Assembly: GCA_031267575.1 (NCBI GenBank)
Contig: JAIRYN010000073.1
Span: 1 to 64,000 of the forward strand
DNA: 64,000 nt
Source of the DNA: Synergistaceae bacterium
GTDB taxonomy: Bacteria > Synergistota > Synergistia > Synergistales > Aminobacteriaceae
Direction: 5' to 3'
Part shown: one piece after another, positions 1-64,000 of the stretch
How positions within the stretch are numbered: the first letter of the stretch is position 1
How the letters are laid out: the number at the start of each line of letters is the position of its first letter
Translations under genes and position numbers: made by a program
The notes under the pieces: generated by a model
Told to the model about the DNA's origin: nothing
Database searches by the model: none
What the model saw: only the letters and a program-made list of their open reading frames with translations

Positions 1-67
1 AAAACCTCTACAAACGCTTTTTCCGGTTCTTTGGGTAAAGCACCGCCGTGTTCACTCACCTAAACCT

Positions 68-292
68 TTATTGTCTGTGAACTCGTCCAATCGCGGCTAT
101 CAAAATGTGTACTTTTTGACAGTCTCCCTATCACTGGCTAGCAACAGCAAAATAGCTAAATTTTTCCTAGGTATTATACCATAATTATTCCAAAATTTTG
201 AGTCCAAATTTCAATTCTGGGATTTTATCAAAAAGTACGCTTTTTGATAGCCGCGATTAGGTAAGCTCACAGATGATAGAGGAATTTCAGGT
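68..292. repeat. Long imperfect inverted repeat (MITE-like)
   Basis: Two arms, about 89-119 and 228-258, are inverted copies over 31 bases with two mismatches. A weaker match extends outwards on both sides to about 70 and 290. Each arm contains its own small palindrome (TCAAAAAG/CTTTTTGA in the right arm). The roughly 108-base centre is AT-rich and has no ORF. The structure resembles a non-autonomous miniature element. An IS630-type transposase scrap lies 250 bases away, but no terminal match to it could be established. Confidence 0.6.
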
Positions 293-425
293 TAAGGTTT
301 TTCCCTGCATGCTCAAGCGATTATGCTCAATTTACATGTTATGGAGTATTTTTGACATCTCTCTAAAACTTATGTATCTATAACGCGTGAAAAAGTAGCC
401 GAGTGGTCGGAGGGGTTTTGTTATT

Positions 426-490
426 TCTCATCATTGATGTCTCATCATTGATGTCTTATCACTGATGTCTAATCATTAATCATTGATGCG
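426..490. repeat. Short tandem repeat, about 14-base unit
   Basis: About four imperfect copies of a unit read as TCATCATTGATGTC. There is no coding potential. It is one of many short tandem duplications in the window. Confidence 0.7.
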
Positions 491-511
491 GAATAGATCT
501 GGTACGGGACA

Positions 512-692
512 GCGAGTATATTTATGTGTACTGAACCTCTTGGAGGCTGGAGGCACGTAGTGGCTTTGAAAAGTCGTAAAAAAGGTGATTTTGCGCTGAT
601 GATGGCTGATGATGAGAGAGATTTACGCAAAGTATTATCCTGATGCCGAGCAAATTACGTTAGTGGCAGATAATTCGTGGCAGATAATTTAA
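512..692 (+). pseudogene. IS630-family transposase fragment (DDE domain)
   Basis: From about 515 one frame reads EPLGGWRHVVALKSRKKGDF, the conserved central stretch of IS630-type transposases. After a frame change near 615 the DNA reads YYPDAEQITLVADN, the stretch around the second catalytic Asp. Both ends of the gene are missing, and a short GTGGCAGATAATT duplication destroys the end of the motif. It is a dead insertion-sequence scrap. Confidence 0.75.
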
Positions 693-805
693 ATACTCAT
701 AACAAAACTCCAAACAGTTTTGACAAGAAGTTGAAAACAAGAAGTTGAAAACAAGAATAGATTCAGTGATAATTTCAGTATACTGAGGAGAAGGAGCGGG
801 TCAAT

Positions 806-2038
806 ATGGGAGTTCTACCAGAAATTGATAGAAAGAGCCTTTGGAGCGCGATCGAGGAAATGGGTTCGATAGGCGTTACAGCTTCGAGGCGCGCGCGACT
901 GGCTTTGGGACCGGAGGACTTGAAAGCCCGCCATTTATTGGTCCACTGGATGGAGGAATTGGGACTGGACATTCACATGGACGCCTACGCGAACCTTTGG
1001 GGCACGCGGCGCGGCCTGGATTTTTCGGCGGATTCGCCGGCCGTGTTCATGGGGTCCCATATCGACACGGTGGAAGACGCGGGGATGTTCGATGGCGTTA
1101 TGGGGGTTCTTTCGGGATTGGCCGTTCTCCGCGCGCTGAATGAAGCCGGCGTCGAAACGAAGCGCCCTGTGGCCGTCATCTCCTTTACCGATGAAGAGGG
1201 AGGGCATTTTTCGGCGGGGGGCCTGGCGGGGAGTCGTTTGGCCGTGGGCGCACTCGACCTGGAGACCCTGAAATCTAAACGCAACCCCCAAGGAAAAAGC
1301 TGGGTGGAGGCTCTGGGTGAGAGCGGGTTCCTAGGGAAAGATCGGCTAGAACCTCACGCTTATCTGGAGTACCATATTGAGCAAGGTCCCGTGCTTTTCG
1401 ACGAGCGGATCCAGATCGGAGTGGTGGAGGGCGTCGTCGGCCTCTCCTGGTTGCGGGTCACGTTCAAAGGCGAGGTGAACCACGCCGGGGCGTTCCCTAT
1501 GAACCGGAGACGTGACGCAGGACTTGCCGCGGCTCGTGCTGTCGTCAAACTCAACCGGCTGGCCTTCGAACTCGGCCAGGGCACTGTAGTCACTTCAGGG
1601 CAGTTGAACCTGCGCCCAAACCTTCCCAACATCGTACCTGGCGAGGCCATCTTGACGGTGGATATCCGCCAGTTCGACTCCGACTTACTGGAGCGGGGCG
1701 TCACCAGGATCGAAGAAATCGTGAAAGAGGCGGGCAAGGTGGAAGGAGTATCCGTGAACGTCGAAAATCTCGCGTACACGCGCCGCGCGGCATTCACCGA
1801 TGAAATGACGTTGCTAGTAGAGAACAAGGCCAAGGAACTGGGCTATAGTTCCAAACGGATGCCCAGCGGCGCCGGACATGACGCGCAGATCATCCACCAC
1901 CTGTGTCCCAGCGCGATGATCTTCGTTCCTTCTCGAGATGGTAGAAGCCATTGTCCCGAGGAGTACACCTCCCCTGAGGACGTCGGCAACGGCGCGGAGG
2001 TGTTGCTGCGTTGTGTTCTGGACCTGGCGAACCGATAA
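806..2038 (+). CDS. M20-family N-carbamoyl-L-amino-acid hydrolase / allantoate amidohydrolase
   Basis: Binuclear-metal amidohydrolase of the HyuC/AmaB/AllC group, which removes a carbamoyl group from N-carbamoyl amino acids or allantoate, releasing CO2 and ammonia. Metal ligands are visible: H85 in GSHID, D96 in MFDG, E130/E131 in DEEG, H190 in EYHIEQ and a C-terminal SHCPEE histidine. The dimerisation-domain motif GEVNHAGAFP is present. Length 410 aa is normal for the family. The start follows an AAGGAG site nine bases upstream. It stands alone between mobile-element scraps. A paralogue lies at 33153-34412. Sequence alone does not separate the two substrates. Confidence 0.88.
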   Translation: MGVLPEIDRKSLWSAIEEMGSIGVTASRRARLALGPEDLKARHLLVHWMEELGLDIHMDAYANLWGTRRGLDFSADSPAVFMGSHIDTVEDAGMFDGVMGVLSGLAVLRALNEAGVETKRPVAVISFTDEEGGHFSAGGLAGSRLAVGALDLETLKSKRNPQGKSWVEALGESGFLGKDRLEPHAYLEYHIEQGPVLFDERIQIGVVEGVVGLSWLRVTFKGEVNHAGAFPMNRRRDAGLAAARAVVKLNRLAFELGQGTVVTSGQLNLRPNLPNIVPGEAILTVDIRQFDSDLLERGVTRIEEIVKEAGKVEGVSVNVENLAYTRRAAFTDEMTLLVENKAKELGYSSKRMPSGAGHDAQIIHHLCPSAMIFVPSRDGRSHCPEEYTSPEDVGNGAEVLLRCVLDLANR

Positions 2039-2179
2039 CCTTGATCATTCAAAAGTGTATATACACTATATCTATCTTATCAACATATCTATCTTATCAA
2101 CCAAGAAATTTGTCAACGTCAAAAGCAGTCTCTGCCATTCATTTGTGATAATGTCCTCTTATTATAAATCGATGTTGGT

Positions 2180-2255
2180 ATATTTCCATGGCGAGGTGAA
2201 CCACGCCGGGGCGTTCCCTATTGAGCGTATTACCGAAGTATGGCAAATTTTCTTT
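2180..2255 (+). pseudogene. Fragment duplicating an internal piece of the upstream M20 gene
   Basis: Positions 2190-2220 repeat 1469-1499 exactly (31 bases, GEVNHAGAFP). The flanks read VYFH before and IERITEVW after, loosely like the gene's own context, so this may be the last trace of a second M20 paralogue. The rest of 2039-2416 is AT-rich, carries small duplications (ATCTTGTGTGAATAAAAT twice) and shows no gene. Confidence 0.6.
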
Positions 2256-2416
2256 CGGTCCTCTTCCTTTTCAGGCATTATTACGATAATATCTTGTGTG
2301 AATAAAATAGTATCTTGTGTGAATAAAATGGGAAAAAATGGAAAATAAATAAAATCAGAGGGGAAGGAGAGTATGCATAGCTTTACTAATGAGGATATAA
2401 GGTGTAATATGATGTT

Positions 2417-3058
2417 ATGGATAAGATATATAGTTCAGGGCAAGCGGCAGAATTTCTTGGCATCAAAGTAAAAACTCTACAGAAGTGGGACAGGGAGGAT
2501 AAATTAAAACCCACTTCACGAAGTAAAACAAATCGGCGGATTTATACTGAGAAGCAATTAAGAGATTTTCTGCGCTTGAAGTCGGAGGATTCTCGTGTCA
2601 GAGTCGTTGCGTATTGTCGGGTTTCTAGCCAAGCTCAGAAGCCCGACTTAAGAAAACAGCAAGCAGCTATTGAACAATATTGCGGCGAATTGAGGCTACA
2701 AGATGTCGAGTTTATTTGCGAAGTTGGTAGTGGTCTAAATTTTAAGCGACAAAAGTTTCTTAAACTGATGAAAGACATAGAAAAACAGCAAATCCGTCTG
2801 CTGATTATCGCTCACAAGGATAGGCTGGTACGTTTCGGTTTCGAGTGGTTTGAGCGTTTTATTAAAGATCATTTTTGTGAGCTAAAAATTTTGGACAGTA
2901 AAGAATTGAGTTCAGAGCAAGAAATGATCCAAGATTTAATGACGATAGTTCATTGTTTTAGCTCAAGGTTATATGGGTTACGAAACTACAAAAAATCCTT
3001 AAAAGAGGCATTGGAACATGATTATAGCTTACAAGACAGAAATAGATCCAGTGCCTGA
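2417..3058 (+). CDS. tnpA: IS607-family serine recombinase (TnpA)
   Basis: 213-aa transposase. Residues 1-60 form a MerR-type helix-turn-helix (YSSGQAAEFLGIKVKTLQKW). Residues 65-200 are a small serine-recombinase catalytic domain starting VVAYCRVSSQAQ, with the nucleophilic Ser in the RVSS motif. Length and domain order are typical of IS607 TnpA, and the frame is intact. A broken TnpB partner begins inside its 3' end, so the element has lost its accessory gene but may still encode a working recombinase. Confidence 0.9.
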   Translation: MDKIYSSGQAAEFLGIKVKTLQKWDREDKLKPTSRSKTNRRIYTEKQLRDFLRLKSEDSRVRVVAYCRVSSQAQKPDLRKQQAAIEQYCGELRLQDVEFICEVGSGLNFKRQKFLKLMKDIEKQQIRLLIIAHKDRLVRFGFEWFERFIKDHFCELKILDSKELSSEQEMIQDLMTIVHCFSSRLYGLRNYKKSLKEALEHDYSLQDRNRSSA

Positions 3059-3334
3059 GCAGATTGAGAAGATACACCGGACTACCGGCGTGTGTCGTTT
3101 TGTGTATAACCTATTTATAGCCACGAAATAGTAAAACTATAATTTAAGAGGATTACCAAAATTTAAGAGGAAACATGATAGCGACACCGGCTTTTACGTT
3201 TCTGATCACTACGTTCCTCGTAACAATGAACTCGTAACAATGAAAAGGATACAGAAGCGCGGCGGCATCGAATCAAGATATCCACCCTAGGCTGGGTAAA
3301 GCTGAAAGAGTATGGGTACATCGTATATGAATAA
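3018..3334 (+). pseudogene. tnpB: TnpB (IS607/IS605 accessory nuclease) remnant
   Basis: The ATG at 3018 overlaps tnpA and opens a TnpB N-terminus (MIIAYKTEIDPVPEQI, then CRFVYNLFIATK) that stops at 3131. Further on, 3265-3331 reads KISTLGWVKLKEYGYI, another conserved TnpB segment. Most of the gene, including the RuvC-like and zinc-finger parts, is deleted. Confidence 0.8.
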
Positions 3335-3893
3335 GCTATAATACATTAATGTTTCTACTGATAAGCTATTACAAAGCGCGACAGTGTGTTGCAGTGAAAT
3401 TCTATACGGTGTATCGAGCGGCGTAGGTAACAGGCTTGCGCGTTTCAATAGCTTTCAATATCTTTTAATAGCTTTCAATAGCTTTTAATAGCTTTCAATA
3501 GCTTTCAATAGCTTTCAACAATTTTCAACAGCTTTCAACAGCTTTCAATAACTTTCAACAACAAGGAGGTGGACCAATGAAGGAGAAATTTACGATTGAT
3601 TCTGGAGTTTGGGAGATGGTTCATATGCGTTCCAATAGCTGCTGATGTTGTAGCCAAAAACCAAGGCCGTGCAGTAGTTATTGCCCCGGTCACCGAACGT
3701 TTGCATGTAGAGACCGTATGTATCTACTGTGATGAAAATATTATTATAGATTGGGGCGATAACGGCGCTTGAGGAATATTTCCGCAAGCTTTGCGAGATT
3801 CAGCTTTTTCTTTGACTTCATACTCAAAGAAATACTATGCGAAACGTGTCTACTCGTTATAAGTAGGTATTAGTACGCTGAAAGAATCGGAGG
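3325..3893 (+). repeat. Dispersed repeat family, copy 1, with broken small ORF and leader-like 3' end
   Basis: This stretch matches 16549-17055 over most of its length, and its 3' part matches about 53889-54010. It holds an AAGGAGGTGG ribosome site and ATG at 3577 opening MKEKFTIDSG, which stops after 23 codons. A shifted frame continues VPIAADVVAKNQGRAVVIAP and later VCIYCDENI, so it may be a decayed gene. The last 60 bases (GAAACGTGTCTACT to GTACGCTGAAAG) are the best conserved and end just before a permease start codon, as in copy 2. No known family was recognised. Confidence 0.65.
3443..3562. repeat. Decamer array (GCTTTCAATA)n
   Basis: About twelve 10-base units, mostly GCTTTCAATA with T/C and A/C variants, lie immediately upstream of the AAGGAGGTGG site of the broken ORF. 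Copy 2 of the dispersed repeat has only a single related unit here, so the array expanded in this copy. Confidence 0.85.
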
Positions 3894-3905
3894 GATTTAT
3901 CTATC

Positions 3906-5213
3906 ATGTCTTTTCTGGAAAAGCAGTTCAAGCTCCAAGAGAACCACACGACGGTAAAGACGGAGATTCTTGCGGGTGTCACGACGTTTGTGACAATGGG
4001 GTATATCATTTTTGTCAACCCGGACATTCTCTCCAAGGCAGGAATGCCATTTGGTCCCGTAATGGTCGCCACCTGCGTGTCCGCCGCCCTCGCCACGTTT
4101 TTAATGGCGTTTTTGGCTAATTACCCTCTTGCTCTGGCTTCTGGGATGGGGCTCAACGCTTTTTTCACTTTCAGCGTCGTCTTGAATCCCGACATGAACG
4201 TTGGTTGGGAGGGAGCTTTGGCCGCGGTATTTATCGAGGGTGTCATCTTTATCATCCTGACGCTCACCAAACTGCGCGAGACCATTGTCAACACCATCCC
4301 CAAGACCTTAAAGATAGGAATCGCCAGCGGGATCGGCCTGTTCATCACCTTCATTGGTCTGCAGGGCGCGGGTATCGTTGTCGGTAACCCCGCGACTTTG
4401 GTGGGGCTGGGTAGTATCAAAAACAGCTTTTCCATTGTCCTGGCCCTTGGTGGTTTGATCTTAATGGTGGTTCTCGAACATTTCAAAGTCAAAGGCTCCC
4501 TTCTAATCGGCATCGCGACTGTCACCGGCGTGGGAATAGCTCTGGGTAGAGTGCCTCTGCCAGAGGCCATTGTCGCGACTCCTCCGTCGCTTACCCCTAT
4601 TTTCTGGCATTTAGATTTTTCTGGTCTAGGTGATCCCAATTTCTGGATTATCGTGTTTACCTTTTTCTTCGTCGATTTTTTTGATACGGTAGGGACATTG
4701 GTCGGCGTCTGCAACCGTAGCGGACTTCTGGACGAACAGGGACGATTGCCCCGCGCGAAGGACGCGCTAATGGCCGATGCTATCGGCACCGTCGCGGGGT
4801 CCATTTTGGGAACCTCTACCGTCACGACTTACGTCGAAAGCGCTAGTGGCGTTGCCCAAGGTGGACGCACGGGACTCACCGCGCTCGTCACGGGAATTTT
4901 GTTTTTGGTCGCTATTTTCTTCAGCCCCATCGTGGGCATCGTTCCCTCTTACGCGACGTCCCCCGCACTGATCATTGTAGGCATCTATATGATGATGGGG
5001 CTGCGTGACCTGAACTACGACGACTGGACGGAGTTGACGCCCGCGATGTTGGCCTTCTTCATGATGGCGTTGGCTTACAGCATCGCGATAGGGATCGAGT
5101 TCGGAATTGTTTCTTACGTTGTGATCAAGATCGTGAGCGGCAAGACAAAGGACGTGAATGTGGTTTTGATCGGCCTCGCGCTTTTGTTCGTCATCAAAGA
5201 ACTTCTTGCCTAA
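3906..5213 (+). CDS. NCS2/AzgA-type hypoxanthine/guanine permease
   Basis: 435-aa multi-pass inner-membrane carrier of the AzgA/PbuG branch of nucleobase:cation symporters, expected to import hypoxanthine, guanine or adenine. The N-terminal signature EILAGVTTFVTMGYIIFVNP, the GMGLNAFF motif and the FFVDFFDTVGTLVG segment are characteristic. It starts at ATG 3906 after a GGAGGG site. It is monocistronic with its own terminator. A purine permease fits the ureide/allantoin genes further along, although it lies about 30 kb away. Its upstream leader belongs to a repeat also found upstream of the ABC substrate-binding gene at 17063. Confidence 0.88.
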   Translation: MSFLEKQFKLQENHTTVKTEILAGVTTFVTMGYIIFVNPDILSKAGMPFGPVMVATCVSAALATFLMAFLANYPLALASGMGLNAFFTFSVVLNPDMNVGWEGALAAVFIEGVIFIILTLTKLRETIVNTIPKTLKIGIASGIGLFITFIGLQGAGIVVGNPATLVGLGSIKNSFSIVLALGGLILMVVLEHFKVKGSLLIGIATVTGVGIALGRVPLPEAIVATPPSLTPIFWHLDFSGLGDPNFWIIVFTFFFVDFFDTVGTLVGVCNRSGLLDEQGRLPRAKDALMADAIGTVAGSILGTSTVTTYVESASGVAQGGRTGLTALVTGILFLVAIFFSPIVGIVPSYATSPALIIVGIYMMMGLRDLNYDDWTELTPAMLAFFMMALAYSIAIGIEFGIVSYVVIKIVSGKTKDVNVVLIGLALLFVIKELLA

Positions 5214-5249
5214 GAAGCAATGCCAGACTGTTCGTTAGAAAATATAAGA

Positions 5250-5275
5250 GCGGGTCTCAGAGGCCCGCCTTTTTT
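5250..5275 (+). terminator. Rho-independent terminator of the permease gene
   Basis: Eight-base stem GCGGGTCT/AGGCCCGC with a CAG loop, followed by a run of T. Confidence 0.9.
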
Positions 5276-5340
5276 ACTTTCGGAGTATATCAAAACAAAC
5301 TCAAAATACTACATCAGAATACTATAAACAGAAAGAAAAC

Positions 5341-5376
5341 CACAAAAGAGGCTGCCCGAAGGCAGCCTCTTTTGTG
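5341..5376 (-). terminator. Rho-independent terminator of the flagellin gene
   Basis: A perfect 16-base stem (CACAAAAGAGGCTGCC) with a 4-base loop lies 18 bases past the flagellin stop codon on the minus strand. The A/T tracts flank it on both sides, so it may work in both directions. Confidence 0.9.
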
Positions 5377-5393
5377 ATTGAAAGTACGAGTCG

Positions 5394-7985
5394 CTAACCC
5401 CGGAGGAGACTCAGAACCGATTGAGGCATCTGATTGGCCTGAGCCAGCATAGCGGTACCGGACTGAGACAGGATCTGGAGGCGCGTAAAGTTCAACATCT
5501 CCTTGGATATGTCCGCGTCCCGAATGCGGCTTTCCGCGTCCGTGAGGTTCGTGCTGGTGGTCGTCAGGTTGGTGACGGTGTGTTCCAGCGCGTTCTGAAA
5601 GGCCCCGATCTTCGCGCGTTGCGTCGAAACTTTGTTGATAGCGGCGTCCAGTATGGTGATGCCACGCGCCGCGGCGTCGCGATCCGTCACGATCACCCGT
5701 GTGACCCCAAGGGCGTCCGCCGACATGTTCCCGATATCCACAGCCACGTCTTCGCCTTCGTTAGCTCCGACTTGAAATATCGTGCTGTTGTCCACCAAGT
5801 GCAGAATCGTTTCGTAGGGTTGCGACTGCTTGATTAAAGAGAAGGCACGCGTCTGCTCGTTCCACTCGGCCCGGATGTTCGCCATCGGGTCGAACTCCAC
5901 GTCCACGTTGGGATGGATAACCCCGACAAGCAGGTTGCTGGAGACCTTCACTCCGCTAGCGATGATGGTGCTATTGTGAGCGTCGTACACGGAGACGGTG
6001 AAGGAATTTTCTTTCGCTGTCTGTACTACATTGAGGGATAGGGCGTTGATGAGTTCCTCGTCGCCGGAGAAGGCGAGTTTGCCGCCATTGCCCGCCACCA
6101 TGGATCGAATGACGAGAGTCCCCGCTACGGACTCCATCGTATTATCGTAGGTTTTGCCGTCCTCGACAAAGCTCACGAACTTCGACGCGCCCTTGGTCGC
6201 GTACCGTCCCTGACCTAAATCCGCGGAGATAGCGTCGTTCAGCTTCCTCTGCAACACGGCCAGGGTATCGGTGGAGTAAAGCGTAACGGTAGCGCTCTTG
6301 CCATCGCCCTGAGAAATGGTGATGGTCTGGTGGTTGGTTAGCAGAAAAACGCCTTGGGGGTTCCAAAACTTGTTGATGTCTCGCAGTTGGACATCCGCCT
6401 TTGCCGTCTGCCCAATATAGGCGGCCTCAAAGGTTGTCAGAGTGGTCTTCGTGCTAGAGGTGAAATTGCTGGTCGCCCCGAAGTTTTTCTCCAGGTTCAG
6501 AACGATATCGCCCTCGTATACCGTCCCGTTGTCCGTGTTGAGATAGAAGTTGCGGAAGTGCAGCTCCTTTCCCGCGACGGCGGCTTTGTTCACCGCGTAG
6601 TGGAGAGGGCGCTCCGATACCCTGTAGGTCGGGGGATTGGGTTGAATTCCCTTGTTGTTCAAGTCCATGTCCGCCCACTTATTGGGCCAGTCTGGGGTCT
6701 GTTGCCCTTCTATCCGGACAACTGTATCCGCGGCGGGGGCGATGGCGGATTTTGTCGCGGTGACGTTGAAGACCATCTTGTCGCCCACTGCGTAGTCGAT
6801 CTTACCGCCGTTTCTCGTCGGATCGGACGTGAGGCTGTTCGCGTCGATGAAAATCGCGAAATCAAAGCCCAGCTTGCTGCTTGACGCCGGGGGAGCGGTT
6901 TCCCACTTGGTGGCCTCTTGGAGGGTTGGCGCCGCTCCGCTAGGCGCCTTGGCCGAGACGACGATATTTTCCTGAACGTGGTTCTCCACCGTGCCGTCTG
7001 CCTTCAGAATCGAGGACGTCAGGCGGAGCGTCACGGTCTTGCCCGTCATGTCCACCGCCGTAACCTCCGCCAGGACGCTGGCGTTGATATCCTGGGTGAG
7101 AACCGCGAAGATATCCTGCCCTTTACCTGTGCCAGGGCTCGAAGTTGATGGCGCGCTTGCCCGTTCGCCGGCTTGAATGCCTTGGCTGCTGTAATAACCC
7201 ACCAGGCGGGTGTTGCTCGCGTCGCCTCCGTATGCCCCCACCGCTGCGTTCCAGATTGCGTTAGAGTCAGCGAAAGCGGTCTTCACGTCGCCGTCCGCCC
7301 GTATATTGTACGCACCAGCCGGGATGTTGTCCACGCGAGCGTTCTCCACTCCCACTTGGTTATTGACGCTTTTGTTCATGACAACGTTTTTGTGTTTGAT
7401 CGTGAAAATATCGCTCTTTTGAGCTTCGGCCTGACCGGGATCCGCGTTGACCCTTATTTTGTAGTTACCCTCAAAGGCGGCCTTCTGTCCGAATTGATCA
7501 ATCTGGCGCAGGGATCCTTTGACGTAGGCCTTCGTGGAAAGCTCACTAGAGGACCACAGAGCGGCGGCGCTGCCATCAAGCAGCCGCTTTTTGTTGAACT
7601 GCGTCGCGGTGGCTACACGGGTGAGTTCCCCTTTCAACTGGTCGATTTCCGATTGAATGTACTGGCGATCTTGCTGAGTCAGAGTATCGTTAGCCGCCTG
7701 AACCGCTAACTCCCTCATACGCTGGAGAATACTGTGATCTTCGCTCAATGCCCCTTCCGCCGTTTGCAACATCGAGATGCCGTCTTGGGCATTCCGAACC
7801 GCCATATTCAAGCCGTTGATCTGGGCGCGCATCTTCTCGGAAATGGCCAGCCCCGCCGCGTCGTCCGCCGCGGAGTTGATGCGCAAACCCGTAGAAAGCA
7901 TCCTGACCGATTTTTGCAGAGCGGAATTTGTCTCATTGAGAGCGTTGAAAGCATAAAGCGCCGGTATGTTGTGATAAATCCTCAT
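5394..7985 (-). CDS. fliC: Flagellin, very large (863 aa)
   Basis: Filament subunit exported by the flagellar type III system. Residues 1-140 are a canonical D0/D1 N-terminus ([20 protein letters not shown], then [19 protein letters not shown]). The last 110 residues form the matching C-terminal D1/D0 ([20 protein letters not shown], ending [16 protein letters not shown]). Between them lies about 600 residues of variable D2/D3 sequence, far more than in a usual 270-500-aa flagellin, so a heavily decorated filament is expected. Start: ATG after AAGGAGG. A sigma-28-like promoter lies just upstream. Confidence 0.95.
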
Positions 7986-8016
7986 TATACGTTAACCTCC
8001 TTGTTACGAGACATCC

Positions 8017-8046
8017 TTATCCCGTTAACACAAAAAATCCTTTTGA
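8017..8046 (-). promoter_or_regulatory. Possible sigma-28 (FliA) flagellar promoter
   Basis: Read on the minus strand, AAAG, 15 bases, then CGGGATAA resembles the class-3 flagellar promoter pattern (TAAA-N15-GCCGATAA). It sits about 30 bases upstream of the flagellin start, with the AAGGAGG ribosome site between. Confidence 0.5.
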
Positions 8047-8356
8047 CCGTCCTGGTCTTCACTCACGCTTTTGTGTAGTACCTTTGCGTAGTCCCTTTGC
8101 ATAGTTCCATCGTTATCATCACGGTTGGCGCCGAAACTGAAAATTTTCCCTCCCCCTCAACGTTGCTCGCCAACTGACTCACGCTCGATCTCATTCTGTT
8201 TTTCAGCCAGAGCCAAGGCTCTTTTATCATTATAGGAAAGAATTTATGGAAATATATGTGATAATTCATGAATAAAAACCGGTAAAAAGATCTATTTCAA
8301 TTCAAGGCTGTTTTGATCGAGTTTTATGTAGAATCAATATATGTAGAAGCAATACA

Positions 8357-8394
8357 CGAGAAGCCCCTCACTATTAAGATTGAGGGGCTTCTCG
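8357..8394 (-). terminator. Terminator of the flagellin-like gene
   Basis: A 14-base perfect stem CGAGAAGCCCCTCA with a 10-base loop lies about 40 bases past the stop codon at 8432 on the minus strand. The remainder of 7986-8431 has no gene. Confidence 0.75.
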
Positions 8395-8431
8395 ATCGAG
8401 TTTACGCAAAAATCAAGTTCACGCAAAAAGT

Positions 8432-9724
8432 TTATGCAAAAATAGATATGCTCGTTCCCGAATAGTAATTTGAGTTGCCGAAGCTGGACGGATTAGGGAG
8501 AGTGACTTTGATATTGACGTATTTGACCAAAAGTTTGCCGTTCTCATCGATCATCTGGTTAACTCTGGGTGTCTGTCTGTAAAATTCCGGGTCATCTTTC
8601 GTTATCATCGTCGGGATCGCTTGGGGGCATGCATTATTCGGATCTTGGCCTGGGGCGGCCCGCAAAACCATTTTGGTGGTTGGTTCCATTCCGGCAATCC
8701 GCACGTTGACAGATACGCTGAGCAGATAACCGTTTTGTGCACGAGAGTTCATGAGCGCTCCCCACAGACCTTCATCTTCAGTCGATCCCGTTTCCTGCGT
8801 TATATCGTACTTCTTAAGTTCTTCTTCTGACATTTGCGATGTTTGCGACATGAACTCAGACTCGCTTATGGAACCGGACGAAATTGTATGCCCAACGGGA
8901 TCTCTAGCGAATGACTCCAAAAGACGTTGTGTTCCCGAAGAAAGCGAGCCCACCATCTTCGCGAAAGTATTGTTGTTAGCCTCCTCCGAATATGTGCCCT
9001 GCGGATTCGCCGCTCCGTTCCGATTGACAAACGAGGCAAGTTTCCCCTGCTGTTCCTGTAGTCTCGATAGATCGTTCTCCAAAGCGGCCGTACTCGCCTC
9101 GGCCGCTTTGGAGTCCATCACGCTTCTTCCTTCGTTTTTCAATATGTCGCCGACCGTCGGGACATTCGGGTCGCCCGTGATCTCCCACTTATCCGGCGCC
9201 CCAACAACGCCAGGATCAGCAAGATTTACTTCGGCAACATCCCACCGTTCACCGTTGGCAACGCGTTTGGCGGCTCTCGCAAGCATTTTATAAGATGACG
9301 TGTCTTCATACGAGCGTTCAGGAAACAGAACATTTCCATGTACGAATTTCTCTGTTTGGATATCCAGCTCATACTGCAACTTGCCTAACTCCGTCTGCAG
9401 GGCGATACGGTCTTGGGCGCTCAATGTCTCGCTCTGCGCCGATTCGGTAATTTCTTTCATTCGCGTGAGAAGTTCCTCCGCTATCGTGATGTGTTTGTCG
9501 ATCGACTTCAATTTCGGATCGGCCCCCACGCCTCTTAACTTTTCTTGCCAGGATACCGCGTCATCACCGGAAACGTTCTCGCCGCCAGCAGGAAGACTTT
9601 TCTGAAAACTATCCGACGCGCGCTTAAGCGCCCCGCTCAAGCGATCAGTAAGAGAAGTCCCGCCCCCTCCGAGGCCACCCATTGGCAACCATTGCGATGC
9701 TCCTAAACCCACTTGATTTATCAT
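8432..9724 (-). CDS. Flagellin-like protein lacking the terminal D0 domains
   Basis: About 430 aa. Residues 75-130 (AEELLTRMKEITESAQSETL, then SAQDRIALQTELGKLQYELD) align with the flagellin D1 spoke helix ([19 protein letters not shown]...). The usual start ([14 protein letters not shown]) and the C-terminal LAQANQ-type end are absent, and the C-terminal half is unrecognised. Without D0 it should not polymerise as a normal filament subunit; it could be a decoration, cap-like or regulatory protein. The ATG at 9724 is preferred over the GTG at 9733, because GGAGGGG lies eight bases before the ATG and abuts the GTG. It lies directly upstream of the giant flagellin gene, on the same strand. Confidence 0.6.
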   Translation of the reverse strand: MINQVGLGASQWLPMGGLGGGGTSLTDRLSGALKRASDSFQKSLPAGGENVSGDDAVSWQEKLRGVGADPKLKSIDKHITIAEELLTRMKEITESAQSETLSAQDRIALQTELGKLQYELDIQTEKFVHGNVLFPERSYEDTSSYKMLARAAKRVANGERWDVAEVNLADPGVVGAPDKWEITGDPNVPTVGDILKNEGRSVMDSKAAEASTAALENDLSRLQEQQGKLASFVNRNGAANPQGTYSEEANNNTFAKMVGSLSSGTQRLLESFARDPVGHTISSGSISESEFMSQTSQMSEEELKKYDITQETGSTEDEGLWGALMNSRAQNGYLLSVSVNVRIAGMEPTTKMVLRAAPGQDPNNACPQAIPTMITKDDPEFYRQTPRVNQMIDENGKLLVKYVNIKVTLPNPSSFGNSNYYSGTSISIFA

Positions 9725-9751
9725 CAAGATCACCCCTCCTTGGTTTTTTTA

Positions 9752-9787
9752 AAAGTCTCGTTACACTTTGTTCCGCAACGAGACTTT
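9752..9787. other. Hairpin between two minus-strand genes
   Basis: An 11-base perfect stem AAAGTCTCGTT/AACGAGACTTT. No T-run follows it in the direction of transcription, so it may stabilise mRNA or attenuate rather than terminate. Confidence 0.5.
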
Positions 9788-9793
9788 CAAAAC

Positions 9794-11334
9794 TCACTGT
9801 ACAGTATAAGAATTAATGTAGTGACCCATATAACCATCAAATATATCTGAATTATAGTACCCATTAACTGGCGACAGGAAATCCTTCAATTTTCCAGTAT
9901 CTAAATCGTAGACAAATCCCGACTTCCAAAAAAGATCCTCGTTATAGAAGGTATCAGCAAACAAATCAGACTGACCACCCATAGATAACATATTACTAAA
10001 ACTAAAGTGAACCGGCAAAAGCCATATAGCATTAGAAGCAGAACTACTTTCATGCAACTCATTCTCCATGCTGCTACTATAGCTTATAAATAGAGCCCGA
10101 TGTATCGCCCCTGATGTTACATTAAAACGCGTAGATTTTTGTGGTTGTGGTATTGTTACTTGACGACTAAATGAGAGACTAATTGATGAAATTTTTAGGT
10201 CTGAATTAACCCACAACGTATTGGCTGTTGTCATATAAGCGATTCTGTTGTTGCTACTATTGCGTCCTAAAACCTGACCAATCGTTCCGGAAGAATTGAA
10301 GGTATTCACCAGTATCGAGTAATTATAGTTCAAATTGCTATAATACAAATTTCCCTCCGAAAGGACTCTAATGTAATAAGTACCCGGTGAAACCATTATC
10401 GGAACATTTGCGTTTGGTTCTATTGCCCCTTGATAAACAAGGTTTTCATTGTAAACATAGCCATAAACCAGAGGAATAACACCATAGACGTCTTGCATAA
10501 TCATCGTCAGAACCGCTCGATTGGCAGATGTCGGTACGGTAAATTTAATAAAGTCTTCATCACGAAGAGTGGCTATTTCACCACTTATTCCTACTGTATT
10601 TGGCACCACAATCCTCGCGTTTTCGGGAAAATCATTAACTTCCGAGATTTCCGGATTGGGGTCAAAACTATTATAAAGAGTATATAGTTCAGTGGAACTT
10701 CCAGAATACGAGTACACAACAATAAAATATATCTCACCAGTTTCCGCTAGAAAGGATATATGCTCATCGGAACCCCCGACGCGTTGACTGGCTTTGAAAG
10801 ACAGCACATTTCCAGCGTATAACTTATACACATACAAGTCATAATCCACATTAATCTGGGGAACTCGCAGGTGCATCGTGAATTGTCCAGCACTAGGAGC
10901 CTGAGTATAAAACCAAGATTGATGTCCTGTGTAGTCTAATGTGTCCGAAAAATTCATATTGGGCGGTATCATTGGAGCAGTGTTAGGCGAATCATTACCC
11001 GTGACCGAGGACATAGTACTCAACCCTGAGGACGAACTTTCACCTAAGGATAAGCTCTGACCGCTAGGTACAAACAGTCCATAAGGTGGTGATATCGGAG
11101 ACAGCAAAATATTTTTTTTGCTCAAGTTATATATTGATTGATCCTTTGAAGCGACCGTCAGCGTCTCTGTCGGGAAATGGAGTGGTAGAGATTCATCCGA
11201 CACTTCCATAATTGATCCAGCATAATTATTCCCCAAAAAGCCTACCCCCCCCCCCCCATATCTTCGTCATTCGCATGAACAGCAGAGCAAAAGAAAAACA
11301 CACTTACAACCACCAACAACACATTACGCCTCAT
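9794..11334 (-). pseudogene. Secreted PPC-domain protein, out of frame at a poly-G tract (possibly phase-OFF)
   Basis: The ORF from 11236 down to 9794 (480 aa, TTG start) has no ribosome site. Upstream, GGAGGT and ATG at 11334 open a signal peptide (MRRNVLLVVVSVFFFCSAVHA), then NDEDM, then a run of 13 G, and the frame ends at TAG. One extra G, or two fewer, would join the signal peptide to the long ORF. The body has two bacterial pre-peptidase-like (PPC) beta domains: near residues 75-160 (NTAPMIPPNMNFSDTLDYTG) and 200-300 (NDFPENARIVVPNTVG). A surface or secreted role is likely; no catalytic domain is visible. Phase variation, decay or a homopolymer sequencing error would all explain the break. 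Confidence 0.7.
11245..11257 (-). repeat. Homopolymer tract G13 (contingency-locus candidate)
   Basis: Thirteen consecutive C on the plus strand (G in the coding direction) lie 27 codons into the secreted-protein gene. The present length puts the signal peptide and the body in different frames. Confidence 0.85.
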
Positions 11335-11556
11335 TACTCTACACCTCCAAATTTTCTACAGCTCTAAATCTTCATTGAATTCATTTTAATTTTAAAATTA
11401 CTTTTGTCAATCCATGCTGAGCAGATTTACTATTCAGTCAAGTCGATCAATTCACGAGTTAAAGGCCTATACTAAATCGACGTTTCCGGGAATAATTCAT
11501 TTCGCGTCTATTTCGCATCTATTTCACATCTATCTGAAACATTTATAATAAAAGTT

Positions 11557-14121
11557 TTAACTTACCAAATTCCTCTTTATGGAGATTCTGATGACATCCG
11601 CCAGGCTATTAGCTCCAAGTTTCGCATAGACCGTGTTCAGCAGCATCTTCACCGTTGTGATCGACAAATCGCGATTTGCCGCGATTTCCGAACGAGAAAG
11701 CCCTTCGTACAAGTCTTGAAGAACTTCCATTTCTCGCGTCGACAAACGCACGTCATCTCCTATGTTGTTTGCTTTTTTATACTCCGATATGACGAGAAGC
11801 AACTGCTTCGCGTAAGTGGCTGATTTCCTGTTGATCAGTTCGAGCCACTGGATGGGGATGCCGCAGTCTTTCTCCCGCATCGCCGCTCGGGTTAACGTGC
11901 GCATGTCGTTGCCCATTTCGATGAACGGCATCGTCAAATTGTTCGATAACGCGAGGTCATAAGCTTCTCGCAACGCGACCCTCGACTCGTCTCGATTTTT
12001 AATGTGATATTGACACGCCGCCGTGAGCAGTTTTATTTCTAGTTTTCCAAACAACACCTCACCAAAAACCGGTTTGCTTTCAATAAAGGATAGCAGCTCG
12101 TGGTATCGCTTGTCCGAGTAATAAAATTTCGCTTTGACAAAGTTTCCAAAATCCTCCTTGAATGTTCCTATGGAACCTTTTCCGAAGTCGTCGCTCAGTA
12201 TCCAATGGACGACCAGATTGGGTTGATTGAGAACGAAATGGTACCAGCTTGATACGATGTCGTAGGTGATGAAACGGGTGGGATATTCTTTCATTTCCAA
12301 CTGCGCGCTCAAGTTTTTAAATATCCTCTGGACCCCCTTGAAATCCCCCTGCGCGACAGCGATGCGCAAAAGATAAAACAGAGCCCGATTTCTGACTTCG
12401 TATTGATTTTTTTCCTCCGCTTTATATAACGCCTGCCTGAGGAATTTCATGGAATTTTTCAAGTCACCCTTGTAAAATTGCAGCTCACCTCTGGCCAGAT
12501 CATCCAATCCGAACATACACCCGCCCATCATATGGCTCATATGCGGTATCGAGCGCGTCAAAGCGTCGATATATTCCTCCATCGCGCCGCTTCTCGTTGT
12601 TCCGACTTTAGAAACTAAAGCGCTCAGGGATACGCTGGTAATGGAACCAGATTCTAAATAAGGGCTGGAAGGGTTGGACTGATAATAATAAGTTGACTTC
12701 TCCAGCGGCTCCTCGAAATCGTAACGATCCGTGTGAGGCGCCATAAGATAGCGCGCGATAGCCAGAGCCATATAAGTGCCGCAAAGGACCCGGTTGTTGA
12801 AATCAGAGCAGGGCAGAGCCGAATATTTTTCGATGCGTTTCTCGATGTCCGCCAAGGCTTCTGCATAACGGTTCAGACTCATGAGCAGGTTCGGATACTC
12901 GCGATGGTACAAAGCGATGTCTTCCAGCGCGGAGGCCGGCGCTTTGTTATAGACGTCGAGAATAAACTTCGCTTGGTCGTAAGGGAACCGTATCGGCAGA
13001 TGGTACACTAACTCGACGATCGCCTTGTATTCGCCAGCCTTGTCGTAGTAGGACACGGCATCCATTTTATACTCGTTCTCGTCGCACCAGCGAGCCGCTT
13101 TTAAGTAGATGTCTTTCTTTTCCTCCGCCGTCAGAAAATCCTGTTTTTGCCGCAGGTAGTCGAGAAAGAGGCGGTGGATAAGATAAACGTGCGAAAAGGT
13201 GTCAATCCGAACGAAAGAAGTGATTTTCTTCAATTCCTCGATGAGGGTTTTGTCACCTCCGGCAAGAATCGAAACCAGATCTCTCGAAAGGTGCTCAATC
13301 AGCGACAATTGAATTAGAAATCGTCGCATTCTCTCTGAACTCACGAGGAAGACCTCGTTTTCGATCATTTTGAAGATATTCAGCTTCATCGCGATACGCG
13401 CGTCTTGTACTTGATCGGGAGATTTTTTCAGGGACAAGCTGATCAGATTTACCGCTAACATCCACCCCGCCGTGTCGCTGTAAATACCGGCGATGCTTTG
13501 AGGCGACAACGGAATACCCATCAAACGAAAATACCCTGCTATTTCGCCCTCTGTCAAGCGTAAATCATCTTCGTTGACGTGAAAAACCATTCCCTGCGAG
13601 AGCAATCTCACCATGTTGATGTTTGGGTCTGTTTGTGAAATTAGGATCATGGCCACATTCGGGAACGGGGAATTGATGGATCGTTCGACAAACCGGAGCA
13701 CCGAGTTTTCCTCGATGAGATGGAAATCGTCGAACACGATCACCCGCTTCTCCTTGAACAAGAGATTGTCCTCGATCGTCGAAAGGTATTTCTCGAACTG
13801 GTCTCTCGTCTCTGGAAATCCCAACATCGATAGACGCTCTGCCAAGTTCTTATCGCGCAGCAAAATCGTATTAGTGAAATGCTCCCAAAATCGGGCGCCC
13901 AGGTTATCGCGTTCCGAGAGCTGCAACCACAGCGTGTCCGCATCGTAGTTCTGGAGAAACGAGTAGACAGCCCAAGTCTTACCATAGCCAGTGCCCGCGG
14001 AAACAATGATCAAAGATTTCTGGAGGGCTTCCGCGAAAATTCCCTTTATTCGTGGGCGTTCCAGTAAAGTCCTATTTTCGGTAAGAATTGCCAATTCTCT
14101 GCGGAATATATGGTCACTCAT
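11557..14121 (-). CDS. MalT-like LuxR-family ATP-dependent transcriptional regulator
   Basis: 854 aa. The N-terminal STAND NTPase has a Walker A at about residues 42-50 (SAGTGYGKT) and a Walker B (VIVFDDFHLI). A long helical TPR-like middle region follows. The C-terminal 65 residues are a LuxR/NarL helix-turn-helix (LSTREMEVLQDLYEGLSRSE, then ITTVKMLLNTVYAKLG). Proteins of this architecture are inducer-activated DNA-binding switches. It lies directly upstream of the G-tract gene and the flagellin genes on the same strand, so it may control them; that is inference. Confidence 0.88.
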   Translation of the reverse strand: MSDHIFRRELAILTENRTLLERPRIKGIFAEALQKSLIIVSAGTGYGKTWAVYSFLQNYDADTLWLQLSERDNLGARFWEHFTNTILLRDKNLAERLSMLGFPETRDQFEKYLSTIEDNLLFKEKRVIVFDDFHLIEENSVLRFVERSINSPFPNVAMILISQTDPNINMVRLLSQGMVFHVNEDDLRLTEGEIAGYFRLMGIPLSPQSIAGIYSDTAGWMLAVNLISLSLKKSPDQVQDARIAMKLNIFKMIENEVFLVSSERMRRFLIQLSLIEHLSRDLVSILAGGDKTLIEELKKITSFVRIDTFSHVYLIHRLFLDYLRQKQDFLTAEEKKDIYLKAARWCDENEYKMDAVSYYDKAGEYKAIVELVYHLPIRFPYDQAKFILDVYNKAPASALEDIALYHREYPNLLMSLNRYAEALADIEKRIEKYSALPCSDFNNRVLCGTYMALAIARYLMAPHTDRYDFEEPLEKSTYYYQSNPSSPYLESGSITSVSLSALVSKVGTTRSGAMEEYIDALTRSIPHMSHMMGGCMFGLDDLARGELQFYKGDLKNSMKFLRQALYKAEEKNQYEVRNRALFYLLRIAVAQGDFKGVQRIFKNLSAQLEMKEYPTRFITYDIVSSWYHFVLNQPNLVVHWILSDDFGKGSIGTFKEDFGNFVKAKFYYSDKRYHELLSFIESKPVFGEVLFGKLEIKLLTAACQYHIKNRDESRVALREAYDLALSNNLTMPFIEMGNDMRTLTRAAMREKDCGIPIQWLELINRKSATYAKQLLLVISEYKKANNIGDDVRLSTREMEVLQDLYEGLSRSEIAANRDLSITTVKMLLNTVYAKLGANSLADVIRISIKRNLVS

Positions 14122-14329
14122 TTATGAAAGATCCTCTATAAGTAGTATTTAGTAGATTTTTATTCCAGTTCCAGATTTTTATGCTTCCGATCCTTTCAGC
14201 CAGCAAGCCAGCAATAAATAACAGATCAATGATGTTGCGCTATACCTAAAGAATATACCTGCTTTTCAAAAAAACAATATGTTGGGACGTATTTTGTGAT
14301 TTTTTGATCCTGCTTAGTCAAGTTTTTGC

Positions 14330-14358
14330 TTGATAACGTGAAGAAATATCTTTACAAT
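14330..14358 (+). promoter_or_regulatory. Sigma-70-type promoter upstream of the antitoxin remnant / MATE gene
   Basis: TTGATA, 17 bases, TACAAT, followed about 25 bases later by an AGGTGAGG ribosome site and ATG at 14385. The region 14122-14329 upstream has no gene. Confidence 0.65.
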
Positions 14359-14384
14359 AGTTTATAAAAGAGGTGAGGTAAAAT

Positions 14385-14447
14385 ATGACGCGAACAAACA
14401 TCAACATTCGTATTGATGAAAATTTGAACACGAGCATGACCTGCTAG
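14385..14447 (+). pseudogene. RelB/DinJ-type antitoxin N-terminal remnant
   Basis: A 20-residue ORF reads TNINIRIDENL, the start of RelB/DinJ antitoxins, and stops at TAG 14445. The stop abuts the ATG of the next gene (TAGATG), so this remnant's promoter and ribosome site may now drive the MATE gene by reinitiation. No toxin gene remains. Confidence 0.65.
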
Positions 14448-15836
14448 ATGTCGACTGACGCGGAAAATCTGGTAAGGGATTTTAGAAAAGGGAGCATTCC
14501 CAAAACGCTGCTGGTCTTTATGCTTCCTTTTATGGCATCTAATGTTTTTCAGGTTTTGTACTCCACTGTAGATATGATTGTCGTTGGCCGCTGCGTAGGT
14601 AGCGCCGGACTTGCTGCGGTGTCTTTGGGTAGCCAGGTCCTAAATTTCGCCACGATGCTGTGCACAGGGTATTGCACCGGCGGACAGGTTCTCATCTCGC
14701 AGTTGATCGGCGCCGAACGCCGGAAGGAACTCAACGGGGTGATCGGCACTCTTTTCGCCTCCACGTTGATTCTGGGGGTGGCTTTCTCGGCCGGGATCGT
14801 CTCGTTACATCTGCCGCTGCTCCGCGTTCTCAACATGCCCCTGGAGTCTTTCAACATGGCGGTCGATTATCTGACAATCTGCGGGGTTGGCCTGATCTTC
14901 ACGTTCGGGTACAACATGGTGTCTTCTGTCTTGCGCGGCATGGGGGACTCCAAACATCCCTTTCTGTTCATCCTTCTTGCCTCCGTGCTCAATCTGATTC
15001 TGGATCTGCTCTTCACCGGATACCTGGGGTGGGGTGTCGCCGGGGCCGCCGCGGCCACAATCTTGGGGCAGGCAGTTTCTTTCCTGTTCTCCCTGGTCTT
15101 TCTGTACCGTCGGCGCGCGGCGTTTTTCTTCGATTTCCGTCCACGCAGTTGGAAGATCCGTTGGATGTATTTCAACCCCATCGTCAAACAAGGCGTTCCC
15201 CTGGCCATCCACACCAGTGCTATCCACATCTCCATGTTTTATGTGAATAGCCTCGTGAATCAGGTTGGCGTTATCGCTTCCGCGACTTTCGGCGTCGGAA
15301 TCAAGCTCGACGATATCTGCACAAAAATCTCCATCGGTATTCGTTACGCCGCGGGGCCCATGATCGCTCAAAATTACGCGGCGCGGGCTCTGGATCGCGC
15401 CAAAAGCGTCGTGTATTGGTCCTGGATTTTCGCCTGCGCTTTTCACGGTATTTTTATCGTCATTTACCTGTTATTCGGCAGACAGGCATTTGCTCTCTTC
15501 ACAACGGACGCGGATGTTCTGGACTTGGCCCCAGTTTTTATTTCCGCTATTATGTGGACGTTCATGCCGCTGGCAATCATGCGTGGAACGAATGCCTTCG
15601 TCCAGGGCATTGGCAACGCTCCTCTGGGAATGCTTTTTGGGCTTTTAGATGCCGTTATCATGCGAGTTGGGTTGAGCTATGTCATGGGGGTCTTGGCAGG
15701 ATGGGGCTTTTATGGATTTGTCTTGGGTTACGGCCTGGCTCCTTACGGCGCGGCAATTCCAGGAGCGATCTATTTCCTCTCTGGTATGTGGAAAAAACGT
15801 AAAAGCTTGATAGATGATTTAATAGATGATTTATAA
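14448..15836 (+). CDS. MATE-family multidrug/sodium efflux transporter
   Basis: 462 aa with about 12 membrane helices, DinF/NorM-like. Residues 15-60 (GSIPKTLLVFMLPFMASNVF, then STVDMIVVGRCVG) are the MATE start signature, and the second half repeats the fold. It is expected to extrude organic cations or drugs using Na+ or H+. The ATG at 14448 has no own ribosome site and directly follows the antitoxin remnant's stop. The C-terminus ends LIDDLIDDL, a 12-base in-frame tandem duplication. Confidence 0.9.
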   Translation: MSTDAENLVRDFRKGSIPKTLLVFMLPFMASNVFQVLYSTVDMIVVGRCVGSAGLAAVSLGSQVLNFATMLCTGYCTGGQVLISQLIGAERRKELNGVIGTLFASTLILGVAFSAGIVSLHLPLLRVLNMPLESFNMAVDYLTICGVGLIFTFGYNMVSSVLRGMGDSKHPFLFILLASVLNLILDLLFTGYLGWGVAGAAAATILGQAVSFLFSLVFLYRRRAAFFFDFRPRSWKIRWMYFNPIVKQGVPLAIHTSAIHISMFYVNSLVNQVGVIASATFGVGIKLDDICTKISIGIRYAAGPMIAQNYAARALDRAKSVVYWSWIFACAFHGIFIVIYLLFGRQAFALFTTDADVLDLAPVFISAIMWTFMPLAIMRGTNAFVQGIGNAPLGMLFGLLDAVIMRVGLSYVMGVLAGWGFYGFVLGYGLAPYGAAIPGAIYFLSGMWKKRKSLIDDLIDDL

Positions 15837-15844
15837 AATACTTT

Positions 15845-15918
15845 TGGAGGCGGCACCCAGATTCGAACTGGGGATAAAGGATTTGCAGTCCTCTGCCTTA
15901 CCACTTGGCTATGCCGCC
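15845..15918 (-). tRNA. tRNA-Cys (anticodon GCA)
   Basis: The minus strand folds as a cloverleaf: acceptor GGCGGCA/TGCCGCC, anticodon stem AGGA/TCCT with loop CTGCAAA, T-arm CCCAG TTCGAAT CTGGG, discriminator T and an encoded CCA. It follows the MATE gene on the opposite strand. Confidence 0.95.
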
Positions 15919-16187
15919 CTCTTTCCAAACATAAAACAAAACTTAAAATATAAAACAAAACTTAAAACAAAACATAAAACGAAATTTCTCCTAAACACCC
16001 TTATCTAAACACCCTTATCTACACTGTATCCAATTCTAACTCATTTACTAGTAATTCGTCAAGTAGCTTACCAATAGAAAAGGGTATACAGATGAAAATG
16101 CAGTGGGGTCTGTAGTCGTGCCTACTCCCGGTATCCGAACGCTGTTCGTCGTCGTCAGCGCGAATCCATCAGTGCTTTTGACATACT

Positions 16188-16530
16188 CCCACGATTAAAG
16201 TCATGAAATTCTAACATCGACAAAGACAGCCGACTGAAACCGGTCTTACGTCTTCTTCATTTAATATAATAAGAGTGGATGCCCCATGCTCTTTTAAGAG
16301 TAGACGCCCCATACTCTGAGAATATTTACAGCCACATTAATATCTCGGTCATGTTCCGCCCCGCATCTCACGTTGATAAGCCATAAAAAGAGTTTAACAT
16401 AAAAGTAGACATATGGCAAGAAATCAAATACAAAACAAACGCCACCGTTGGCGGCGTTGCGATTCTCATCTAATCTCATCCAATGACGGCTGAAGCCGTT
16501 GGCTTTCTCATCGCTTTATCGTCATTTTGG
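16188..16530 (-). mobile_element. IS605/TnpB-type remnant, C-terminal end and right end
   Basis: On the minus strand an ORF ending at 16294 closes with CGAEHDRDINVAVNIL, the TnpB C-terminal zinc-finger tail. It is followed by the element's right end, finishing GTGGGAGTATGTCAA around 16190. The element matches 21860-22197 in inverted orientation. Only the last part of tnpB survives. The stretch 15919-16187 has A-rich tandem duplications and no gene. Confidence 0.75.
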
Positions 16531-16548
16531 AGGCTTACACATAATATC

Positions 16549-17055
16549 TGAATAAGCTATAATACATTAATACTTATATCTGATAAACTATTACAAAATC
16601 TTGTAATGTGTCATGGCAAAATTATGTATTGTGCGTCAAACGGCGTAAGTCATAGGATTGCGCGTTTCGAAAATAAGGAGGTGGGCCGATGAAGGCGGAA
16701 TTTACGATTGATTCTAGATTCTGCTAGGTGATTTATACGCGTTCCAATAGCTGCTGACAGCTGCTGACAGCTACTGACGTTAAAACCGAAAACCAAAGCC
16801 GCGCGGTGGCTATTGCCCTGGGCATTCGAATATTTGTGTGTAGAGACTGTGTGCCCCTACTGTACTGTGTGCCCCTACTGTATTGAAAATATTTGTGATG
16901 AAAATATTTTTGTAGATCGTGCTACAATGGCGCTTGTGGAATATTTTCGCTAGCTTTGCGAGATTCGGCTTTTTCTTTGGCTTCATAGTCAAAGAAATAT
17001 TACGCGAAACGTATCTACTTGTTCTAAGTAGGTATTAGTACGCTGAAAGGATCGA
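16549..17055 (+). repeat. Dispersed repeat family, copy 2
   Basis: Matches 3325-3893: same ATAAGCTATAATACATTAAT start, same AAGGAGGTGG and ATG (16689) opening MKAEFTIDS, which stops at once, and the same conserved final 60 bases ending GTACGCTGAAAG. It contains its own small duplications (AGCTGCTGAC, GTGTGCCCCTACTGTA). It ends immediately before the start of the ABC substrate-binding gene, so it forms that gene's leader. Confidence 0.65.
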
Positions 17056-17062
17056 TTTCATA

Positions 17063-18196
17063 ATGCGTAAGTTTTTGTCGATCGCCGGAATTGTTGTACT
17101 GTTTTTGTGTTCCAGAGCCTGGGCCGCGGACGTGGTTCGCGTCGGAATTGTATTGCCGATTTCCGGGCAGGCCGCTATGTATGGAGCTTATTGCAAAACG
17201 GGCGTGGAGTTGGCTTTGAAAGAACTGACCCCCGATATGACGATTAATGTCGGAGGCAAGAAGCTCCCCCTCGAACTCATCTATGAAGATAATGAAAACA
17301 AACCCGAAATTACGGCCAATGCATATCGTAAACTGATCGACCAGGACGAGGTTGTGGCCATCATCGGTCCGGAGTCTTCCTCCACGGCGCTGGCGGGAGG
17401 TCCTATCGCTCAGTCCGCGGGCATCCCCGTCATGACGATCTTCCCCACGAACCCAAAGGTTACTCAGGTCGGAGACTATATCTTCCGAGCCTGTTTCATT
17501 GATCCTTTCCAGGGAGCGGTAATGGCGAAGTACGCCTATGACGATCTAAAGATTCGTAAAGCCGCTGTGCTTTACAATAATGGCAACGATTTTTCCAAAG
17601 GGCTGACCGAATTTTTTACCCGAACCTTCGAGGAACTCGGAGGAAAGGTCGTTATCGTGGAGGCCTACGGCGGCAGCGATATTCGTGATTTCAACGCTCA
17701 ATTCAACAATATTAAGGCCAGCGACGCCGAAATTCTCTTCATGCCCAACACCTACTTCGAGAGCGGACTCCAAATGCATCAAGCCCGCAGCGCCGGCATA
17801 ACTCTTCCTTTGATCGGCGGAGACGGATGGGACACACCAGACCTCGTGACGATTTCCAATGGAGCAGAAGAGGGCGCGGCGTATTCTTGCGCCTTTTCTC
17901 ACGAATCCACCACACCACAGGCCAAGAAATTCGTCGAGGCCTATAGAGTCGCTTACAACGATGTCCCGAACTCCAACGCGGTCCTCTCTTACGAGGCGTT
18001 CAATATTGTCTACAAAGCCATTGAGACCGCAGGCTCTCTGGAAGGGGCCGCCATCCGTGACGCCATCGCCAAAACAAAGCTGGAACTCCCATCAGGCGTC
18101 ATTGAATTTGACGAAGAAAGAAACCCCAAGAAACCTGCTGTTATCGTGATGTACAAAGGCGGTAAAACGTCTTACGTTACTACGATCAATCCCTGA
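17063..18196 (+). CDS. Branched-chain-amino-acid-type ABC substrate-binding protein
   Basis: 377 aa. The signal peptide MRKFLSIAGIVVLFLCSRAWA is followed by a LivJ-type periplasmic-binding fold (VGIVLPISGQAAMYGA, then YEDNENKPE and AIIGPESSSTALA). It captures an amino acid or related small ligand in the periplasm. First gene of a complete importer (17063-21810). A stable hairpin separates it from the permease genes, consistent with higher expression of the binding protein. The ligand cannot be told from sequence. Confidence 0.9.
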   Translation: MRKFLSIAGIVVLFLCSRAWAADVVRVGIVLPISGQAAMYGAYCKTGVELALKELTPDMTINVGGKKLPLELIYEDNENKPEITANAYRKLIDQDEVVAIIGPESSSTALAGGPIAQSAGIPVMTIFPTNPKVTQVGDYIFRACFIDPFQGAVMAKYAYDDLKIRKAAVLYNNGNDFSKGLTEFFTRTFEELGGKVVIVEAYGGSDIRDFNAQFNNIKASDAEILFMPNTYFESGLQMHQARSAGITLPLIGGDGWDTPDLVTISNGAEEGAAYSCAFSHESTTPQAKKFVEAYRVAYNDVPNSNAVLSYEAFNIVYKAIETAGSLEGAAIRDAIAKTKLELPSGVIEFDEERNPKKPAVIVMYKGGKTSYVTTINP

Positions 18197-18217
18197 AGTC
18201 CTCCGAATACACTTGTC

Positions 18218-18247
18218 CGACAATGGTCAAAATATCGGCCATTGTCG
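18218..18247 (+). other. Intercistronic hairpin after the binding-protein gene
   Basis: Nine-base stem CGACAATGG/CCATTGTCG, followed by CATTTTAC. Probably a partial terminator or 3'-end stabiliser. Confidence 0.6.
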
Positions 18248-18317
18248 CATTTTACGATAAATTTTGCGTTGGGTCTGACGTTGATTGAGACGTGGGTTGA
18301 AAGGAAGAATACCTTCC

Positions 18318-19202
18318 ATGGAACAATTGATTCAACTGTCGGTTTATGGAGTTCAGCTTGGGGTTATTTACGCGTTGATTGCTCTGGGTTATACGATGGT
18401 GTACGGCATCATCAATCTCATTAACTTTGCCCACGGCGATTTCGTGATGATCGGGTCTTTTACAGCTTTTTTTGCGGTTAATCTCACAGGCGTCGGATTT
18501 TTCCCGGCCATCATCACCGCGATGCTCTTCCCCGCTATCTTGAGTATTCTCATAGAGCGCTTGGCTTATCGCCCGTTACGCAACAAGCCGCGTCTTTCGG
18601 CGCTGATCACGGCGATAGGCGTTTCCATTTTTCTTGAAAATTTCCCTCGCATGGTTCCCTTTATCGGCCCTAATTTCAGACGGTTTCCCGAACTTATCCC
18701 CATGCGTCACTTTTACCTATGGGGACAAGCGTCTATCAACACGATCCAGGTCACAAACATCGTAGCCTCCAGCGTACTACTCGTCCTTTTGATTTTTTTG
18801 GTCCAGTATACAAAAATGGGCAGGGCAATGCGCGCCGTCGCCTATAACAAAGACGCGGCCGCTCTGATGGGTATCGATGTCAATCGAGTCATTTCCTTTA
18901 CGTTTTTCATCGGAGCCGCCCTTGCTGGAGCTGGAGGGGTTCTCTACTCACTAACCTACCCGATGATTGATGTTTTAATGGGGGTTTGGCTAGGGACGAA
19001 AGCCTTCATCGCCGCGGTCTTCGGAGGGATTGGATCAATTCCGGGTGCCGTGCTTGGAGGTCTATTGATGGGGATCATCGAGGTTTTCGCGACCGCGGTC
19101 TACTCCGAACTGGGTTATGGATCGAGTTTTGTCGTGCTGATCCTCGTTTTGCTATTCAGACCTTCGGGTCTTTTAGGCAAAGCTCCATTAGATAAAGTAT
19201 GA
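18318..19202 (+). CDS. livH: Liv-type ABC permease, LivH-like
   Basis: 294-aa inner-membrane subunit. It starts MEQLIQLSVYGVQLGVIYAL and carries the LivH signature INLINFAHGDFVMIG, with AFIAAVFGGIGSIPGAVLGG near the C-terminus. The ATG at 18318 is preferred because AAGGAAG lies ten bases upstream and the family starts here; an upstream in-frame start would add an unrelated basic stretch. Confidence 0.9.
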   Translation: MEQLIQLSVYGVQLGVIYALIALGYTMVYGIINLINFAHGDFVMIGSFTAFFAVNLTGVGFFPAIITAMLFPAILSILIERLAYRPLRNKPRLSALITAIGVSIFLENFPRMVPFIGPNFRRFPELIPMRHFYLWGQASINTIQVTNIVASSVLLVLLIFLVQYTKMGRAMRAVAYNKDAAALMGIDVNRVISFTFFIGAALAGAGGVLYSLTYPMIDVLMGVWLGTKAFIAAVFGGIGSIPGAVLGGLLMGIIEVFATAVYSELGYGSSFVVLILVLLFRPSGLLGKAPLDKV

Positions 19203-19245
19203 TTAAAGTATGATAAATAAAGTATGATTAGGGTATGATCATGGA
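19190..19245. repeat. AAAGTATGATT tandem repeats at the livH-livM junction
   Basis: Four imperfect copies of (TA)AAGTATGATTA span the livH stop codon and the gap before livM. Confidence 0.7.
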
Positions 19246-20257
19246 AAAAACGACAACAAGAATGATCGTGGCAAAAATCAAAGATTACGCCCCCGCGTTA
19301 GGGCTTTTCGTCTTTTACCTCGTCTGTATCCAGCTCCGTCAGGCAGGTTACGTCAAAAACTACTGGCTTCAGGTTTTGATGTTTGCCTTAATCAACGGTA
19401 TGGTGACGCTGGGACTTTACCTTATCAACGGCATCACGGGGCAATTTTCGATCGGTCAGGCGGGCTTCATTTCGGTCGGCGCTTATTCCTCAGGAGCTGT
19501 GACCACCCTTCTTTTCAATTTTCCTCCTCTTTCCGTCTACGTGAAGCCCTTCGTTTTTTTGCTGAGTATTGCGGTAGGGGGGATTGTCGCGGGAATCTGC
19601 GGCTATCTCATCGGGCGCCCCTCATTACGGCTGAAAGGAGATTATCTGGCCATCGTGACCTTGGCGTTCGGGGAAATTTTGCGCGCCATCATTCGCTGCA
19701 TTCCCCAGGTAGGCGGCCCCCGTGGCTTTACGGGCATTCCTAGGTACAGCACGCTCGGATGGATCGTCGTGTTTTTCGGTCTTACCGTGTGGCTGATGAG
19801 AAATTACATCCATTCCTCCTTCGGCCGAGCCTGCGTCTCTATCCGCGAGGACGAGCTGGCGTCCGAGACGATGGGAGTCGACACCACACGATACAAAGTG
19901 CAGGCTTTCGTCCTCGGCGCGATGATCGCCGGCGTCGCTGGGGCTCTGCTTGCCCATGTTCTGGGGTTTTTGCACCCTGATCAGTTCAACTACATTCGTT
20001 CGACGGACTTCCTCGTTTATCTTTACGCGGGAGGCGCCGGCACCATGAGCGGCGCCATCGTCGGAGCCTCTCTCTTGACGATTCTTCCTGAGGCTTTACG
20101 CTTTCTAGCCGGTTGGCGCTTGGTCATCTATGGTATCGTTCTCGTGTTGATGATGCTCTATCGCCCCACTGGCATCTGCGGCGGAAAAGAATTTCCTTTT
20201 CTTATTCCTCATGTAGAGCGCGACGCTCTTTCGGAGAACGGTTGGGAAACGCCATGA
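19235..20257 (+). CDS. livM: Liv-type ABC permease, LivM-like
   Basis: 340-aa inner-membrane subunit. Motifs: NGITGQFSIGQAGFISVGAY near residue 68, and the EAA-type loop with GADTTRY-like VDTTRYK. It pairs with LivH to form the channel. The start is ATG 19235 or the in-frame ATG 19241; neither has a strong ribosome site, and the junction is altered by tandem repeats. The stop overlaps livG (ATGA). Confidence 0.88.
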   Translation: MIMEKTTTRMIVAKIKDYAPALGLFVFYLVCIQLRQAGYVKNYWLQVLMFALINGMVTLGLYLINGITGQFSIGQAGFISVGAYSSGAVTTLLFNFPPLSVYVKPFVFLLSIAVGGIVAGICGYLIGRPSLRLKGDYLAIVTLAFGEILRAIIRCIPQVGGPRGFTGIPRYSTLGWIVVFFGLTVWLMRNYIHSSFGRACVSIREDELASETMGVDTTRYKVQAFVLGAMIAGVAGALLAHVLGFLHPDQFNYIRSTDFLVYLYAGGAGTMSGAIVGASLLTILPEALRFLAGWRLVIYGIVLVLMMLYRPTGICGGKEFPFLIPHVERDALSENGWETP

Positions 20258-21102
20258 CCAAGATAACGTCGGCAAAGTCTTCCAAGAAATATTTGCTGAA
20301 GGTCGAAAAGAAGGAATATCTGCTGAAGGTCGAAAAGATCGGGATTCGATTTGGCGGGTTGCAGGCTGTGAGTGAATTCGACCTTAATCTCGCGTCCGGC
20401 GGGCTCTACGGGATTATCGGCCCCAACGGGGCAGGGAAAACGACGGTTTTCAACATGCTCACGGGTATCTATCGTCCGACGGAGGGGAGTATTCTCTTCA
20501 AAGGCAAGGAGTGGTCTGAGGGCAAGGATATGGTCGGCAAAAAAATTCACGACTTTACCGCCGCCGGAATAGGGCGAACCTTTCAGAACGTCAGGCTCTT
20601 CAAAAATTTGTCGATTTTGGAGAACATCGAGATCGCTTTGCACCGGAGCGTTCAATATGGATTGATGTCCGCGTTGTTCCGAACTTCCGTCATGAGGCGA
20701 AGAGAGAAAGAAATTCAAGACAAGGCGATCGCTCTTCTGAAGCGACTGGGGCTTTTGTCTCACCTGGACAAAAAGGCGAGCAGCCTCCCCTATGGTTTGC
20801 AGCGGCGTCTCGAAATCGCCAGGGCGCTTGCGACTTCCCCGACGCTACTCCTGCTGGATGAGCCCGCCGCGGGAATGAACCCTCAGGAGATCGACCAATT
20901 GATTGAAGACATTCGGTGGATCCAGGACGAATTTGCCCTGACGGTGCTTCTGATCGAACACCATATGGCGTTAGTAATGGCGCTGTGCGATGACATCACG
21001 GTGATGAATTTTGGCAGGATCATCGCCGGTGGGCCTCCGGACGCGATCAAAAACGACCGGACGGTTGTCGAGGCCTACCTGGGAAAAGGAGGCAACTTCT
21101 AG
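20254..21102 (+). CDS. livG: Liv-type ABC ATPase, LivG-like
   Basis: 282 aa. Walker A GPNGAGKTT at about residue 60, a signature region (LPYGLQRRLEIARAL) and Walker B LLLLDEPAAGMNP, the LivG hallmark. Its ATG overlaps the livM stop. The N-terminus carries a tandem in-frame duplication (KYLLKVEK, then KEYLLKVEK) placed before the normal LivG start, adding about ten residues. Confidence 0.92.
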   Translation: MTKITSAKSSKKYLLKVEKKEYLLKVEKIGIRFGGLQAVSEFDLNLASGGLYGIIGPNGAGKTTVFNMLTGIYRPTEGSILFKGKEWSEGKDMVGKKIHDFTAAGIGRTFQNVRLFKNLSILENIEIALHRSVQYGLMSALFRTSVMRRREKEIQDKAIALLKRLGLLSHLDKKASSLPYGLQRRLEIARALATSPTLLLLDEPAAGMNPQEIDQLIEDIRWIQDEFALTVLLIEHHMALVMALCDDITVMNFGRIIAGGPPDAIKNDRTVVEAYLGKGGNF

Positions 21103-21810
21103 ATGCTTCTGGATGTCAAAAACCTGACAGTGAACTACGACGTTATAGAGGCGGTCAAGGGGGTGTCCTTTTTCGTGGGAGAAAAGGAAATCGTCGCGTT
21201 GATCGGGGCCAACGGGGCTGGAAAGACCAGCATTCTTCGGGCGATATCGGGGCTTGCCGACATCCGGCAGGGACAGATCCTCTACGGCTCCACCGATCTT
21301 GTTGGTAAACCTCCCCACGACATCGTAAAACTCGGCATATCCCATGTGCCGGAGGGCAGGTTGATTTTCGCCCCTTTGAGCGTGAAGGAAAACCTTCTAC
21401 TCGGCGCCTACACCCGGAATGACAAGCAGAACTTCAAAGCGGATCTCGAAAACATTTTTACCATCTTTCCCCGCCTTAAAGAACGTTTAAGTCAAGTTGG
21501 GGGAACGCTATCGGGAGGCGAACAGCAGATGCTCGCCATAGGTCGGGCCATGATGAGCCACTGTCGTCTGCTTCTGCTGGACGAACCCTCTATGGGCCTC
21601 GCTCCGATTCTGGTGGAAGAGGTTTTTTCCACGATTCTCAAACTGAAGGAAATGGAAACGCCCGTCCTTTTAGTGGAGCAAAACGCGAACATGGCGCTTT
21701 CTTTGGCGGATCGCGTCTACGTGCTGGAGACGGGAAGGGTCACCTTATCGGGTAAAGCCTCCGACATCGCTGAAATGGACGAAGTTCGGGCCTCTTATTT
21801 AGGCAAATAG
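21103..21810 (+). CDS. livF: Liv-type ABC ATPase, LivF-like
   Basis: 235 aa. Walker A GANGAGKTS, signature LSGGEQQMLAIGRAMM and Walker B LLLLDEPSMGLAP are typical of LivF. It starts directly after the livG stop. Last gene of the importer; a TnpB remnant follows. Confidence 0.93.
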   Translation: MLLDVKNLTVNYDVIEAVKGVSFFVGEKEIVALIGANGAGKTSILRAISGLADIRQGQILYGSTDLVGKPPHDIVKLGISHVPEGRLIFAPLSVKENLLLGAYTRNDKQNFKADLENIFTIFPRLKERLSQVGGTLSGGEQQMLAIGRAMMSHCRLLLLDEPSMGLAPILVEEVFSTILKLKEMETPVLLVEQNANMALSLADRVYVLETGRVTLSGKASDIAEMDEVRASYLGK

Positions 21811-21825
21811 AAAATATTCGGGGAA

Positions 21826-22197
21826 TTTAAGTTATATAAGCTATAATTAGAGACACTGTTTTTCACCGACATTTTTTACGGTAAAGCGCTGAGAAAGCCA
21901 ACGGTTTCAGCTGTGGGATGGGAATTGCAACACCGCCAACGGCGGCGTTTGTTTTGTATTTGGTTTCTTGTCATATGTCTACTTTCATGTTAAACTTCTT
22001 CAATAACTTATTAACGTGAAATGCGGAGCGGAATACGACTGGGATACTGATGTGGCTGTAAATATTCTCAGAGTGGGGCATCCACTCTTAGGGGACATCC
22101 ACTCTTAAAGGAGAAAACGTGAGACCGGTTTCAGTCGACTGTCTTTGTCGATCTTAGAATCCTACACTTTATTAGTGGTGGGAGTATGTCAAGTTCA
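21826..22197 (+). mobile_element. IS605/TnpB-type remnant, inverted partner of 16188-16530
   Basis: A frame from about 22013 reads NVKCGAEYDWDTDVAVNILR and stops near 22107, the TnpB tail. It is followed by a right end finishing GTGGGAGTATGTCAAG. The adjoining CCAACGGCGGCG and GAAAGCCAACGG segments match the minus-strand copy. It starts with ATAAGCTATAAT, as the dispersed repeats do. The upstream two-thirds of tnpB are lost. Confidence 0.7.
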
Positions 22198-22235
22198 TTT
22201 GTATTCATCATATTTCATTGGGAGGGGTTGTTGTT

Positions 22236-23228
22236 ATGAAAAAGTTCGTTTCACTATTTGCGATTTTGCTTGTTTTTGCCGCTAGCGCTTCGTTTGCTGC
22301 GCCCGTCAAACTTGTGGTCGCTCACAACCAGACCTCGCAGGAGAATCCGTACCAGTATGGGATGCTCAAGTTCAAGGAAGCCGCGGAGAGACTGTCAAAC
22401 GGGGAATTTTCCGTTGATGTGCACGCTGGGACCATTGGCACCAATGAAGACGAACTTGTCGAGAAAATCCAGCTCAGCGCGGCGGATGTCGTTGTCGTGT
22501 CCCCCGGATTCATGACGAAAATCGGTATTCCCGAAGTGGACATGTTCTCACTCCTCTACCTCTTTAGCGGATTTACCCACTGGGAGAAGGTTGTCGATGG
22601 AGAGCCCGGCGCGGCGCTTGCCAAAATCATCAACGAAAAATCAAACAACACCTTCCGTATCTCCGCTTATTGGTCCGCGGGTGTGCGAAACTACTACGGT
22701 AAAAAGCCGATCGAGAAGGTCGACGATCTGAAGGGAATGAAGATCCGCACGCAGATGTCAGGGGTCGTCGCCGATTTCTGGAAGAAAACCGGCGCGATTC
22801 CCACACAAGTTGCCTGGGGTGAACTCTATCAAGCTCTCCAGCAAGGAATCGTGGATTCCGCGGAGAACGACTACACCAACTTCAGCCTTCTCGACCATCA
22901 TAAGACCGCCAACGGTAAGTTCATCACGGAGACCGAACACGACTTCACCACTCGTGTGGTTTTGATGAACGGCAAAAAATGGGATTCCTACAGCGATCAG
23001 CAGAGGGCCTGGATCACGCAGGCGCTAGAAGAGGCCACAGCGGAAGAGCGCAAAGTGACCTACGAAGACCTAGGCAAATCCAAGGAACGCGTTTTGTCGG
23101 ACGGCGCTAAAGTCAATACGATTGATAAGGCTCCTTTTATCGCCATCGCCATACCCATCCAGGACGAACTCGCCAAACGTCTTGGTATGGAATCCTTCCT
23201 AAAGTCAATAAGAGACCTGGCTCAATAA
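22236..23228 (+). CDS. dctP: TRAP-transporter substrate-binding protein (DctP family)
   Basis: 330 aa. Signal peptide MKKFVSLFAILLVFAASASFA, then the DctP fold (VVAHNQTSQENPYQYGMLKF). LKGMKIRTQMSG carries the conserved carboxylate-binding Arg. It binds an organic acid in the periplasm for the QM permease. Start: ATG 22236 after GGGAGGGG. The last ten codons including the stop are tandemly duplicated just downstream (23199-23228 and 23229-23258). Confidence 0.92.
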   Translation: MKKFVSLFAILLVFAASASFAAPVKLVVAHNQTSQENPYQYGMLKFKEAAERLSNGEFSVDVHAGTIGTNEDELVEKIQLSAADVVVVSPGFMTKIGIPEVDMFSLLYLFSGFTHWEKVVDGEPGAALAKIINEKSNNTFRISAYWSAGVRNYYGKKPIEKVDDLKGMKIRTQMSGVVADFWKKTGAIPTQVAWGELYQALQQGIVDSAENDYTNFSLLDHHKTANGKFITETEHDFTTRVVLMNGKKWDSYSDQQRAWITQALEEATAEERKVTYEDLGKSKERVLSDGAKVNTIDKAPFIAIAIPIQDELAKRLGMESFLKSIRDLAQ

Positions 23229-23258
23229 CTAAAGTCAATAAGAGACCTAGCTCAATAA
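23199..23258 (+). repeat. 30-base tandem duplication of the dctP 3' end
   Basis: CTAAAGTCAATAAGAGACCT... occurs twice back to back, with one base changed. The second copy lies outside the gene. Confidence 0.9.
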
Positions 23259-23289
23259 CCTAGACTCCAGGGGTTGTTCCATTTATTTT

Positions 23290-23319
23290 ATTACCCCTCC
23301 TTTCGCAAGGAGGGGTAAT
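23290..23319 (+). other. Intercistronic hairpin dctP-dctQ
   Basis: Near-perfect 13-base stem ATTACCCCTCCTT/AAGGAGGGGTAAT. It probably terminates part of the transcripts and protects dctP mRNA. Confidence 0.75.
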
Positions 23320-23407
23320 TTTGGACGTAGCAGCCTGGCATTGGTGAGCTCATAGCCTGTGCTTGAATAGCCTAGATGGCCTGTGTTTTATAGGAGGGGA
23401 CTGTATT

Positions 23408-23887
23408 GTGAAGAAGTGCGTGAAGATTGTTGTGCGTTTACAAGAAGCGGCTGGCACGTTACTATTGGCCGTCTTTTTTGCCGCGATACTTGCCCAGATC
23501 ATGGCGAGATATATGAAAATTCCGCTGCTCTGGACGGAAGAGCTGGCCAACTATTCGTTCATCTGGGCGGTCTTTATGGGTGCGTCCGTAATGGTCTATT
23601 ATAAGGCGCATTTTTGTTTCACCTTTTTCAAGGATTACTTCAAGGGTCGAATGGCCGCAGTTTACGATATTTTCGTCTGCGCGATACTACTGACTTTCAC
23701 AGTTCCCATGTTCCTCTACGGAGTTAATGTGACCTGGACGTTCTGGAACTACAACTGGATTACGTTGCCGTGGATCAGGATGGGGTACACGTGGCTCTGC
23801 CTGCCGATCATGGGATTCACGATGTCATTTTACATTATGGCGCTGATGCTCGAAGACTTACAAGTTGTGCTAAGGAGGAACGCCTGA
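23408..23887 (+). CDS. dctQ: TRAP-transporter small permease (DctQ family)
   Basis: 159 aa, four predicted membrane helices. The motif IPLLWTEELANYSFIWAVFMG is the DctQ hallmark. The GTG at 23408 was chosen because AGGAGGGG lies eight bases upstream. The stop overlaps the dctM start (TGATG). Confidence 0.9.
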   Translation: MKKCVKIVVRLQEAAGTLLLAVFFAAILAQIMARYMKIPLLWTEELANYSFIWAVFMGASVMVYYKAHFCFTFFKDYFKGRMAAVYDIFVCAILLTFTVPMFLYGVNVTWTFWNYNWITLPWIRMGYTWLCLPIMGFTMSFYIMALMLEDLQVVLRRNA

Positions 23888-25170
23888 TGGAATGGTGGGT
23901 TTACGTCGCGCTATTTGTGTTGCTGATTTTTTTGGGAGTGCCAATCGCTTTTGTTATCGGGATCGTTTCCTTGCTGGGAGTGGCCGGCATTCCCTTCACG
24001 CCGAACATCACGGTGTTCATGAAAATGTTCAATGGTCTGAACTCGTTCGTCCTGCTGGCCATTCCGCTATTCGTGCTGGCCGCCAATCTGATGAACCACG
24101 GTAAGATCACGAAGATGCTGGTCGATTTATGCATCGCCGCTATGGGGAACATCCGCGGGGGACTGGCTCACGCGAACATTTTGGTGTCGATGATTTTTGC
24201 GGGCGTTTCTGGGTCAGCCCAAGCGGACACCGCGGGAATAGGGAACATGCTCATCCCTGCGATGATCGAGACGGGATACGACAAAGAAACATCGGTCGGT
24301 GTAACAGCCGCGTCTTCGACGATCGGGGTCATTATTCCGCCAAGCATTCCAATGGTCGTCTATTCGGGCCTGACCAACGCCTCCGTCGCGGCGCTCTTCA
24401 TTAGCGGCATGGTCCCCGGCATTCTGATCGGGATCGTTATGATGGGGATCGTCGTCTGGAAGGGGCGAAGACTGAACTTCCCGATCTACGAGAAAGCGAA
24501 TCGGAAGGAAGTCTGGCAGCTTTTCCGAAAATCGTTTCCAGCTCTGCTTGCTCCCATCATCATTGTCGGCGGTATCAGCACCGGTTGGTACACGCCCACG
24601 GAGGCGGCCGCCTTCGCTTCGATTTACTCTATGATCATCAGTTTGTTCGTTTACAAAACCCTCAGACTGAGGGACCTGCCCGAAATCCTTCGGGAGACGC
24701 TGAAGCTGAGTTCTCTGTCGCTCTTCGCTCTCGCCACGGCCAGCGCTTTGGGGGAGTTGCTGGGGTACTACAAGGTCGCAGACCACGTTGCGACTTTTTT
24801 TTCCCTCTACATCACGAGCGCGAACGTCTTCATGCTGATGGTGATCGCGTTTTTCCTCTTCCTTGGGACGTTCATGGACGCGATTCCCGCCATGATCCTC
24901 TTCACGCCCGTGTTGCTCCCTGTGGCGTCTAGCCTTGGAATATCGTCGATTCACCTGGGGCTCGTAACCGTCATCACGCTTGCCATCGGCCTAGTAACGC
25001 CGCCTTACGGCCTGTGTCTTCTGATCGCGAGTTCTATCGCCGACCTTTCGATTGAGCGTTCTCTTTGGGGCGTCCTACCCTACATTTCGTCATTGCTCAT
25101 TATCCTCATTCTAGTGGCGCTTTTCCCGTCGATTGCCTTTTTCGTCCCGCGCTTACTTGGGTTGATGTGA
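23887..25170 (+). CDS. dctM: TRAP-transporter large permease (DctM family)
   Basis: 427 aa with about 12 helices. Typical stretches: FLGVPIAFVIGIVSLLG, SGSAQADTAGIGNMLIPAM and IPPSIPMVVY. It forms the Na+-coupled channel for the ligand delivered by DctP. Start: ATG 23887 after AAGGAGG, overlapping the dctQ stop. The 25171-25397 gap holds an ACGGTCT/AGACCGT inverted repeat and a short GAGAGTTGAAC duplication, and no gene. Confidence 0.93.
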   Translation: MEWWVYVALFVLLIFLGVPIAFVIGIVSLLGVAGIPFTPNITVFMKMFNGLNSFVLLAIPLFVLAANLMNHGKITKMLVDLCIAAMGNIRGGLAHANILVSMIFAGVSGSAQADTAGIGNMLIPAMIETGYDKETSVGVTAASSTIGVIIPPSIPMVVYSGLTNASVAALFISGMVPGILIGIVMMGIVVWKGRRLNFPIYEKANRKEVWQLFRKSFPALLAPIIIVGGISTGWYTPTEAAAFASIYSMIISLFVYKTLRLRDLPEILRETLKLSSLSLFALATASALGELLGYYKVADHVATFFSLYITSANVFMLMVIAFFLFLGTFMDAIPAMILFTPVLLPVASSLGISSIHLGLVTVITLAIGLVTPPYGLCLLIASSIADLSIERSLWGVLPYISSLLIILILVALFPSIAFFVPRLLGLM

Positions 25171-25397
25171 GAAAAAATACTATTAAGGACGGTCTAGGGA
25201 TACAGCCCCAGACCGTTAAGAAAGGATTTGAGCAAGGAGTGTTTTGGTTTGTTTCACGTCGGTGTGACGTGACATTGATAGTTTATCCCATTCGCCCCGA
25301 AACAAAAGGGAAAAATACTATAATTCGACTACATGGAATTACTAATACCATGAGAGTTGAACTGAGAGTTGAACGAGGTATGTCGGGCGCGTGTTTT

Positions 25398-26573
25398 TCA
25401 AAAATCCACCAGCTTCCCTGAGAATGTGCAGCTCAAGAGTTTTTCCATTTCCGCCGGCGTGATCGGCCTCGGGTTGGCGCCCGTGCAGGCATCCCCAACC
25501 GCCAGCTCGGCTATCGAAGACAGCTTCGATTTAAACTCGGCTTCCTGAATGCCAAACTCTTTGAGTGTCGCGGGGATTTCCAGAATCTTGTTCATTTTGT
25601 CGATTTTGTCGCAAAGCGCCTGTACCAGACCCGCCTCGCTCGTGGCGGACAGACCGACGAAGCGGGCAATGTCCGCGTAACGGCTTGCCGCGTTCACCGC
25701 GTTGTATTTGATCACGAAAGGAAGGTAAATCGCGTTGGCGCAACCATGTGGGATGTGCCCTGTGGAAAACGCGGCCCCCGTCTTGTGAGCCATGGAATGA
25801 GTGATCCCCAAAAGCGCGTTGGAAAATGCCATCCCCGCTAGACACTGCGCATAGTGCATCTGTTCTCTGGCGCTCATGTCTCCTTTCCACGAGGAGACCA
25901 GGTAGTCGAACACCATTTGGATCGCCTTCAAGGCCAGGGGATCGGTGAAGGGGGAATGACATACGGAAACATAGGCTTCAATCGCGTGAGTTAGAGCATC
26001 CATACCCGTGTGAGCCGTAAGTGTCGGCGGCATGGTCTCGGCGATCAGCGGATCAAGGATGGCCACGTCCGGCGTGATGTTGAAGTCGGCCAGAGGGTAT
26101 TTGACCCCTTTGGAGTAGTCCGTTATGACGGAAAACGCCGTCACTTCCGTGGCCGTTCCTGAGGTGGAGGGAATCGCCGCGAATCTCGCTTTTTGGCGCA
26201 GCTCAGGAAAGCTGAAGGGCGTTATGAGCGACTCGAATGTCGTATTGGGGTACTCGTAAAAGGCCCACATGGCCTTGGCGGCGTCAATGGGAGATCCTCC
26301 ACCGATAGACACGATCCAGTCCGGCTGAAACTCCCTCATGGCCTCGGCGCCCTTCATCACCGTTTCGACAGAGGGATCCGGCTCCACACCCTCGAAAAGC
26401 TGTGTCTCCATCCCCGCTTCTTTGAGGTAGGCGACGGTTTTGTCCAGAAAACCAAAGCGCTTCATGGATCCTCCGCCCACTACGATAATGGCCTTTTTCC
26501 CCTTCAGCGTCTTCAATACCTCCAGAGAATTTTTCCCATAGTAAACATCTCTCGGCAGCGTAAATCTCGGCAT
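25398..26573 (-). CDS. Iron-containing alcohol dehydrogenase
   Basis: 391-aa group III Fe-dependent NAD(P)H alcohol/aldehyde oxidoreductase. N-terminal nucleotide-binding motif SIGGGSPIDAAKA. The metal ligands are visible in TGMDALTHAIEAY (Asp, His) and GITHSMAHKTGA plus GHIPHGCANA (His). It interconverts aldehydes and alcohols as a fermentative electron sink. A GGGGGAG ribosome site precedes the ATG. It is monocistronic; the natural substrate is unknown. Confidence 0.92.
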   Translation of the reverse strand: MPRFTLPRDVYYGKNSLEVLKTLKGKKAIIVVGGGSMKRFGFLDKTVAYLKEAGMETQLFEGVEPDPSVETVMKGAEAMREFQPDWIVSIGGGSPIDAAKAMWAFYEYPNTTFESLITPFSFPELRQKARFAAIPSTSGTATEVTAFSVITDYSKGVKYPLADFNITPDVAILDPLIAETMPPTLTAHTGMDALTHAIEAYVSVCHSPFTDPLALKAIQMVFDYLVSSWKGDMSAREQMHYAQCLAGMAFSNALLGITHSMAHKTGAAFSTGHIPHGCANAIYLPFVIKYNAVNAASRYADIARFVGLSATSEAGLVQALCDKIDKMNKILEIPATLKEFGIQEAEFKSKLSSIAELAVGDACTGANPRPITPAEMEKLLSCTFSGKLVDF

Positions 26574-26741
26574 TTTAACTCCCCCTTATCTAGAGATCAA
26601 ATTATTTTATATTATATTACTCCGGTATGGAAAAACGACGACGAAAAATTTCTACTGCTATATCTAAAAATTTCTACTGTCATATCTATGTTGAGTATAC
26701 GGAAAGTTTTTCTCTTCACGGATCCCGATGCCATGCGATAA

Positions 26742-26785
26742 TAGGAGATAGAGAAGTAGGAGATAGAGCAGTAGGAGATAAAGAA
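26742..26785. repeat. Tandem repeat GGAGATAGAGAAGTA
   Basis: Three copies of a 15-base unit lie upstream of the MFS gene. They contain purine-rich stretches that could mimic ribosome sites. Confidence 0.8.
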
Positions 26786-26853
26786 GAGTGAAACATCAAA
26801 ACGGTTGTCGTTTTTTTTTCCTTGGCCGGCTAATACAACAAGAGGTGAGCCTT

Positions 26854-28164
26854 GTGCAAAATCGAAATCAATTCGCGCTCTTTCGTTCGCGTCGTTTTCT
26901 ACCGCTTTTTCTGACACAGTTCTTAGGCGCTTTCAACGACAATTTTTTCAAAAGCGCTATGGTGATGCTGATTACCTATCGCCTGGCGGAGGAGGCCGGA
27001 TATGACTCCCGCATTCTGGTCAACGTCGCGGGCGGTGTCTTCATCCTGCCCTTTTTCCTTTTTTCCGCCACGGCGGGACAATTAGCCGACAAGTACGAAC
27101 GGTCGTTTCTAGTGCAGCTCATTAAAATCGCGGAGATCGTGGTCATGGCAGGAGCCGCTCTGGGTTTTTACCTTGAGAACGTCTACTGGCTGATGGTTGT
27201 TTTGTTTTTGATGGGGGCGCAGTCCACCTTTTTTGGACCACTCAAGTACAGCATCCTGCCTCAACATTTGAGCGAAGACGAATTGATCGCCGGCAACGGG
27301 TTGATTCAGATGGGGACATTCCTCTCCATCCTGACGGGCACAATTTTCGGTGGGCTTTCCATCTTACGTCAGGGGGGCATTTATTTGGTCAGCGTTTTGG
27401 TCGTCGGCATCGCCACGGTGGGCTGGTGGTCCAGCCGGCATATTCCCAGAACCCGTCCTGTCGCTCCCGATCTGAAACTCTCGGCTCACATCGCGAAAGA
27501 CACCTACAAAATCGTGGCCGACGTCCTTCCTTACAAGGACATTTTCCTCTCTATTCTAGGAATTTCCTGGTTTTGGTTGGTCGGCACGACTTTTCTTTCG
27601 CAATTTCCCACTTACGCCAAGCTGGTCATTGGCGCGGACGAACAGGTCGCCACGCTGTTTTTAGCTGTTTTCTCCGTTGGGATCGGCCTTGGCTCCCTGG
27701 CTTGTAACGGGTTCCTGAAGGGTGAGGTATCGGGGCGTCACGTTCCCTGGGCCGCTGTGGCCATGTCTGTGGCCAGCGTCTTCCTGTATTTCGCGAGCCG
27801 GCGCCCTCCGCTGCTTCCTGAAACCCCTGAGGTAGGTCTTTTAGCGTTCCTAGCCTCCTGGCAAAACGCGGCGGTTCTGACGAGTCTCTTTGCTATCTCG
27901 TTTTCCGGAGGACTTTATATCGTGCCGCTTTACGCCATCATCCAAAGCCGTACAGACGAGGCTCGCATGGCGGGGGTCATCGCCTGCACAAACATCACGG
28001 ACTCGTTCTTTATGGTGGTTTCCGCCGTGGGAACCAGCTTTTTACTGGCCGCGGGATTTTCCATCCCCCAGATTTTTCTTGTCATGGCCATTTTGACCAT
28101 CTTTGCGGCTATTTTCATCCGCGCGGCTGTCCGCGGACAGTTGAGGAAACGAGGAGCTCTCTAA
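26854..28164 (+). CDS. MFS transporter, LplT (lysophospholipid carrier)-like
   Basis: 436 aa with about 12 membrane helices. The start RRFLPLFLTQFLGAFNDNFF and the loops AGQLADKYERSFLVQ and STFFGPLKYSILPQ are typical of LplT and of the carrier half of LplT-acyltransferase fusions; the acyltransferase part is absent. In that family the protein flips lysophospholipids across the inner membrane. The GTG at 26854 has AGAGGTGAG just upstream; an in-frame ATG at 26788 would add 22 non-conserved residues. Confidence 0.85.
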   Translation: MQNRNQFALFRSRRFLPLFLTQFLGAFNDNFFKSAMVMLITYRLAEEAGYDSRILVNVAGGVFILPFFLFSATAGQLADKYERSFLVQLIKIAEIVVMAGAALGFYLENVYWLMVVLFLMGAQSTFFGPLKYSILPQHLSEDELIAGNGLIQMGTFLSILTGTIFGGLSILRQGGIYLVSVLVVGIATVGWWSSRHIPRTRPVAPDLKLSAHIAKDTYKIVADVLPYKDIFLSILGISWFWLVGTTFLSQFPTYAKLVIGADEQVATLFLAVFSVGIGLGSLACNGFLKGEVSGRHVPWAAVAMSVASVFLYFASRRPPLLPETPEVGLLAFLASWQNAAVLTSLFAISFSGGLYIVPLYAIIQSRTDEARMAGVIACTNITDSFFMVVSAVGTSFLLAAGFSIPQIFLVMAILTIFAAIFIRAAVRGQLRKRGAL

Positions 28165-28331
28165 GCGGAAATTTTAAGTACAGCCAACCTATTCGTTCCG
28201 CTTCAATCTTCAAATTCAATCTTCAAATGCGCCTTCAAACGTGCTTAGTATATAATAACTTGGAAATATATCCTTTCTATATCTTATTATGTCTTATATT
28301 CTTCACAAATTAAAAGATTAAATATAAAGAG

Positions 28332-29201
28332 ATGAGTGGCTTGTTTGTAGATCTTGAAAAAGTAAAAAAAGGTTTTGACCGGTATGTCCAATCTTTCGAT
28401 TTGTCAGCTCCCATGATCCGGTTGAAGTACCAACACAGTTACGACGTCATGAAGATTGGCACGACGCTGATGGATGCCCTGGCCTGGCCGGAGGATCGAG
28501 CCCAGGTAGGAATCGCGGCCTGTCTTCTCCACGACACGGGACGTTTCAGCCAGTACCGGGACTTTGGAACCTATTATGATGGAGCCTCTACTGACCACGG
28601 AGAACGGGGATATCAAGAGCTGCGCGCGGCTTTTTCCGCTTTTTCCAATTTTTCCAAGGAAGGGCACTTCAAGGAAGGAGACTTCAAGGAAGAACACCTC
28701 GGCGACGGACTGGACCAGGAGGCCCAAATGGCGATCTTGGAGGCCGTGAGATGGCACAATAAAAAGGCGCTGCCCGATACTGGCGAGATAACGCCCCAAG
28801 TTATGCCCTTTTGCCAGCTTGCCCGGGACGCCGACAAACTAGATATTTTCGCCCTGGTATCGCGCCGGATAGACGAGGGAACGGTGCTAGAGCTGTTGCC
28901 TCGCCACAAGATCGACGCGCCTCTTTCCGCCGCGCTGCTCGACGAAGTGGAAGCGCAATGGAGCGGGTCGTACAAAAACGCCTCTTCCCTGTTGGATTTT
29001 TTGCTGATCCAATTAACCTGGTCTCTGGATGTCAACTTTGCCCCATCCTGGGAGATGCTGCAAAGCAGCGGCGTGCTTACGCGTATCCGGGACCGATTTC
29101 CCAAGAACGACGCCAGAGTTCAGACTTTGTTAGACCGGCTTTTTGTCCGCATGGAGGAGCGCCAAAAGACTGTCGCCGCCATGGCGACAGCATATTTCTG
29201 A
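28332..29201 (+). CDS. HD-domain phosphohydrolase
   Basis: 289 aa. Motifs in order: H in KYQHSYDVMKIG (~39), HD in CLLHDTGRF (~67), HGE (~90), and RDADKLDIF (~165), the metal-binding set of HD hydrolases. Substrate unknown, possibly a nucleotide. Residues ~113-129 hold a repeated insert (FSKEGHFKEGDFKEEHL) from a 15-base in-frame tandem duplication. It is followed closely by the propeller gene. Confidence 0.82.
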   Translation: MSGLFVDLEKVKKGFDRYVQSFDLSAPMIRLKYQHSYDVMKIGTTLMDALAWPEDRAQVGIAACLLHDTGRFSQYRDFGTYYDGASTDHGERGYQELRAAFSAFSNFSKEGHFKEGDFKEEHLGDGLDQEAQMAILEAVRWHNKKALPDTGEITPQVMPFCQLARDADKLDIFALVSRRIDEGTVLELLPRHKIDAPLSAALLDEVEAQWSGSYKNASSLLDFLLIQLTWSLDVNFAPSWEMLQSSGVLTRIRDRFPKNDARVQTLLDRLFVRMEERQKTVAAMATAYF

Positions 29202-29217
29202 GGAGGAGGTTTTTTTG

Positions 29218-30270
29218 ATGAAACGAAGCTTATCGATTTTTTCCCTTTTGTTTATGACGATCATGGCGTTGACGATTTTCGTTACGCCGGGGTGGGCCTG
29301 GAGCGGAAAACTGGCCTGGACTTACGACACTCAATCCCCCATCTCCAGCTCCATCTCCGTGGCGGGGGGATTAGTCTTGGCGGGCGATAGCGCCGGCGCG
29401 CTTCACGCCATCTACGTGGCGTCGGGTCAGAGGGCTTGGGTCCACAACGGAACGAGCAGCATCGTGGGGCAGCCCACGGTATCGGGTGAGAGCGTGATTA
29501 TCGCTCAGGCGGAGGGCACAATAACGGCGCTCTCCTTGTCCAACGGCAAGGTACTGTGGAGATACTCACCTCCCGACTACGCCTCGGAAACCCTGATGGA
29601 CGGCGCGTCGGTGGGCGACGGCAAAGTCTTTTTCTCCAAAGGAGACGGCAAGATGACGGCGCTTTCCGAAGCGAACGGAAAACCACTCTGGACCTACGAC
29701 ACCGGGCAAGAGCTGCGCAACGCTCCTTATTTTTCCAATGGCTTCATTTTTCTGGGGGAACAGCGGGGCCTCTTCAGCGCGATAAATCCCGAAACGGGCA
29801 AGCGAGACTGGGGTGGGGGCGCGGGGGGCCCCATCAATACCCCAATGACCGAGGAGGGCAACGTGTACTTCTCCAGTTGGGACGGGTCCGTGCACTCCGT
29901 CAAGATCCAAGGAATCATCCCCCAGTGGAAGGCCAACGTGGGAGACCCCGTAACGACTCGACCCTGTGTCGAGGGTGACAAGGTTTTCGTGGGGACGGCC
30001 AAGGGTAAGGTCGTGGCGCTCTCAAAAGACAATGGCGGCATTCTTTGGACCTTCGAGACTGGAGGCGGCACGGTGGTAGGGACGCCCGTGGCGGCCGAGG
30101 GATTGGTCTTCGTCGGCGGCGGCCAAGGAACTCTTTTTGCCCTCGACGGGAACAGCGGCGCGGCGCGTTTCACCTTCTCCACCGGGGGCGGCATCAACGG
30201 GACTCCGGCTTTTGCTGGAGGTGTACTTTTCTTAGGTAGCGCTGACGGAAAGATCTACGCGATCAGATAA
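29218..30270 (+). CDS. Secreted PQQ-like beta-propeller protein
   Basis: 350 aa. Signal peptide MKRSLSIFSLLFMTIMALTIF ending at GWAWS, then seven to eight repeats of the LSxxNGKxLWxYxT type (ALSLSNGKVLWRY, ALSEANGKPLWTYDTG, ALSKDNGGILWTFETG). It resembles BamB-like PQQ-propeller scaffolds, though no lipobox Cys is seen. Start: ATG 29218 after GAGGAGG. The gene's last bases (GCGATCAGATAACAT) are duplicated directly after it. Confidence 0.85.
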   Translation: MKRSLSIFSLLFMTIMALTIFVTPGWAWSGKLAWTYDTQSPISSSISVAGGLVLAGDSAGALHAIYVASGQRAWVHNGTSSIVGQPTVSGESVIIAQAEGTITALSLSNGKVLWRYSPPDYASETLMDGASVGDGKVFFSKGDGKMTALSEANGKPLWTYDTGQELRNAPYFSNGFIFLGEQRGLFSAINPETGKRDWGGGAGGPINTPMTEEGNVYFSSWDGSVHSVKIQGIIPQWKANVGDPVTTRPCVEGDKVFVGTAKGKVVALSKDNGGILWTFETGGGTVVGTPVAAEGLVFVGGGQGTLFALDGNSGAARFTFSTGGGINGTPAFAGGVLFLGSADGKIYAIR

Positions 30271-30331
30271 CATGCGATCAGATAACATCTAACACCGCCC
30301 GGCCGGGGGCAGCCAGAGGGACTTGAGCGAA

Positions 30332-33097
30332 ATGAAAACACTGTGTGCCTGGATACAGAAATACGTCTTTTTGGAAGACCTTCCTCTCGACGTGAGAATG
30401 ATGAACGTGACTTGCTCGGTCGGCATGGTCGCCGCCCTAGTGGTCACGCTCATTCGCTTCGTGGTAGGCTTTCCTTTTTCGTTATTTCTCGTGATGTTGG
30501 GCATCGTGCTCGTTATCGGTTTTCTGCTGTACGCCTGCAATTCTTTCCCTTCAAGTACCCTGCCCACATGGATCACTTTGATCTTGTTAGGCGATGTCCT
30601 GTTCCCGGCGGCGTTTTTCTTTCTTGGCGGAGCGGATGGCGGAATGACGGCGTTTTTTGTGGTGAGCATCGTCGCCATCTTTCTGCTAGCCCGAGGCAAA
30701 AGCCGTGCCGTTCTTCTAACGGTCCACGTCGCCTTAGTCACCTCCTGCTATTACGTGGGCTATAAATTTCCGGACCTGGTCCTGGAACTAAGTCGCTGTC
30801 AACAGACTATCGACAACATTCAATCCTTCATTGTGGCCGGCTTTTTTATCGGTCTCGTGGTCATGTTCCAACACAAGATCTACCTGATGGAAAAGCAGAA
30901 GGCAGAAGCCGTCAGCAAAGAGCTTCTCAAACAAGACGAACTGCTCCGTGTGGTGAACGACGTGGCGGAGAAACTGCTCACGTCGGATGTGAAAGACTTT
31001 GGGGACGCTTTGCAAAAGAGCATGGAAATGATGGCCCGCTGCGTGAAGGTCCAGCAAGTTCATATCTGGCAAAATATCGAAAAAGATGATGTACTGCATT
31101 ACATCCAGATGTGCGAATGGAGAGAAAGAGCTGGCTTGAATCAAAAATGGGAGCAAGCAGGGGAACAAGAATGGAAGCCCATGAAGTTCTCGTATCGCGA
31201 CAGCCTTCCTGACTGGGAGAAGATCCTGTCCAGCGGGCAATGCGTCAATGGCTCGCTGCGTTCTTTTTCCCAGAGGGATCGAGAGCGACTGCTGCCCTAT
31301 GGCATCTTGTCCGTTTTCGTCATCCCTGTGTTCTTGCAGGATCGTTTCTGGGGTTTCGTCAGCTTCGACGACCATCTCCAGGAGCGAGAATTTTCCAAGG
31401 ATGAGGAAAGTATCTTGAGATCCGGAAGCCTTTTGATCGCTAATGCCCTGGTCCGTAACGATATGACGCAAAACCTGGTTCAAGTCAGGGAAGACGCCTT
31501 GTCCAGCGCGAGGGCGAAAAGCGAGTTTCTCGCGAACATGAGCCACGAAATTCGCACGCCTATGAACGCCATTATCGGTATGACCTCTATAGCCAAGTCT
31601 TCCTCTGAACTGGAGCGGAAAAACTACTGCTTGAACAGGATAGAGGAGGCCTCCACGCACCTTTTAGGAATTATCAACGATATTTTGGACATGTCGAAGA
31701 TCGAGGAAAACAAACTGACTCTCTCGCCGGTGAGCTTCGACTTCGAGAAAATGCTCCAGAGGGTGGTGAACGTCAGTAACTTCCGTGTGGATGAAAAACA
31801 CCAAGATCTCACCGTGCACATCGATGAAGATATTCCTCCCACGGTGATTGGCGACGACCAACGGCTGGCCCAGGTTATCGCCAACTTGCTCTCCAACGCC
31901 GTGAAGTTCACGCCCCCGCAGGGTTCCATCCGCTTAGGGGCGTATCTCACGCGAGAGGAGGAAGAAAAAGAAGAAGAAAAAGAGAAAGAAAAAGGGAAAG
32001 AGAAAAACGGGCTCTGCACCCTCCGAATCGAGGTGACCGACACAGGCATCGGCATCAGCAAGGAGCAACAATCACGTTTGTTTAATCCCTTCGAGCAGGC
32101 CGATAGCAACACGTCGCGAAAGTTCGGAGGTACTGGGCTCGGCCTCGCGATCTCCAAGCGGATCGTCGAGATGATGGGTGGAGAGATAGGTGTGAAATCG
32201 GAACTCGGCAAAGGGGCCACTTTCTCCTTCACTCTCCAAGTCCGGCGCGATGCGGAGAAACGCGACCTCTCGCTCCAGGGGAAAAAATGGGGCCCTATCC
32301 GTTTGCTGGCGGCGGATGACGCTCTGGAAACACGGGAGTGTTTCGCGGACATCGCGAGCCGCTTTGCCGTAGCCTGCGATTTAGCATCGGACGCCCAAGG
32401 TGCCCTCCGGCAGGTCGAAACGAACGGTCCTTACGACGTCTACTTCGTGGACTGGAATATGCCGGACATGAATGGATTGGAACTCTCGAAACGAATAGCG
32501 GAACAGGGTGCGGCGTCTTCGGTGGTGATGATGATCTCCGCCACGGACTGGGTCACGATAGAAGAAGAGGCCAAAGCCGTGGGCGTGAATAAATTTTTAT
32601 CCAAGCCGCTTTTTCCGTCCGCCATTGCTGAGCGCATCGATGAATGTCTCGGAACGGACGCGGACAAACTCCATGATGAACCGGAGGATTTCAGTCAGGA
32701 CGAAAGGGGCCTTTTTGCGGGATATTGCGCGTTGCTGGCCGAAGACATGGAGCTCAACCGGGAGATCGTGTTGTCGCTTCTGGAGCCTACCGGCCTCGTT
32801 ATCGATTGCGCCAAAAACGGAACGGAGGCGGTACGGATGTTCTCCGCCGCCCCCGACCGGTACGACGTGATTTTCATGGACGTCCAAATGCCGGAGATAG
32901 ACGGATACGAGGCCACTCAGCGCATCCGGGCTTCGAGTTTTCCTCGCGCGAAACAGGTACCCGTCATTGCTATGACCGCCAACGTCTTTCGGGAGGACAT
33001 CGACCAATGCCTCAAAGCCGGCATGAACGACCACGTAGGCAAACCCCTGGATTTGAACGAAGTGTTGGACAAGCTGCGCCTATACCTGATAAGTTAG
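30332..33097 (+). CDS. Hybrid sensor histidine kinase with two receiver domains
   Basis: 921 aa. Residues 20-195 hold about six membrane helices, 200-380 a GAF-like sensor region, then HisKA with H405 in [10 protein letters not shown] and HATPase ([22 protein letters not shown]). Two receivers follow, with phospho-acceptors D707 ([11 protein letters not shown]) and D850 ([11 protein letters not shown]). It phosphorelays to a partner not seen here. ATG 30332 is preferred to TTG 30323 on ribosome-site spacing. A Glu/Lys-only stretch ([17 protein letters not shown]) expands the HATPase domain between its motifs. Confidence 0.93.
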
Positions 33098-33152
33098 CTC
33101 TCTATAAGTTAGCTTAATCACGCCATCGCATACACGGGGTTCAGTTATTTGT

Positions 33153-34412
33153 CTAGCCTATCGGCGATTTATCCAAGTCTAGAACCGTTGTCAGCAGCAC
33201 ATCGCAGCCCTTCTGAATATCTTCCTCTTTGGAAAATTCCTCCGGTGAATGACTGACTCCGTTCACGCTGGGAATGAAGATCATGCCGCAGGGGAACGAC
33301 CTCGCCAGCATCAAGGAATCATGAAACGCGCCGCTTGGCATGAGCGCACAAGAATACCCCGCGTCCTCCGCTGCTTTCGCGACGGCGCGCGTCACCCTCT
33401 CGTCCATAGGCGCGGGTGGAGTGAAAGCGACAATTTGGGAGACATAGTCCGTTCCGTTCGCCTTCGCGATTTCCGCTAGACGGCGCAAGAGTTCCTCATC
33501 GATCCGCTCGATCACCGAAGACTCCCCGTCCCGTATTTCTAAACTGAACACGCAACTTCCCGGAATGACGTTGACCGCGTTCGGGCGAACCGCGATCATG
33601 CCCACCGTGGCGACGGAATAGGCGCCGCCGCAAGCCGTGACGACTTCTGGAACCGACGCGATGAAACGCGCGCCCGTCAGCAGGGCGTCTTTCCGGTCGG
33701 ACATCAGTGTACTGCCCGCGTGGTTTTTTTGTCCCATGATTGTCACTTCGCGGCGCTTGACCCCGGCAATGGCGGTCACTGCCCCGATGGAGACGCCGTT
33801 CCGAAAGAGTGAGGCGCCCTGTTCGATATGCAATTCCAAAGAGCAAAAAACAGACGCCTTGTCTCGGACGGCTTTCTCCAACCCGCTCCAATCGACGCCA
33901 AACGCCGCTAAAGCCTCGGCCCGAGTCACACCCGCCCCGTCGGCAACCGTCGGTGAGAAAACGTCGAGCGGCGCGCCACAAAAAGCGCTGCTGCCGATCA
34001 TGCCACTGCCAAACCTCGCCCCTTCCTCATCCGCGAAAACGATGACCTCCAGAGGGTGGAGTAGCTTTTCGCCGGAGGACAGAAGCGTTTCCACGACCTC
34101 CAGCCCAGCGACACAGCCCAGCGCTCCGTCGTACTTTCCGCCGTCTGGGACCGTGTCCATATGAGAGCCGATCAAAATAGCCGGAAGGGGCTTCTGCCCC
34201 TCTAGCTCTTGCCCCTCTAGCCGGGCAATCATGTTGCCCGCCGCGTCGCAAGCGCATTCGAGTCCTAGCGCGCGGAAATAACTGGCGAACAGATTCCTTC
34301 CCTTTTGATCTTCTTCGGAAAAAGCGAGACGTGAATGAGAACCATCGCTCAGTTCCCCGCACCGATAGATTTCTTCGAGCCTTGCCACGACCCGCGCGCC
34401 ATTCGTTTTCAT
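33153..34412 (-). CDS. Allantoate amidohydrolase / N-carbamoyl-L-amino-acid hydrolase (M20)
   Basis: 419 aa. Metal ligands H84 (GSHMDT), D95 (KYDG) and E129/E130 (ADEEG). The dimerisation motif GQKNHAGSTLM and the C-terminal SHSPEEFSKEED stretch are present. It lies next to an allantoinase-like gene and a Liv importer, which favours allantoate (to ureidoglycine, NH3 and CO2), but a carbamoyl amino acid is equally possible by sequence. ATG 34412 follows GGGAGGG. Paralogue: 806-2038. A small EGQELEGQK duplication is present. Confidence 0.85.
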   Translation of the reverse strand: MKTNGARVVARLEEIYRCGELSDGSHSRLAFSEEDQKGRNLFASYFRALGLECACDAAGNMIARLEGQELEGQKPLPAILIGSHMDTVPDGGKYDGALGCVAGLEVVETLLSSGEKLLHPLEVIVFADEEGARFGSGMIGSSAFCGAPLDVFSPTVADGAGVTRAEALAAFGVDWSGLEKAVRDKASVFCSLELHIEQGASLFRNGVSIGAVTAIAGVKRREVTIMGQKNHAGSTLMSDRKDALLTGARFIASVPEVVTACGGAYSVATVGMIAVRPNAVNVIPGSCVFSLEIRDGESSVIERIDEELLRRLAEIAKANGTDYVSQIVAFTPPAPMDERVTRAVAKAAEDAGYSCALMPSGAFHDSLMLARSFPCGMIFIPSVNGVSHSPEEFSKEEDIQKGCDVLLTTVLDLDKSPIG

Positions 34413-34452
34413 GATATGCCCTCCCAAAGATGGTAAGTCCAAAGATGCTAAG

Positions 34453-35868
34453 TTATTTAAGAAGCAGGACGCCTCGTGTATCTCGCGCTCTGCCGTCCGC
34501 GTATACGATTTTCCCGTGTGAAATCGTCGTTTTGACTCTCCCTTGAAAGGAAAACCCCAAGTAAGGAGAATGGGGATTTTTATGCAAAAGATCTTTTGGG
34601 CGAAGGATCCACCGCTCCCTGGGGTCGAATATTGCCATATCGGCGTCGTTCCCGACCCTCAAAGAGCCCTTACGGGGATATAGACCGAAGAGCCGCGCCG
34701 GGTTTCGCGAGAGCAGACAGACTAGTTGTTCGATGGGCAATCCGCGCTTTTTTACCCCTTCGGTAAAAAGCGCGGGCAGCAGAGTCTGCACACCTTGCAC
34801 TCCTCCCCAAGCGCTCATAAAATTGCCGCCATTGGGGGTTTCAGGGGGGTCAATGAGGTCGCTTTCGGCCGAATGGGCGCCCCCCTGAGCTTGAATAATT
34901 ACATTTTTTTGAGACATCGTCGAGGGCGAATGATCCGACCCCACCAGCTCGACGGCGCCGTCGAACACTCTTTTCCACATTCCCTCCACGGCTTCCGGGC
35001 TCCGAACCGGCGGGGTACACTTCAACACAGGTCCCATTTTTTCGAGATCCTCTTCCGTGAAAAGCAAATAGTGCGGACAGGTTTCGACCGTCACGCGGAC
35101 ACCTTCGGTATGAGCGCGCGTCACGGCGTCCACAACTTCGGGAAGGGTCGCGTGACAGATATGAACACGCGCTCCAGTGGTCCGAGCCATCTCCAAAACG
35201 GCGTTGACCGCTAGGACCTCCGTCAAAGGGGAATGCGCGTCGAGAAAGGATCGTGTCGTCCCTTTTTTTCGCGCTTCTATTTCGCCCCAGGCGGTCAAAG
35301 CCTGATCCTCGCAGTGAACTCCGATCAGAAGCCCCAACCGGGCGGCTTCCTTCATCCCCTTATAGAGAACCTCCGACGTGGCGTAGGGAAAGTCGTCGCC
35401 GGCGAAACAGGTAAAGGCCTTGAACGCGATAGCCCCCGCCTGGGACATCGCCTCCATCTCGTCCACGTTGTCGTCGACGAGCCCGCCCCATAGGGCGTAA
35501 TCTACCTTCGCCCGCAGTTTTCCCGCCTCTTTCTTCAATTCGAGAGCTTCGACGGAAATCGCCGCGGGGCGCCCCGATAACGGCATGTCGATGACAGTCG
35601 TCACGCCTCCCGCCGCCGCGGCCGCCGTACCGGAGGCCATGTCCTCCCGTTCGGGAAAACCGGGATCATTGAAATGCACGTGCGCGTCGACGACGCCCGG
35701 CAGGACGTAACATCCTTCCGCCTCCACGACTTCTTCTTCTCTACCTTCAGGAAGAGACGCCGCGATGGTCGCGATGGTCCCCTCCCGAATACCAACATCA
35801 GCCCTTACGACCCCGGAGGGTGTAACGAGCAGCCCGTTCCTGACCGTCATATCAAACTCATTCGGCAT
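34453..35868 (-). CDS. allB: Allantoinase-like cyclic amidohydrolase
   Basis: 471 aa, TIM-barrel amidohydrolase opening a hydantoin-type ring (allantoin to allantoate). Metal motif D61-H63-H65 in GVVDAHVHFNDPG, candidate carbamylated K150 in AFKAF, HICHAT and GSDHSPS follow. The DPG...RED and AAAAGGVTTVIDMPL signature is that of allantoinases rather than dihydropyrimidinases. The ATG at 35868 overlaps the stop of the upstream ATPase gene (TGATG), linking ring opening to import. Hydantoinase activity cannot be excluded. Confidence 0.85.
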   Translation of the reverse strand: MPNEFDMTVRNGLLVTPSGVVRADVGIREGTIATIAASLPEGREEEVVEAEGCYVLPGVVDAHVHFNDPGFPEREDMASGTAAAAAGGVTTVIDMPLSGRPAAISVEALELKKEAGKLRAKVDYALWGGLVDDNVDEMEAMSQAGAIAFKAFTCFAGDDFPYATSEVLYKGMKEAARLGLLIGVHCEDQALTAWGEIEARKKGTTRSFLDAHSPLTEVLAVNAVLEMARTTGARVHICHATLPEVVDAVTRAHTEGVRVTVETCPHYLLFTEEDLEKMGPVLKCTPPVRSPEAVEGMWKRVFDGAVELVGSDHSPSTMSQKNVIIQAQGGAHSAESDLIDPPETPNGGNFMSAWGGVQGVQTLLPALFTEGVKKRGLPIEQLVCLLSRNPARLFGLYPRKGSLRVGNDADMAIFDPRERWILRPKDLLHKNPHSPYLGFSFQGRVKTTISHGKIVYADGRARDTRGVLLLK

Positions 35869-36587
35869 CAATCGACACTCCCTCCCAGGTAGGCGCGTTG
35901 AACACGCTCGTCGTCACGAAGCCGACTCGATTCTCCTTCGAGCGCCACCTTCCCCGTGACCAGGACGTAGGCGCGATGAGAAATTTTCAGCGCCATGCGG
36001 GAATTTTGCTCGACAAGAATGATGCTGACCTTTTCCTCGCGGTTGATGCTGACAATGGCTTTGGCGATTTCCTGTACGAAGATGGGCGCCACCCCCAGAG
36101 ACGGTTCGTCGAGAAGCAGCAATCGGGGTTTAGCCATAAGCCCCCTTCCAATAACCAGCATCTGCTGCTCGCCGCCGCTCATGGTGCCCGCCGACTGGCC
36201 GATGCGTTCTTTAAGACGGGGAAAGCGTTCCAGAATTTTTTCTAGTGATTCTTTGATTCCGACTTTGTCTTTTCGGAGAAACGCGCCCATCATAAGGTTG
36301 TCTTTCACCGTCATCAGGGGAAAAACATGGCGGCCTTCGGGAACCATCACGATTCCCCGTGCCACGATCGCAACCGGGGGCAGTTTGCCGATCTCTTCCC
36401 CATCGAAAAAGATAGATCCGCTCTGTATCGGTTTGAGGCCCGTGATCGCGCGCAGGATCGACGTCTTTCCCGCCCCATTGGCGCCCACGAGCGTTATGAT
36501 CTCTCCTTTGCCGAGCGAAACGGAAACGTCCTGAAGGGCTCTGACGTAATCATAAGCGACGTTTATTTTTCGAGCTTCAAGATACAT
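35868..36587 (-). CDS. livF: Liv-type ABC ATPase, LivF-like (second importer)
   Basis: 239 aa. Walker A GANGAGKTS, MSGGEQQMLVIGRGLM and LLLLDEPSLGVAP. It is translationally overlapped with the allantoinase-like gene downstream and the LivG gene upstream. Part of the importer 35868-40551, probably for a ureide or hydantoin, by context. Confidence 0.93.
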   Translation of the reverse strand: MYLEARKINVAYDYVRALQDVSVSLGKGEIITLVGANGAGKTSILRAITGLKPIQSGSIFFDGEEIGKLPPVAIVARGIVMVPEGRHVFPLMTVKDNLMMGAFLRKDKVGIKESLEKILERFPRLKERIGQSAGTMSGGEQQMLVIGRGLMAKPRLLLLDEPSLGVAPIFVQEIAKAIVSINREEKVSIILVEQNSRMALKISHRAYVLVTGKVALEGESSRLRDDERVQRAYLGGSVD

Positions 36588-37362
36588 CCAATTCCGCCTC
36601 CTCGTCTTCGCGCCCCAGGTAGGCTTCGATCACGGCTTCGTCGTTCTGTATCGCGGACGGGGTTCCCTCGGCTATCTTCTTCCCGAAATTCAAGACGACG
36701 ATCCTGTCGCTGATGGTCATGACGGCTGACATGTCATGTTCCACGAGAATGACGGTCACTCCACGATCCCGAATACCCCGGACCATCTGAATGGCCCGTG
36801 CCGTTTCCTCGGAGTTCATACCCGCGAAGGGCTCGTCCAAAAGCAGTAATTTAGGCTGTGCCGCGAGGCCGATCGCGATACCCAAAGCTCGTAAATGCCC
36901 ATGCGGCAAGCTTGACGCGGTCATGTGCCTCACCTCGGTCAGTCCCAGGTAATCCAAAATCTCCGAGGCGCTTGCACGGAACCGTGCCTCGTCCGCCCGC
37001 GCCGTCCGCGTCCCGAAGAAAAAGCCGGGAAGAGAAGCTCGGCCGCTCAAATGGTGAGCCACGACGACATTGTCCAGCACTGTCATGTCCTTGAAAATCG
37101 TCGTCTCCTGAAAGGTGCGGACAATGCCTTTGCGGGCCGCGATATGAGGCGACTGCGATGTGATGTCCTCTCCCTTGTAAAATATTTTCCCCGACGTGGC
37201 GGGCAAGAATGAGGAGATAAGCTTGAACAAGGTGCTTTTTCCCGCCCCGTTCGGTCCTATGACGCTCAAAATTTCTCCTTCGCTGACCTCGAAGGAAACG
37301 TCGTTAACGGCGGGCAAACCGCCAAAACGTTTCGTGAGGTTTTTGACCTCCATCAGCGTCAT
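36577..37362 (-). CDS. livG: Liv-type ABC ATPase, LivG-like (second importer)
   Basis: 261 aa. Walker A GPNGAGKST, Walker B LLLLDEPFAGMNSEE and the C-terminal AYLGRED end. It overlaps both neighbours by a few bases, so the operon is tightly coupled. Confidence 0.93.
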   Translation of the reverse strand: MTLMEVKNLTKRFGGLPAVNDVSFEVSEGEILSVIGPNGAGKSTLFKLISSFLPATSGKIFYKGEDITSQSPHIAARKGIVRTFQETTIFKDMTVLDNVVVAHHLSGRASLPGFFFGTRTARADEARFRASASEILDYLGLTEVRHMTASSLPHGHLRALGIAIGLAAQPKLLLLDEPFAGMNSEETARAIQMVRGIRDRGVTVILVEHDMSAVMTISDRIVVLNFGKKIAEGTPSAIQNDEAVIEAYLGREDEEAELDVS

Positions 37363-38381
37363 GGCCGCTCTTCCTCGATAGCAGGCTTGATAGCAGGCTT
37401 GGCGGCAGGCTCGACACTAGACCGCGAGAACGGCCATTTCAAGCTCAACAGCCCATTTGGAAGCCATAGCATCATACTGATCATGATCAGGGAGTAAATC
37501 AGAGGCTGATATTGATTCAGACCCTGGAGCATCTCGAAACTCAGGAAAAGCACAAACGTGCCCACCAGGGCTCCCCACACGCTGCCCAGGCCTCCCAGGA
37601 AACAATAGAGCAGAAAATAAGTCGAGTCCTGAAATGTAAACGTGGCCGGGTAAATACTTTGCTGCGTCGCGACGAAAAAGGCCCCTCCGGCCCCCGCGAA
37701 CGCCGCGCATATGGCCAAAGCGATGACGCGCAACCAAGGAACGTTGACGCCGAACGACGACGCCAGGTCCTCGTTTTGTTGGAGAGAGCGAAACAACCAG
37801 CCCAAGCGGCTGTTCACGACTCTATAGAGAACCGCGAAACCCAGAATCGTCAGGAATGCTCCCAGATAATAGAAAGCGAAGTGTTTGTCAAGGGTGTTGA
37901 AGTCAGGAATGATCGTAAAGCCGGCCACTTTCAGCGCGCCTGGCAAGGGAAGGTTCAAAATTCCCCTCGAACCGTTCGTCAGCGAGGGGAAACTTTGCGC
38001 GGCGAGGCGGGCCGTCTCGGTCAGGCTGAGGGTGATCATTGAAAAGTAGACTCCCTTCAGGCGCAGCAACGGCAACCCGACCAAAATACTCACAACTACC
38101 GTGATGGCGCAAGCGCCAACTAGAGAAAGCCAAAAAGACACTCCCAACTTCGAGATCATGACGGCGGAGACGTAACCGCCCAGCAGGGCAAAACCGCCTT
38201 GCCCCATATTGATCCGCCCGATGTAGAACATCAGCCAAACGCCGGCGCTGATCAGGCTCAAAACGGACGACGTCGTCAAAATCCCCAACCGATACGGCTG
38301 ATCGCGGAAAAGCCACGGAAGCAGCACGAGGTAAATCGCCAGGAAGAAAGCAACACCTATTGCCGTTTTCAATTTTTTCAC
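37359..38381 (-). CDS. livM: Liv-type ABC permease, LivM-like (second importer)
   Basis: 340-aa membrane subunit with IGRINMGQGGFALLGGYVSA and GLGSVWGALVGT. The C-terminal tail AAKPAIKPAIEEE comes from a short tandem duplication (GATAGCAGGCTT twice) at 37376-37410. It overlaps livG by four bases. Confidence 0.9.
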   Translation of the reverse strand: MKKLKTAIGVAFFLAIYLVLLPWLFRDQPYRLGILTTSSVLSLISAGVWLMFYIGRINMGQGGFALLGGYVSAVMISKLGVSFWLSLVGACAITVVVSILVGLPLLRLKGVYFSMITLSLTETARLAAQSFPSLTNGSRGILNLPLPGALKVAGFTIIPDFNTLDKHFAFYYLGAFLTILGFAVLYRVVNSRLGWLFRSLQQNEDLASSFGVNVPWLRVIALAICAAFAGAGGAFFVATQQSIYPATFTFQDSTYFLLYCFLGGLGSVWGALVGTFVLFLSFEMLQGLNQYQPLIYSLIMISMMLWLPNGLLSLKWPFSRSSVEPAAKPAIKPAIEEERP

Positions 38382-38385
38382 GTCG

Positions 38386-39246
38386 TTACCCCACAGCTTT
38401 CCCCATCAGGCCATTGGGGCGCACGGCCAGAAAGACAATCAGCCCGGCGAAAATAATGAGGTAGGTCTCGCCTCCAGGGAAAAAATGGTAGCCGAGAGAT
38501 TCGATCATGCCCAGAGCCAGCCCTCCGGCTATCGCTCCCGAGACAACCCCCGCGCCGCCGATCATGACCATGATGAACGTTTTTATGGAAATCCAATTTC
38601 CGAGACCGGAATTGACTCCCGATATAGGCACAAGCATGGCCCCGGCGATTCCGGCCAGCATGGCGGCCAAGGCCCAGCCCAGGATTGCGTAGCGCTCAGT
38701 GTCCACACCCATAAGGCAGGCCGTCTCAGCGTCCTGCGCCATTGCACGGAGCGCCCGGCCCGGACGAGTGTAGCGCATAAATAAAATGAAAACAGCGATA
38801 AAAAGAAAAGAAAGCCCGATAACGAGCAGACGCCCCTTGGGGAGGAATACACCTTCTATCTGATAAACCCCGCTTATCACAGCAGGAACACCGCGGTGCT
38901 TTTCCCCGAAGAAAATCAGGACGAGGCTTTCGACCATCGTCGCCGTCCCAGCGGACAAAAGCATCGTGCTTTCGTCTCTCACACTGCGGCGCATGACGGG
39001 CCTGAAGAGAAGCGTCTGAAACAGGTATCCGATCAAAGCCAGTGTCAAAGCGGAAGCCACCAGAGCGACGGGAAAAGGCAGCTTCATCCTGCCGTATACA
39101 TAGTAAGTCACAAAACCACCCAACACATAAAGCTGCCCATGCGCGAAGTTGAGTACATTCATGAGAGAAAAGATCAACGTCAACCCCAAAGCGATAAGGG
39201 CATACTGCGCTCCCGTGTATAAGCCGTTGAAAAGAACCTGCCCCAC
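38386..39246 (-). CDS. livH: Liv-type ABC permease, LivH-like (second importer)
   Basis: 286-aa membrane subunit. LMNVLNFAHGQLYVLGGF is the LivH signature, with the C-terminal IFAGLIVFLAVRPNGLMGK end. It follows a hairpin after the binding-protein gene. Confidence 0.92.
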   Translation of the reverse strand: MGQVLFNGLYTGAQYALIALGLTLIFSLMNVLNFAHGQLYVLGGFVTYYVYGRMKLPFPVALVASALTLALIGYLFQTLLFRPVMRRSVRDESTMLLSAGTATMVESLVLIFFGEKHRGVPAVISGVYQIEGVFLPKGRLLVIGLSFLFIAVFILFMRYTRPGRALRAMAQDAETACLMGVDTERYAILGWALAAMLAGIAGAMLVPISGVNSGLGNWISIKTFIMVMIGGAGVVSGAIAGGLALGMIESLGYHFFPGGETYLIIFAGLIVFLAVRPNGLMGKAVG

Positions 39247-39304
39247 CTACTGCACCCCCTTTTGTCGCGCCTGTGAAACGCGCCTCCGCCGGTCAAAGCG
39301 GGCC

Positions 39305-39336
39305 GCCAGGGGGAATAAATCGTAAAAACCCCCGGC
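39305..39336 (-). other. Intercistronic hairpin between binding protein and livH
   Basis: GCCAGGGGG/CCCCCGGC stem with one mismatch, placed as in the other two importers of this window. Confidence 0.5.
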
Positions 39337-39354
39337 GACAAATCGGCCGTTTTT

Positions 39355-40551
39355 CTATTCCGCGCTTCCTACGAATAGAGTCTTGAAATCGCCGTCCTCG
39401 TAGATATTCACGACCATCGGGACGGAAATCTGGCGCTTCTGCCCGAAATAAGGGACTCCGATGTAATTAAGGGGTCGCTCGTCTTTCAGGTAAGGGTTGG
39501 GCATGGAGAAAGTGTCCATCGCGGTCTTGAACTTCGCCACGTCGGTAATGGCCTCCGGGCCGGCCTGCTGCAGGGTGTTGAGGATTATTTCGAGGGCGTA
39601 GACCTTCGTTCCGGCCTCGTCGTTCCACTCTCCCGCCACTTTCTCGTAGCGCTTCATAAATTCTTCCATGTAAGCGCTACGTATGTCGGGAGTGCTCGCG
39701 CCTCCGACTGAGATGAAGCCGTTGGCCGCGTCTCCGGCGAGTTCTGATATGACTTTGGCGTCCTGCGCGTTTTCCGTGCTGATTATCCCTTCGAAGCCAA
39801 GTTCACGGGCCGCTTTGATCAAAAGCGGTGTGTCAGCCGGGGCTGGACCAGATAGAACCAGCAAACCCGGTTTTTTGGAAACGATGCCGGACATGACGGG
39901 AAAGAAGTCCGTCGTGCCAGGTTCGTAAGTATCCCTGTCGGAAAGAACCTCCAGACCAAGTTTCTTCGCGGCGTCAGCGCCTTCGTCTCTTTGGGTAAGG
40001 GATTCGGAGTCGTTGCGCGCCACGAAGGCGATCGACTTGATTCCCTTGTTGTCAATCAGATATTTATAGATGACGGGGCCCGCCTGGTAGGATGCGATCA
40101 TGCCCAAAATGGAGTTCGACGCCGGAAGAGAGTAGAGTTCTTTTGGAAAAGCGTAAGGAATGCTTATAGCGCCGCCTTGCTCGATAACCGGAACGATGGC
40201 CAGAGCGGTCGGCGCGATATTGGGACCGATGATGTAATGAATTCCTTCCTCGTAAATCAGACGCTCCGCGCCGGAAACGGCGACCTTCGGGTCGTTGCGG
40301 TCGTCGATTGCCACGATTTGTATAGTGTACTTCTCTCCTCCGATCTCGAATCCGCCTTGCTCGTTGATCATTTCAGCGGAAGCCTCGACGCAATAGCGAT
40401 TGACCAATCCCCAAGAGGCCGCCGGTCCGCTCATGACGCCTAAGACGCCGATCTTGAGAATCTTCTCAGCCGCCATAGCCCCCATTACGCTGGAAAAAAC
40501 AAAGAACACAACGAAAGACAGCACCAAAAACTTTTTAAAACTACACTTCAT
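39355..40551 (-). CDS. ABC substrate-binding protein of the ureide-linked importer
   Basis: 398 aa. Signal peptide MKCSFKKFLVLSFVVFFVFSS to about AMAAE, then a LivJ/urea-binding-like fold (IGVLGVMSGPAASWGLVNRY, AIDDRNDPKVAVSGAERLI, GPNIAPTALAIVPV). First gene of the minus-strand operon that ends with the allantoinase-like and M20 genes, so a ureide or hydantoin ligand is inferred rather than a branched-chain amino acid. Confidence 0.88.
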   Translation of the reverse strand: MKCSFKKFLVLSFVVFFVFSSVMGAMAAEKILKIGVLGVMSGPAASWGLVNRYCVEASAEMINEQGGFEIGGEKYTIQIVAIDDRNDPKVAVSGAERLIYEEGIHYIIGPNIAPTALAIVPVIEQGGAISIPYAFPKELYSLPASNSILGMIASYQAGPVIYKYLIDNKGIKSIAFVARNDSESLTQRDEGADAAKKLGLEVLSDRDTYEPGTTDFFPVMSGIVSKKPGLLVLSGPAPADTPLLIKAARELGFEGIISTENAQDAKVISELAGDAANGFISVGGASTPDIRSAYMEEFMKRYEKVAGEWNDEAGTKVYALEIILNTLQQAGPEAITDVAKFKTAMDTFSMPNPYLKDERPLNYIGVPYFGQKRQISVPMVVNIYEDGDFKTLFVGSAE

Positions 40552-40665
40552 TTCTCGTGCACCTGGCCTTTCAAAATAGGTTCCGTATTTCAGTCCCCAA
40601 ATAATATCCCACCGCCGCGTTGCTTAAATTTATTTTTTGGTTCATTTCTTAATTTATTTCTTAAT

Positions 40666-42147
40666 TCAATTTCTTAATTCAAGTCTGCCGTGACCGAACA
40701 TCGGCATTTTTTCGGACTTCCCGCCATCGTCTCGAAAAACAAGTTCGCCGCGGACGAAGGTCATAACGGGCTGACCCTTCCCTTTCAATCCAGCAAAGGC
40801 CGAAATTTTGTTCAGATAAAACAAAGAATCGGGGGTAATTTCCCACTCGCGTTCAGGGTCGAGGACGACAATGTCCGCGTCGAAGCCAATTTCAATCGCT
40901 CCCTTGCGTCCGTAGAGCCCGAAAACGCGGGCCGGTTCCTCGGATAGACAGCGGGCGAGGAGTTCCGGGCTTAAGTGCCGCTTGTGGACAGCACTGTCGT
41001 AAAGAACCTGCATTGTCGTCTGAACGCCCGAAATGCCACCCCAGGGCGCGAACGCGCCTTCCTTTTCTTCTTTTTCTTTTTCCCAGGGCGCGCATTTTTC
41101 CCAGGACGCGCAGGGCGAGTGATCGGAGGCGACACACTGGAGGGTTCCGTCGGCGACGTAATCCCACAATCGCTCCATAGCGTCCCGCTCTCTCAGAGGA
41201 GGGGCGCATTTGAAAAACATTCCCTCGCGCCCGCACAGGAAATCGTCCTCCGAGAAGACGAGGTAGTGTGTGCAGGTCTCGGCCGAGAGGGGAAGGCCTT
41301 TCGCTCTCGCTTGGCGCACGCGTTCCGCCACCTCGGGGTGACTGATGTGGCAGATATGAGCCCTCGCGCCAGTTTCGCGAACCAGTTCGATCACGTTTTC
41401 CACGGCGATGATCTCCGCGGAGAGGGGGCGAGACCGGAGAAAATCAAGACGCCCCGCCCGCCCCTCTCTTTGCGCGCGCGCTTCTTCGTGTTTGACGATA
41501 GCGAAATCTTCCGCGTGGAAACCGACGAGAGCGCCAAGAGAGGCCGCTTTTCGCAACGTTTCCCTTATGGCCCCCATATCGAGAGAACGGTAATCACTCG
41601 ATACTGGGCCGATAAAAATCTTGAAAGCAACAACGCCGGCGTTGTGAAGTTCTTCCATTTTATCTTTATCTTTATCTTTATCTTTTTTATCTTTGTCTTT
41701 ATCTTTGTCTTTATCTTTATCTTTGTCTTTGTCCGGTTTGTCTTTATCCAGAACGTCATCGACGAGACCACCCCAAAAACCGTAGTTCACCAAAGCCTTC
41801 TCCCGGACGGCCGCGTGTTTGGCGTGAAAGAGCGGCACGCTCGTCAAGGCGGGGTCGTTTTGGAGCGGCATGTCGAGAACGGTCGTGACGCCTCCGGCCG
41901 CCGCCGCCAGAGTTCCGTGCTCGAAATCCTCGCGCCACAGATATCCCGGATCGTTAAAATGGACATGAACATCAATGGCTCCAGGAAAAACGAGTTTACC
42001 GGAGATATTTTCCGTCTGACGCGCTTCCCATACAATATCCCTTTGGGTTATCGCGGAGATTTTTCCCCCTTCCGTGTAGACATTTCCCTCAAAAAGCCCC
42101 TCAGACGTGACGATAGTTCCGTTTCTTAAAAGCAAATCAAAAATCAT
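40666..42147 (-). CDS. Second allantoinase-like cyclic amidohydrolase with Lys-Asp repeat insert
   Basis: 493 aa. Metal motif D59-H61-H63 (GAIDVHVHFNDPG), AAAAGGVTTVLDMPL, K176 in AFKIF, HICHIS and ASDHSPC. It is a paralogue of the 34453 gene. Residues ~133-163, between GGLVDDVL and MEELHNAG, are almost pure Lys-Asp, coded by a hexanucleotide repeat; the paralogue has only two residues here. Allantoin, hydantoin or dihydropyrimidine substrates are possible. It has its own leader and is separated from the importer operon by 115 bases. Confidence 0.85.
   Translation of the reverse strand: MIFDLLLRNGTIVTSEGLFEGNVYTEGGKISAITQRDIVWEARQTENISGKLVFPGAIDVHVHFNDPGYLWREDFEHGTLAAAAGGVTTVLDMPLQNDPALTSVPLFHAKHAAVREKALVNYGFWGGLVDDVLDKDKPDKDKDKDKDKDKDKDKKDKDKDKDKMEELHNAGVVAFKIFIGPVSSDYRSLDMGAIRETLRKAASLGALVGFHAEDFAIVKHEEARAQREGRAGRLDFLRSRPLSAEIIAVENVIELVRETGARAHICHISHPEVAERVRQARAKGLPLSAETCTHYLVFSEDDFLCGREGMFFKCAPPLRERDAMERLWDYVADGTLQCVASDHSPCASWEKCAPWEKEKEEKEGAFAPWGGISGVQTTMQVLYDSAVHKRHLSPELLARCLSEEPARVFGLYGRKGAIEIGFDADIVVLDPEREWEITPDSLFYLNKISAFAGLKGKGQPVMTFVRGELVFRDDGGKSEKMPMFGHGRLELRN
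41660..41735 (-). repeat. In-frame hexanucleotide repeat (Lys-Asp)n inside the amidohydrolase gene
   Basis: About twelve copies of CTTTAT/CTTTGT on the plus strand (AAAGAT/AAAGAC in coding sense), with one TTT insertion (KK). Changes by six bases keep the frame. Confidence 0.92.
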
Positions 42148-42385
42148 TTGCTACCTCCCGGCGTTAGAGTACAGGAAGAAAGTTTGTGAGAAAACCCAAT
42201 AAAATTGTAAGAAAAAGCATCAGAAAAAATCCTAAAGAAAAATCAAACTTCTTGCAACTTCTTGCAAAACTGAACCTAAGCTCTTTAATAATTCAGTATA
42301 GTATACCTTAAATAGGAATCATTATAAAAAATATCCAAAACACAAGTTACCTATTTGTATATATTGCACAAGGCTCAAAAAATCA

Positions 42386-42414
42386 AATTCCCCCGTTTTG
42401 TGATGGGGGGAATC
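42386..42414 (-). terminator. Terminator of the DAACS symporter gene
   Basis: Stem ATTCCCCC/GGGGGAAT, followed on the minus strand by TTGATTTTTTG. The rest of 42148-42469 is AT-rich and has no gene. Confidence 0.75.
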
Positions 42415-42469
42415 TGAACGGCTTATTCGCGTCGCCGGAAGCGAAATACCCTTGTTGCACTTTCGCCTG

Positions 42470-43741
42470 TCAGGCTTTTTTGTAGGACAACACGTTCGGG
42501 TCGAATGCTTTTTTCCCGTTGTAAATGTCTCGGTCAAATTCCCCTTCCGATTGCGCGACGATCATCGCGACCATGACGTCGTCAATGGAATTTCCAATGG
42601 TGCGAATGGGGGCCAAGAAGAAGTCGGCGGCCGAGATGATGACCATCCCTTCTACCGGCAGCCCAACCGCGGCCAACACTACAGCCAGCATGACCAAACC
42701 GCCTCCGGGAACCGATACTGCAGCGAAACTGAACGCCGTGGAGAACACGATCAACGTCACAAGCTGAGATCCCGTCATGCTCAAACCAAACACTTGAGCG
42801 ATGGTGACACACGACAGACAGAAAAAGCACACAGCTCCGTCGCTGTTCATGGACATTCCCATCGGCGCGACCAAGCGGTTGACTCTCGGACTAATACCAA
42901 TCAACTTCTCGCCATCTTCCATTTTAGTCGGTAAGGTGACGGCGGAAGACGTTGACACGAAAGCGATCAGTGTCATACGAGCAATTTTGGGAAAAAACTT
43001 GAAGGGATTGACCTTGCAATAGCTACACGCGAAGACGATAAAGAACAGCATCACGGCACACATGGCGATGTAATTGGCGATGATCAGTTTCGCTAGCGTC
43101 AACAATACCTGGGTTCCGATAACGCCCACCGCGTAGCTGATGAAGGAAAAAATAGCGAGGGGTAATCCCTGAATGATGATGAAAATGAACTGCATGACGA
43201 CTTTGTTGACGTGTTTGATGCCGTTCAAAACCGGGTTGCTTTCGTTCTTCGAGCCATAAATGCTCAACGTAATGCCAAAGAGAATCGCGATGATGACGCA
43301 CTGCAGATTATTGCCGCCCGCCATTGAGGCAAAAATGTTGCTGGAAACGTAACCCAGCAATTGTTGGGAAAAATTGGCGGGCGTCGGCACAGTTATCGTT
43401 TGCAAGTCAAATACTCCCTCGATCTGCAATCCTACACCAGGCTGCATGACAAACCCCGCAGCCAGCCCAGCCAGCCCGGCCATCGCCGTCGTAAGGGCGA
43501 ACAACACGATCGTCTTCAATCCCAGTCTGCCCAATTCCTTGGGGTTGAGAGTTCCAACCGCCTCGATGACGGCGGTCATGATCAACAGAATGATCGGCAT
43601 CTGCATTAACTGAAGGAATAGATCCCCGACCACCTTGAAGTTCGCCATCTTTTCGCCGAAAACAATTCCGCAGACCAATCCCGCGACAGCAGCTATACAA
43701 ATCCCCAACATCAAGCTGTACCTGAACTTTCCCTTACCCAA
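42470..43741 (-). CDS. Dicarboxylate/amino-acid:cation symporter (DAACS family)
   Basis: 423 aa, GltP/DctA-like. Hallmarks: the serine-rich hairpin (AFVSTSSAVTLPTKM) and PMGMSMNSDGAVCFF, the equivalent of the family's NMDGT ligand-binding motif, but with NSDG. Imports C4-dicarboxylates or acidic amino acids with Na+ or H+. The altered binding motif leaves the substrate open. It sits divergent to the allE operon. Confidence 0.88.
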   Translation of the reverse strand: MGKGKFRYSLMLGICIAAVAGLVCGIVFGEKMANFKVVGDLFLQLMQMPIILLIMTAVIEAVGTLNPKELGRLGLKTIVLFALTTAMAGLAGLAAGFVMQPGVGLQIEGVFDLQTITVPTPANFSQQLLGYVSSNIFASMAGGNNLQCVIIAILFGITLSIYGSKNESNPVLNGIKHVNKVVMQFIFIIIQGLPLAIFSFISYAVGVIGTQVLLTLAKLIIANYIAMCAVMLFFIVFACSYCKVNPFKFFPKIARMTLIAFVSTSSAVTLPTKMEDGEKLIGISPRVNRLVAPMGMSMNSDGAVCFFCLSCVTIAQVFGLSMTGSQLVTLIVFSTAFSFAAVSVPGGGLVMLAVVLAAVGLPVEGMVIISAADFFLAPIRTIGNSIDDVMVAMIVAQSEGEFDRDIYNGKKAFDPNVLSYKKA

Positions 43742-44095
43742 AATAAACCCTCCTTAATTTAAAAAATGTCTCCGCGCGTGAAATAACGCATGAGCCGAAA
43801 CGCAACACTTTAGTTTCTACGCGAAAGTTCAAGTAAGTTAAAAAAGGATTCATCTAAAAACGACGTGGCCGAGTTCTCTCAGCGATTTCTAATTCATCTT
43901 CATCTTCTTCATCTATTTCTAATTTATCAGTATAATGCGCCTCAAAAAAATAATCATTGTGATAAGTAAACAAATAAAAATTTTTTTATAGTAAAGTATT
44001 CCTAATGCTTTCAATCGCACTTCTTTTTATACTCCATAAAGTCCCAAAAGTATAGTTGCCCATAGCGGCAATATTTTTCACAGGAGGCGATTTTT
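43742..44095. other. Divergent intergenic region between DAACS and allE
   Basis: 354 bases, AT-rich, with no gene. It must carry the promoters of both divergent units. No operator could be assigned with confidence; a short CATCTTCTTCATCTATTTC duplication lies near 43890. Confidence 0.5.
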
Positions 44096-44878
44096 GTGGG
44101 GTATCCCAAGGGAAATCTGGTTAGTCGCGCTATCGTGAAGCCGGGTATTTACACTGTCATTCCACCAGAAGGAAGGGTCTTCAACGTTATTCCCAACTTC
44201 GAGGGATTTTCAACGACCATCCTCGCATCCCCGAAATACGGCGCCAGCTTTGTGTTCTACGTCTCCAGCCTGGCGCCGGGAGCTAAAACCAACAAAACCT
44301 GGTGCAAAGAAGAGGGAATCGAGAGCTTCGTCTACTTTATGGACGAGGAAAAACCCGGTGACGGAAAACTTACTGTTCGCATCGGCGACGAGGAAAAAAC
44401 GCTTTCTCAGGGTGGCTACGCCTATGCCCCGGCGGGGGTCGGCATGGATCTTTCCAGCACGTCTTCCGGCAAGATACGGATTCTGTTTTACAAACAGCGT
44501 TATCTTCCTCTTGCCGGACACGAGGCGCGTACTGTGTGGGGCAACGTCAACGAGATACAGGAAAGAATTTACGACGATATGGCGAACGTTTTCATCCAGG
44601 ACTTGCTACCTATGGACCTGGGCTTCGACATGAACTTCCACATTTTGAGCTTTGAGCCGGCGGGGTGTCACCCCTTTATCGAGACTCACGTCCAGGAGCA
44701 CGGGGCATACATCCTTTCCGGGCAGGGCGTCTACATGCTGGAAGAAGATTACGTTCAAGTGCAGAAGGAAGATTTCATATGGTTCGGACCCTTTGCCAAA
44801 CAAGCCGTCTACGCGACGGGGCGTGAGCGTTTGAGCTACATCTACTCCAAGGATTTCAACAGAGACGTAGAGCTTTAG
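44096..44878 (+). CDS. allE: (S)-ureidoglycine aminohydrolase
   Basis: 260-aa bicupin converting (S)-ureidoglycine to (S)-ureidoglycolate and ammonia, the third step of allantoin use. The C-terminal cupin holds the Mn site: E196, H198, H202 in ETHVQEHG and Q236 in AKQAVYA, matching the plant and E. coli enzymes' E-x-H-x3-H...Q pattern. The ending YSKDFNRDVEL is also typical. The GTG start has AGGAGG nine bases upstream. First gene of an operon with the FAD oxidoreductase and ETF genes. Confidence 0.93.
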   Translation: MGYPKGNLVSRAIVKPGIYTVIPPEGRVFNVIPNFEGFSTTILASPKYGASFVFYVSSLAPGAKTNKTWCKEEGIESFVYFMDEEKPGDGKLTVRIGDEEKTLSQGGYAYAPAGVGMDLSSTSSGKIRILFYKQRYLPLAGHEARTVWGNVNEIQERIYDDMANVFIQDLLPMDLGFDMNFHILSFEPAGCHPFIETHVQEHGAYILSGQGVYMLEEDYVQVQKEDFIWFGPFAKQAVYATGRERLSYIYSKDFNRDVEL

Positions 44879-44898
44879 AGAACCGGAGGATGGGGATT

Positions 44899-46068
44899 AT
44901 GAAAAAACTTCGCGTGGGCATTATCGGCGGAGGAATATCGGGAACGGCCCTTGGGTACCACTTGAGCCTCTATGGAGCCGCAGAGGTCGTTCTGTTTGAG
45001 AAAAACGCCATTGGTTGCGGAACAACGTCCAAGTCGGCTGGCACGGTTTGTCTTTTCGACGACTCGCTGCGCAACCGCTATTGGGATGTGCGTCTTTACG
45101 GGTTCGAGAGCTATCTAAAAATGGAGCGTGAGGAAAAGGGTTCCAGCGGGTTCGATAAGACGGGGACCTTAGTAGTCGCCACCTCCGAAGAGGTCGAGGC
45201 CACTATTCAGACGGGCATCGCCCTGACGAAGGCAGCGGGCTACGAAGGCGAGTATATCACGGACAAAGCTCGTATCAAAGAAATACTGCCTCTCATTGAC
45301 GTCGAAAACATTTTGGGCGCTGGGTACACGCGGGACGACGGTTATTTTGACGGCACCATGATCTCCAATACCTACGCCAAAAAAATGCAGAAAAACGGCG
45401 GAGTCATCCACACCATGACGCCGGTCGTGGAGATCGTCGTGTCCGGCGATAAGGCGACGGGCGTGAAAACCGCCGACGGAACGACGCATTCGTTCGACTG
45501 CATTGTGGACTGCACCGGGCCTTGGAGCCGATTCACCGGGAAAATGGCTGGGCTGGACGTTCCCATTTGGCACACCAAAGCGGAGGCCTTCTTTCTCAGC
45601 CCTCCAGGGAAAAAACTGGATTTCGTTTTCCCGGTTCTCAAATACCCCGCGTTTTACGCCCTTCGGGCCGGGGACAACGTGTTTATCTGCAAATCCCACC
45701 TGTCAATGGATCTGGATAACCCCATGCACGCGGGCCAGTGGGATCCCGACAAGCTGCCGGCCACGGGAGGCACGGACGATTACTTTATCGAATTCCTTTT
45801 TGAGCAGATGCAAGTATGCGTGCCCGGCCTCGTGCAAAGCGGGCTCGTTTCCTCTTGGTTGTCCTATAGGGCCGAACCGCGGGATTTTCTGCCGCTTCTG
45901 GGAGAAACACCGCTCAATGGGTACATTGTAGCCACGGGCTACGGTGGCAATGGCATTATCGAGGCTCCGGCGGCGAGCCGCGATTTGGCGAAATATATTA
46001 TGAGGGGAGAAAGCACGCCACTGCTGGAAGATTGGGCGTTCAAACGCCTTTGGGGCAAGGAAAGCTAA
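44899..46068 (+). CDS. FAD-dependent oxidoreductase (DAO/glycine-oxidase/DadA family)
   Basis: 389 aa. The N-terminal Rossmann motif GIIGGGISGTALG (residues 8-20), with E at the end of the second strand, and the C-terminal ATGYGGNGIIEAPAASRDLA FAD loop show a D-amino-acid-oxidase fold. Family members oxidise C-N or alpha-hydroxy/amino bonds. It sits between allE and etfBA, 20 bases after allE, so it may oxidise ureidoglycolate (or ureidoglycine) and hand electrons to ETF. That function is inferred from position. ATG 44899 was chosen because CGGAGG lies nine bases before it. Confidence 0.8.
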   Translation: MKKLRVGIIGGGISGTALGYHLSLYGAAEVVLFEKNAIGCGTTSKSAGTVCLFDDSLRNRYWDVRLYGFESYLKMEREEKGSSGFDKTGTLVVATSEEVEATIQTGIALTKAAGYEGEYITDKARIKEILPLIDVENILGAGYTRDDGYFDGTMISNTYAKKMQKNGGVIHTMTPVVEIVVSGDKATGVKTADGTTHSFDCIVDCTGPWSRFTGKMAGLDVPIWHTKAEAFFLSPPGKKLDFVFPVLKYPAFYALRAGDNVFICKSHLSMDLDNPMHAGQWDPDKLPATGGTDDYFIEFLFEQMQVCVPGLVQSGLVSSWLSYRAEPRDFLPLLGETPLNGYIVATGYGGNGIIEAPAASRDLAKYIMRGESTPLLEDWAFKRLWGKES

Positions 46069-46863
46069 ATGAACATTGCCGTCTGCGTGAAACAGGTTCC
46101 GGTTTCCAACAACGTTTCCGTTGATCCCGTCACTCACTCCCTGGTGCGAGAGAGCGCGGAAAGTATGCTCAACCCGGCGGACGCGAACGCTCTAGAGGAG
46201 GCCATCGCGCTGAAAGAACGGCACTGCGGAAAGGTGGTCGCGTTCACGATGGGGCCCCCCTCCGCGGAGAAGGTTTTGCGGACGGCCCTGGCGATGGGGG
46301 CGGATGATACCGTTTTGATCACGGATCGGGCTTTTGCGGGCGCGGATACTGTGGCGACCGCGAGGGTTCTCGCGGAGAGCTTACGGCGCTATGGCGCGTT
46401 CGATCTGATTATGACCGGATCGGAGTCCTCCGACGGCGCGACGGGGCAGATTGGGCCGATGCTTGCGGAGTATCTGGCGTTGCCACACCTCACGGAGGTA
46501 CGGAAGATCGAAGCCGTAGAAGATGGGCGCCTGCGGAGCCTGAAAAGGTTCAAAAACGGTCTCCTGCGCGCCGCTGTGACGCTACCTGCTGTATTGACAG
46601 TTTCCTTCGGCTGCAACGAACCGAGACTACCTACGTTTATGTCGCAGATAAGCGCGAACAAAAAAAGCGTTCCTACGTGCACGAACAAGGAGTTAGGCCT
46701 GTCGTCAGGCGATGTGGGGCTAGCGGGGTCACCCACGGAGGTCATTGATACCTTCGAGGCGGAGAAGAAAAAGAACGCGGAGTTTCTTTCGGGAACCGCA
46801 AAAGAGATCGCGGAAAAGATATTGGCGCTGATTGAAAAGAAGAGAGGAACAGATAATGGCTGA
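46069..46863 (+). CDS. etfB: Electron-transfer flavoprotein beta subunit
   Basis: 264 aa. MNIAVCVKQVPVSN and NPADANALEEAIALKER are the EtfB/FixA start, and MTGSESSDGATGQIGPMLAE is the family AMP/FAD-loop signature. It starts directly at the stop of the FAD oxidoreductase gene, so the three proteins are likely made together. Length is normal for the family. Its physiological electron donor is expected to be the adjacent flavoprotein. Confidence 0.92.
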   Translation: MNIAVCVKQVPVSNNVSVDPVTHSLVRESAESMLNPADANALEEAIALKERHCGKVVAFTMGPPSAEKVLRTALAMGADDTVLITDRAFAGADTVATARVLAESLRRYGAFDLIMTGSESSDGATGQIGPMLAEYLALPHLTEVRKIEAVEDGRLRSLKRFKNGLLRAAVTLPAVLTVSFGCNEPRLPTFMSQISANKKSVPTCTNKELGLSSGDVGLAGSPTEVIDTFEAEKKKNAEFLSGTAKEIAEKILALIEKKRGTDNG

Positions 46864-47851
46864 GGGACGCGGAGGAATATGCGTTTTTGCCGATGTTTTC
46901 GAGAGCGGGGGAGGGGTCGAGCCTGTTTTCAGTGAGCTTCTCTCAGCTGCGCGCCGTATTGCGGAGACGACTGGGGAACCAGTTCAGGCTCTTCTTGTCG
47001 CTGAAGACATTGCCGGTCCTCTTGAAGAACTGAAAAACATGGACATCGACCAGATTTACGCCGCGGAAACTCGCGGGGTTTCAGAACTTGGCGATGATGC
47101 TCGGAGCGCGGTGGTCGCCGAAATGCTGAGGCGTGTCTCGCCGAGCTGTGTTCTTATCCCCGCGAACGACGCTGGGCGTTCTCTCTTTCCGCGGGTGGCC
47201 GTGAAGTTGAACACCGGTCTGACCGCGGATTGCACGGAATTGATCGCGGAGCGGCGGGGAAGCGGTTTTTTTATCCGGCAGAACAAACCTTCTTTCGGCG
47301 ACAACGTGCTGGTGAGCATTGTTCACCGTGAAGGATACCTTCCGCAATTGATGACCGTTCGGGAAGGGGTTTATAAGCCGCACGGGGAGGCCCAGAAGAA
47401 AAAACCCGAAGTGCGAGTTTTTGAAGATATTCACACGCCGGAATCCGCTATTTCCCTGCTGGAAGTTTTGCCTCGTGACGATACTGGAGACGATATTCTC
47501 GGCGCGGATTTGGTGGTCGTCGCGGGTCGAGGCGCTCTGCAAGACGACGGGCTCCCCCCGCTCCGAGAGCTTGTGAAAAAAATCGGCGGGGCTTTGGGCG
47601 CTACGCGTCCTCTCGCGGACGAGGGTCTTATTCCTTTCGAGCATCAGATTGGCCAAACCGGCCGCACCATCAGACCGGAAATTTGTCTTTCTTTTGGCGT
47701 ATCGGGAGCGATACAGCATACTGAGGGCATCAAAGACACGAAACTTTTCATCGCCATCAACAACGACCCGAACGCGCCGATCTTCCATACGGCTGACTAT
47801 GGCGTGATGGCGGATATGAATGACATTGTACGTGCGCTCCTCGCATTATAA
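46856..47851 (+). CDS. etfA: Electron-transfer flavoprotein alpha subunit
   Basis: 331 aa. The C-terminal FAD-binding domain is clear: GRGALQDDGLPPLRELVKKI, GQTGRTIRPEICLSFGVSGAI, then NNDPNAPIFHTADYG. It overlaps etfB by eight bases. No Fe-S N-terminal extension is present. The electron acceptor beyond ETF (an ETF:quinone oxidoreductase or a bifurcating partner) is not in the window. Confidence 0.92.
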   Translation: MAEGRGGICVFADVFESGGGVEPVFSELLSAARRIAETTGEPVQALLVAEDIAGPLEELKNMDIDQIYAAETRGVSELGDDARSAVVAEMLRRVSPSCVLIPANDAGRSLFPRVAVKLNTGLTADCTELIAERRGSGFFIRQNKPSFGDNVLVSIVHREGYLPQLMTVREGVYKPHGEAQKKKPEVRVFEDIHTPESAISLLEVLPRDDTGDDILGADLVVVAGRGALQDDGLPPLRELVKKIGGALGATRPLADEGLIPFEHQIGQTGRTIRPEICLSFGVSGAIQHTEGIKDTKLFIAINNDPNAPIFHTADYGVMADMNDIVRALLAL

Positions 47852-47870
47852 AGCAGGAGCATAAAGGGGT

Positions 47871-47891
47871 GCAGGGGTCGTAGACCCCTGC
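47871..47891 (+). terminator. Hairpin after etfA
   Basis: Nine-base stem GCAGGGGTC/GACCCCTGC with a three-base loop. No T-run follows, so termination may be partial. The 3' CGTAGACCCC stretch recurs in a hairpin at 54062-54103. Confidence 0.55.
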
Positions 47892-47993
47892 CGGGTTTGG
47901 GCGGAGCTCAAAATTGTCGCATTTCTCACATTTTCCATATCTAAATCTAATCTACATATCTAAATCTAATCTATCTAAGGGAGGTAAACAAGT

Positions 47994-49007
47994 ATGGCAT
48001 TACCAAAAAGTTTTTCCCCATTCAGTATCATGGAGAAACTGGAAGAAACGGGTTTGAAGGACAGAAATTTTGAATTTTTGACGGACTACACGCGCCAGCA
48101 ATTGCAGAGCCTTTTCGAGGCTGGCGAGATGCTGGAGCCATTCTGGAAGGACAAACTCGAACTGATGAACGGTAAGGTGCTGGCTACGCTTTTCTTCCAG
48201 CCCAGCACGCGTACTCGATTCAGCACGGAGGTCGCGATGGTCCGCCTCGGAGGTTCCGTTCTGTCCGAGTCCAACCCTACGACAAGCTCCTCCACCGCTA
48301 AAGGGGAGTCCTTGTCCGACTACCTGCGCACAGTATCCAACTACGCGGACATCATTGCCCTGCGCCACCCCAACGACAAAGAGGTGTTTGAATCTCTGGG
48401 CGGCGCTCGTGTTCCTGTCATCAGCGGAGGGTGGGGCAACGTCACGCACCCCACACAGGGGCTTTTGGATGTTTACACCGTCTATCGAGCCCTAGGACGC
48501 TTCGAGGGGATAAAAGTCATGATAGCGTCCTCGGATCTCTCACGGGCACGTAGCGGACACTCTTTCGCCCTGGGACTCGCGGCGATGGGGGCCGAGCTGC
48601 TCTATATCGGTACCAGCGAGAACTCCATTCCCGATACCATTTTGGATAAGCTCAAGGCGGCCGGAGCGAAGTTCACCGTTCGTAACGACTTGAACCAGGC
48701 GGGATTTTTGGACTCCCTGATGGAGGTGGACGTGTGCTACCTTCCGGGTTGCAGCGTTCCCAAGGATGATCCAGCGGCGCGCGCGGCTTTCCTCGATAAA
48801 ATCAAGCCGTTCTACATCACTCTTGACATGCTGCAGAAGGTCAAGAGCAAGACGAGTAAGGTTGTCGGAATCATGCACTCTTTGCCGCGCAACGATGTGG
48901 AATTTGACTATGCCATCGACGACAGCGAATTCCAGCTCTATTTCCGGCAGATGGCGTTTAGCGTTCCCATCCGCATGGCTTTGATTGCGGGTATGGTGGG
49001 CGTCTAA
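47994..49007 (+). CDS. ATCase-like transcarbamylase without the aspartate-binding loop
   Basis: 337 aa. Carbamoyl-phosphate residues are intact: STRTR (71-75), K103, RHP (124-126), HPTQ (152-155), R186 in RSGHS, HSLPR (295-299). The fold and length match the PyrB catalytic chain. In E. coli PyrB the loop TRVQKER supplies Arg229 and Gln231 for aspartate; here the place reads LPGCSVPKDD (250-259), so aspartate is unlikely. With carbamate kinase next and allE upstream, oxamate (reverse reaction on oxalurate, yielding carbamoyl phosphate) is a reasoned guess. It has its own GGGAGG site and ATG. No pyrI nearby. Confidence 0.82.
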   Translation: MALPKSFSPFSIMEKLEETGLKDRNFEFLTDYTRQQLQSLFEAGEMLEPFWKDKLELMNGKVLATLFFQPSTRTRFSTEVAMVRLGGSVLSESNPTTSSSTAKGESLSDYLRTVSNYADIIALRHPNDKEVFESLGGARVPVISGGWGNVTHPTQGLLDVYTVYRALGRFEGIKVMIASSDLSRARSGHSFALGLAAMGAELLYIGTSENSIPDTILDKLKAAGAKFTVRNDLNQAGFLDSLMEVDVCYLPGCSVPKDDPAARAAFLDKIKPFYITLDMLQKVKSKTSKVVGIMHSLPRNDVEFDYAIDDSEFQLYFRQMAFSVPIRMALIAGMVGV

Positions 49008-49028
49008 CGCTCAGACAGGAGAAGAGAC

Positions 49029-49979
49029 ATGGGAAAGTTGGTGCTGATAGCTATCGGAGGAAATTCGATCATCAAAGACACTTCCCGCCAGGATGTCGAA
49101 GCGCAGTATGAGGCCATCTGCGAGACGGCGGAGCACATCGCCGATCTTATCGAGAGCGGCTGCAAAGTGGTGATTACGCACGGTAATGGCCCGCAGGTGG
49201 GGTTTCTTCTCCGCAGGTCGGAAATCGCTGAAGCCGTCGAGGGGCTGCACCCCATTCCGTTGGTCAGTTGCGGGGCGGACAGTCAGGGCGCGCTTGGTTA
49301 CCAAATCCAGCAGGCGATGGACAACGAGTTTCGGAAACGCGGTATAGACAAACAGTCGGTGAGCGTCGTCACTCAAGTGCTCGTGGACCAGGACGACCCG
49401 GCCTTCGGGAAGCCCACGAAGCCGATCGGTTCTTTTTACGGCGACGACATGATAGAAGTCGTGAAAAAAGAGCACCCGGAGTGGTGTATGGTCAGTGACG
49501 CCGGGCGAGGTTGGCGCAGAGTCGTGGCCTCTCCTGAACCAAAGGAAATTATCGAGGCGAAGGCTGTTCAGAATCTGATCGAGGCCGGGTACTGTGTCGT
49601 AGCGGCGGGGGGCGGAGGCATACCCGTGCTTCGCGACGAAAAGGGTTTTCTCAGCGGCGTGGACGCCGTTATAGATAAAGATTTCGCCAGCAGCCTTCTG
49701 GCGTCGAAGTTGAAGGCCGACACGCTCATCATTTCTACGGGAGTTCCGAAGGTATATATCGGCTACGGGAAACCCTCGCAAAAGGCATTAGATCAGGTGA
49801 CGGTGGAAGAACTGAAACGCTATATCGCTGAGGGACATTTTGCCGCGGGCAGTATGCTCCCCAAGGTCGAGGCGGTCATTCGATTTATGGAAAACGGCGG
49901 CAGTGAAGCCATCATTACGAGCCCAGAGTGTTTAAACGACGCCGTGTCCGGAAACAGCGGAACTCACGTGATTCCGTAG
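49029..49979 (+). CDS. arcC: Carbamate kinase
   Basis: 316 aa. Signatures LIAIGGNSIIKD, VITHGNGPQVGFLL, and GRGWRRVVASPEPKEIIE. It transfers the phosphate of carbamoyl phosphate to ADP, giving ATP, CO2 and ammonia. It starts 21 bases after the transcarbamylase gene with AGGAGA, the classical pairing in fermentative ureide or arginine breakdown. No arginine deiminase is nearby, so ureide use (an allK role) is favoured. Confidence 0.93.
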   Translation: MGKLVLIAIGGNSIIKDTSRQDVEAQYEAICETAEHIADLIESGCKVVITHGNGPQVGFLLRRSEIAEAVEGLHPIPLVSCGADSQGALGYQIQQAMDNEFRKRGIDKQSVSVVTQVLVDQDDPAFGKPTKPIGSFYGDDMIEVVKKEHPEWCMVSDAGRGWRRVVASPEPKEIIEAKAVQNLIEAGYCVVAAGGGGIPVLRDEKGFLSGVDAVIDKDFASSLLASKLKADTLIISTGVPKVYIGYGKPSQKALDQVTVEELKRYIAEGHFAAGSMLPKVEAVIRFMENGGSEAIITSPECLNDAVSGNSGTHVIP

Positions 49980-50014
49980 GTTTTTGTTGTTTTGTTGATT
50001 GATAAAATTTTCGT

Positions 50015-50046
50015 GGGCCGAAGCGTTGAGTTTCGGCTCGTTTTTG
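50015..50046 (+). terminator. Terminator after carbamate kinase
   Basis: Stem GGGCCGAA/TTCGGCTC (one G-T pair), followed by GTTTTTG. Confidence 0.75.
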
Positions 50047-50078
50047 TTGTTGGTGGGGAGGCGATATGGAAGCTAAGG

Positions 50079-50087
50079 TGATATAAT
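50079..50087 (+). promoter_or_regulatory. Possible extended -10 promoter
   Basis: TGATATAAT, about 70 bases upstream of the next ORF. No clear -35 element was found. Confidence 0.35.
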
Positions 50088-50154
50088 GAGTCTCATAAAA
50101 TTTTAAAGGTAAAATTTCAAGATAAAGTATAAAGATAAAATATAAAGAGGGGGC

Positions 50155-50544
50155 ATGTATTTGCGCCGTGATTTTGGGAAAATCTTTGTCGCTGTAATGG
50201 TTTTTCTGCTCGCAGCGACCGGCGAGAGTCCATTGATGGTTGGAACATCCAAAGCCCCTAAACTTACGAGCACCGAGTTTTGTCCGATAGACGAGGACCA
50301 TAAAACTAGAGATCTGCATGAGCTGCTTCTCCAGGTTGAAAGAATGAAAGCGGACGATGACTGTATCCTAAACGAAACACCCTCCACTATACTGCTTATA
50401 AAAGAAAAAGGTATGAAATCTATCGTGGTTAATCAAAGTATTTTCGTTGCTTTGCTTATGCCTGTCCTTGTTGATTTGTCAAAATTTGAAATCGACCCTC
50501 CTGTTATTCTGTTGCTTCCAACACAAATTGTGGAACGGAAATAG
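50155..50544 (+). CDS. Small hypothetical protein with an N-terminal membrane/signal segment
   Basis: 129 aa, not recognised. Residues 8-22 (KIFVAVMVFLLAATG) form a hydrophobic export or anchor segment. A second hydrophobic stretch lies near residues 90-105 (IFVALLMPVLVDL). AGAGGGGG precedes the ATG. It lies between the carbamate-kinase terminator and the GltS-like gene. It could be exported; it has no visible catalytic motif. Confidence 0.5.
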   Translation: MYLRRDFGKIFVAVMVFLLAATGESPLMVGTSKAPKLTSTEFCPIDEDHKTRDLHELLLQVERMKADDDCILNETPSTILLIKEKGMKSIVVNQSIFVALLMPVLVDLSKFEIDPPVILLLPTQIVERK

Positions 50545-50631
50545 ACTTCAGATATTTAGTTAATATTCAAACACAGTGAAGCAGCTTTTGTAGGTTGGAA
50601 TATTTTATTCTTAGAGAGGAGGAAATTGATT

Positions 50632-51903
50632 ATGGAGATCGTTATGTCCGATGGGTTGGCTCTCGTAAAGGTAAACATGTATCAACTGGCGGCGTTAGGG
50701 GTTATGGCTTATTACCTTGGAGTATGGGCTCGCTCCTGTTTCGCGTCGCTGGTTCGTTTCTCGATACCAGCCCCGGTGGTGGGGGGGCTTCCCTTCGCGT
50801 TGCTTGTGGCCGTGCTGGAATACAAAGGTATGGCAAGGTTTAGCTTCGATGGCACGATCCAGACTATTCTGATGTTGGTTTTTTTCTGCACCATCGGAAT
50901 GAACGCGAGCATCAGTTTGCTCAAAAAGGGAACTCTTCTTATTTTGGCGTTTTTCTTGGTGTCAGTGGTCGGTGCCATTTTGCAGAACGTCATCGGGATG
51001 GGCGTCGCGTCGGCGTTTGCCATCGACCCACGTCTTGGAATAATCGGAGGGGCGGTGACGCTGACGGGAGGCCTCGGAACTGCCGGAGCCTTTGGACCAG
51101 TTTTTGAAAGCATGGGAGTGAAAGGCGCGGCGGCGGCCGGCGTAGCGTGCGCCACCTTTGGCATGATTGCCGGTTCCATAGTGGGCGGACCGACGGCCGA
51201 GTTTCTCATAAGGAGAAAAAAACTTAAAACGCCCCAGGATGCCGATTACGTTACATCGGAAGGCTTTGCGTCGGACGGCGATGTCGAAGACGAAAGCATG
51301 TTGCCCAAAGATTTGATGAATAATCTGGCCTGGGTGATTTTCGCTGTGGGTGTGGGCTCCATTCTAAGCTACTACGTGGGGGAATTTTTCCGCTCCATCG
51401 GTTCGAGGCAGACCTTTCCGGCCTATTTAGGGGCTATGTTTGTAGCGATATTCATACGTAACATGGGCGAGTTTTCTGGGATTTACAAAATAGACTCCAA
51501 AGTCATAGACGCTATTTCGGACATCGCCTTGTCGATTTTCATCTCTATGGCCATCGTGTCCATGAAACTGGCGGAGCTGATACATCTGGCGCTTCCCCTG
51601 GTCTGCATGATGTTCGTTCAATTGGTGTTCGTCCTCTTAATGGCGTACTTCATGGTTTACGCGCTGTTCGGCAAAGATTATGAGGCTTCGGTCCTATCGG
51701 CGGGGTTCATCGGGTTCATGATGGGGGCCACGTCCAACGCCCTAGTCAGTATGCAGGCGGTCACGTCAAAATATGGGTACGCCGCGAAAGCCTATTTCGT
51801 AGTACCGATCGTGGGCGCGTTTCTGATAGACATTCCCAATGCGTTCATCATCAATTACATGGCAAACGCCGATGGAATTCTGCGTGTTTTTGGACTGAAA
51901 TAA
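50632..51903 (+). CDS. GltS-like sodium/glutamate symporter family protein
   Basis: 423 aa, ESS family. Typical stretches: PAPVVGGLPFALLVAVLEYK, LMLVFFCTIGMNAS, GGAVTLTGGLGTAGAFGP and GATSNALVSMQAVTSKYG, in two inverted halves. Na+-driven carrier for glutamate or another anion. ATG 50632 follows AGGAGG at nine bases. By position it may take up or release an acid linked to ureide breakdown, but this is a guess. Confidence 0.85.
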   Translation: MEIVMSDGLALVKVNMYQLAALGVMAYYLGVWARSCFASLVRFSIPAPVVGGLPFALLVAVLEYKGMARFSFDGTIQTILMLVFFCTIGMNASISLLKKGTLLILAFFLVSVVGAILQNVIGMGVASAFAIDPRLGIIGGAVTLTGGLGTAGAFGPVFESMGVKGAAAAGVACATFGMIAGSIVGGPTAEFLIRRKKLKTPQDADYVTSEGFASDGDVEDESMLPKDLMNNLAWVIFAVGVGSILSYYVGEFFRSIGSRQTFPAYLGAMFVAIFIRNMGEFSGIYKIDSKVIDAISDIALSIFISMAIVSMKLAELIHLALPLVCMMFVQLVFVLLMAYFMVYALFGKDYEASVLSAGFIGFMMGATSNALVSMQAVTSKYGYAAKAYFVVPIVGAFLIDIPNAFIINYMANADGILRVFGLK

Positions 51904-51960
51904 ACTTAGTTTTTTATCTTGCAATCAGTACAATCAATCAGTCAATCAGTACAATCGCAA

Positions 51961-51990
51961 TGCCCCCGCAAAAGCCGGGGGTATTTTTTT
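51961..51990 (+). terminator. Terminator of the GltS-like gene
   Basis: Stem CCCCCG/CGGGGG with a short loop, followed by TATTTTTTTA. Just upstream, CAATCAGTACAAT is tandemly repeated. Confidence 0.85.
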
Positions 51991-52015
51991 ACCTGCCTGA
52001 AAATGGCACTATAGC

Positions 52016-52044
52016 TTGACATCTGAAAATTTCGGTATGATACT
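52016..52044 (+). promoter_or_regulatory. Sigma-70-type promoter of the PucR-type gene
   Basis: TTGACA, 17 bases, GATACT, about 80 bases upstream of the coding start. A hairpin ACCAACT/AGTTGGT (52051-52078) lies in the leader. Confidence 0.65.
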
Positions 52045-52123
52045 CTCAATACCAACTCCAAAAAAAGAGAAAGTTGGTGGCTATGATGGTGGAGCCCGTT
52101 TTCCCCGAAAGGCGTAGACGGCT

Positions 52124-53836
52124 ATGCCTTTGACAGTCAAACACATTTTGGAAATGCCGGAATTAAAGGGAGTGATGTTGATCGCCGGCGAATCTGGCCT
52201 GACCCACCGCGTCAGAAGCGTCAACGTCATGGAAGCGCCGGATATCGCGCAATGGCTGAGGGGCGGGGAATTTTTGCTCTCCTCCGGCTATCAGTTCCGG
52301 GACAGCGCCGAGGATTTTGAGGAATTCATCAAAACCATACATGCGGCGGGCACCGCGGCACTGGGATTCAAAAACAGATTTTTGCAGGAGTTTCCTCCGG
52401 GAGCGAAAGATTTCGCGGACCGGCTTGGCCTCCCGATTCTTGGGCTACCGATCGAGCTTCCGTACTCGGATATCATTCGTATTGTTATCATGAAAACGGA
52501 TGAGGTGGAAAACGTTCGTTTTTCCGAGTCTGTTTTGCGTTCTTTCTCGGAAGTGCTAACGGAGGGAGGAGGGGCCGCGGAAGTTATCCGGAATCTGGCG
52601 TTCCTTTTGAACTGCGGTGTGTGTTTTTTGGGCGAGACGACAAGGCATTGTTCCCCCGCGAATGTTCAAGCTCAAGAGGGCAGAGCCCGTTTGATTAAAA
52701 GCGGCCTCACTGGTCCCCCTGAAACCCTTAAGAAAAACCCTTGCCAAGTGAGAATCGAGCGGGAGGAGTTTGAACGGTTACGTTTCCCCTTCTCTGGAAA
52801 GAACTTTGTAGACGAATGCATGTCGGCGGACGAAACGATTCTTTTAGAAAAATACCCACACGAACGCCTGAGTCTCTCTCATCGCTCCTACGGGCATTTC
52901 ATTTTCGAAAACGCTCCTCATGGCGATATGTGGCGGGTAATTCTCGAACACGCGAAGGTCGCGATGCTTCTAGCCCTCCAGAAAGAAATAGCGACAAGGC
53001 AGGTCGAAGCCCGCTACCGCAACGAATTTGCGCAGGACCTCCTGACGGGCAATATTCGGAACCACGAAGAAGTCATCAACAGAGCACGGTCTTTCGGATG
53101 GAATCTGACGGGAAAACTCAGAGTCGTCGTCTTCGATATCGACAACTATAAAGCCCGTTTAGGACAACCCCTGCCAAAGGGAAGCGGTTTACACCTGGAA
53201 GAAGTGAAAGAACGTATTTACGTTATCTGCAAAAACGAAATGCGGTTTGTTTCCCAAAACCTTCCCTATCTTACAATGAGCGATTTTATCGCGTTCATCG
53301 TCAATACCGACAAATGTCAGGATTTCAGGACAAAATTAGAGCAGTGCCGTCAAGTTGTTCAGGAAAAAACCCGAACTTGCACAGGATTCACGATTTCCGT
53401 AGGCGTCGGAAACGAAAAAAACGATTTTTTCGGACTGAGCGAAAGCTATAACGAGGCGCGCCGCGCCATCGAGCTGATGCGTCCCTCAGCCGGCGAAGGT
53501 GGCTTCCACCTCTGGGATGAAATGGGAATTTTGACGATTATCGCTTCCGTAAGTAACTCCGAAGAAGCAAAAAAATTCTGTCTTTCACGGTTGGGTGGAT
53601 TGGCGGAAGACGAGAGCCTACTCCACACTCTTGAGATTCTGGTGAAGCAGAATTGGAATTTCAAAGCCGCGGCGCGCCACTTGAATATTCACTACAACAC
53701 GATTCATTACCGTTACGAGAAAATCTGTGAACTCACTGGACTCGACCTGTCAACGGGGGAAAAACGCCTAGAGGCGACTATGGCTCTCGAACTTCTTCAT
53801 ATCAACCCCAAGCTGAGAGAGAACTTTGCTTCCTAA
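52124..53836 (+). CDS. PucR-family transcriptional regulator
   Basis: 570 aa. The N-terminal PucR domain (residues 1-120: LTVKHILEMPELKGVMLIAG, then VNVMEAPDIAQWLRGGEFLL) is followed by a GGDEF-like degenerate middle and a C-terminal PucR-type HTH (FKAAARHLNIHYNTIHYRYEKI, about 520-545). PucR proteins activate purine or ureide catabolism in Bacillus. Its place at the end of the allantoin-type genes makes it their probable regulator. The ATG lacks a strong ribosome site. Confidence 0.88.
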   Translation: MPLTVKHILEMPELKGVMLIAGESGLTHRVRSVNVMEAPDIAQWLRGGEFLLSSGYQFRDSAEDFEEFIKTIHAAGTAALGFKNRFLQEFPPGAKDFADRLGLPILGLPIELPYSDIIRIVIMKTDEVENVRFSESVLRSFSEVLTEGGGAAEVIRNLAFLLNCGVCFLGETTRHCSPANVQAQEGRARLIKSGLTGPPETLKKNPCQVRIEREEFERLRFPFSGKNFVDECMSADETILLEKYPHERLSLSHRSYGHFIFENAPHGDMWRVILEHAKVAMLLALQKEIATRQVEARYRNEFAQDLLTGNIRNHEEVINRARSFGWNLTGKLRVVVFDIDNYKARLGQPLPKGSGLHLEEVKERIYVICKNEMRFVSQNLPYLTMSDFIAFIVNTDKCQDFRTKLEQCRQVVQEKTRTCTGFTISVGVGNEKNDFFGLSESYNEARRAIELMRPSAGEGGFHLWDEMGILTIIASVSNSEEAKKFCLSRLGGLAEDESLLHTLEILVKQNWNFKAAARHLNIHYNTIHYRYEKICELTGLDLSTGEKRLEATMALELLHINPKLRENFAS

Positions 53837-53888
53837 GCCAAGGCTCTGACTCGTTGTATGGTTATTTGTTTTATTAGCTCTTATGATA

Positions 53889-54010
53889 TAGTTAATACGG
53901 CGCTTGTGGGTATTTCTGAATATTTCTGAATATTTTTGAATATTTCTAAGAGCTTTGCAAGATTCAGCTTGTTCTGGTTCATATAGAGGCAAGAAAACTA
54001 GCTACTTGGT
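53889..54010 (+). repeat. Dispersed repeat family, partial copy 3
   Basis: CGGCGCTTGTGG, AGCTTTGCAAGATTCAGCTT and a CTACTTGGTT end match the 3' half of the repeats at 3325 and 16549. A TATTTCTGAA unit is repeated inside. No gene follows directly. Confidence 0.5.
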
Positions 54011-54061
54011 TGCGACCTTAGATTATAAATTTTTATGTACATTGTAATTAGAAGCGAAAAG

Positions 54062-54103
54062 TCTGGGGTTCTGCCTAAGCTCGTTAGGGCCGTAGACCCC
54101 AGA
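54062..54103. other. Nested hairpin in a gene-free stretch
   Basis: Outer stem TCTGGGGT/ACCCCAGA, inner stem CCTAA/TTAGG. The flanking 53837-54534 stretch has no gene, only copy 3 of the dispersed repeat and AT-rich duplications (ATATAGAACAAATATATATA). Confidence 0.5.
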
Positions 54104-54534
54104 TTTATGTATATTTATGTATTATTGTCGGTATAGACGAATCAGAATAAATCGGCGCGCATTTTTAGTGAAACCTCACAAAAACGCCTTGATTTTCAGT
54201 AAAACTTCTCTCAGAATATCCAAGGAAAGGATTTAATACGCGCAAAATATTATTGTCTGGAATTTTCTTGTCGGACGCAAGATCTGGCTAGAATCCTGAA
54301 AAGGAAGCAAGTGCAACTCCTCTAGAATAGACATATAGAACAAATATATATAAAATAGATATAATAGAATAGACATAAAGGTCGTTAACGTATCTTCTCT
54401 CGACCAAATTTTTCCTCGTTCCAATCTTCTTCACACTTATTTACCTTTTGTTTAACTTTCTCTCAGCCAGAGTTTAAAACTTTCCATTAATATAAAGCAT
54501 GTAAGTTGATACAAGTGCGGAAGGAGCGATTAGC

Positions 54535-55836
54535 ATGACATCGAATGACAAAAAACGAAAGAGGTTGCGCCTTTTTTTCGTCGTCTTGGGAGTAACGGCG
54601 GGACTGGGACTTGCGATCCACAGCGAGGCGGCTCCGCTTTTGAACTTGGCGGACTGCCTGGCTATAGCGGAGGTGAACCATCCAAACATAGCGGGCACGG
54701 CGGGGCAAATCGCCGCTCAACAAGCACGGCTCACTCAAAGCGCTGCGGCGGACCGGTTGGAGGTGTCAGGCAACCTCTCAACGTCCCGGTCGGGAACAGG
54801 ACGCAACGAGAACGCGAGTTACTCGATCGGAGCGACCACGAGCATCAAAATTTTTGACGCGAACCGGAACAAATACTTGGTGGACGCGCAACGCGTCACC
54901 CTTTCCGCAACTGAGGAGGAGGGCCGTTCGACTCTTCTGAGTGTGAGAACCAATGTCAAATCGTCGTATATGACGCTTTTACTCGACATGGAGATAGCCA
55001 GCCAGTGCCTCGAATCGGTAAGGGCTTTCGCGCATCACCTGGAACAAGCCAAAGGATTCTATCAGGTTGGAAGCAAACCCTGGTACGACGTAACCAAGGC
55101 GGAGGTCGATCTCGGCAAAGCGCAACTCTCTCTTGTCGAAGCCGAGGCGAACATCGTAACGGCGAAGGCCTCTCTTTTGAACGCGATGGGCATCGACCAG
55201 CAAGAGGAATTTGACATCGAGCCCATAAGCCCCGATATTTCCAGCGCCCCGCAAGAACTAAACGAATCCGAGCTTTTGGCGGATTTGGCTTTGGACAATA
55301 GGTCCGATTACAGGGTGGCCGCGCTCAGGATCCTGGCGGAACAGGCGACTTTGAGCGCTGAGGCGAGAGCGTCATCGCCGAACGTCACTTTGACGGGAGG
55401 CTACAATAGTGGAGGCGATGATCTTTTCGACTTGGAAAAGGCTTGGAACGTAGGGCTCAGAATGACCGTCCCCATCGTCGACGGAGGCGCGACCAAGGCC
55501 AGGATCGACATGGCGCGAGGACAGCTCGTTTCGCTCGCGGCCACTCAGGAAAAATTGAGACAAGATATCCTCCTTGAGGTTCGTAAAGCCATCTCCGACC
55601 TGACGAAAGCCCGAGAGCGCATCCGAATCTCGGAACTCACGTTAGCGAGCGCCGAGGAAAACCGGAAAATGGCCGTCGGACGATACGAAACCGGAGTGGG
55701 CGACCCACTGGAGGTCACGGACGCGTTGCTCTCGTTTGCCGAAGCCCAACTTGCCAATCGTCAAGCGTACTATGATTTACAACTCGCGATCATCGGGTTA
55801 GAAAAAGCAATCGGAAAAGAGTTGACGGAAATTTGA
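54535..55836 (+). CDS. TolC-family outer-membrane efflux protein
   Basis: 433 aa. N-terminal basic/hydrophobic export signal (KRLRLFFVVLGVTAGLGLAI, cleavage near HSEA), then two OEP repeats beginning LNLADCLAIAEVNHPNI and LLADLALDNRSDYRVAA. It forms the outer-membrane channel of the tripartite exporter encoded with the next three genes. Its 3' end has a diverged echo about 70 bases downstream. Confidence 0.88.
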   Translation: MTSNDKKRKRLRLFFVVLGVTAGLGLAIHSEAAPLLNLADCLAIAEVNHPNIAGTAGQIAAQQARLTQSAAADRLEVSGNLSTSRSGTGRNENASYSIGATTSIKIFDANRNKYLVDAQRVTLSATEEEGRSTLLSVRTNVKSSYMTLLLDMEIASQCLESVRAFAHHLEQAKGFYQVGSKPWYDVTKAEVDLGKAQLSLVEAEANIVTAKASLLNAMGIDQQEEFDIEPISPDISSAPQELNESELLADLALDNRSDYRVAALRILAEQATLSAEARASSPNVTLTGGYNSGGDDLFDLEKAWNVGLRMTVPIVDGGATKARIDMARGQLVSLAATQEKLRQDILLEVRKAISDLTKARERIRISELTLASAEENRKMAVGRYETGVGDPLEVTDALLSFAEAQLANRQAYYDLQLAIIGLEKAIGKELTEI

Positions 55837-55877
55837 AGAAAATTATTAGATCTTTTCTTTAGGCCTTTTATCAAATT

Positions 55878-55910
55878 CAGGAAAAAGCGATTGGGAAAGA
55901 AATTACGTAA
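55878..55910 (+). pseudogene. Diverged copy of the TolC-type gene 3' end
   Basis: GAAAAAGCGATTGGGAAAGA... reads EKAIGKEIT then stop, against EKAIGKELTEI then stop at the true gene end (55799-55836). It may be a scrap of a lost second gene or an old tandem duplication. Confidence 0.55.
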
Positions 55911-55936
55911 ATAAAAAAAATGTGGAGGTGACCCTG

Positions 55937-57193
55937 ATGAAGAAAAAGATGAAGAAAAAAACAAAAATTCTGTTCCTCATATTGACGTTCGCCGCCGCGG
56001 CCTATGGGGGATTCCAATTTTTCGGCCCCGCCGAGGCAACCTATGTTTACAGGACTCAACCCGTCACGCGAGGAGTCATCACATCGAGCATCAGCGCGAC
56101 GGGAAAGGTGAACGCGGTGGAGATGGTAACGGTCGGCACTCAGGTGTCGGGAACGATCAAAGAACTCTATGTCGATTACAACAGCCAGGTGAAAAAAGGG
56201 CAGCTGCTGACGTTGCTGGATCCAGATGTGCTCTTGTCGAAGATTGAAGAGAACAAGGCCAGTTTGTCTGTGGCTCAGGCCGGAGTCGTCAAGGCCAGGG
56301 CGGAGGTGCTCAACGCGCAGCGCAACAATACGCGCAATCATGAATTGTGGGAGCGCAAGCTGATCGCCAGAAGTGACGCGGAGAACACCGAGACGCAACT
56401 TATGGTGGCCCGCGCAAGCCTGACAGAAGCAAATTCGCGGGTTCTTCAAGCGCAGGAGTCCTTGAAGCAGGCCGAGACGAACTTGAAATACACCAAAATC
56501 ACATCGCCCATCGATGGAGTGGTGGTGTCTCGTCAGGTGGACGTGGGACAGACGGTAGCGGCGAGTCTACAGACGCCGACGCTTTTCTCGATAGCGAGGG
56601 ACCTGACCCAGATGCAGGTCGAAGCCAACATCGACGAGGCCGACATCGGCCGTATTCGAGAAGGGCAGAAGGCGGTGTGCCGGTTCGACGCGTGGCCGCA
56701 GGATTCTTTCGAGGCAGTTGTAGCGCAAAAACGCCTGAGCCCGGAGACAGTTTCCAACGTGGTGACCTATGTGGTTATTTTGAAAATCGACAACGAAGAA
56801 GGAAAACTTATGCCGGGTATGACGGCAAACATTTCGGTTGTGACCGAACAACGGGACGACGTTTTGAGGATTCCGGCGGCGGCCCTCAGGTTCACGCCTC
56901 CCGCGGGAGTGGCCACGGATTCGGCGCAGCGAAGCGAGGAGAGCACGGGCGGTCTCTTCCCCATGCCCCGGCGCAGATCTAGCGGCGGCGATAGGAACGC
57001 CGATCAGGTCGTGTGGCTTGTGGAGAATGGGCGTCTTGCCGGTAACGTCGTCGTTGATGAAACCGGAGTGAGCGACAGAACATGGGTCGAACTCCGCGGC
57101 GACGCACTCGCGTTTATCCGCGAGGGACAGGAATTGGCGGTGGCCTTCATTCTGGAAAAAGGCGGCTCAGCCGCGGCGGGAGCGCGGCAATGA
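55937..57193 (+). CDS. macA: MacA/HlyD-family periplasmic adaptor protein
   Basis: 418 aa. One N-terminal membrane anchor ([15 protein letters not shown]), lipoyl half-motifs ([20 protein letters not shown], then [20 protein letters not shown]), a coiled-coil hairpin between and a beta-barrel domain. It links MacB to TolC. ATG 55937 follows GGAGGTG. The stop overlaps the ATPase start. Confidence 0.9.
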
Positions 57194-57912
57194 GCGCTTT
57201 CATAGAGGTCGAAGACCTGGTCAAGACGTACCGATCAGGGGATTCGGAGCTACGGGCGCTGGACGGGGTGTCTTTTACCATAGAACGCGGCGAATTTGTG
57301 GCGATCATGGGTCCGTCGGGTTCGGGGAAATCCACGACAATGAACATGCTGGGGTGTCTCGATTCCCCAACTCAAGGAGTTTACAGGCTGGATAGTAAGG
57401 ACGTGTCGAGTCTTTCCGACGATGAATTAGCACGTATTCGCAACGTGAACCTGGGTTTCGTTTTCCAGGGTTTTAACCTTTTGCCTAGACTCGACGCACT
57501 AGGCAACGTCGCGCTGCCTCTTGTCTACGCTCAGGTTGAGTCTGAAGAACGCGTCGCACGCGCGACGAGGGCGCTGGAAAAAGTGGGGCTCGCCTCACGT
57601 GTGAAACACCGACCTAATCAAATGAGCGGTGGACAACAGCAACGCGTCGCCATCGCGCGAGCCCTGGTCGGCGACGCTCCATTGATTCTTGCGGACGAGC
57701 CCACGGGAAATCTGGACACCAAAACCAGCGATGAGATCATGGCTCTGCTCACGCAAATCAACGAGGAGGGCAAGACGATAATTTTGGTGACCCACGAACC
57801 CGATATCGCGAGGTACGCGTCGCGCGTGTTGCGGTTCAAGGACGGGAAACTGGTGGAAGACAAAAAACAAACACCTAAAAAAGGCACAGAAAGTGGTGAA
57901 GACTATGTTTGA
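57190..57912 (+). CDS. MacB-type ABC exporter ATPase
   Basis: 240 aa. Walker [11 protein letters not shown]-loop [12 protein letters not shown], signature [15 protein letters not shown], Walker [13 protein letters not shown], as in LolD/MacB ATPases. Its ATG overlaps the macA stop. ATPase and permease are separate chains here rather than fused as in E. coli MacB. Confidence 0.93.
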
Positions 57913-59125
57913 GACAATACGTACGGCGGTCTCTTCGCTGTGGGCCAATAAAATGCGCTCGATGCTGACGATGTTGGGGGTCGTCATAGGCGTTGGCGCG
58001 GTTATCGCTATGGTCGCGATAGGGAATGGGGCCAGCGGACAAATGGAGGGTGTCATCTCCAGCATGGGCGCGAATATGATTGTCCTTCGCCCCGGCACCC
58101 CCAATACCGGCGGAGTTCGCCAGAGCGCCGGAAGCGGGGGCACTCTCACCTTGGACGACATCAGGGCTATAGAGGTGGAATGCTGGTCCATCCAAAACGT
58201 GGCGCCCCATCTGAACACCAGTGCGCAACTCATATTCGAAAACCGCAATTGGCCGTCACAGATCACAGGCACAACGCCGGGCTTTTTCGATATCCGAGAA
58301 CTTCAGATTCAAAACGGACGGCTCCTGGATAAAGAAGACGAGCGATCCGCGGCTAAAGTCGCCGTAATAGGCGAAACGGTAGCGAGAGAGCTTTTCGGAA
58401 GACTCGATCCGGTGGGTCGGAGCATCCGCGTCAACAATATTCCATTCGAAGTTGTGGGTGTACTCGCGCCCAAGGGACAATCGGCGATGGGACAGGATCA
58501 AGACGACACCGTGATCGTCCCCATCACGACGGCTCAACGGCGGCTTGCGCGCAGCGCTTTGGCAAACTCCATCAACAGGGCTTTCGTGCAGGCGAAGGAC
58601 GTCAGCATGATGGAGAGCGCCATAACCGAGGTGAGGGCGCTTTTGAGACAGCGTCACCGGTTGCCCCGCGACAGGGAAGACGATTTCAACCTCCAAAATA
58701 TGACGCAAATGCTGGACAGCATGGCGCAAGCGACGCGGGTGATGTCATTGCTGTTGGGAGCCGTGGCCTCGATCTCGCTTCTGGTGGGAGGAATAGGGAT
58801 CATGAACATCATGCTGGTGTCGGTGACGGAGCGCACGCGGGAGATCGGTATTCGTATGGCGATAGGCGCCCGCGCTGGAGACATCCGAACGCAATTTTTA
58901 CTGGAGGCCCTGCTCCTATCTCTTTCGGGCGGCGTCGTGGGGATACTACTGGGATTCGCGGCGTCCTTAGGGGTGACGGAGTTTCTGAAGTGGCCGACGT
59001 CGGTATCGGGCGGGGCTATAGCGCTTGCGGCGGGTTTTTCTTGTTTTGTCGGCGTTTTCTTCGGTTTGTATCCAGCATGGAAGGCCTCGTTGCTACGCCC
59101 CATCGACGCCTTGCGGTTTGAATAA
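57905..59125 (+). CDS. MacB-type ABC exporter permease (FtsX/MacB family)
   Basis: 406 aa. One N-terminal helix ([20 protein letters not shown]), a large periplasmic domain, then three C-terminal helices from [20 protein letters not shown], the MacB signature. It moves peptides, drugs or lipids from periplasm outwards with TolC. The start is ATG 57905 or GTG 57893; both overlap the ATPase gene. Confidence 0.9.
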
Positions 59126-59145
59126 TATTGTTTGAATAATATTGA

Positions 59146-60633
59146 GTGAACGCCTTGAACATAAAACGCCGTTTGTTTGTGTCTAACTTTTTGATGATCG
59201 TCATCCCTCTTACAGTCAGCCTGGCGTTGTTTTTCGGAGGGCTGCACCTGTACGCCATGATCGTGGACATGAGGACAGATCGCAAGAACAGAAGCGAACT
59301 GCACTTTATGGACGCGCGGGAGAAAATTCAGGCGCTCACCGAAAAGTGGCGTCTCGCCCCGGAGATCACGGCAATGTTGAACGACGTCGACAAATTCAAC
59401 GAACGATATGCCAGTGAGCGTTTAGCTCTGGCGATTTACAAAAACGGAACGCTCCTGACCCACCCGAAGTTTTCCAAGATTTCCGAAGATGAATCTCTCA
59501 TAGATCAAGTTCTGCAACGGAGTGAGCCTGTGACCCTCTTCTCCAGGACAGCCGTTCACGCCCAAACGTTCGGCGATTACCGAATCGTCCTGCACGGGAC
59601 TATCAGCTTCGCGAGGGCTCCTCGAAATTACAGGGAGATCATGATCAATGGCGCTCTCGTGTCGCTAGTCTGTTCGGTGTTCATTATTTTCCTCACCAAT
59701 CGTTTTCTGACTCGGTTCGTATTCGGCAAAATTGTCCACGCCTTGCACACCCTCACTTATGGAGTGCACCAGATACGCGACGGGAACTTAAACTTTCGGA
59801 TCAATTATAGGGGAAACGATGAATTTACTCCTGTATGTGAGGATTTCAATGAAATGGCGACCCGGCTTTGGGACTCCGTTGTCGCCGGACAGAAAGACGA
59901 ACAGAGCCGCAAAGAACTAATAGCGGGGATCTCCCACGACCTTCGAACACCTCTCACCTCCATTAAGGCCTACGTGGAGGGCATTGAAAAGGGAGTGGCA
60001 TCTACCCCGGATGCCTACAAACGCTACATCGACACCATAAAAAACAAAACCGACGATCTGGAACACATCATCGAGATGCTTTTTTTGTTCGCGAAGCTCG
60101 ACACTGGAGAATTTCCCTATCACATAGAGCGCGTGGATCTCACGTCCCTGGTGTCCGAGGTCGTGGATAGCCTGATGGAGGAATATGGAAACCGAGGGCT
60201 GGAAATTTCTCTATCCCAAAGTTCTTTGTCCCGGACGCCGGAAAATCTTTGCGTCGAGATCGATGCCATGCAAATGCGCTACATCATGATCAATATTTTC
60301 GAGAACAGCGTAAAGTATAAGAACAAAGAACGCGGAAAAATGCGCATTTCCGTTTTCGAGAGCGAGGCTGAGAATGAAGGAGAAGCAGGAGAAGCAAAGG
60401 AGAACGCGATAATGATTTTTACTGATGATGGTCCCGGAGTTCCGAGGGAAGCGCTCGATAAGCTGTTTGACGCCTTCTACAGGAGCGATCCATCTCGCAA
60501 CAACCCCAGCAAGGGCAGCGGGCTGGGTCTCGCCATCGCCGCGAAGATCGTGCATCGCTTCGGCGGAGCTATCAAAGCCGTCAATGCGCCACAAGGCGGG
60601 CTCTCTATAATAATGACATTCCCGAGGTGTTGA
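59146..60633 (+). CDS. Membrane sensor histidine kinase (HAMP-type)
   Basis: 495 aa. Two membrane helices (about 10-35 and 163-185) flank a periplasmic sensor; a HAMP linker, HisKA with H264 in GISHDLRTPLTS, and HATPase (NIFENSVKYKN, DDGPGVP, GSGLGLAIAAKI) follow. It pairs with the response regulator downstream; position suggests it senses the exporter's substrate or envelope stress. The GTG start has no clear ribosome site because a TTTGAATAATATTG duplication fills the junction. An ENEGEAGEAKEN insert is low-complexity. Confidence 0.9.
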   Translation: MNALNIKRRLFVSNFLMIVIPLTVSLALFFGGLHLYAMIVDMRTDRKNRSELHFMDAREKIQALTEKWRLAPEITAMLNDVDKFNERYASERLALAIYKNGTLLTHPKFSKISEDESLIDQVLQRSEPVTLFSRTAVHAQTFGDYRIVLHGTISFARAPRNYREIMINGALVSLVCSVFIIFLTNRFLTRFVFGKIVHALHTLTYGVHQIRDGNLNFRINYRGNDEFTPVCEDFNEMATRLWDSVVAGQKDEQSRKELIAGISHDLRTPLTSIKAYVEGIEKGVASTPDAYKRYIDTIKNKTDDLEHIIEMLFLFAKLDTGEFPYHIERVDLTSLVSEVVDSLMEEYGNRGLEISLSQSSLSRTPENLCVEIDAMQMRYIMINIFENSVKYKNKERGKMRISVFESEAENEGEAGEAKENAIMIFTDDGPGVPREALDKLFDAFYRSDPSRNNPSKGSGLGLAIAAKIVHRFGGAIKAVNAPQGGLSIIMTFPRC

Positions 60634-60779
60634 TGTACCATGTAGCCAGTAAAGGAAAGTCAATTATGCATATGATCCGGAGTGAGAAACAGAATGAACG
60701 AATATTCCATTGAGGCGTTGACGGAGGCGTTGACGGAAGCACTGGTTTAGTCGAATGCCTCTAAGCTACAAATATTCTA

Positions 60780-61544
60780 TTGAACTCGAAGCATAGAACT
60801 CGAATGAACTCGAAGCATAGAACTCGAACAAGAGGTGAACGTTATGAGCAAAAAAAAATTTTGATTGTCGAGGATGACATTTCCATCGCCGAGATTGAGC
60901 GTGATTTTCTCGATATCAACGGATTCGACAGCTTCATCGTGACGAACGGCATCGACGGACTGCGGGAGGCGCTCTCCGGCGAGTACGCCTTGATTCTCCT
61001 CGATCTCATGCTGCCCGGTCTCGACGGATACGAGATTACCCGAAGAATCCGAGATTCAGTGGACATCCCCATCTTGATGGTGACGGCGAAAACGGAGGAG
61101 TTCGACAAAATACGCGGCCTTGGACTTGGTGCCGACGATTATATATCGAAGCCTTTTTCGCCTACGGAACTCGTGGCCAGGGTAAAAGCCAACATCGCTC
61201 AATACGAGAGATTGACCGGAGAGCAACCCACCAAAAGCGGCGAAATAACTGCGGGCAACGTCAAAATAAATCTGAAAGCGCGTCGCGTCTACGTCAATGA
61301 AAACGAAATTGAGCTAAAAAACAAAGAATACGAGTTGTTACTGTTTTTCGTCTCCAACCCGGATACCGTGTTCAGCAAAGAGACCCTCTACGAGCGTATT
61401 TGGGGCGCGGACGCGCTGGGCGACATCGTCACGGTCGCGGTCCACATCAACAGGTTGCGCGAAAAAATCGAACGCCATCCCGCCAATCCTATTCACATTC
61501 AAACCGTCTGGGGAGCGGGCTACCGATTCAAGCCCTCGTTGTAA
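60780..61544 (+). CDS. OmpR-family response regulator; natural start out of frame at an A9 run
   Basis: Receiver (ILIVEDDISIAEIERD, phospho-Asp in ILLDLMLPGLDGYE, K in YISKPFSP) and C-terminal winged helix (VFSKETLYERIWG, VHINRLREKIE). The best start is ATG 60844 after GAGGTG, but it reads MSKKKF-stop; one more A in the nine-A run would give MSKKKILIVEDD in frame. As sequenced, only an upstream ORF from 60780 (two copies of MNSKHRTR, a 24-base duplication) is in frame, without a good ribosome site. Slippage or an assembly error could restore the normal start. Confidence 0.8.
   Translation: MNSKHRTRMNSKHRTRTRGERYEQKKILIVEDDISIAEIERDFLDINGFDSFIVTNGIDGLREALSGEYALILLDLMLPGLDGYEITRRIRDSVDIPILMVTAKTEEFDKIRGLGLGADDYISKPFSPTELVARVKANIAQYERLTGEQPTKSGEITAGNVKINLKARRVYVNENEIELKNKEYELLLFFVSNPDTVFSKETLYERIWGADALGDIVTVAVHINRLREKIERHPANPIHIQTVWGAGYRFKPSL
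60850..60858 (+). repeat. A9 homopolymer at the regulator start
   Basis: Nine A residues immediately after ATGAGC. Ten would restore the frame. Confidence 0.8.
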
Positions 61545-61555
61545 TTATCTCATAT

Positions 61556-61705
61556 TTTAGCATTAGTGTTCTTGGCATTAGCGCTCTTGCGGAGATCTCT
61601 GCCTACTGTGAATCTGTAGGGCATATTTCAGAGAAAACTATCATGAAGTATATCGAGGAGCAGAAAAATAAATGAGAACCTACGTTTTCAAACTCTGATT
61701 TTCTG
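61556..61705 (+). pseudogene. IS200/IS605 remnant: TnpA tail overlapping TnpB start
   Basis: A frame reads CESVGHISEKTIMKYIEEQK and stops at TGA 61673, like the C-terminus of Y1 transposase TnpA. The overlapping ATG 61672 opens MRTYVFKL, a TnpB-type start, and stops at once. The ATGA overlap matches the tnpA-tnpB junction. The rest of the element is missing. Confidence 0.55.
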
Positions 61706-61731
61706 CTTAATTTATATCGTAAACATTCAAA

Positions 61732-61799
61732 ACTCAGGGGGGCGGAGCCCGTTGACGCGGAGCCCATTGACGAAGAAACTTACTTATGGCCCCCCGAGT
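61732..61799 (-). terminator. Hairpin downstream of the minus-strand ABC genes
   Basis: Stem ACTCAGGGGGGC/GGCCCCCCGAGT with one mismatch, then TTTTG on the minus strand. Its loop contains CGGAGCCCGTTGACG repeated with changes. Confidence 0.5.
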
Positions 61800-61833
61800 A
61801 AACTTCTCAGGGTTTCCTTGTTCTTGTAGCCGT

Positions 61834-62298
61834 TCAGTCTTTTTGATACTGCATTTTTTCCACAGACGCGTTTTCCACGGACGGCGGCGTAAACGGAATA
61901 ACCCAGTATTCCACCGGCGCGTCGCCGAGAATCGCGGGAATAGAAACAATGACCCTCTCCATAAACGTGGGGATCATGAAAGTCCTTTCCACTTTTTTGT
62001 TATTGGTGTCGACTTCTTTTTTGTTATTGGTGTCGACTTCGTCCACGATCACGATTTTATGTTTGGGTCCACTGACGGTGAGCATAGCGCGCTCGGCACG
62101 CCCCATTGGGGAGTTCAGCTCTTTGCCATCGACGCTGACGATGGCCGAAACGTAGGAACTCAGCTCTTGATCTCCTATCGTCACCGCGTTGGTGTCGAGG
62201 AGCAACGTATGTCCTTTACCGGTGTAGAAAAGATACGCCGAAAGGGCGACCAACCCCAGTACGACACATATCCTTTGAATCAGGCTGCGCGAGGTCAT
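61834..62298 (-). CDS. Small membrane-anchored hypothetical protein linked to an ABC importer
   Basis: 154 aa. One N-terminal helix (ICVVLGLVALSAYLFYTG), the rest probably periplasmic. It is not a recognised enzyme. Its ATG overlaps the permease stop (ATGA), so it is likely a subunit or accessory of that importer. Residues ~90-104 contain EVDTNNKKEVDTNNKKV, a 24-base in-frame tandem duplication. It may belong to an uncharacterised DUF family that travels with RbsC-type permeases; this is from memory and untested. Confidence 0.6.
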   Translation of the reverse strand: MTSRSLIQRICVVLGLVALSAYLFYTGKGHTLLLDTNAVTIGDQELSSYVSAIVSVDGKELNSPMGRAERAMLTVSGPKHKIVIVDEVDTNNKKEVDTNNKKVERTFMIPTFMERVIVSIPAILGDAPVEYWVIPFTPPSVENASVEKMQYQKD

Positions 62299-63407
62299 AC
62301 GATATCCGCCTTCTCGTTTCCGGCCGCGGAACGCCGCAGCAGGGCGCGTGAGTCATCTTCTTGAAGTGCCCGTTTCCATTCATACAGCACCAGCGCCAGC
62401 GCTATGACCCCGTAACTGACGAACTGCCGGAAGTATTCCCCTAGCATACCTGAACCGATGAGGTTTTTGCCGGCCATCGGGGCGACCAGGAATAAAAGAT
62501 GGAAGAGAATAACGCCGATGATCGCGTTGGGGATCGACGCTTTGGTTACGGACGCGCCGCCGATAAGCAGGGAGGCGATGGAGAACATGCCGGTCTGCTC
62601 ATGCGAGTTGGTAGTGTTGATGGTGCCGAGGTTCTGTAGAAAAATGATCTGTCCGAAACTTGCGAGCACCGTCGAGATAATGATAGCTATGATACGAGTA
62701 CGTTCAACCGCAATACCCGTGGCGCCCGCTACCGCGCGATCTTGCCCCACAGCGCGCATATCCTGTCCGAGCTTGGTTTTTCTGAACCAGATGATGAATA
62801 GGCTGACAGCCGCAATAAAAAGATAGTTGAGAACAGGGATGTTCAATCCCCAGATTTTGAGCGGAATGAACGTCTCCAGAGCCTGCCGCACGCTGGCTAG
62901 ATCAATGACGTTGCGAAGTCCGTACCCGCGCGAAAGCAACAGTTCTGGATTCATGACGGGAATGATTTCTCCCATGGCGTACAGAGCGAACAACATGTAG
63001 ACGCCGTTCATAAAAAAGCCCAGAATGAAGCCTGTCACCATTTCCCGTCCTTTAGCCATGTTCATGATTGAACCGCATAGCCAGCCAAGAACAATCGCGA
63101 TGGGCAGGGAGATAAGCATCGCCAGCAGAAGACCGGGAATACCAATAATTTTCCAGTCCATGACAAAAATAAGGCCGATCTGACCGGCCATGGCCCCCAA
63201 CACCATCCCGAAATTCAGCCCCATTCCCGCCATGATCGGCAAAAGCAGGGCGATCACCAAGAAGGAACTGCGCCCAAGCCGAGTCAGAATTTCCTGCAAC
63301 AGGAATTTGCTCGGCAAGCGCGACGCGGGAATGGCTATGGCAATCAAAACAACAAACAAAATGACGACGACATTTTCGATCAAAAAAAGACGCAGCCTGG
63401 ATTTCAT
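62295..63407 (-). CDS. RbsC-type ABC importer permease
   Basis: 370 aa, nine to ten membrane helices. The motif GQDMRAVGQDRAVAGATGIAVER is the EAA-like loop of the BPD_transp_2 family (sugars, nucleosides). AGMGLNFGMVLGAMAGQIGL and LLIGGASVTKASIPNAIIG are further family features. The start overlaps the upstream permease gene. Substrate unknown; nucleoside or sugar is plausible. Confidence 0.88.
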   Translation of the reverse strand: MKSRLRLFLIENVVVILFVVLIAIAIPASRLPSKFLLQEILTRLGRSSFLVIALLLPIMAGMGLNFGMVLGAMAGQIGLIFVMDWKIIGIPGLLLAMLISLPIAIVLGWLCGSIMNMAKGREMVTGFILGFFMNGVYMLFALYAMGEIIPVMNPELLLSRGYGLRNVIDLASVRQALETFIPLKIWGLNIPVLNYLFIAAVSLFIIWFRKTKLGQDMRAVGQDRAVAGATGIAVERTRIIAIIISTVLASFGQIIFLQNLGTINTTNSHEQTGMFSIASLLIGGASVTKASIPNAIIGVILFHLLFLVAPMAGKNLIGSGMLGEYFRQFVSYGVIALALVLYEWKRALQEDDSRALLRRSAAGNEKADIV

Positions 63408-64000
63408 TTCAGCACCTTGATCTTACGGGTCAGGGCATAGAGTATCATGCCGTTGGAAACGATTATGCGGATCACGTCGGACATGTCCAGCTTAAGCACC
63501 GCGTTGAAGATGAGTGGTGTCATGGCCAAAATTCCCTGATACAGCGCCACGCCGATGAATACGTTGGCCAAAGATGCCTTGTTGACTCCGGCGCCGCCGA
63601 TAAGGATAGCCGCCACAGCGGGAAACGCCATGTAGAGCGGTCCGTCATACAACTGGATAAAGCCGAAGCTCTGTTCGTACACGATAATTCCCATAGCACC
63701 GAGCATGGTGGAAATGACCACACTGGTGGCGCGCATCCGGTTGATATTGATTCCGGAGGCTCGGGCGTAACTTGGGTTAGATCCCACAGCCGTCATGGCT
63801 GTGCCGATTTTCAGATGAAAAAAAGCCCATACTATAAACGAAACGAGTAGAAGAAAAAGGATGGTTCCGGTCGGGAATTTGAAGTTGCCGATCTGAATGG
63901 CCAGAAAATCATCGAGGATATGTCTCCAAAAACCTTCGACAGAGACGGTCGTCCGTAGACCTTCTCCGCCATAACCCCATATCATCACCGGGCTTGTAAA
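63404..64000 (-). CDS. RbsC-type ABC importer permease, N-terminus beyond the window
   Basis: About 199 residues of a second permease (GTAMTAVGSNPSYARASGIN loop, AILIGGAGVNKASLANVFIG). The frame stays open to the window edge (FTSPVMIWGYGG), so the internal Met near 63988 is not the start. It overlaps the next permease gene by four bases. The binding-protein and ATPase genes should lie past the edge. Confidence 0.85.
   Translation of the reverse strand, partial: FTSPVMIWGYGGEGLRTTVSVEGFWRHILDDFLAIQIGNFKFPTGTILFLLLVSFIVWAFFHLKIGTAMTAVGSNPSYARASGININRMRATSVVISTMLGAMGIIVYEQSFGFIQLYDGPLYMAFPAVAAILIGGAGVNKASLANVFIGVALYQGILAMTPLIFNAVLKLDMSDVIRIIVSNGMILYALTRKIKVLK

Follow-up and report, generated by a model that had tools for sequence, protein, structure and literature searches.

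A run of 13 G separates the signal peptide from the 480-codon body of a PPC-domain protein gene in the 64-kb stretch of Synergistaceae DNA analysed here (hereafter, the window). This tract (G13) is likely to be a slipped-strand contingency locus, and the assembled sequence appears to have caught its putatively exported PPC protein in the OFF state. The reading is based on the anatomy of the gene, on the outlier length of the tract and on the presence of length-variable tracts elsewhere in the family, from which we infer slippage, export and benefit.

Anatomy of the PPC gene and its neighbourhood

The features of the locus are as follows, in the direction of transcription.

11557-14121, minus strand: MalT-like LuxR-family regulator, upstream (PF00196, 9e-12; NCBIfam MalT, 4e-47, under the model's cut-off)
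11383-11410, minus strand: sigma-70-like promoter TTGACA-16-TAAAAT (11 of 12 consensus matches, the best of the region; from a consensus scan only)
11344-11348, minus strand: ribosome-binding site GGAGG, 9 nt 5' of the ATG (sequence)
11272-11334, minus strand: ATG (11334) and Sec-type signal peptide MRRNVLLVVVSVFFFCSAVHA (translation)
11245-11257, minus strand: G13 tract, exactly 13 G, a length outlier in the genome (sequence)
11242-11244, minus strand: TAG stop reached at G13, the putative OFF state (translation)
9794-11236, minus strand: body frame, 480 codons, one frame off the signal peptide (open frame)
10709-10915, minus strand: PPC domain PF04151, single copy (profile match)
9747-9792, minus strand: predicted terminator-like hairpin, 19 bp with a UUUU tail, 2 nt past the stop codon (RNA fold)
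8432-9733, minus strand: flagellin-like protein, 433 aa, downstream (PF00669, E 0.01, a weak partial match)
5394-7985, minus strand: flagellin, 863 aa, downstream (PF00669 and PF00700)

As the first-pass annotation had described, a ribosome site, an ATG and a signal peptide run into 13 G and a stop: the frame opened by the ATG at 11334 on the minus strand translates as MRRNVLLVVVSVFFFCSAVHANDEDMGGGG, followed by the stop, with NDEDM lying between the signal peptide and the G run. The signal peptide was called by eye and from hydrophobicity, without a signal-peptide predictor. Translation in all frames also confirmed that 14 or 11 G join this frame to the 480-aa body, as tract lengths of 2 modulo 3 do in general, and that one G gained or lost toggles the frame close to the 5' end of the gene.

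The PPC domain claimed for the body was recovered by the Pfam profile (PF04151, 29.9 bits against a cut-off of 25.9; E 1.1e-6). Such domains typically occur in exported proteins. Despite the domain name, no protease domain was found in the 480 aa with the Pfam and NCBIfam profiles, and many PPC proteins likewise lack a protease. The body has no relative in the PDB and no NCBIfam match, and the structure predicted for the body alone has a mean pLDDT of 36.5. The protein carries a predicted signal peptide and no recognisable membrane or surface anchor. A second PPC copy, hinted at by the strand pattern, was rejected for want of Pfam support.

A stop-free run of 482 codons at 40% GC has a probability of approximately 2e-14 by chance; therefore, translation of the open body must have persisted until recently, or continues. 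The gene has a GC content of 40%, compared with 51% for the window, and no homologue of its protein was found among 83 genomes of the family (matches in genome G024, with E values of 7e-4 and 0.004, were rejected because they lie on the opposite strand of an acetate-kinase-like gene). The low GC content and the absence of homologues suggest that the PPC gene was recently acquired. They would also fit a recently fixed frameshift in a horizontally acquired gene that is turning into a pseudogene; however, no further lesion has accumulated across the 480 codons, and the promoter, ribosome site, signal peptide and terminator-like hairpin are all intact, making this explanation very improbable.

The MalT-like regulator upstream and the flagellin genes downstream are located where they had been reported, with the qualification that the 433-aa neighbour shows only a weak partial match to flagellin; it has weak relatives in ten genomes of the family or order, its own genome included. 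The implied link to the flagellin genes was weakened by the predicted hairpin at 9747-9792 (-25 kcal/mol, z -6.1), which lies between the PPC gene and the flagellin-like gene and would place the PPC gene outside the flagellin transcription unit. Because the 19-bp hairpin and its U tail directly follow the stop codon, the PPC gene looks monocistronic; it is predicted to be self-contained, and cotranscription with the flagellin-like gene is improbable.

Tract length and other long tracts of the genome

G13 is the sole G run of at least 8 in the window. Pattern searches of the whole genome (2.76 Mb, a draft of 76 contigs) yielded 181 overlapping matches to G7, 12 to G9 and 6 to G10, and six runs of G9 or more. 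By a rough geometric extrapolation from the exact G7 and G8 runs of the genome, 3.8 runs of at least 9 would be expected (6 were seen), 0.09 of at least 11 (2 seen) and 0.0023 of at least 13 (1 seen).

The length of G13 itself rests on this one assembly. Since assemblies err most at long homopolymers, and since this is a 76-contig draft in which the body frame is intact, the true tract might be stably in frame, leaving an ordinary, always-on gene for a secreted protein; poly-G at the contig ends of some relatives (e.g. contig C66 of genome G089), which looks like an artefact and was not used as evidence, points in the same direction. However, even at 11 or 14 G, in frame, the tract would still be a genome outlier and slippery, and the other tracts of this genome and the pattern in the family would be unaffected. 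We therefore regard an assembly or sequencing error as unlikely.

The window also contains other kinds of repeats. Tandem Repeats Finder returned 54 rows in the 64 kb, including many short tandem duplications with periods of 10-45, many of which are near-perfect two-copy arrays between genes or at gene ends (for example, 3443-3558, 20284-20338, 23199-23259, 60781-60828 and 61992-62040). At 41659-41748, a hexanucleotide array encodes (DK)n within a dihydropyrimidinase/allantoinase-like gene, where the 6-nt units preserve the frame.

Elsewhere in the genome, a C11 tract lies in frame inside an FkbM methyltransferase gene (PF05050; L076:15659-15669, contig C17 of genome G000), and on the same contig a hexapeptide acyltransferase gene has a G9 tract in frame close to its start (PF00132; L076:9841-9849). 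The two tracts are separated by 5.8 kb, in a region with further genes for sugar-nucleotide-type enzymes, and they are candidate surface-glycan switches, both apparently in frame. Another G9 tract (L077:8312-8320, contig C67) lies a short way 5' of the gene for a membrane protein (627 aa, no Pfam match), in the space that separates this gene from a family-2 glycosyltransferase gene. This tract had been considered as an out-of-frame switch, but that candidate was withdrawn because the homologues of the 627-aa protein in five other genera start past the tract position and have no tract at the start; in the closest one, the start codon aligns with a GTG 3' of the G9. The C67 tract is thus probably located in the leader. 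The remaining two runs, both G9, are also in frame; the genes that hold them were identified by eye as TatD-like and YbeY-like, and the runs may be due to chance.

The C67 tract provides a precedent in the same genome for a start codon located past a tract, and the PPC gene might similarly start at TTG 11236 or ATG 11209, with G13 as a mere leader. This is extremely unlikely, because neither codon is preceded by a good ribosome site, the upstream frame possesses GGAGG, an ATG and a full signal peptide, and proteins with PPC domains are typically exported.

TA or CA follows each of the four tracts within or next to surface-related genes, compared with 11 of the 69 control runs of G7 or G8 (Fisher p 0.001 for the four tracts and 0.013 for all six, for a feature that was picked post hoc).

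Tracts in related genomes and their flanks

By one conserved protein, the closest named relatives of the genome are Synergistaceae metagenome assemblies and a Fretibacterium sp. assembly. Tracts of G10 or longer are present in 75 of 101 related genomes. They are most conspicuous in the genus designated g17 (loci L046-L075 and L079-L147; genomes G027, G036, G041, G044, G046, G047, G053-G055, G059 and G060), where many genomes contain about 10-40 tracts of at least 10 G: about 20-40 in each of four genomes and fewer in the others. The g17 tracts lie in or before glycan and surface genes (capsule-type glycosyltransferase, pyruvyl transferase, MBOAT acyltransferase, cytidylyltransferase, CotH protein and beta-helix repeat protein), and also in or before genes for IF-2B-like and DUF4910 peptidase-like proteins. 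Tract length differs in 7 of 10 homologous tract pairs, all at family loci other than that of the window.

A search for a hydrophobic N-terminus with a ribosome site immediately 5' of a tract found the signal-peptide/tract/body layout, besides the window, at L094 and L122. L094 carries a G11 tract in frame, with a body containing beta-helix and Listeria-Bacteroides repeats, whereas L122 carries a C11 tract out of frame, with a body that is open for 507 codons, to the end of the locus. At seven further loci (L081, L087, L088, L090, L097, L105 and L113), C tracts of 10-14 directly follow TTGACA and are followed by an AT-rich, -10-like sequence; these are possible promoter-spacer switches.

The family tracts also bear on programmed recoding, in which RNA polymerase or the ribosome would slip on a fixed G13, so that a constant share of the product would be full-length. 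Transcriptional slippage can occur at long homopolymers and is best known from A/T runs (PMC3711429), and recoding would account for an intact body behind a frameshift. However, variation of length among homologous loci and the occurrence of the layout both in frame and out would be superfluous for a recoding site, and some tracts lie outside genes, just 3' of TTGACA elements. Recoding is thus quite improbable as the role of G13.

The flanks of the g17 tracts share short motifs. In the 40 bases upstream of 81 tracts, TACGTA precedes 15 tracts (0.3 expected), GTAATT 17 (1.0 expected) and AATTAC 14 (1.1 expected), counts that are somewhat inflated because a few of the tracts are homologous to each other. 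Immediately downstream, the g17 tracts, in unrelated genes, are followed by T/C-A. The G13 of the window lacks the g17 upstream motif (p 0.65-0.68 against AT-matched controls), and this absence counts against reading G13 as a switch. When the motif was tested on the six tracts of the genome with two word sizes, a score was obtained for the C67 tract alone (p 0.005-0.014).

Proposed switch and comparison with known systems

The on/off switching proposed for this gene in the first-pass annotation remains the best-supported reading, given the outlier length, the intact anatomy and the family tracts; its description as a surface protein goes further, and surface display is at most a possibility for this orphan protein with a signal peptide but no recognisable anchor. 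Slippage switching is favoured because surface-glycan genes contain or adjoin three other long tracts of the genome, among them its other outlier, and because the tracts of the family are widespread and length-variable, with the layout recurring in both states. DNA polymerase would slip in the tract and add or remove G residues. At lengths of 2 modulo 3, the signal peptide and the PPC body would be joined by a short linker of glycines, yielding an exported protein of about 512 aa, whereas at other lengths translation would stop a few codons beyond the tract. With a constant promoter and ribosome site, ON and OFF cells would coexist in a clonal population, the assembled G13 sequence representing the OFF state, and cells may benefit from varying the exposure of a secreted or surface protein.

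The best-documented cases of phase variation through slippage in homopolymers come from host-adapted Neisseria, Campylobacter and Helicobacter. In the available portions of the cited papers, poly-G/C tracts make surface genes phase-variable in Neisseria (HmbR and HpuAB; PMC3786947) and in Campylobacter (PMC8355987). Those genes and the PPC gene share a G/C homopolymer in the reading frame, in which loss or gain of a single unit toggles the frame, and in both cases a genome contains several such loci in surface genes (PMC3786947, PMC8355987). However, switching has been measured in Neisseria and Campylobacter (PMC3786947, PMC8355987), whereas it is predicted for the PPC gene, which belongs to a different phylum, encodes an orphan PPC protein and carries its tract directly behind the signal peptide. 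The oipA gene of Helicobacter pylori similarly has an on/off repeat near the 5' end of a gene for an exported protein, but its repeat is a CT dinucleotide and its product an outer-membrane protein, in contrast to the G run and the absence of a visible membrane anchor in the PPC gene (PMC10564699, as far as its available text goes). A further parallel, described in the accessible part of PMC2831843, is inlA of Listeria monocytogenes, in which a homopolymer lies at the very start of a gene for a secreted surface protein and a frameshift leaves a few residues, as in the PPC gene; inlA differs in that a 5' poly(A) tract in one gene is concerned, whereas the PPC gene has G13 and its genome carries several long G tracts.

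The mechanism of the slippage switch is thus already known, while its wide use in Synergistaceae seems to be unreported in the literature searched: the accessible portions of open-licence papers that mention both Synergistetes and phase variation contained no treatment of homopolymer switches in this phylum. A broader proposal, which we offer tentatively and consider rather unlikely, is that Synergistaceae possess poly-G contingency loci on a scale like that of Campylobacter or Neisseria and that, in one genus, the tracts follow a common short motif in genes and promoter regions that are otherwise unrelated. If this is true, a process guided by the motif would seed or maintain the tracts, which would not have arisen individually, and the G13 of the window would be an isolated outlier of this system that lacks the motif.

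These results advise caution in the annotation of such draft genomes, because genes recorded as 'frameshifted' may be switches and not pseudogenes, and they provide loci where read data can be checked for population heterogeneity. Slippage switching in a gut-type Synergistaceae genome, and its abundance in a related genus, would extend this kind of phase variation to a phylum whose members are mostly uncultured commensals.
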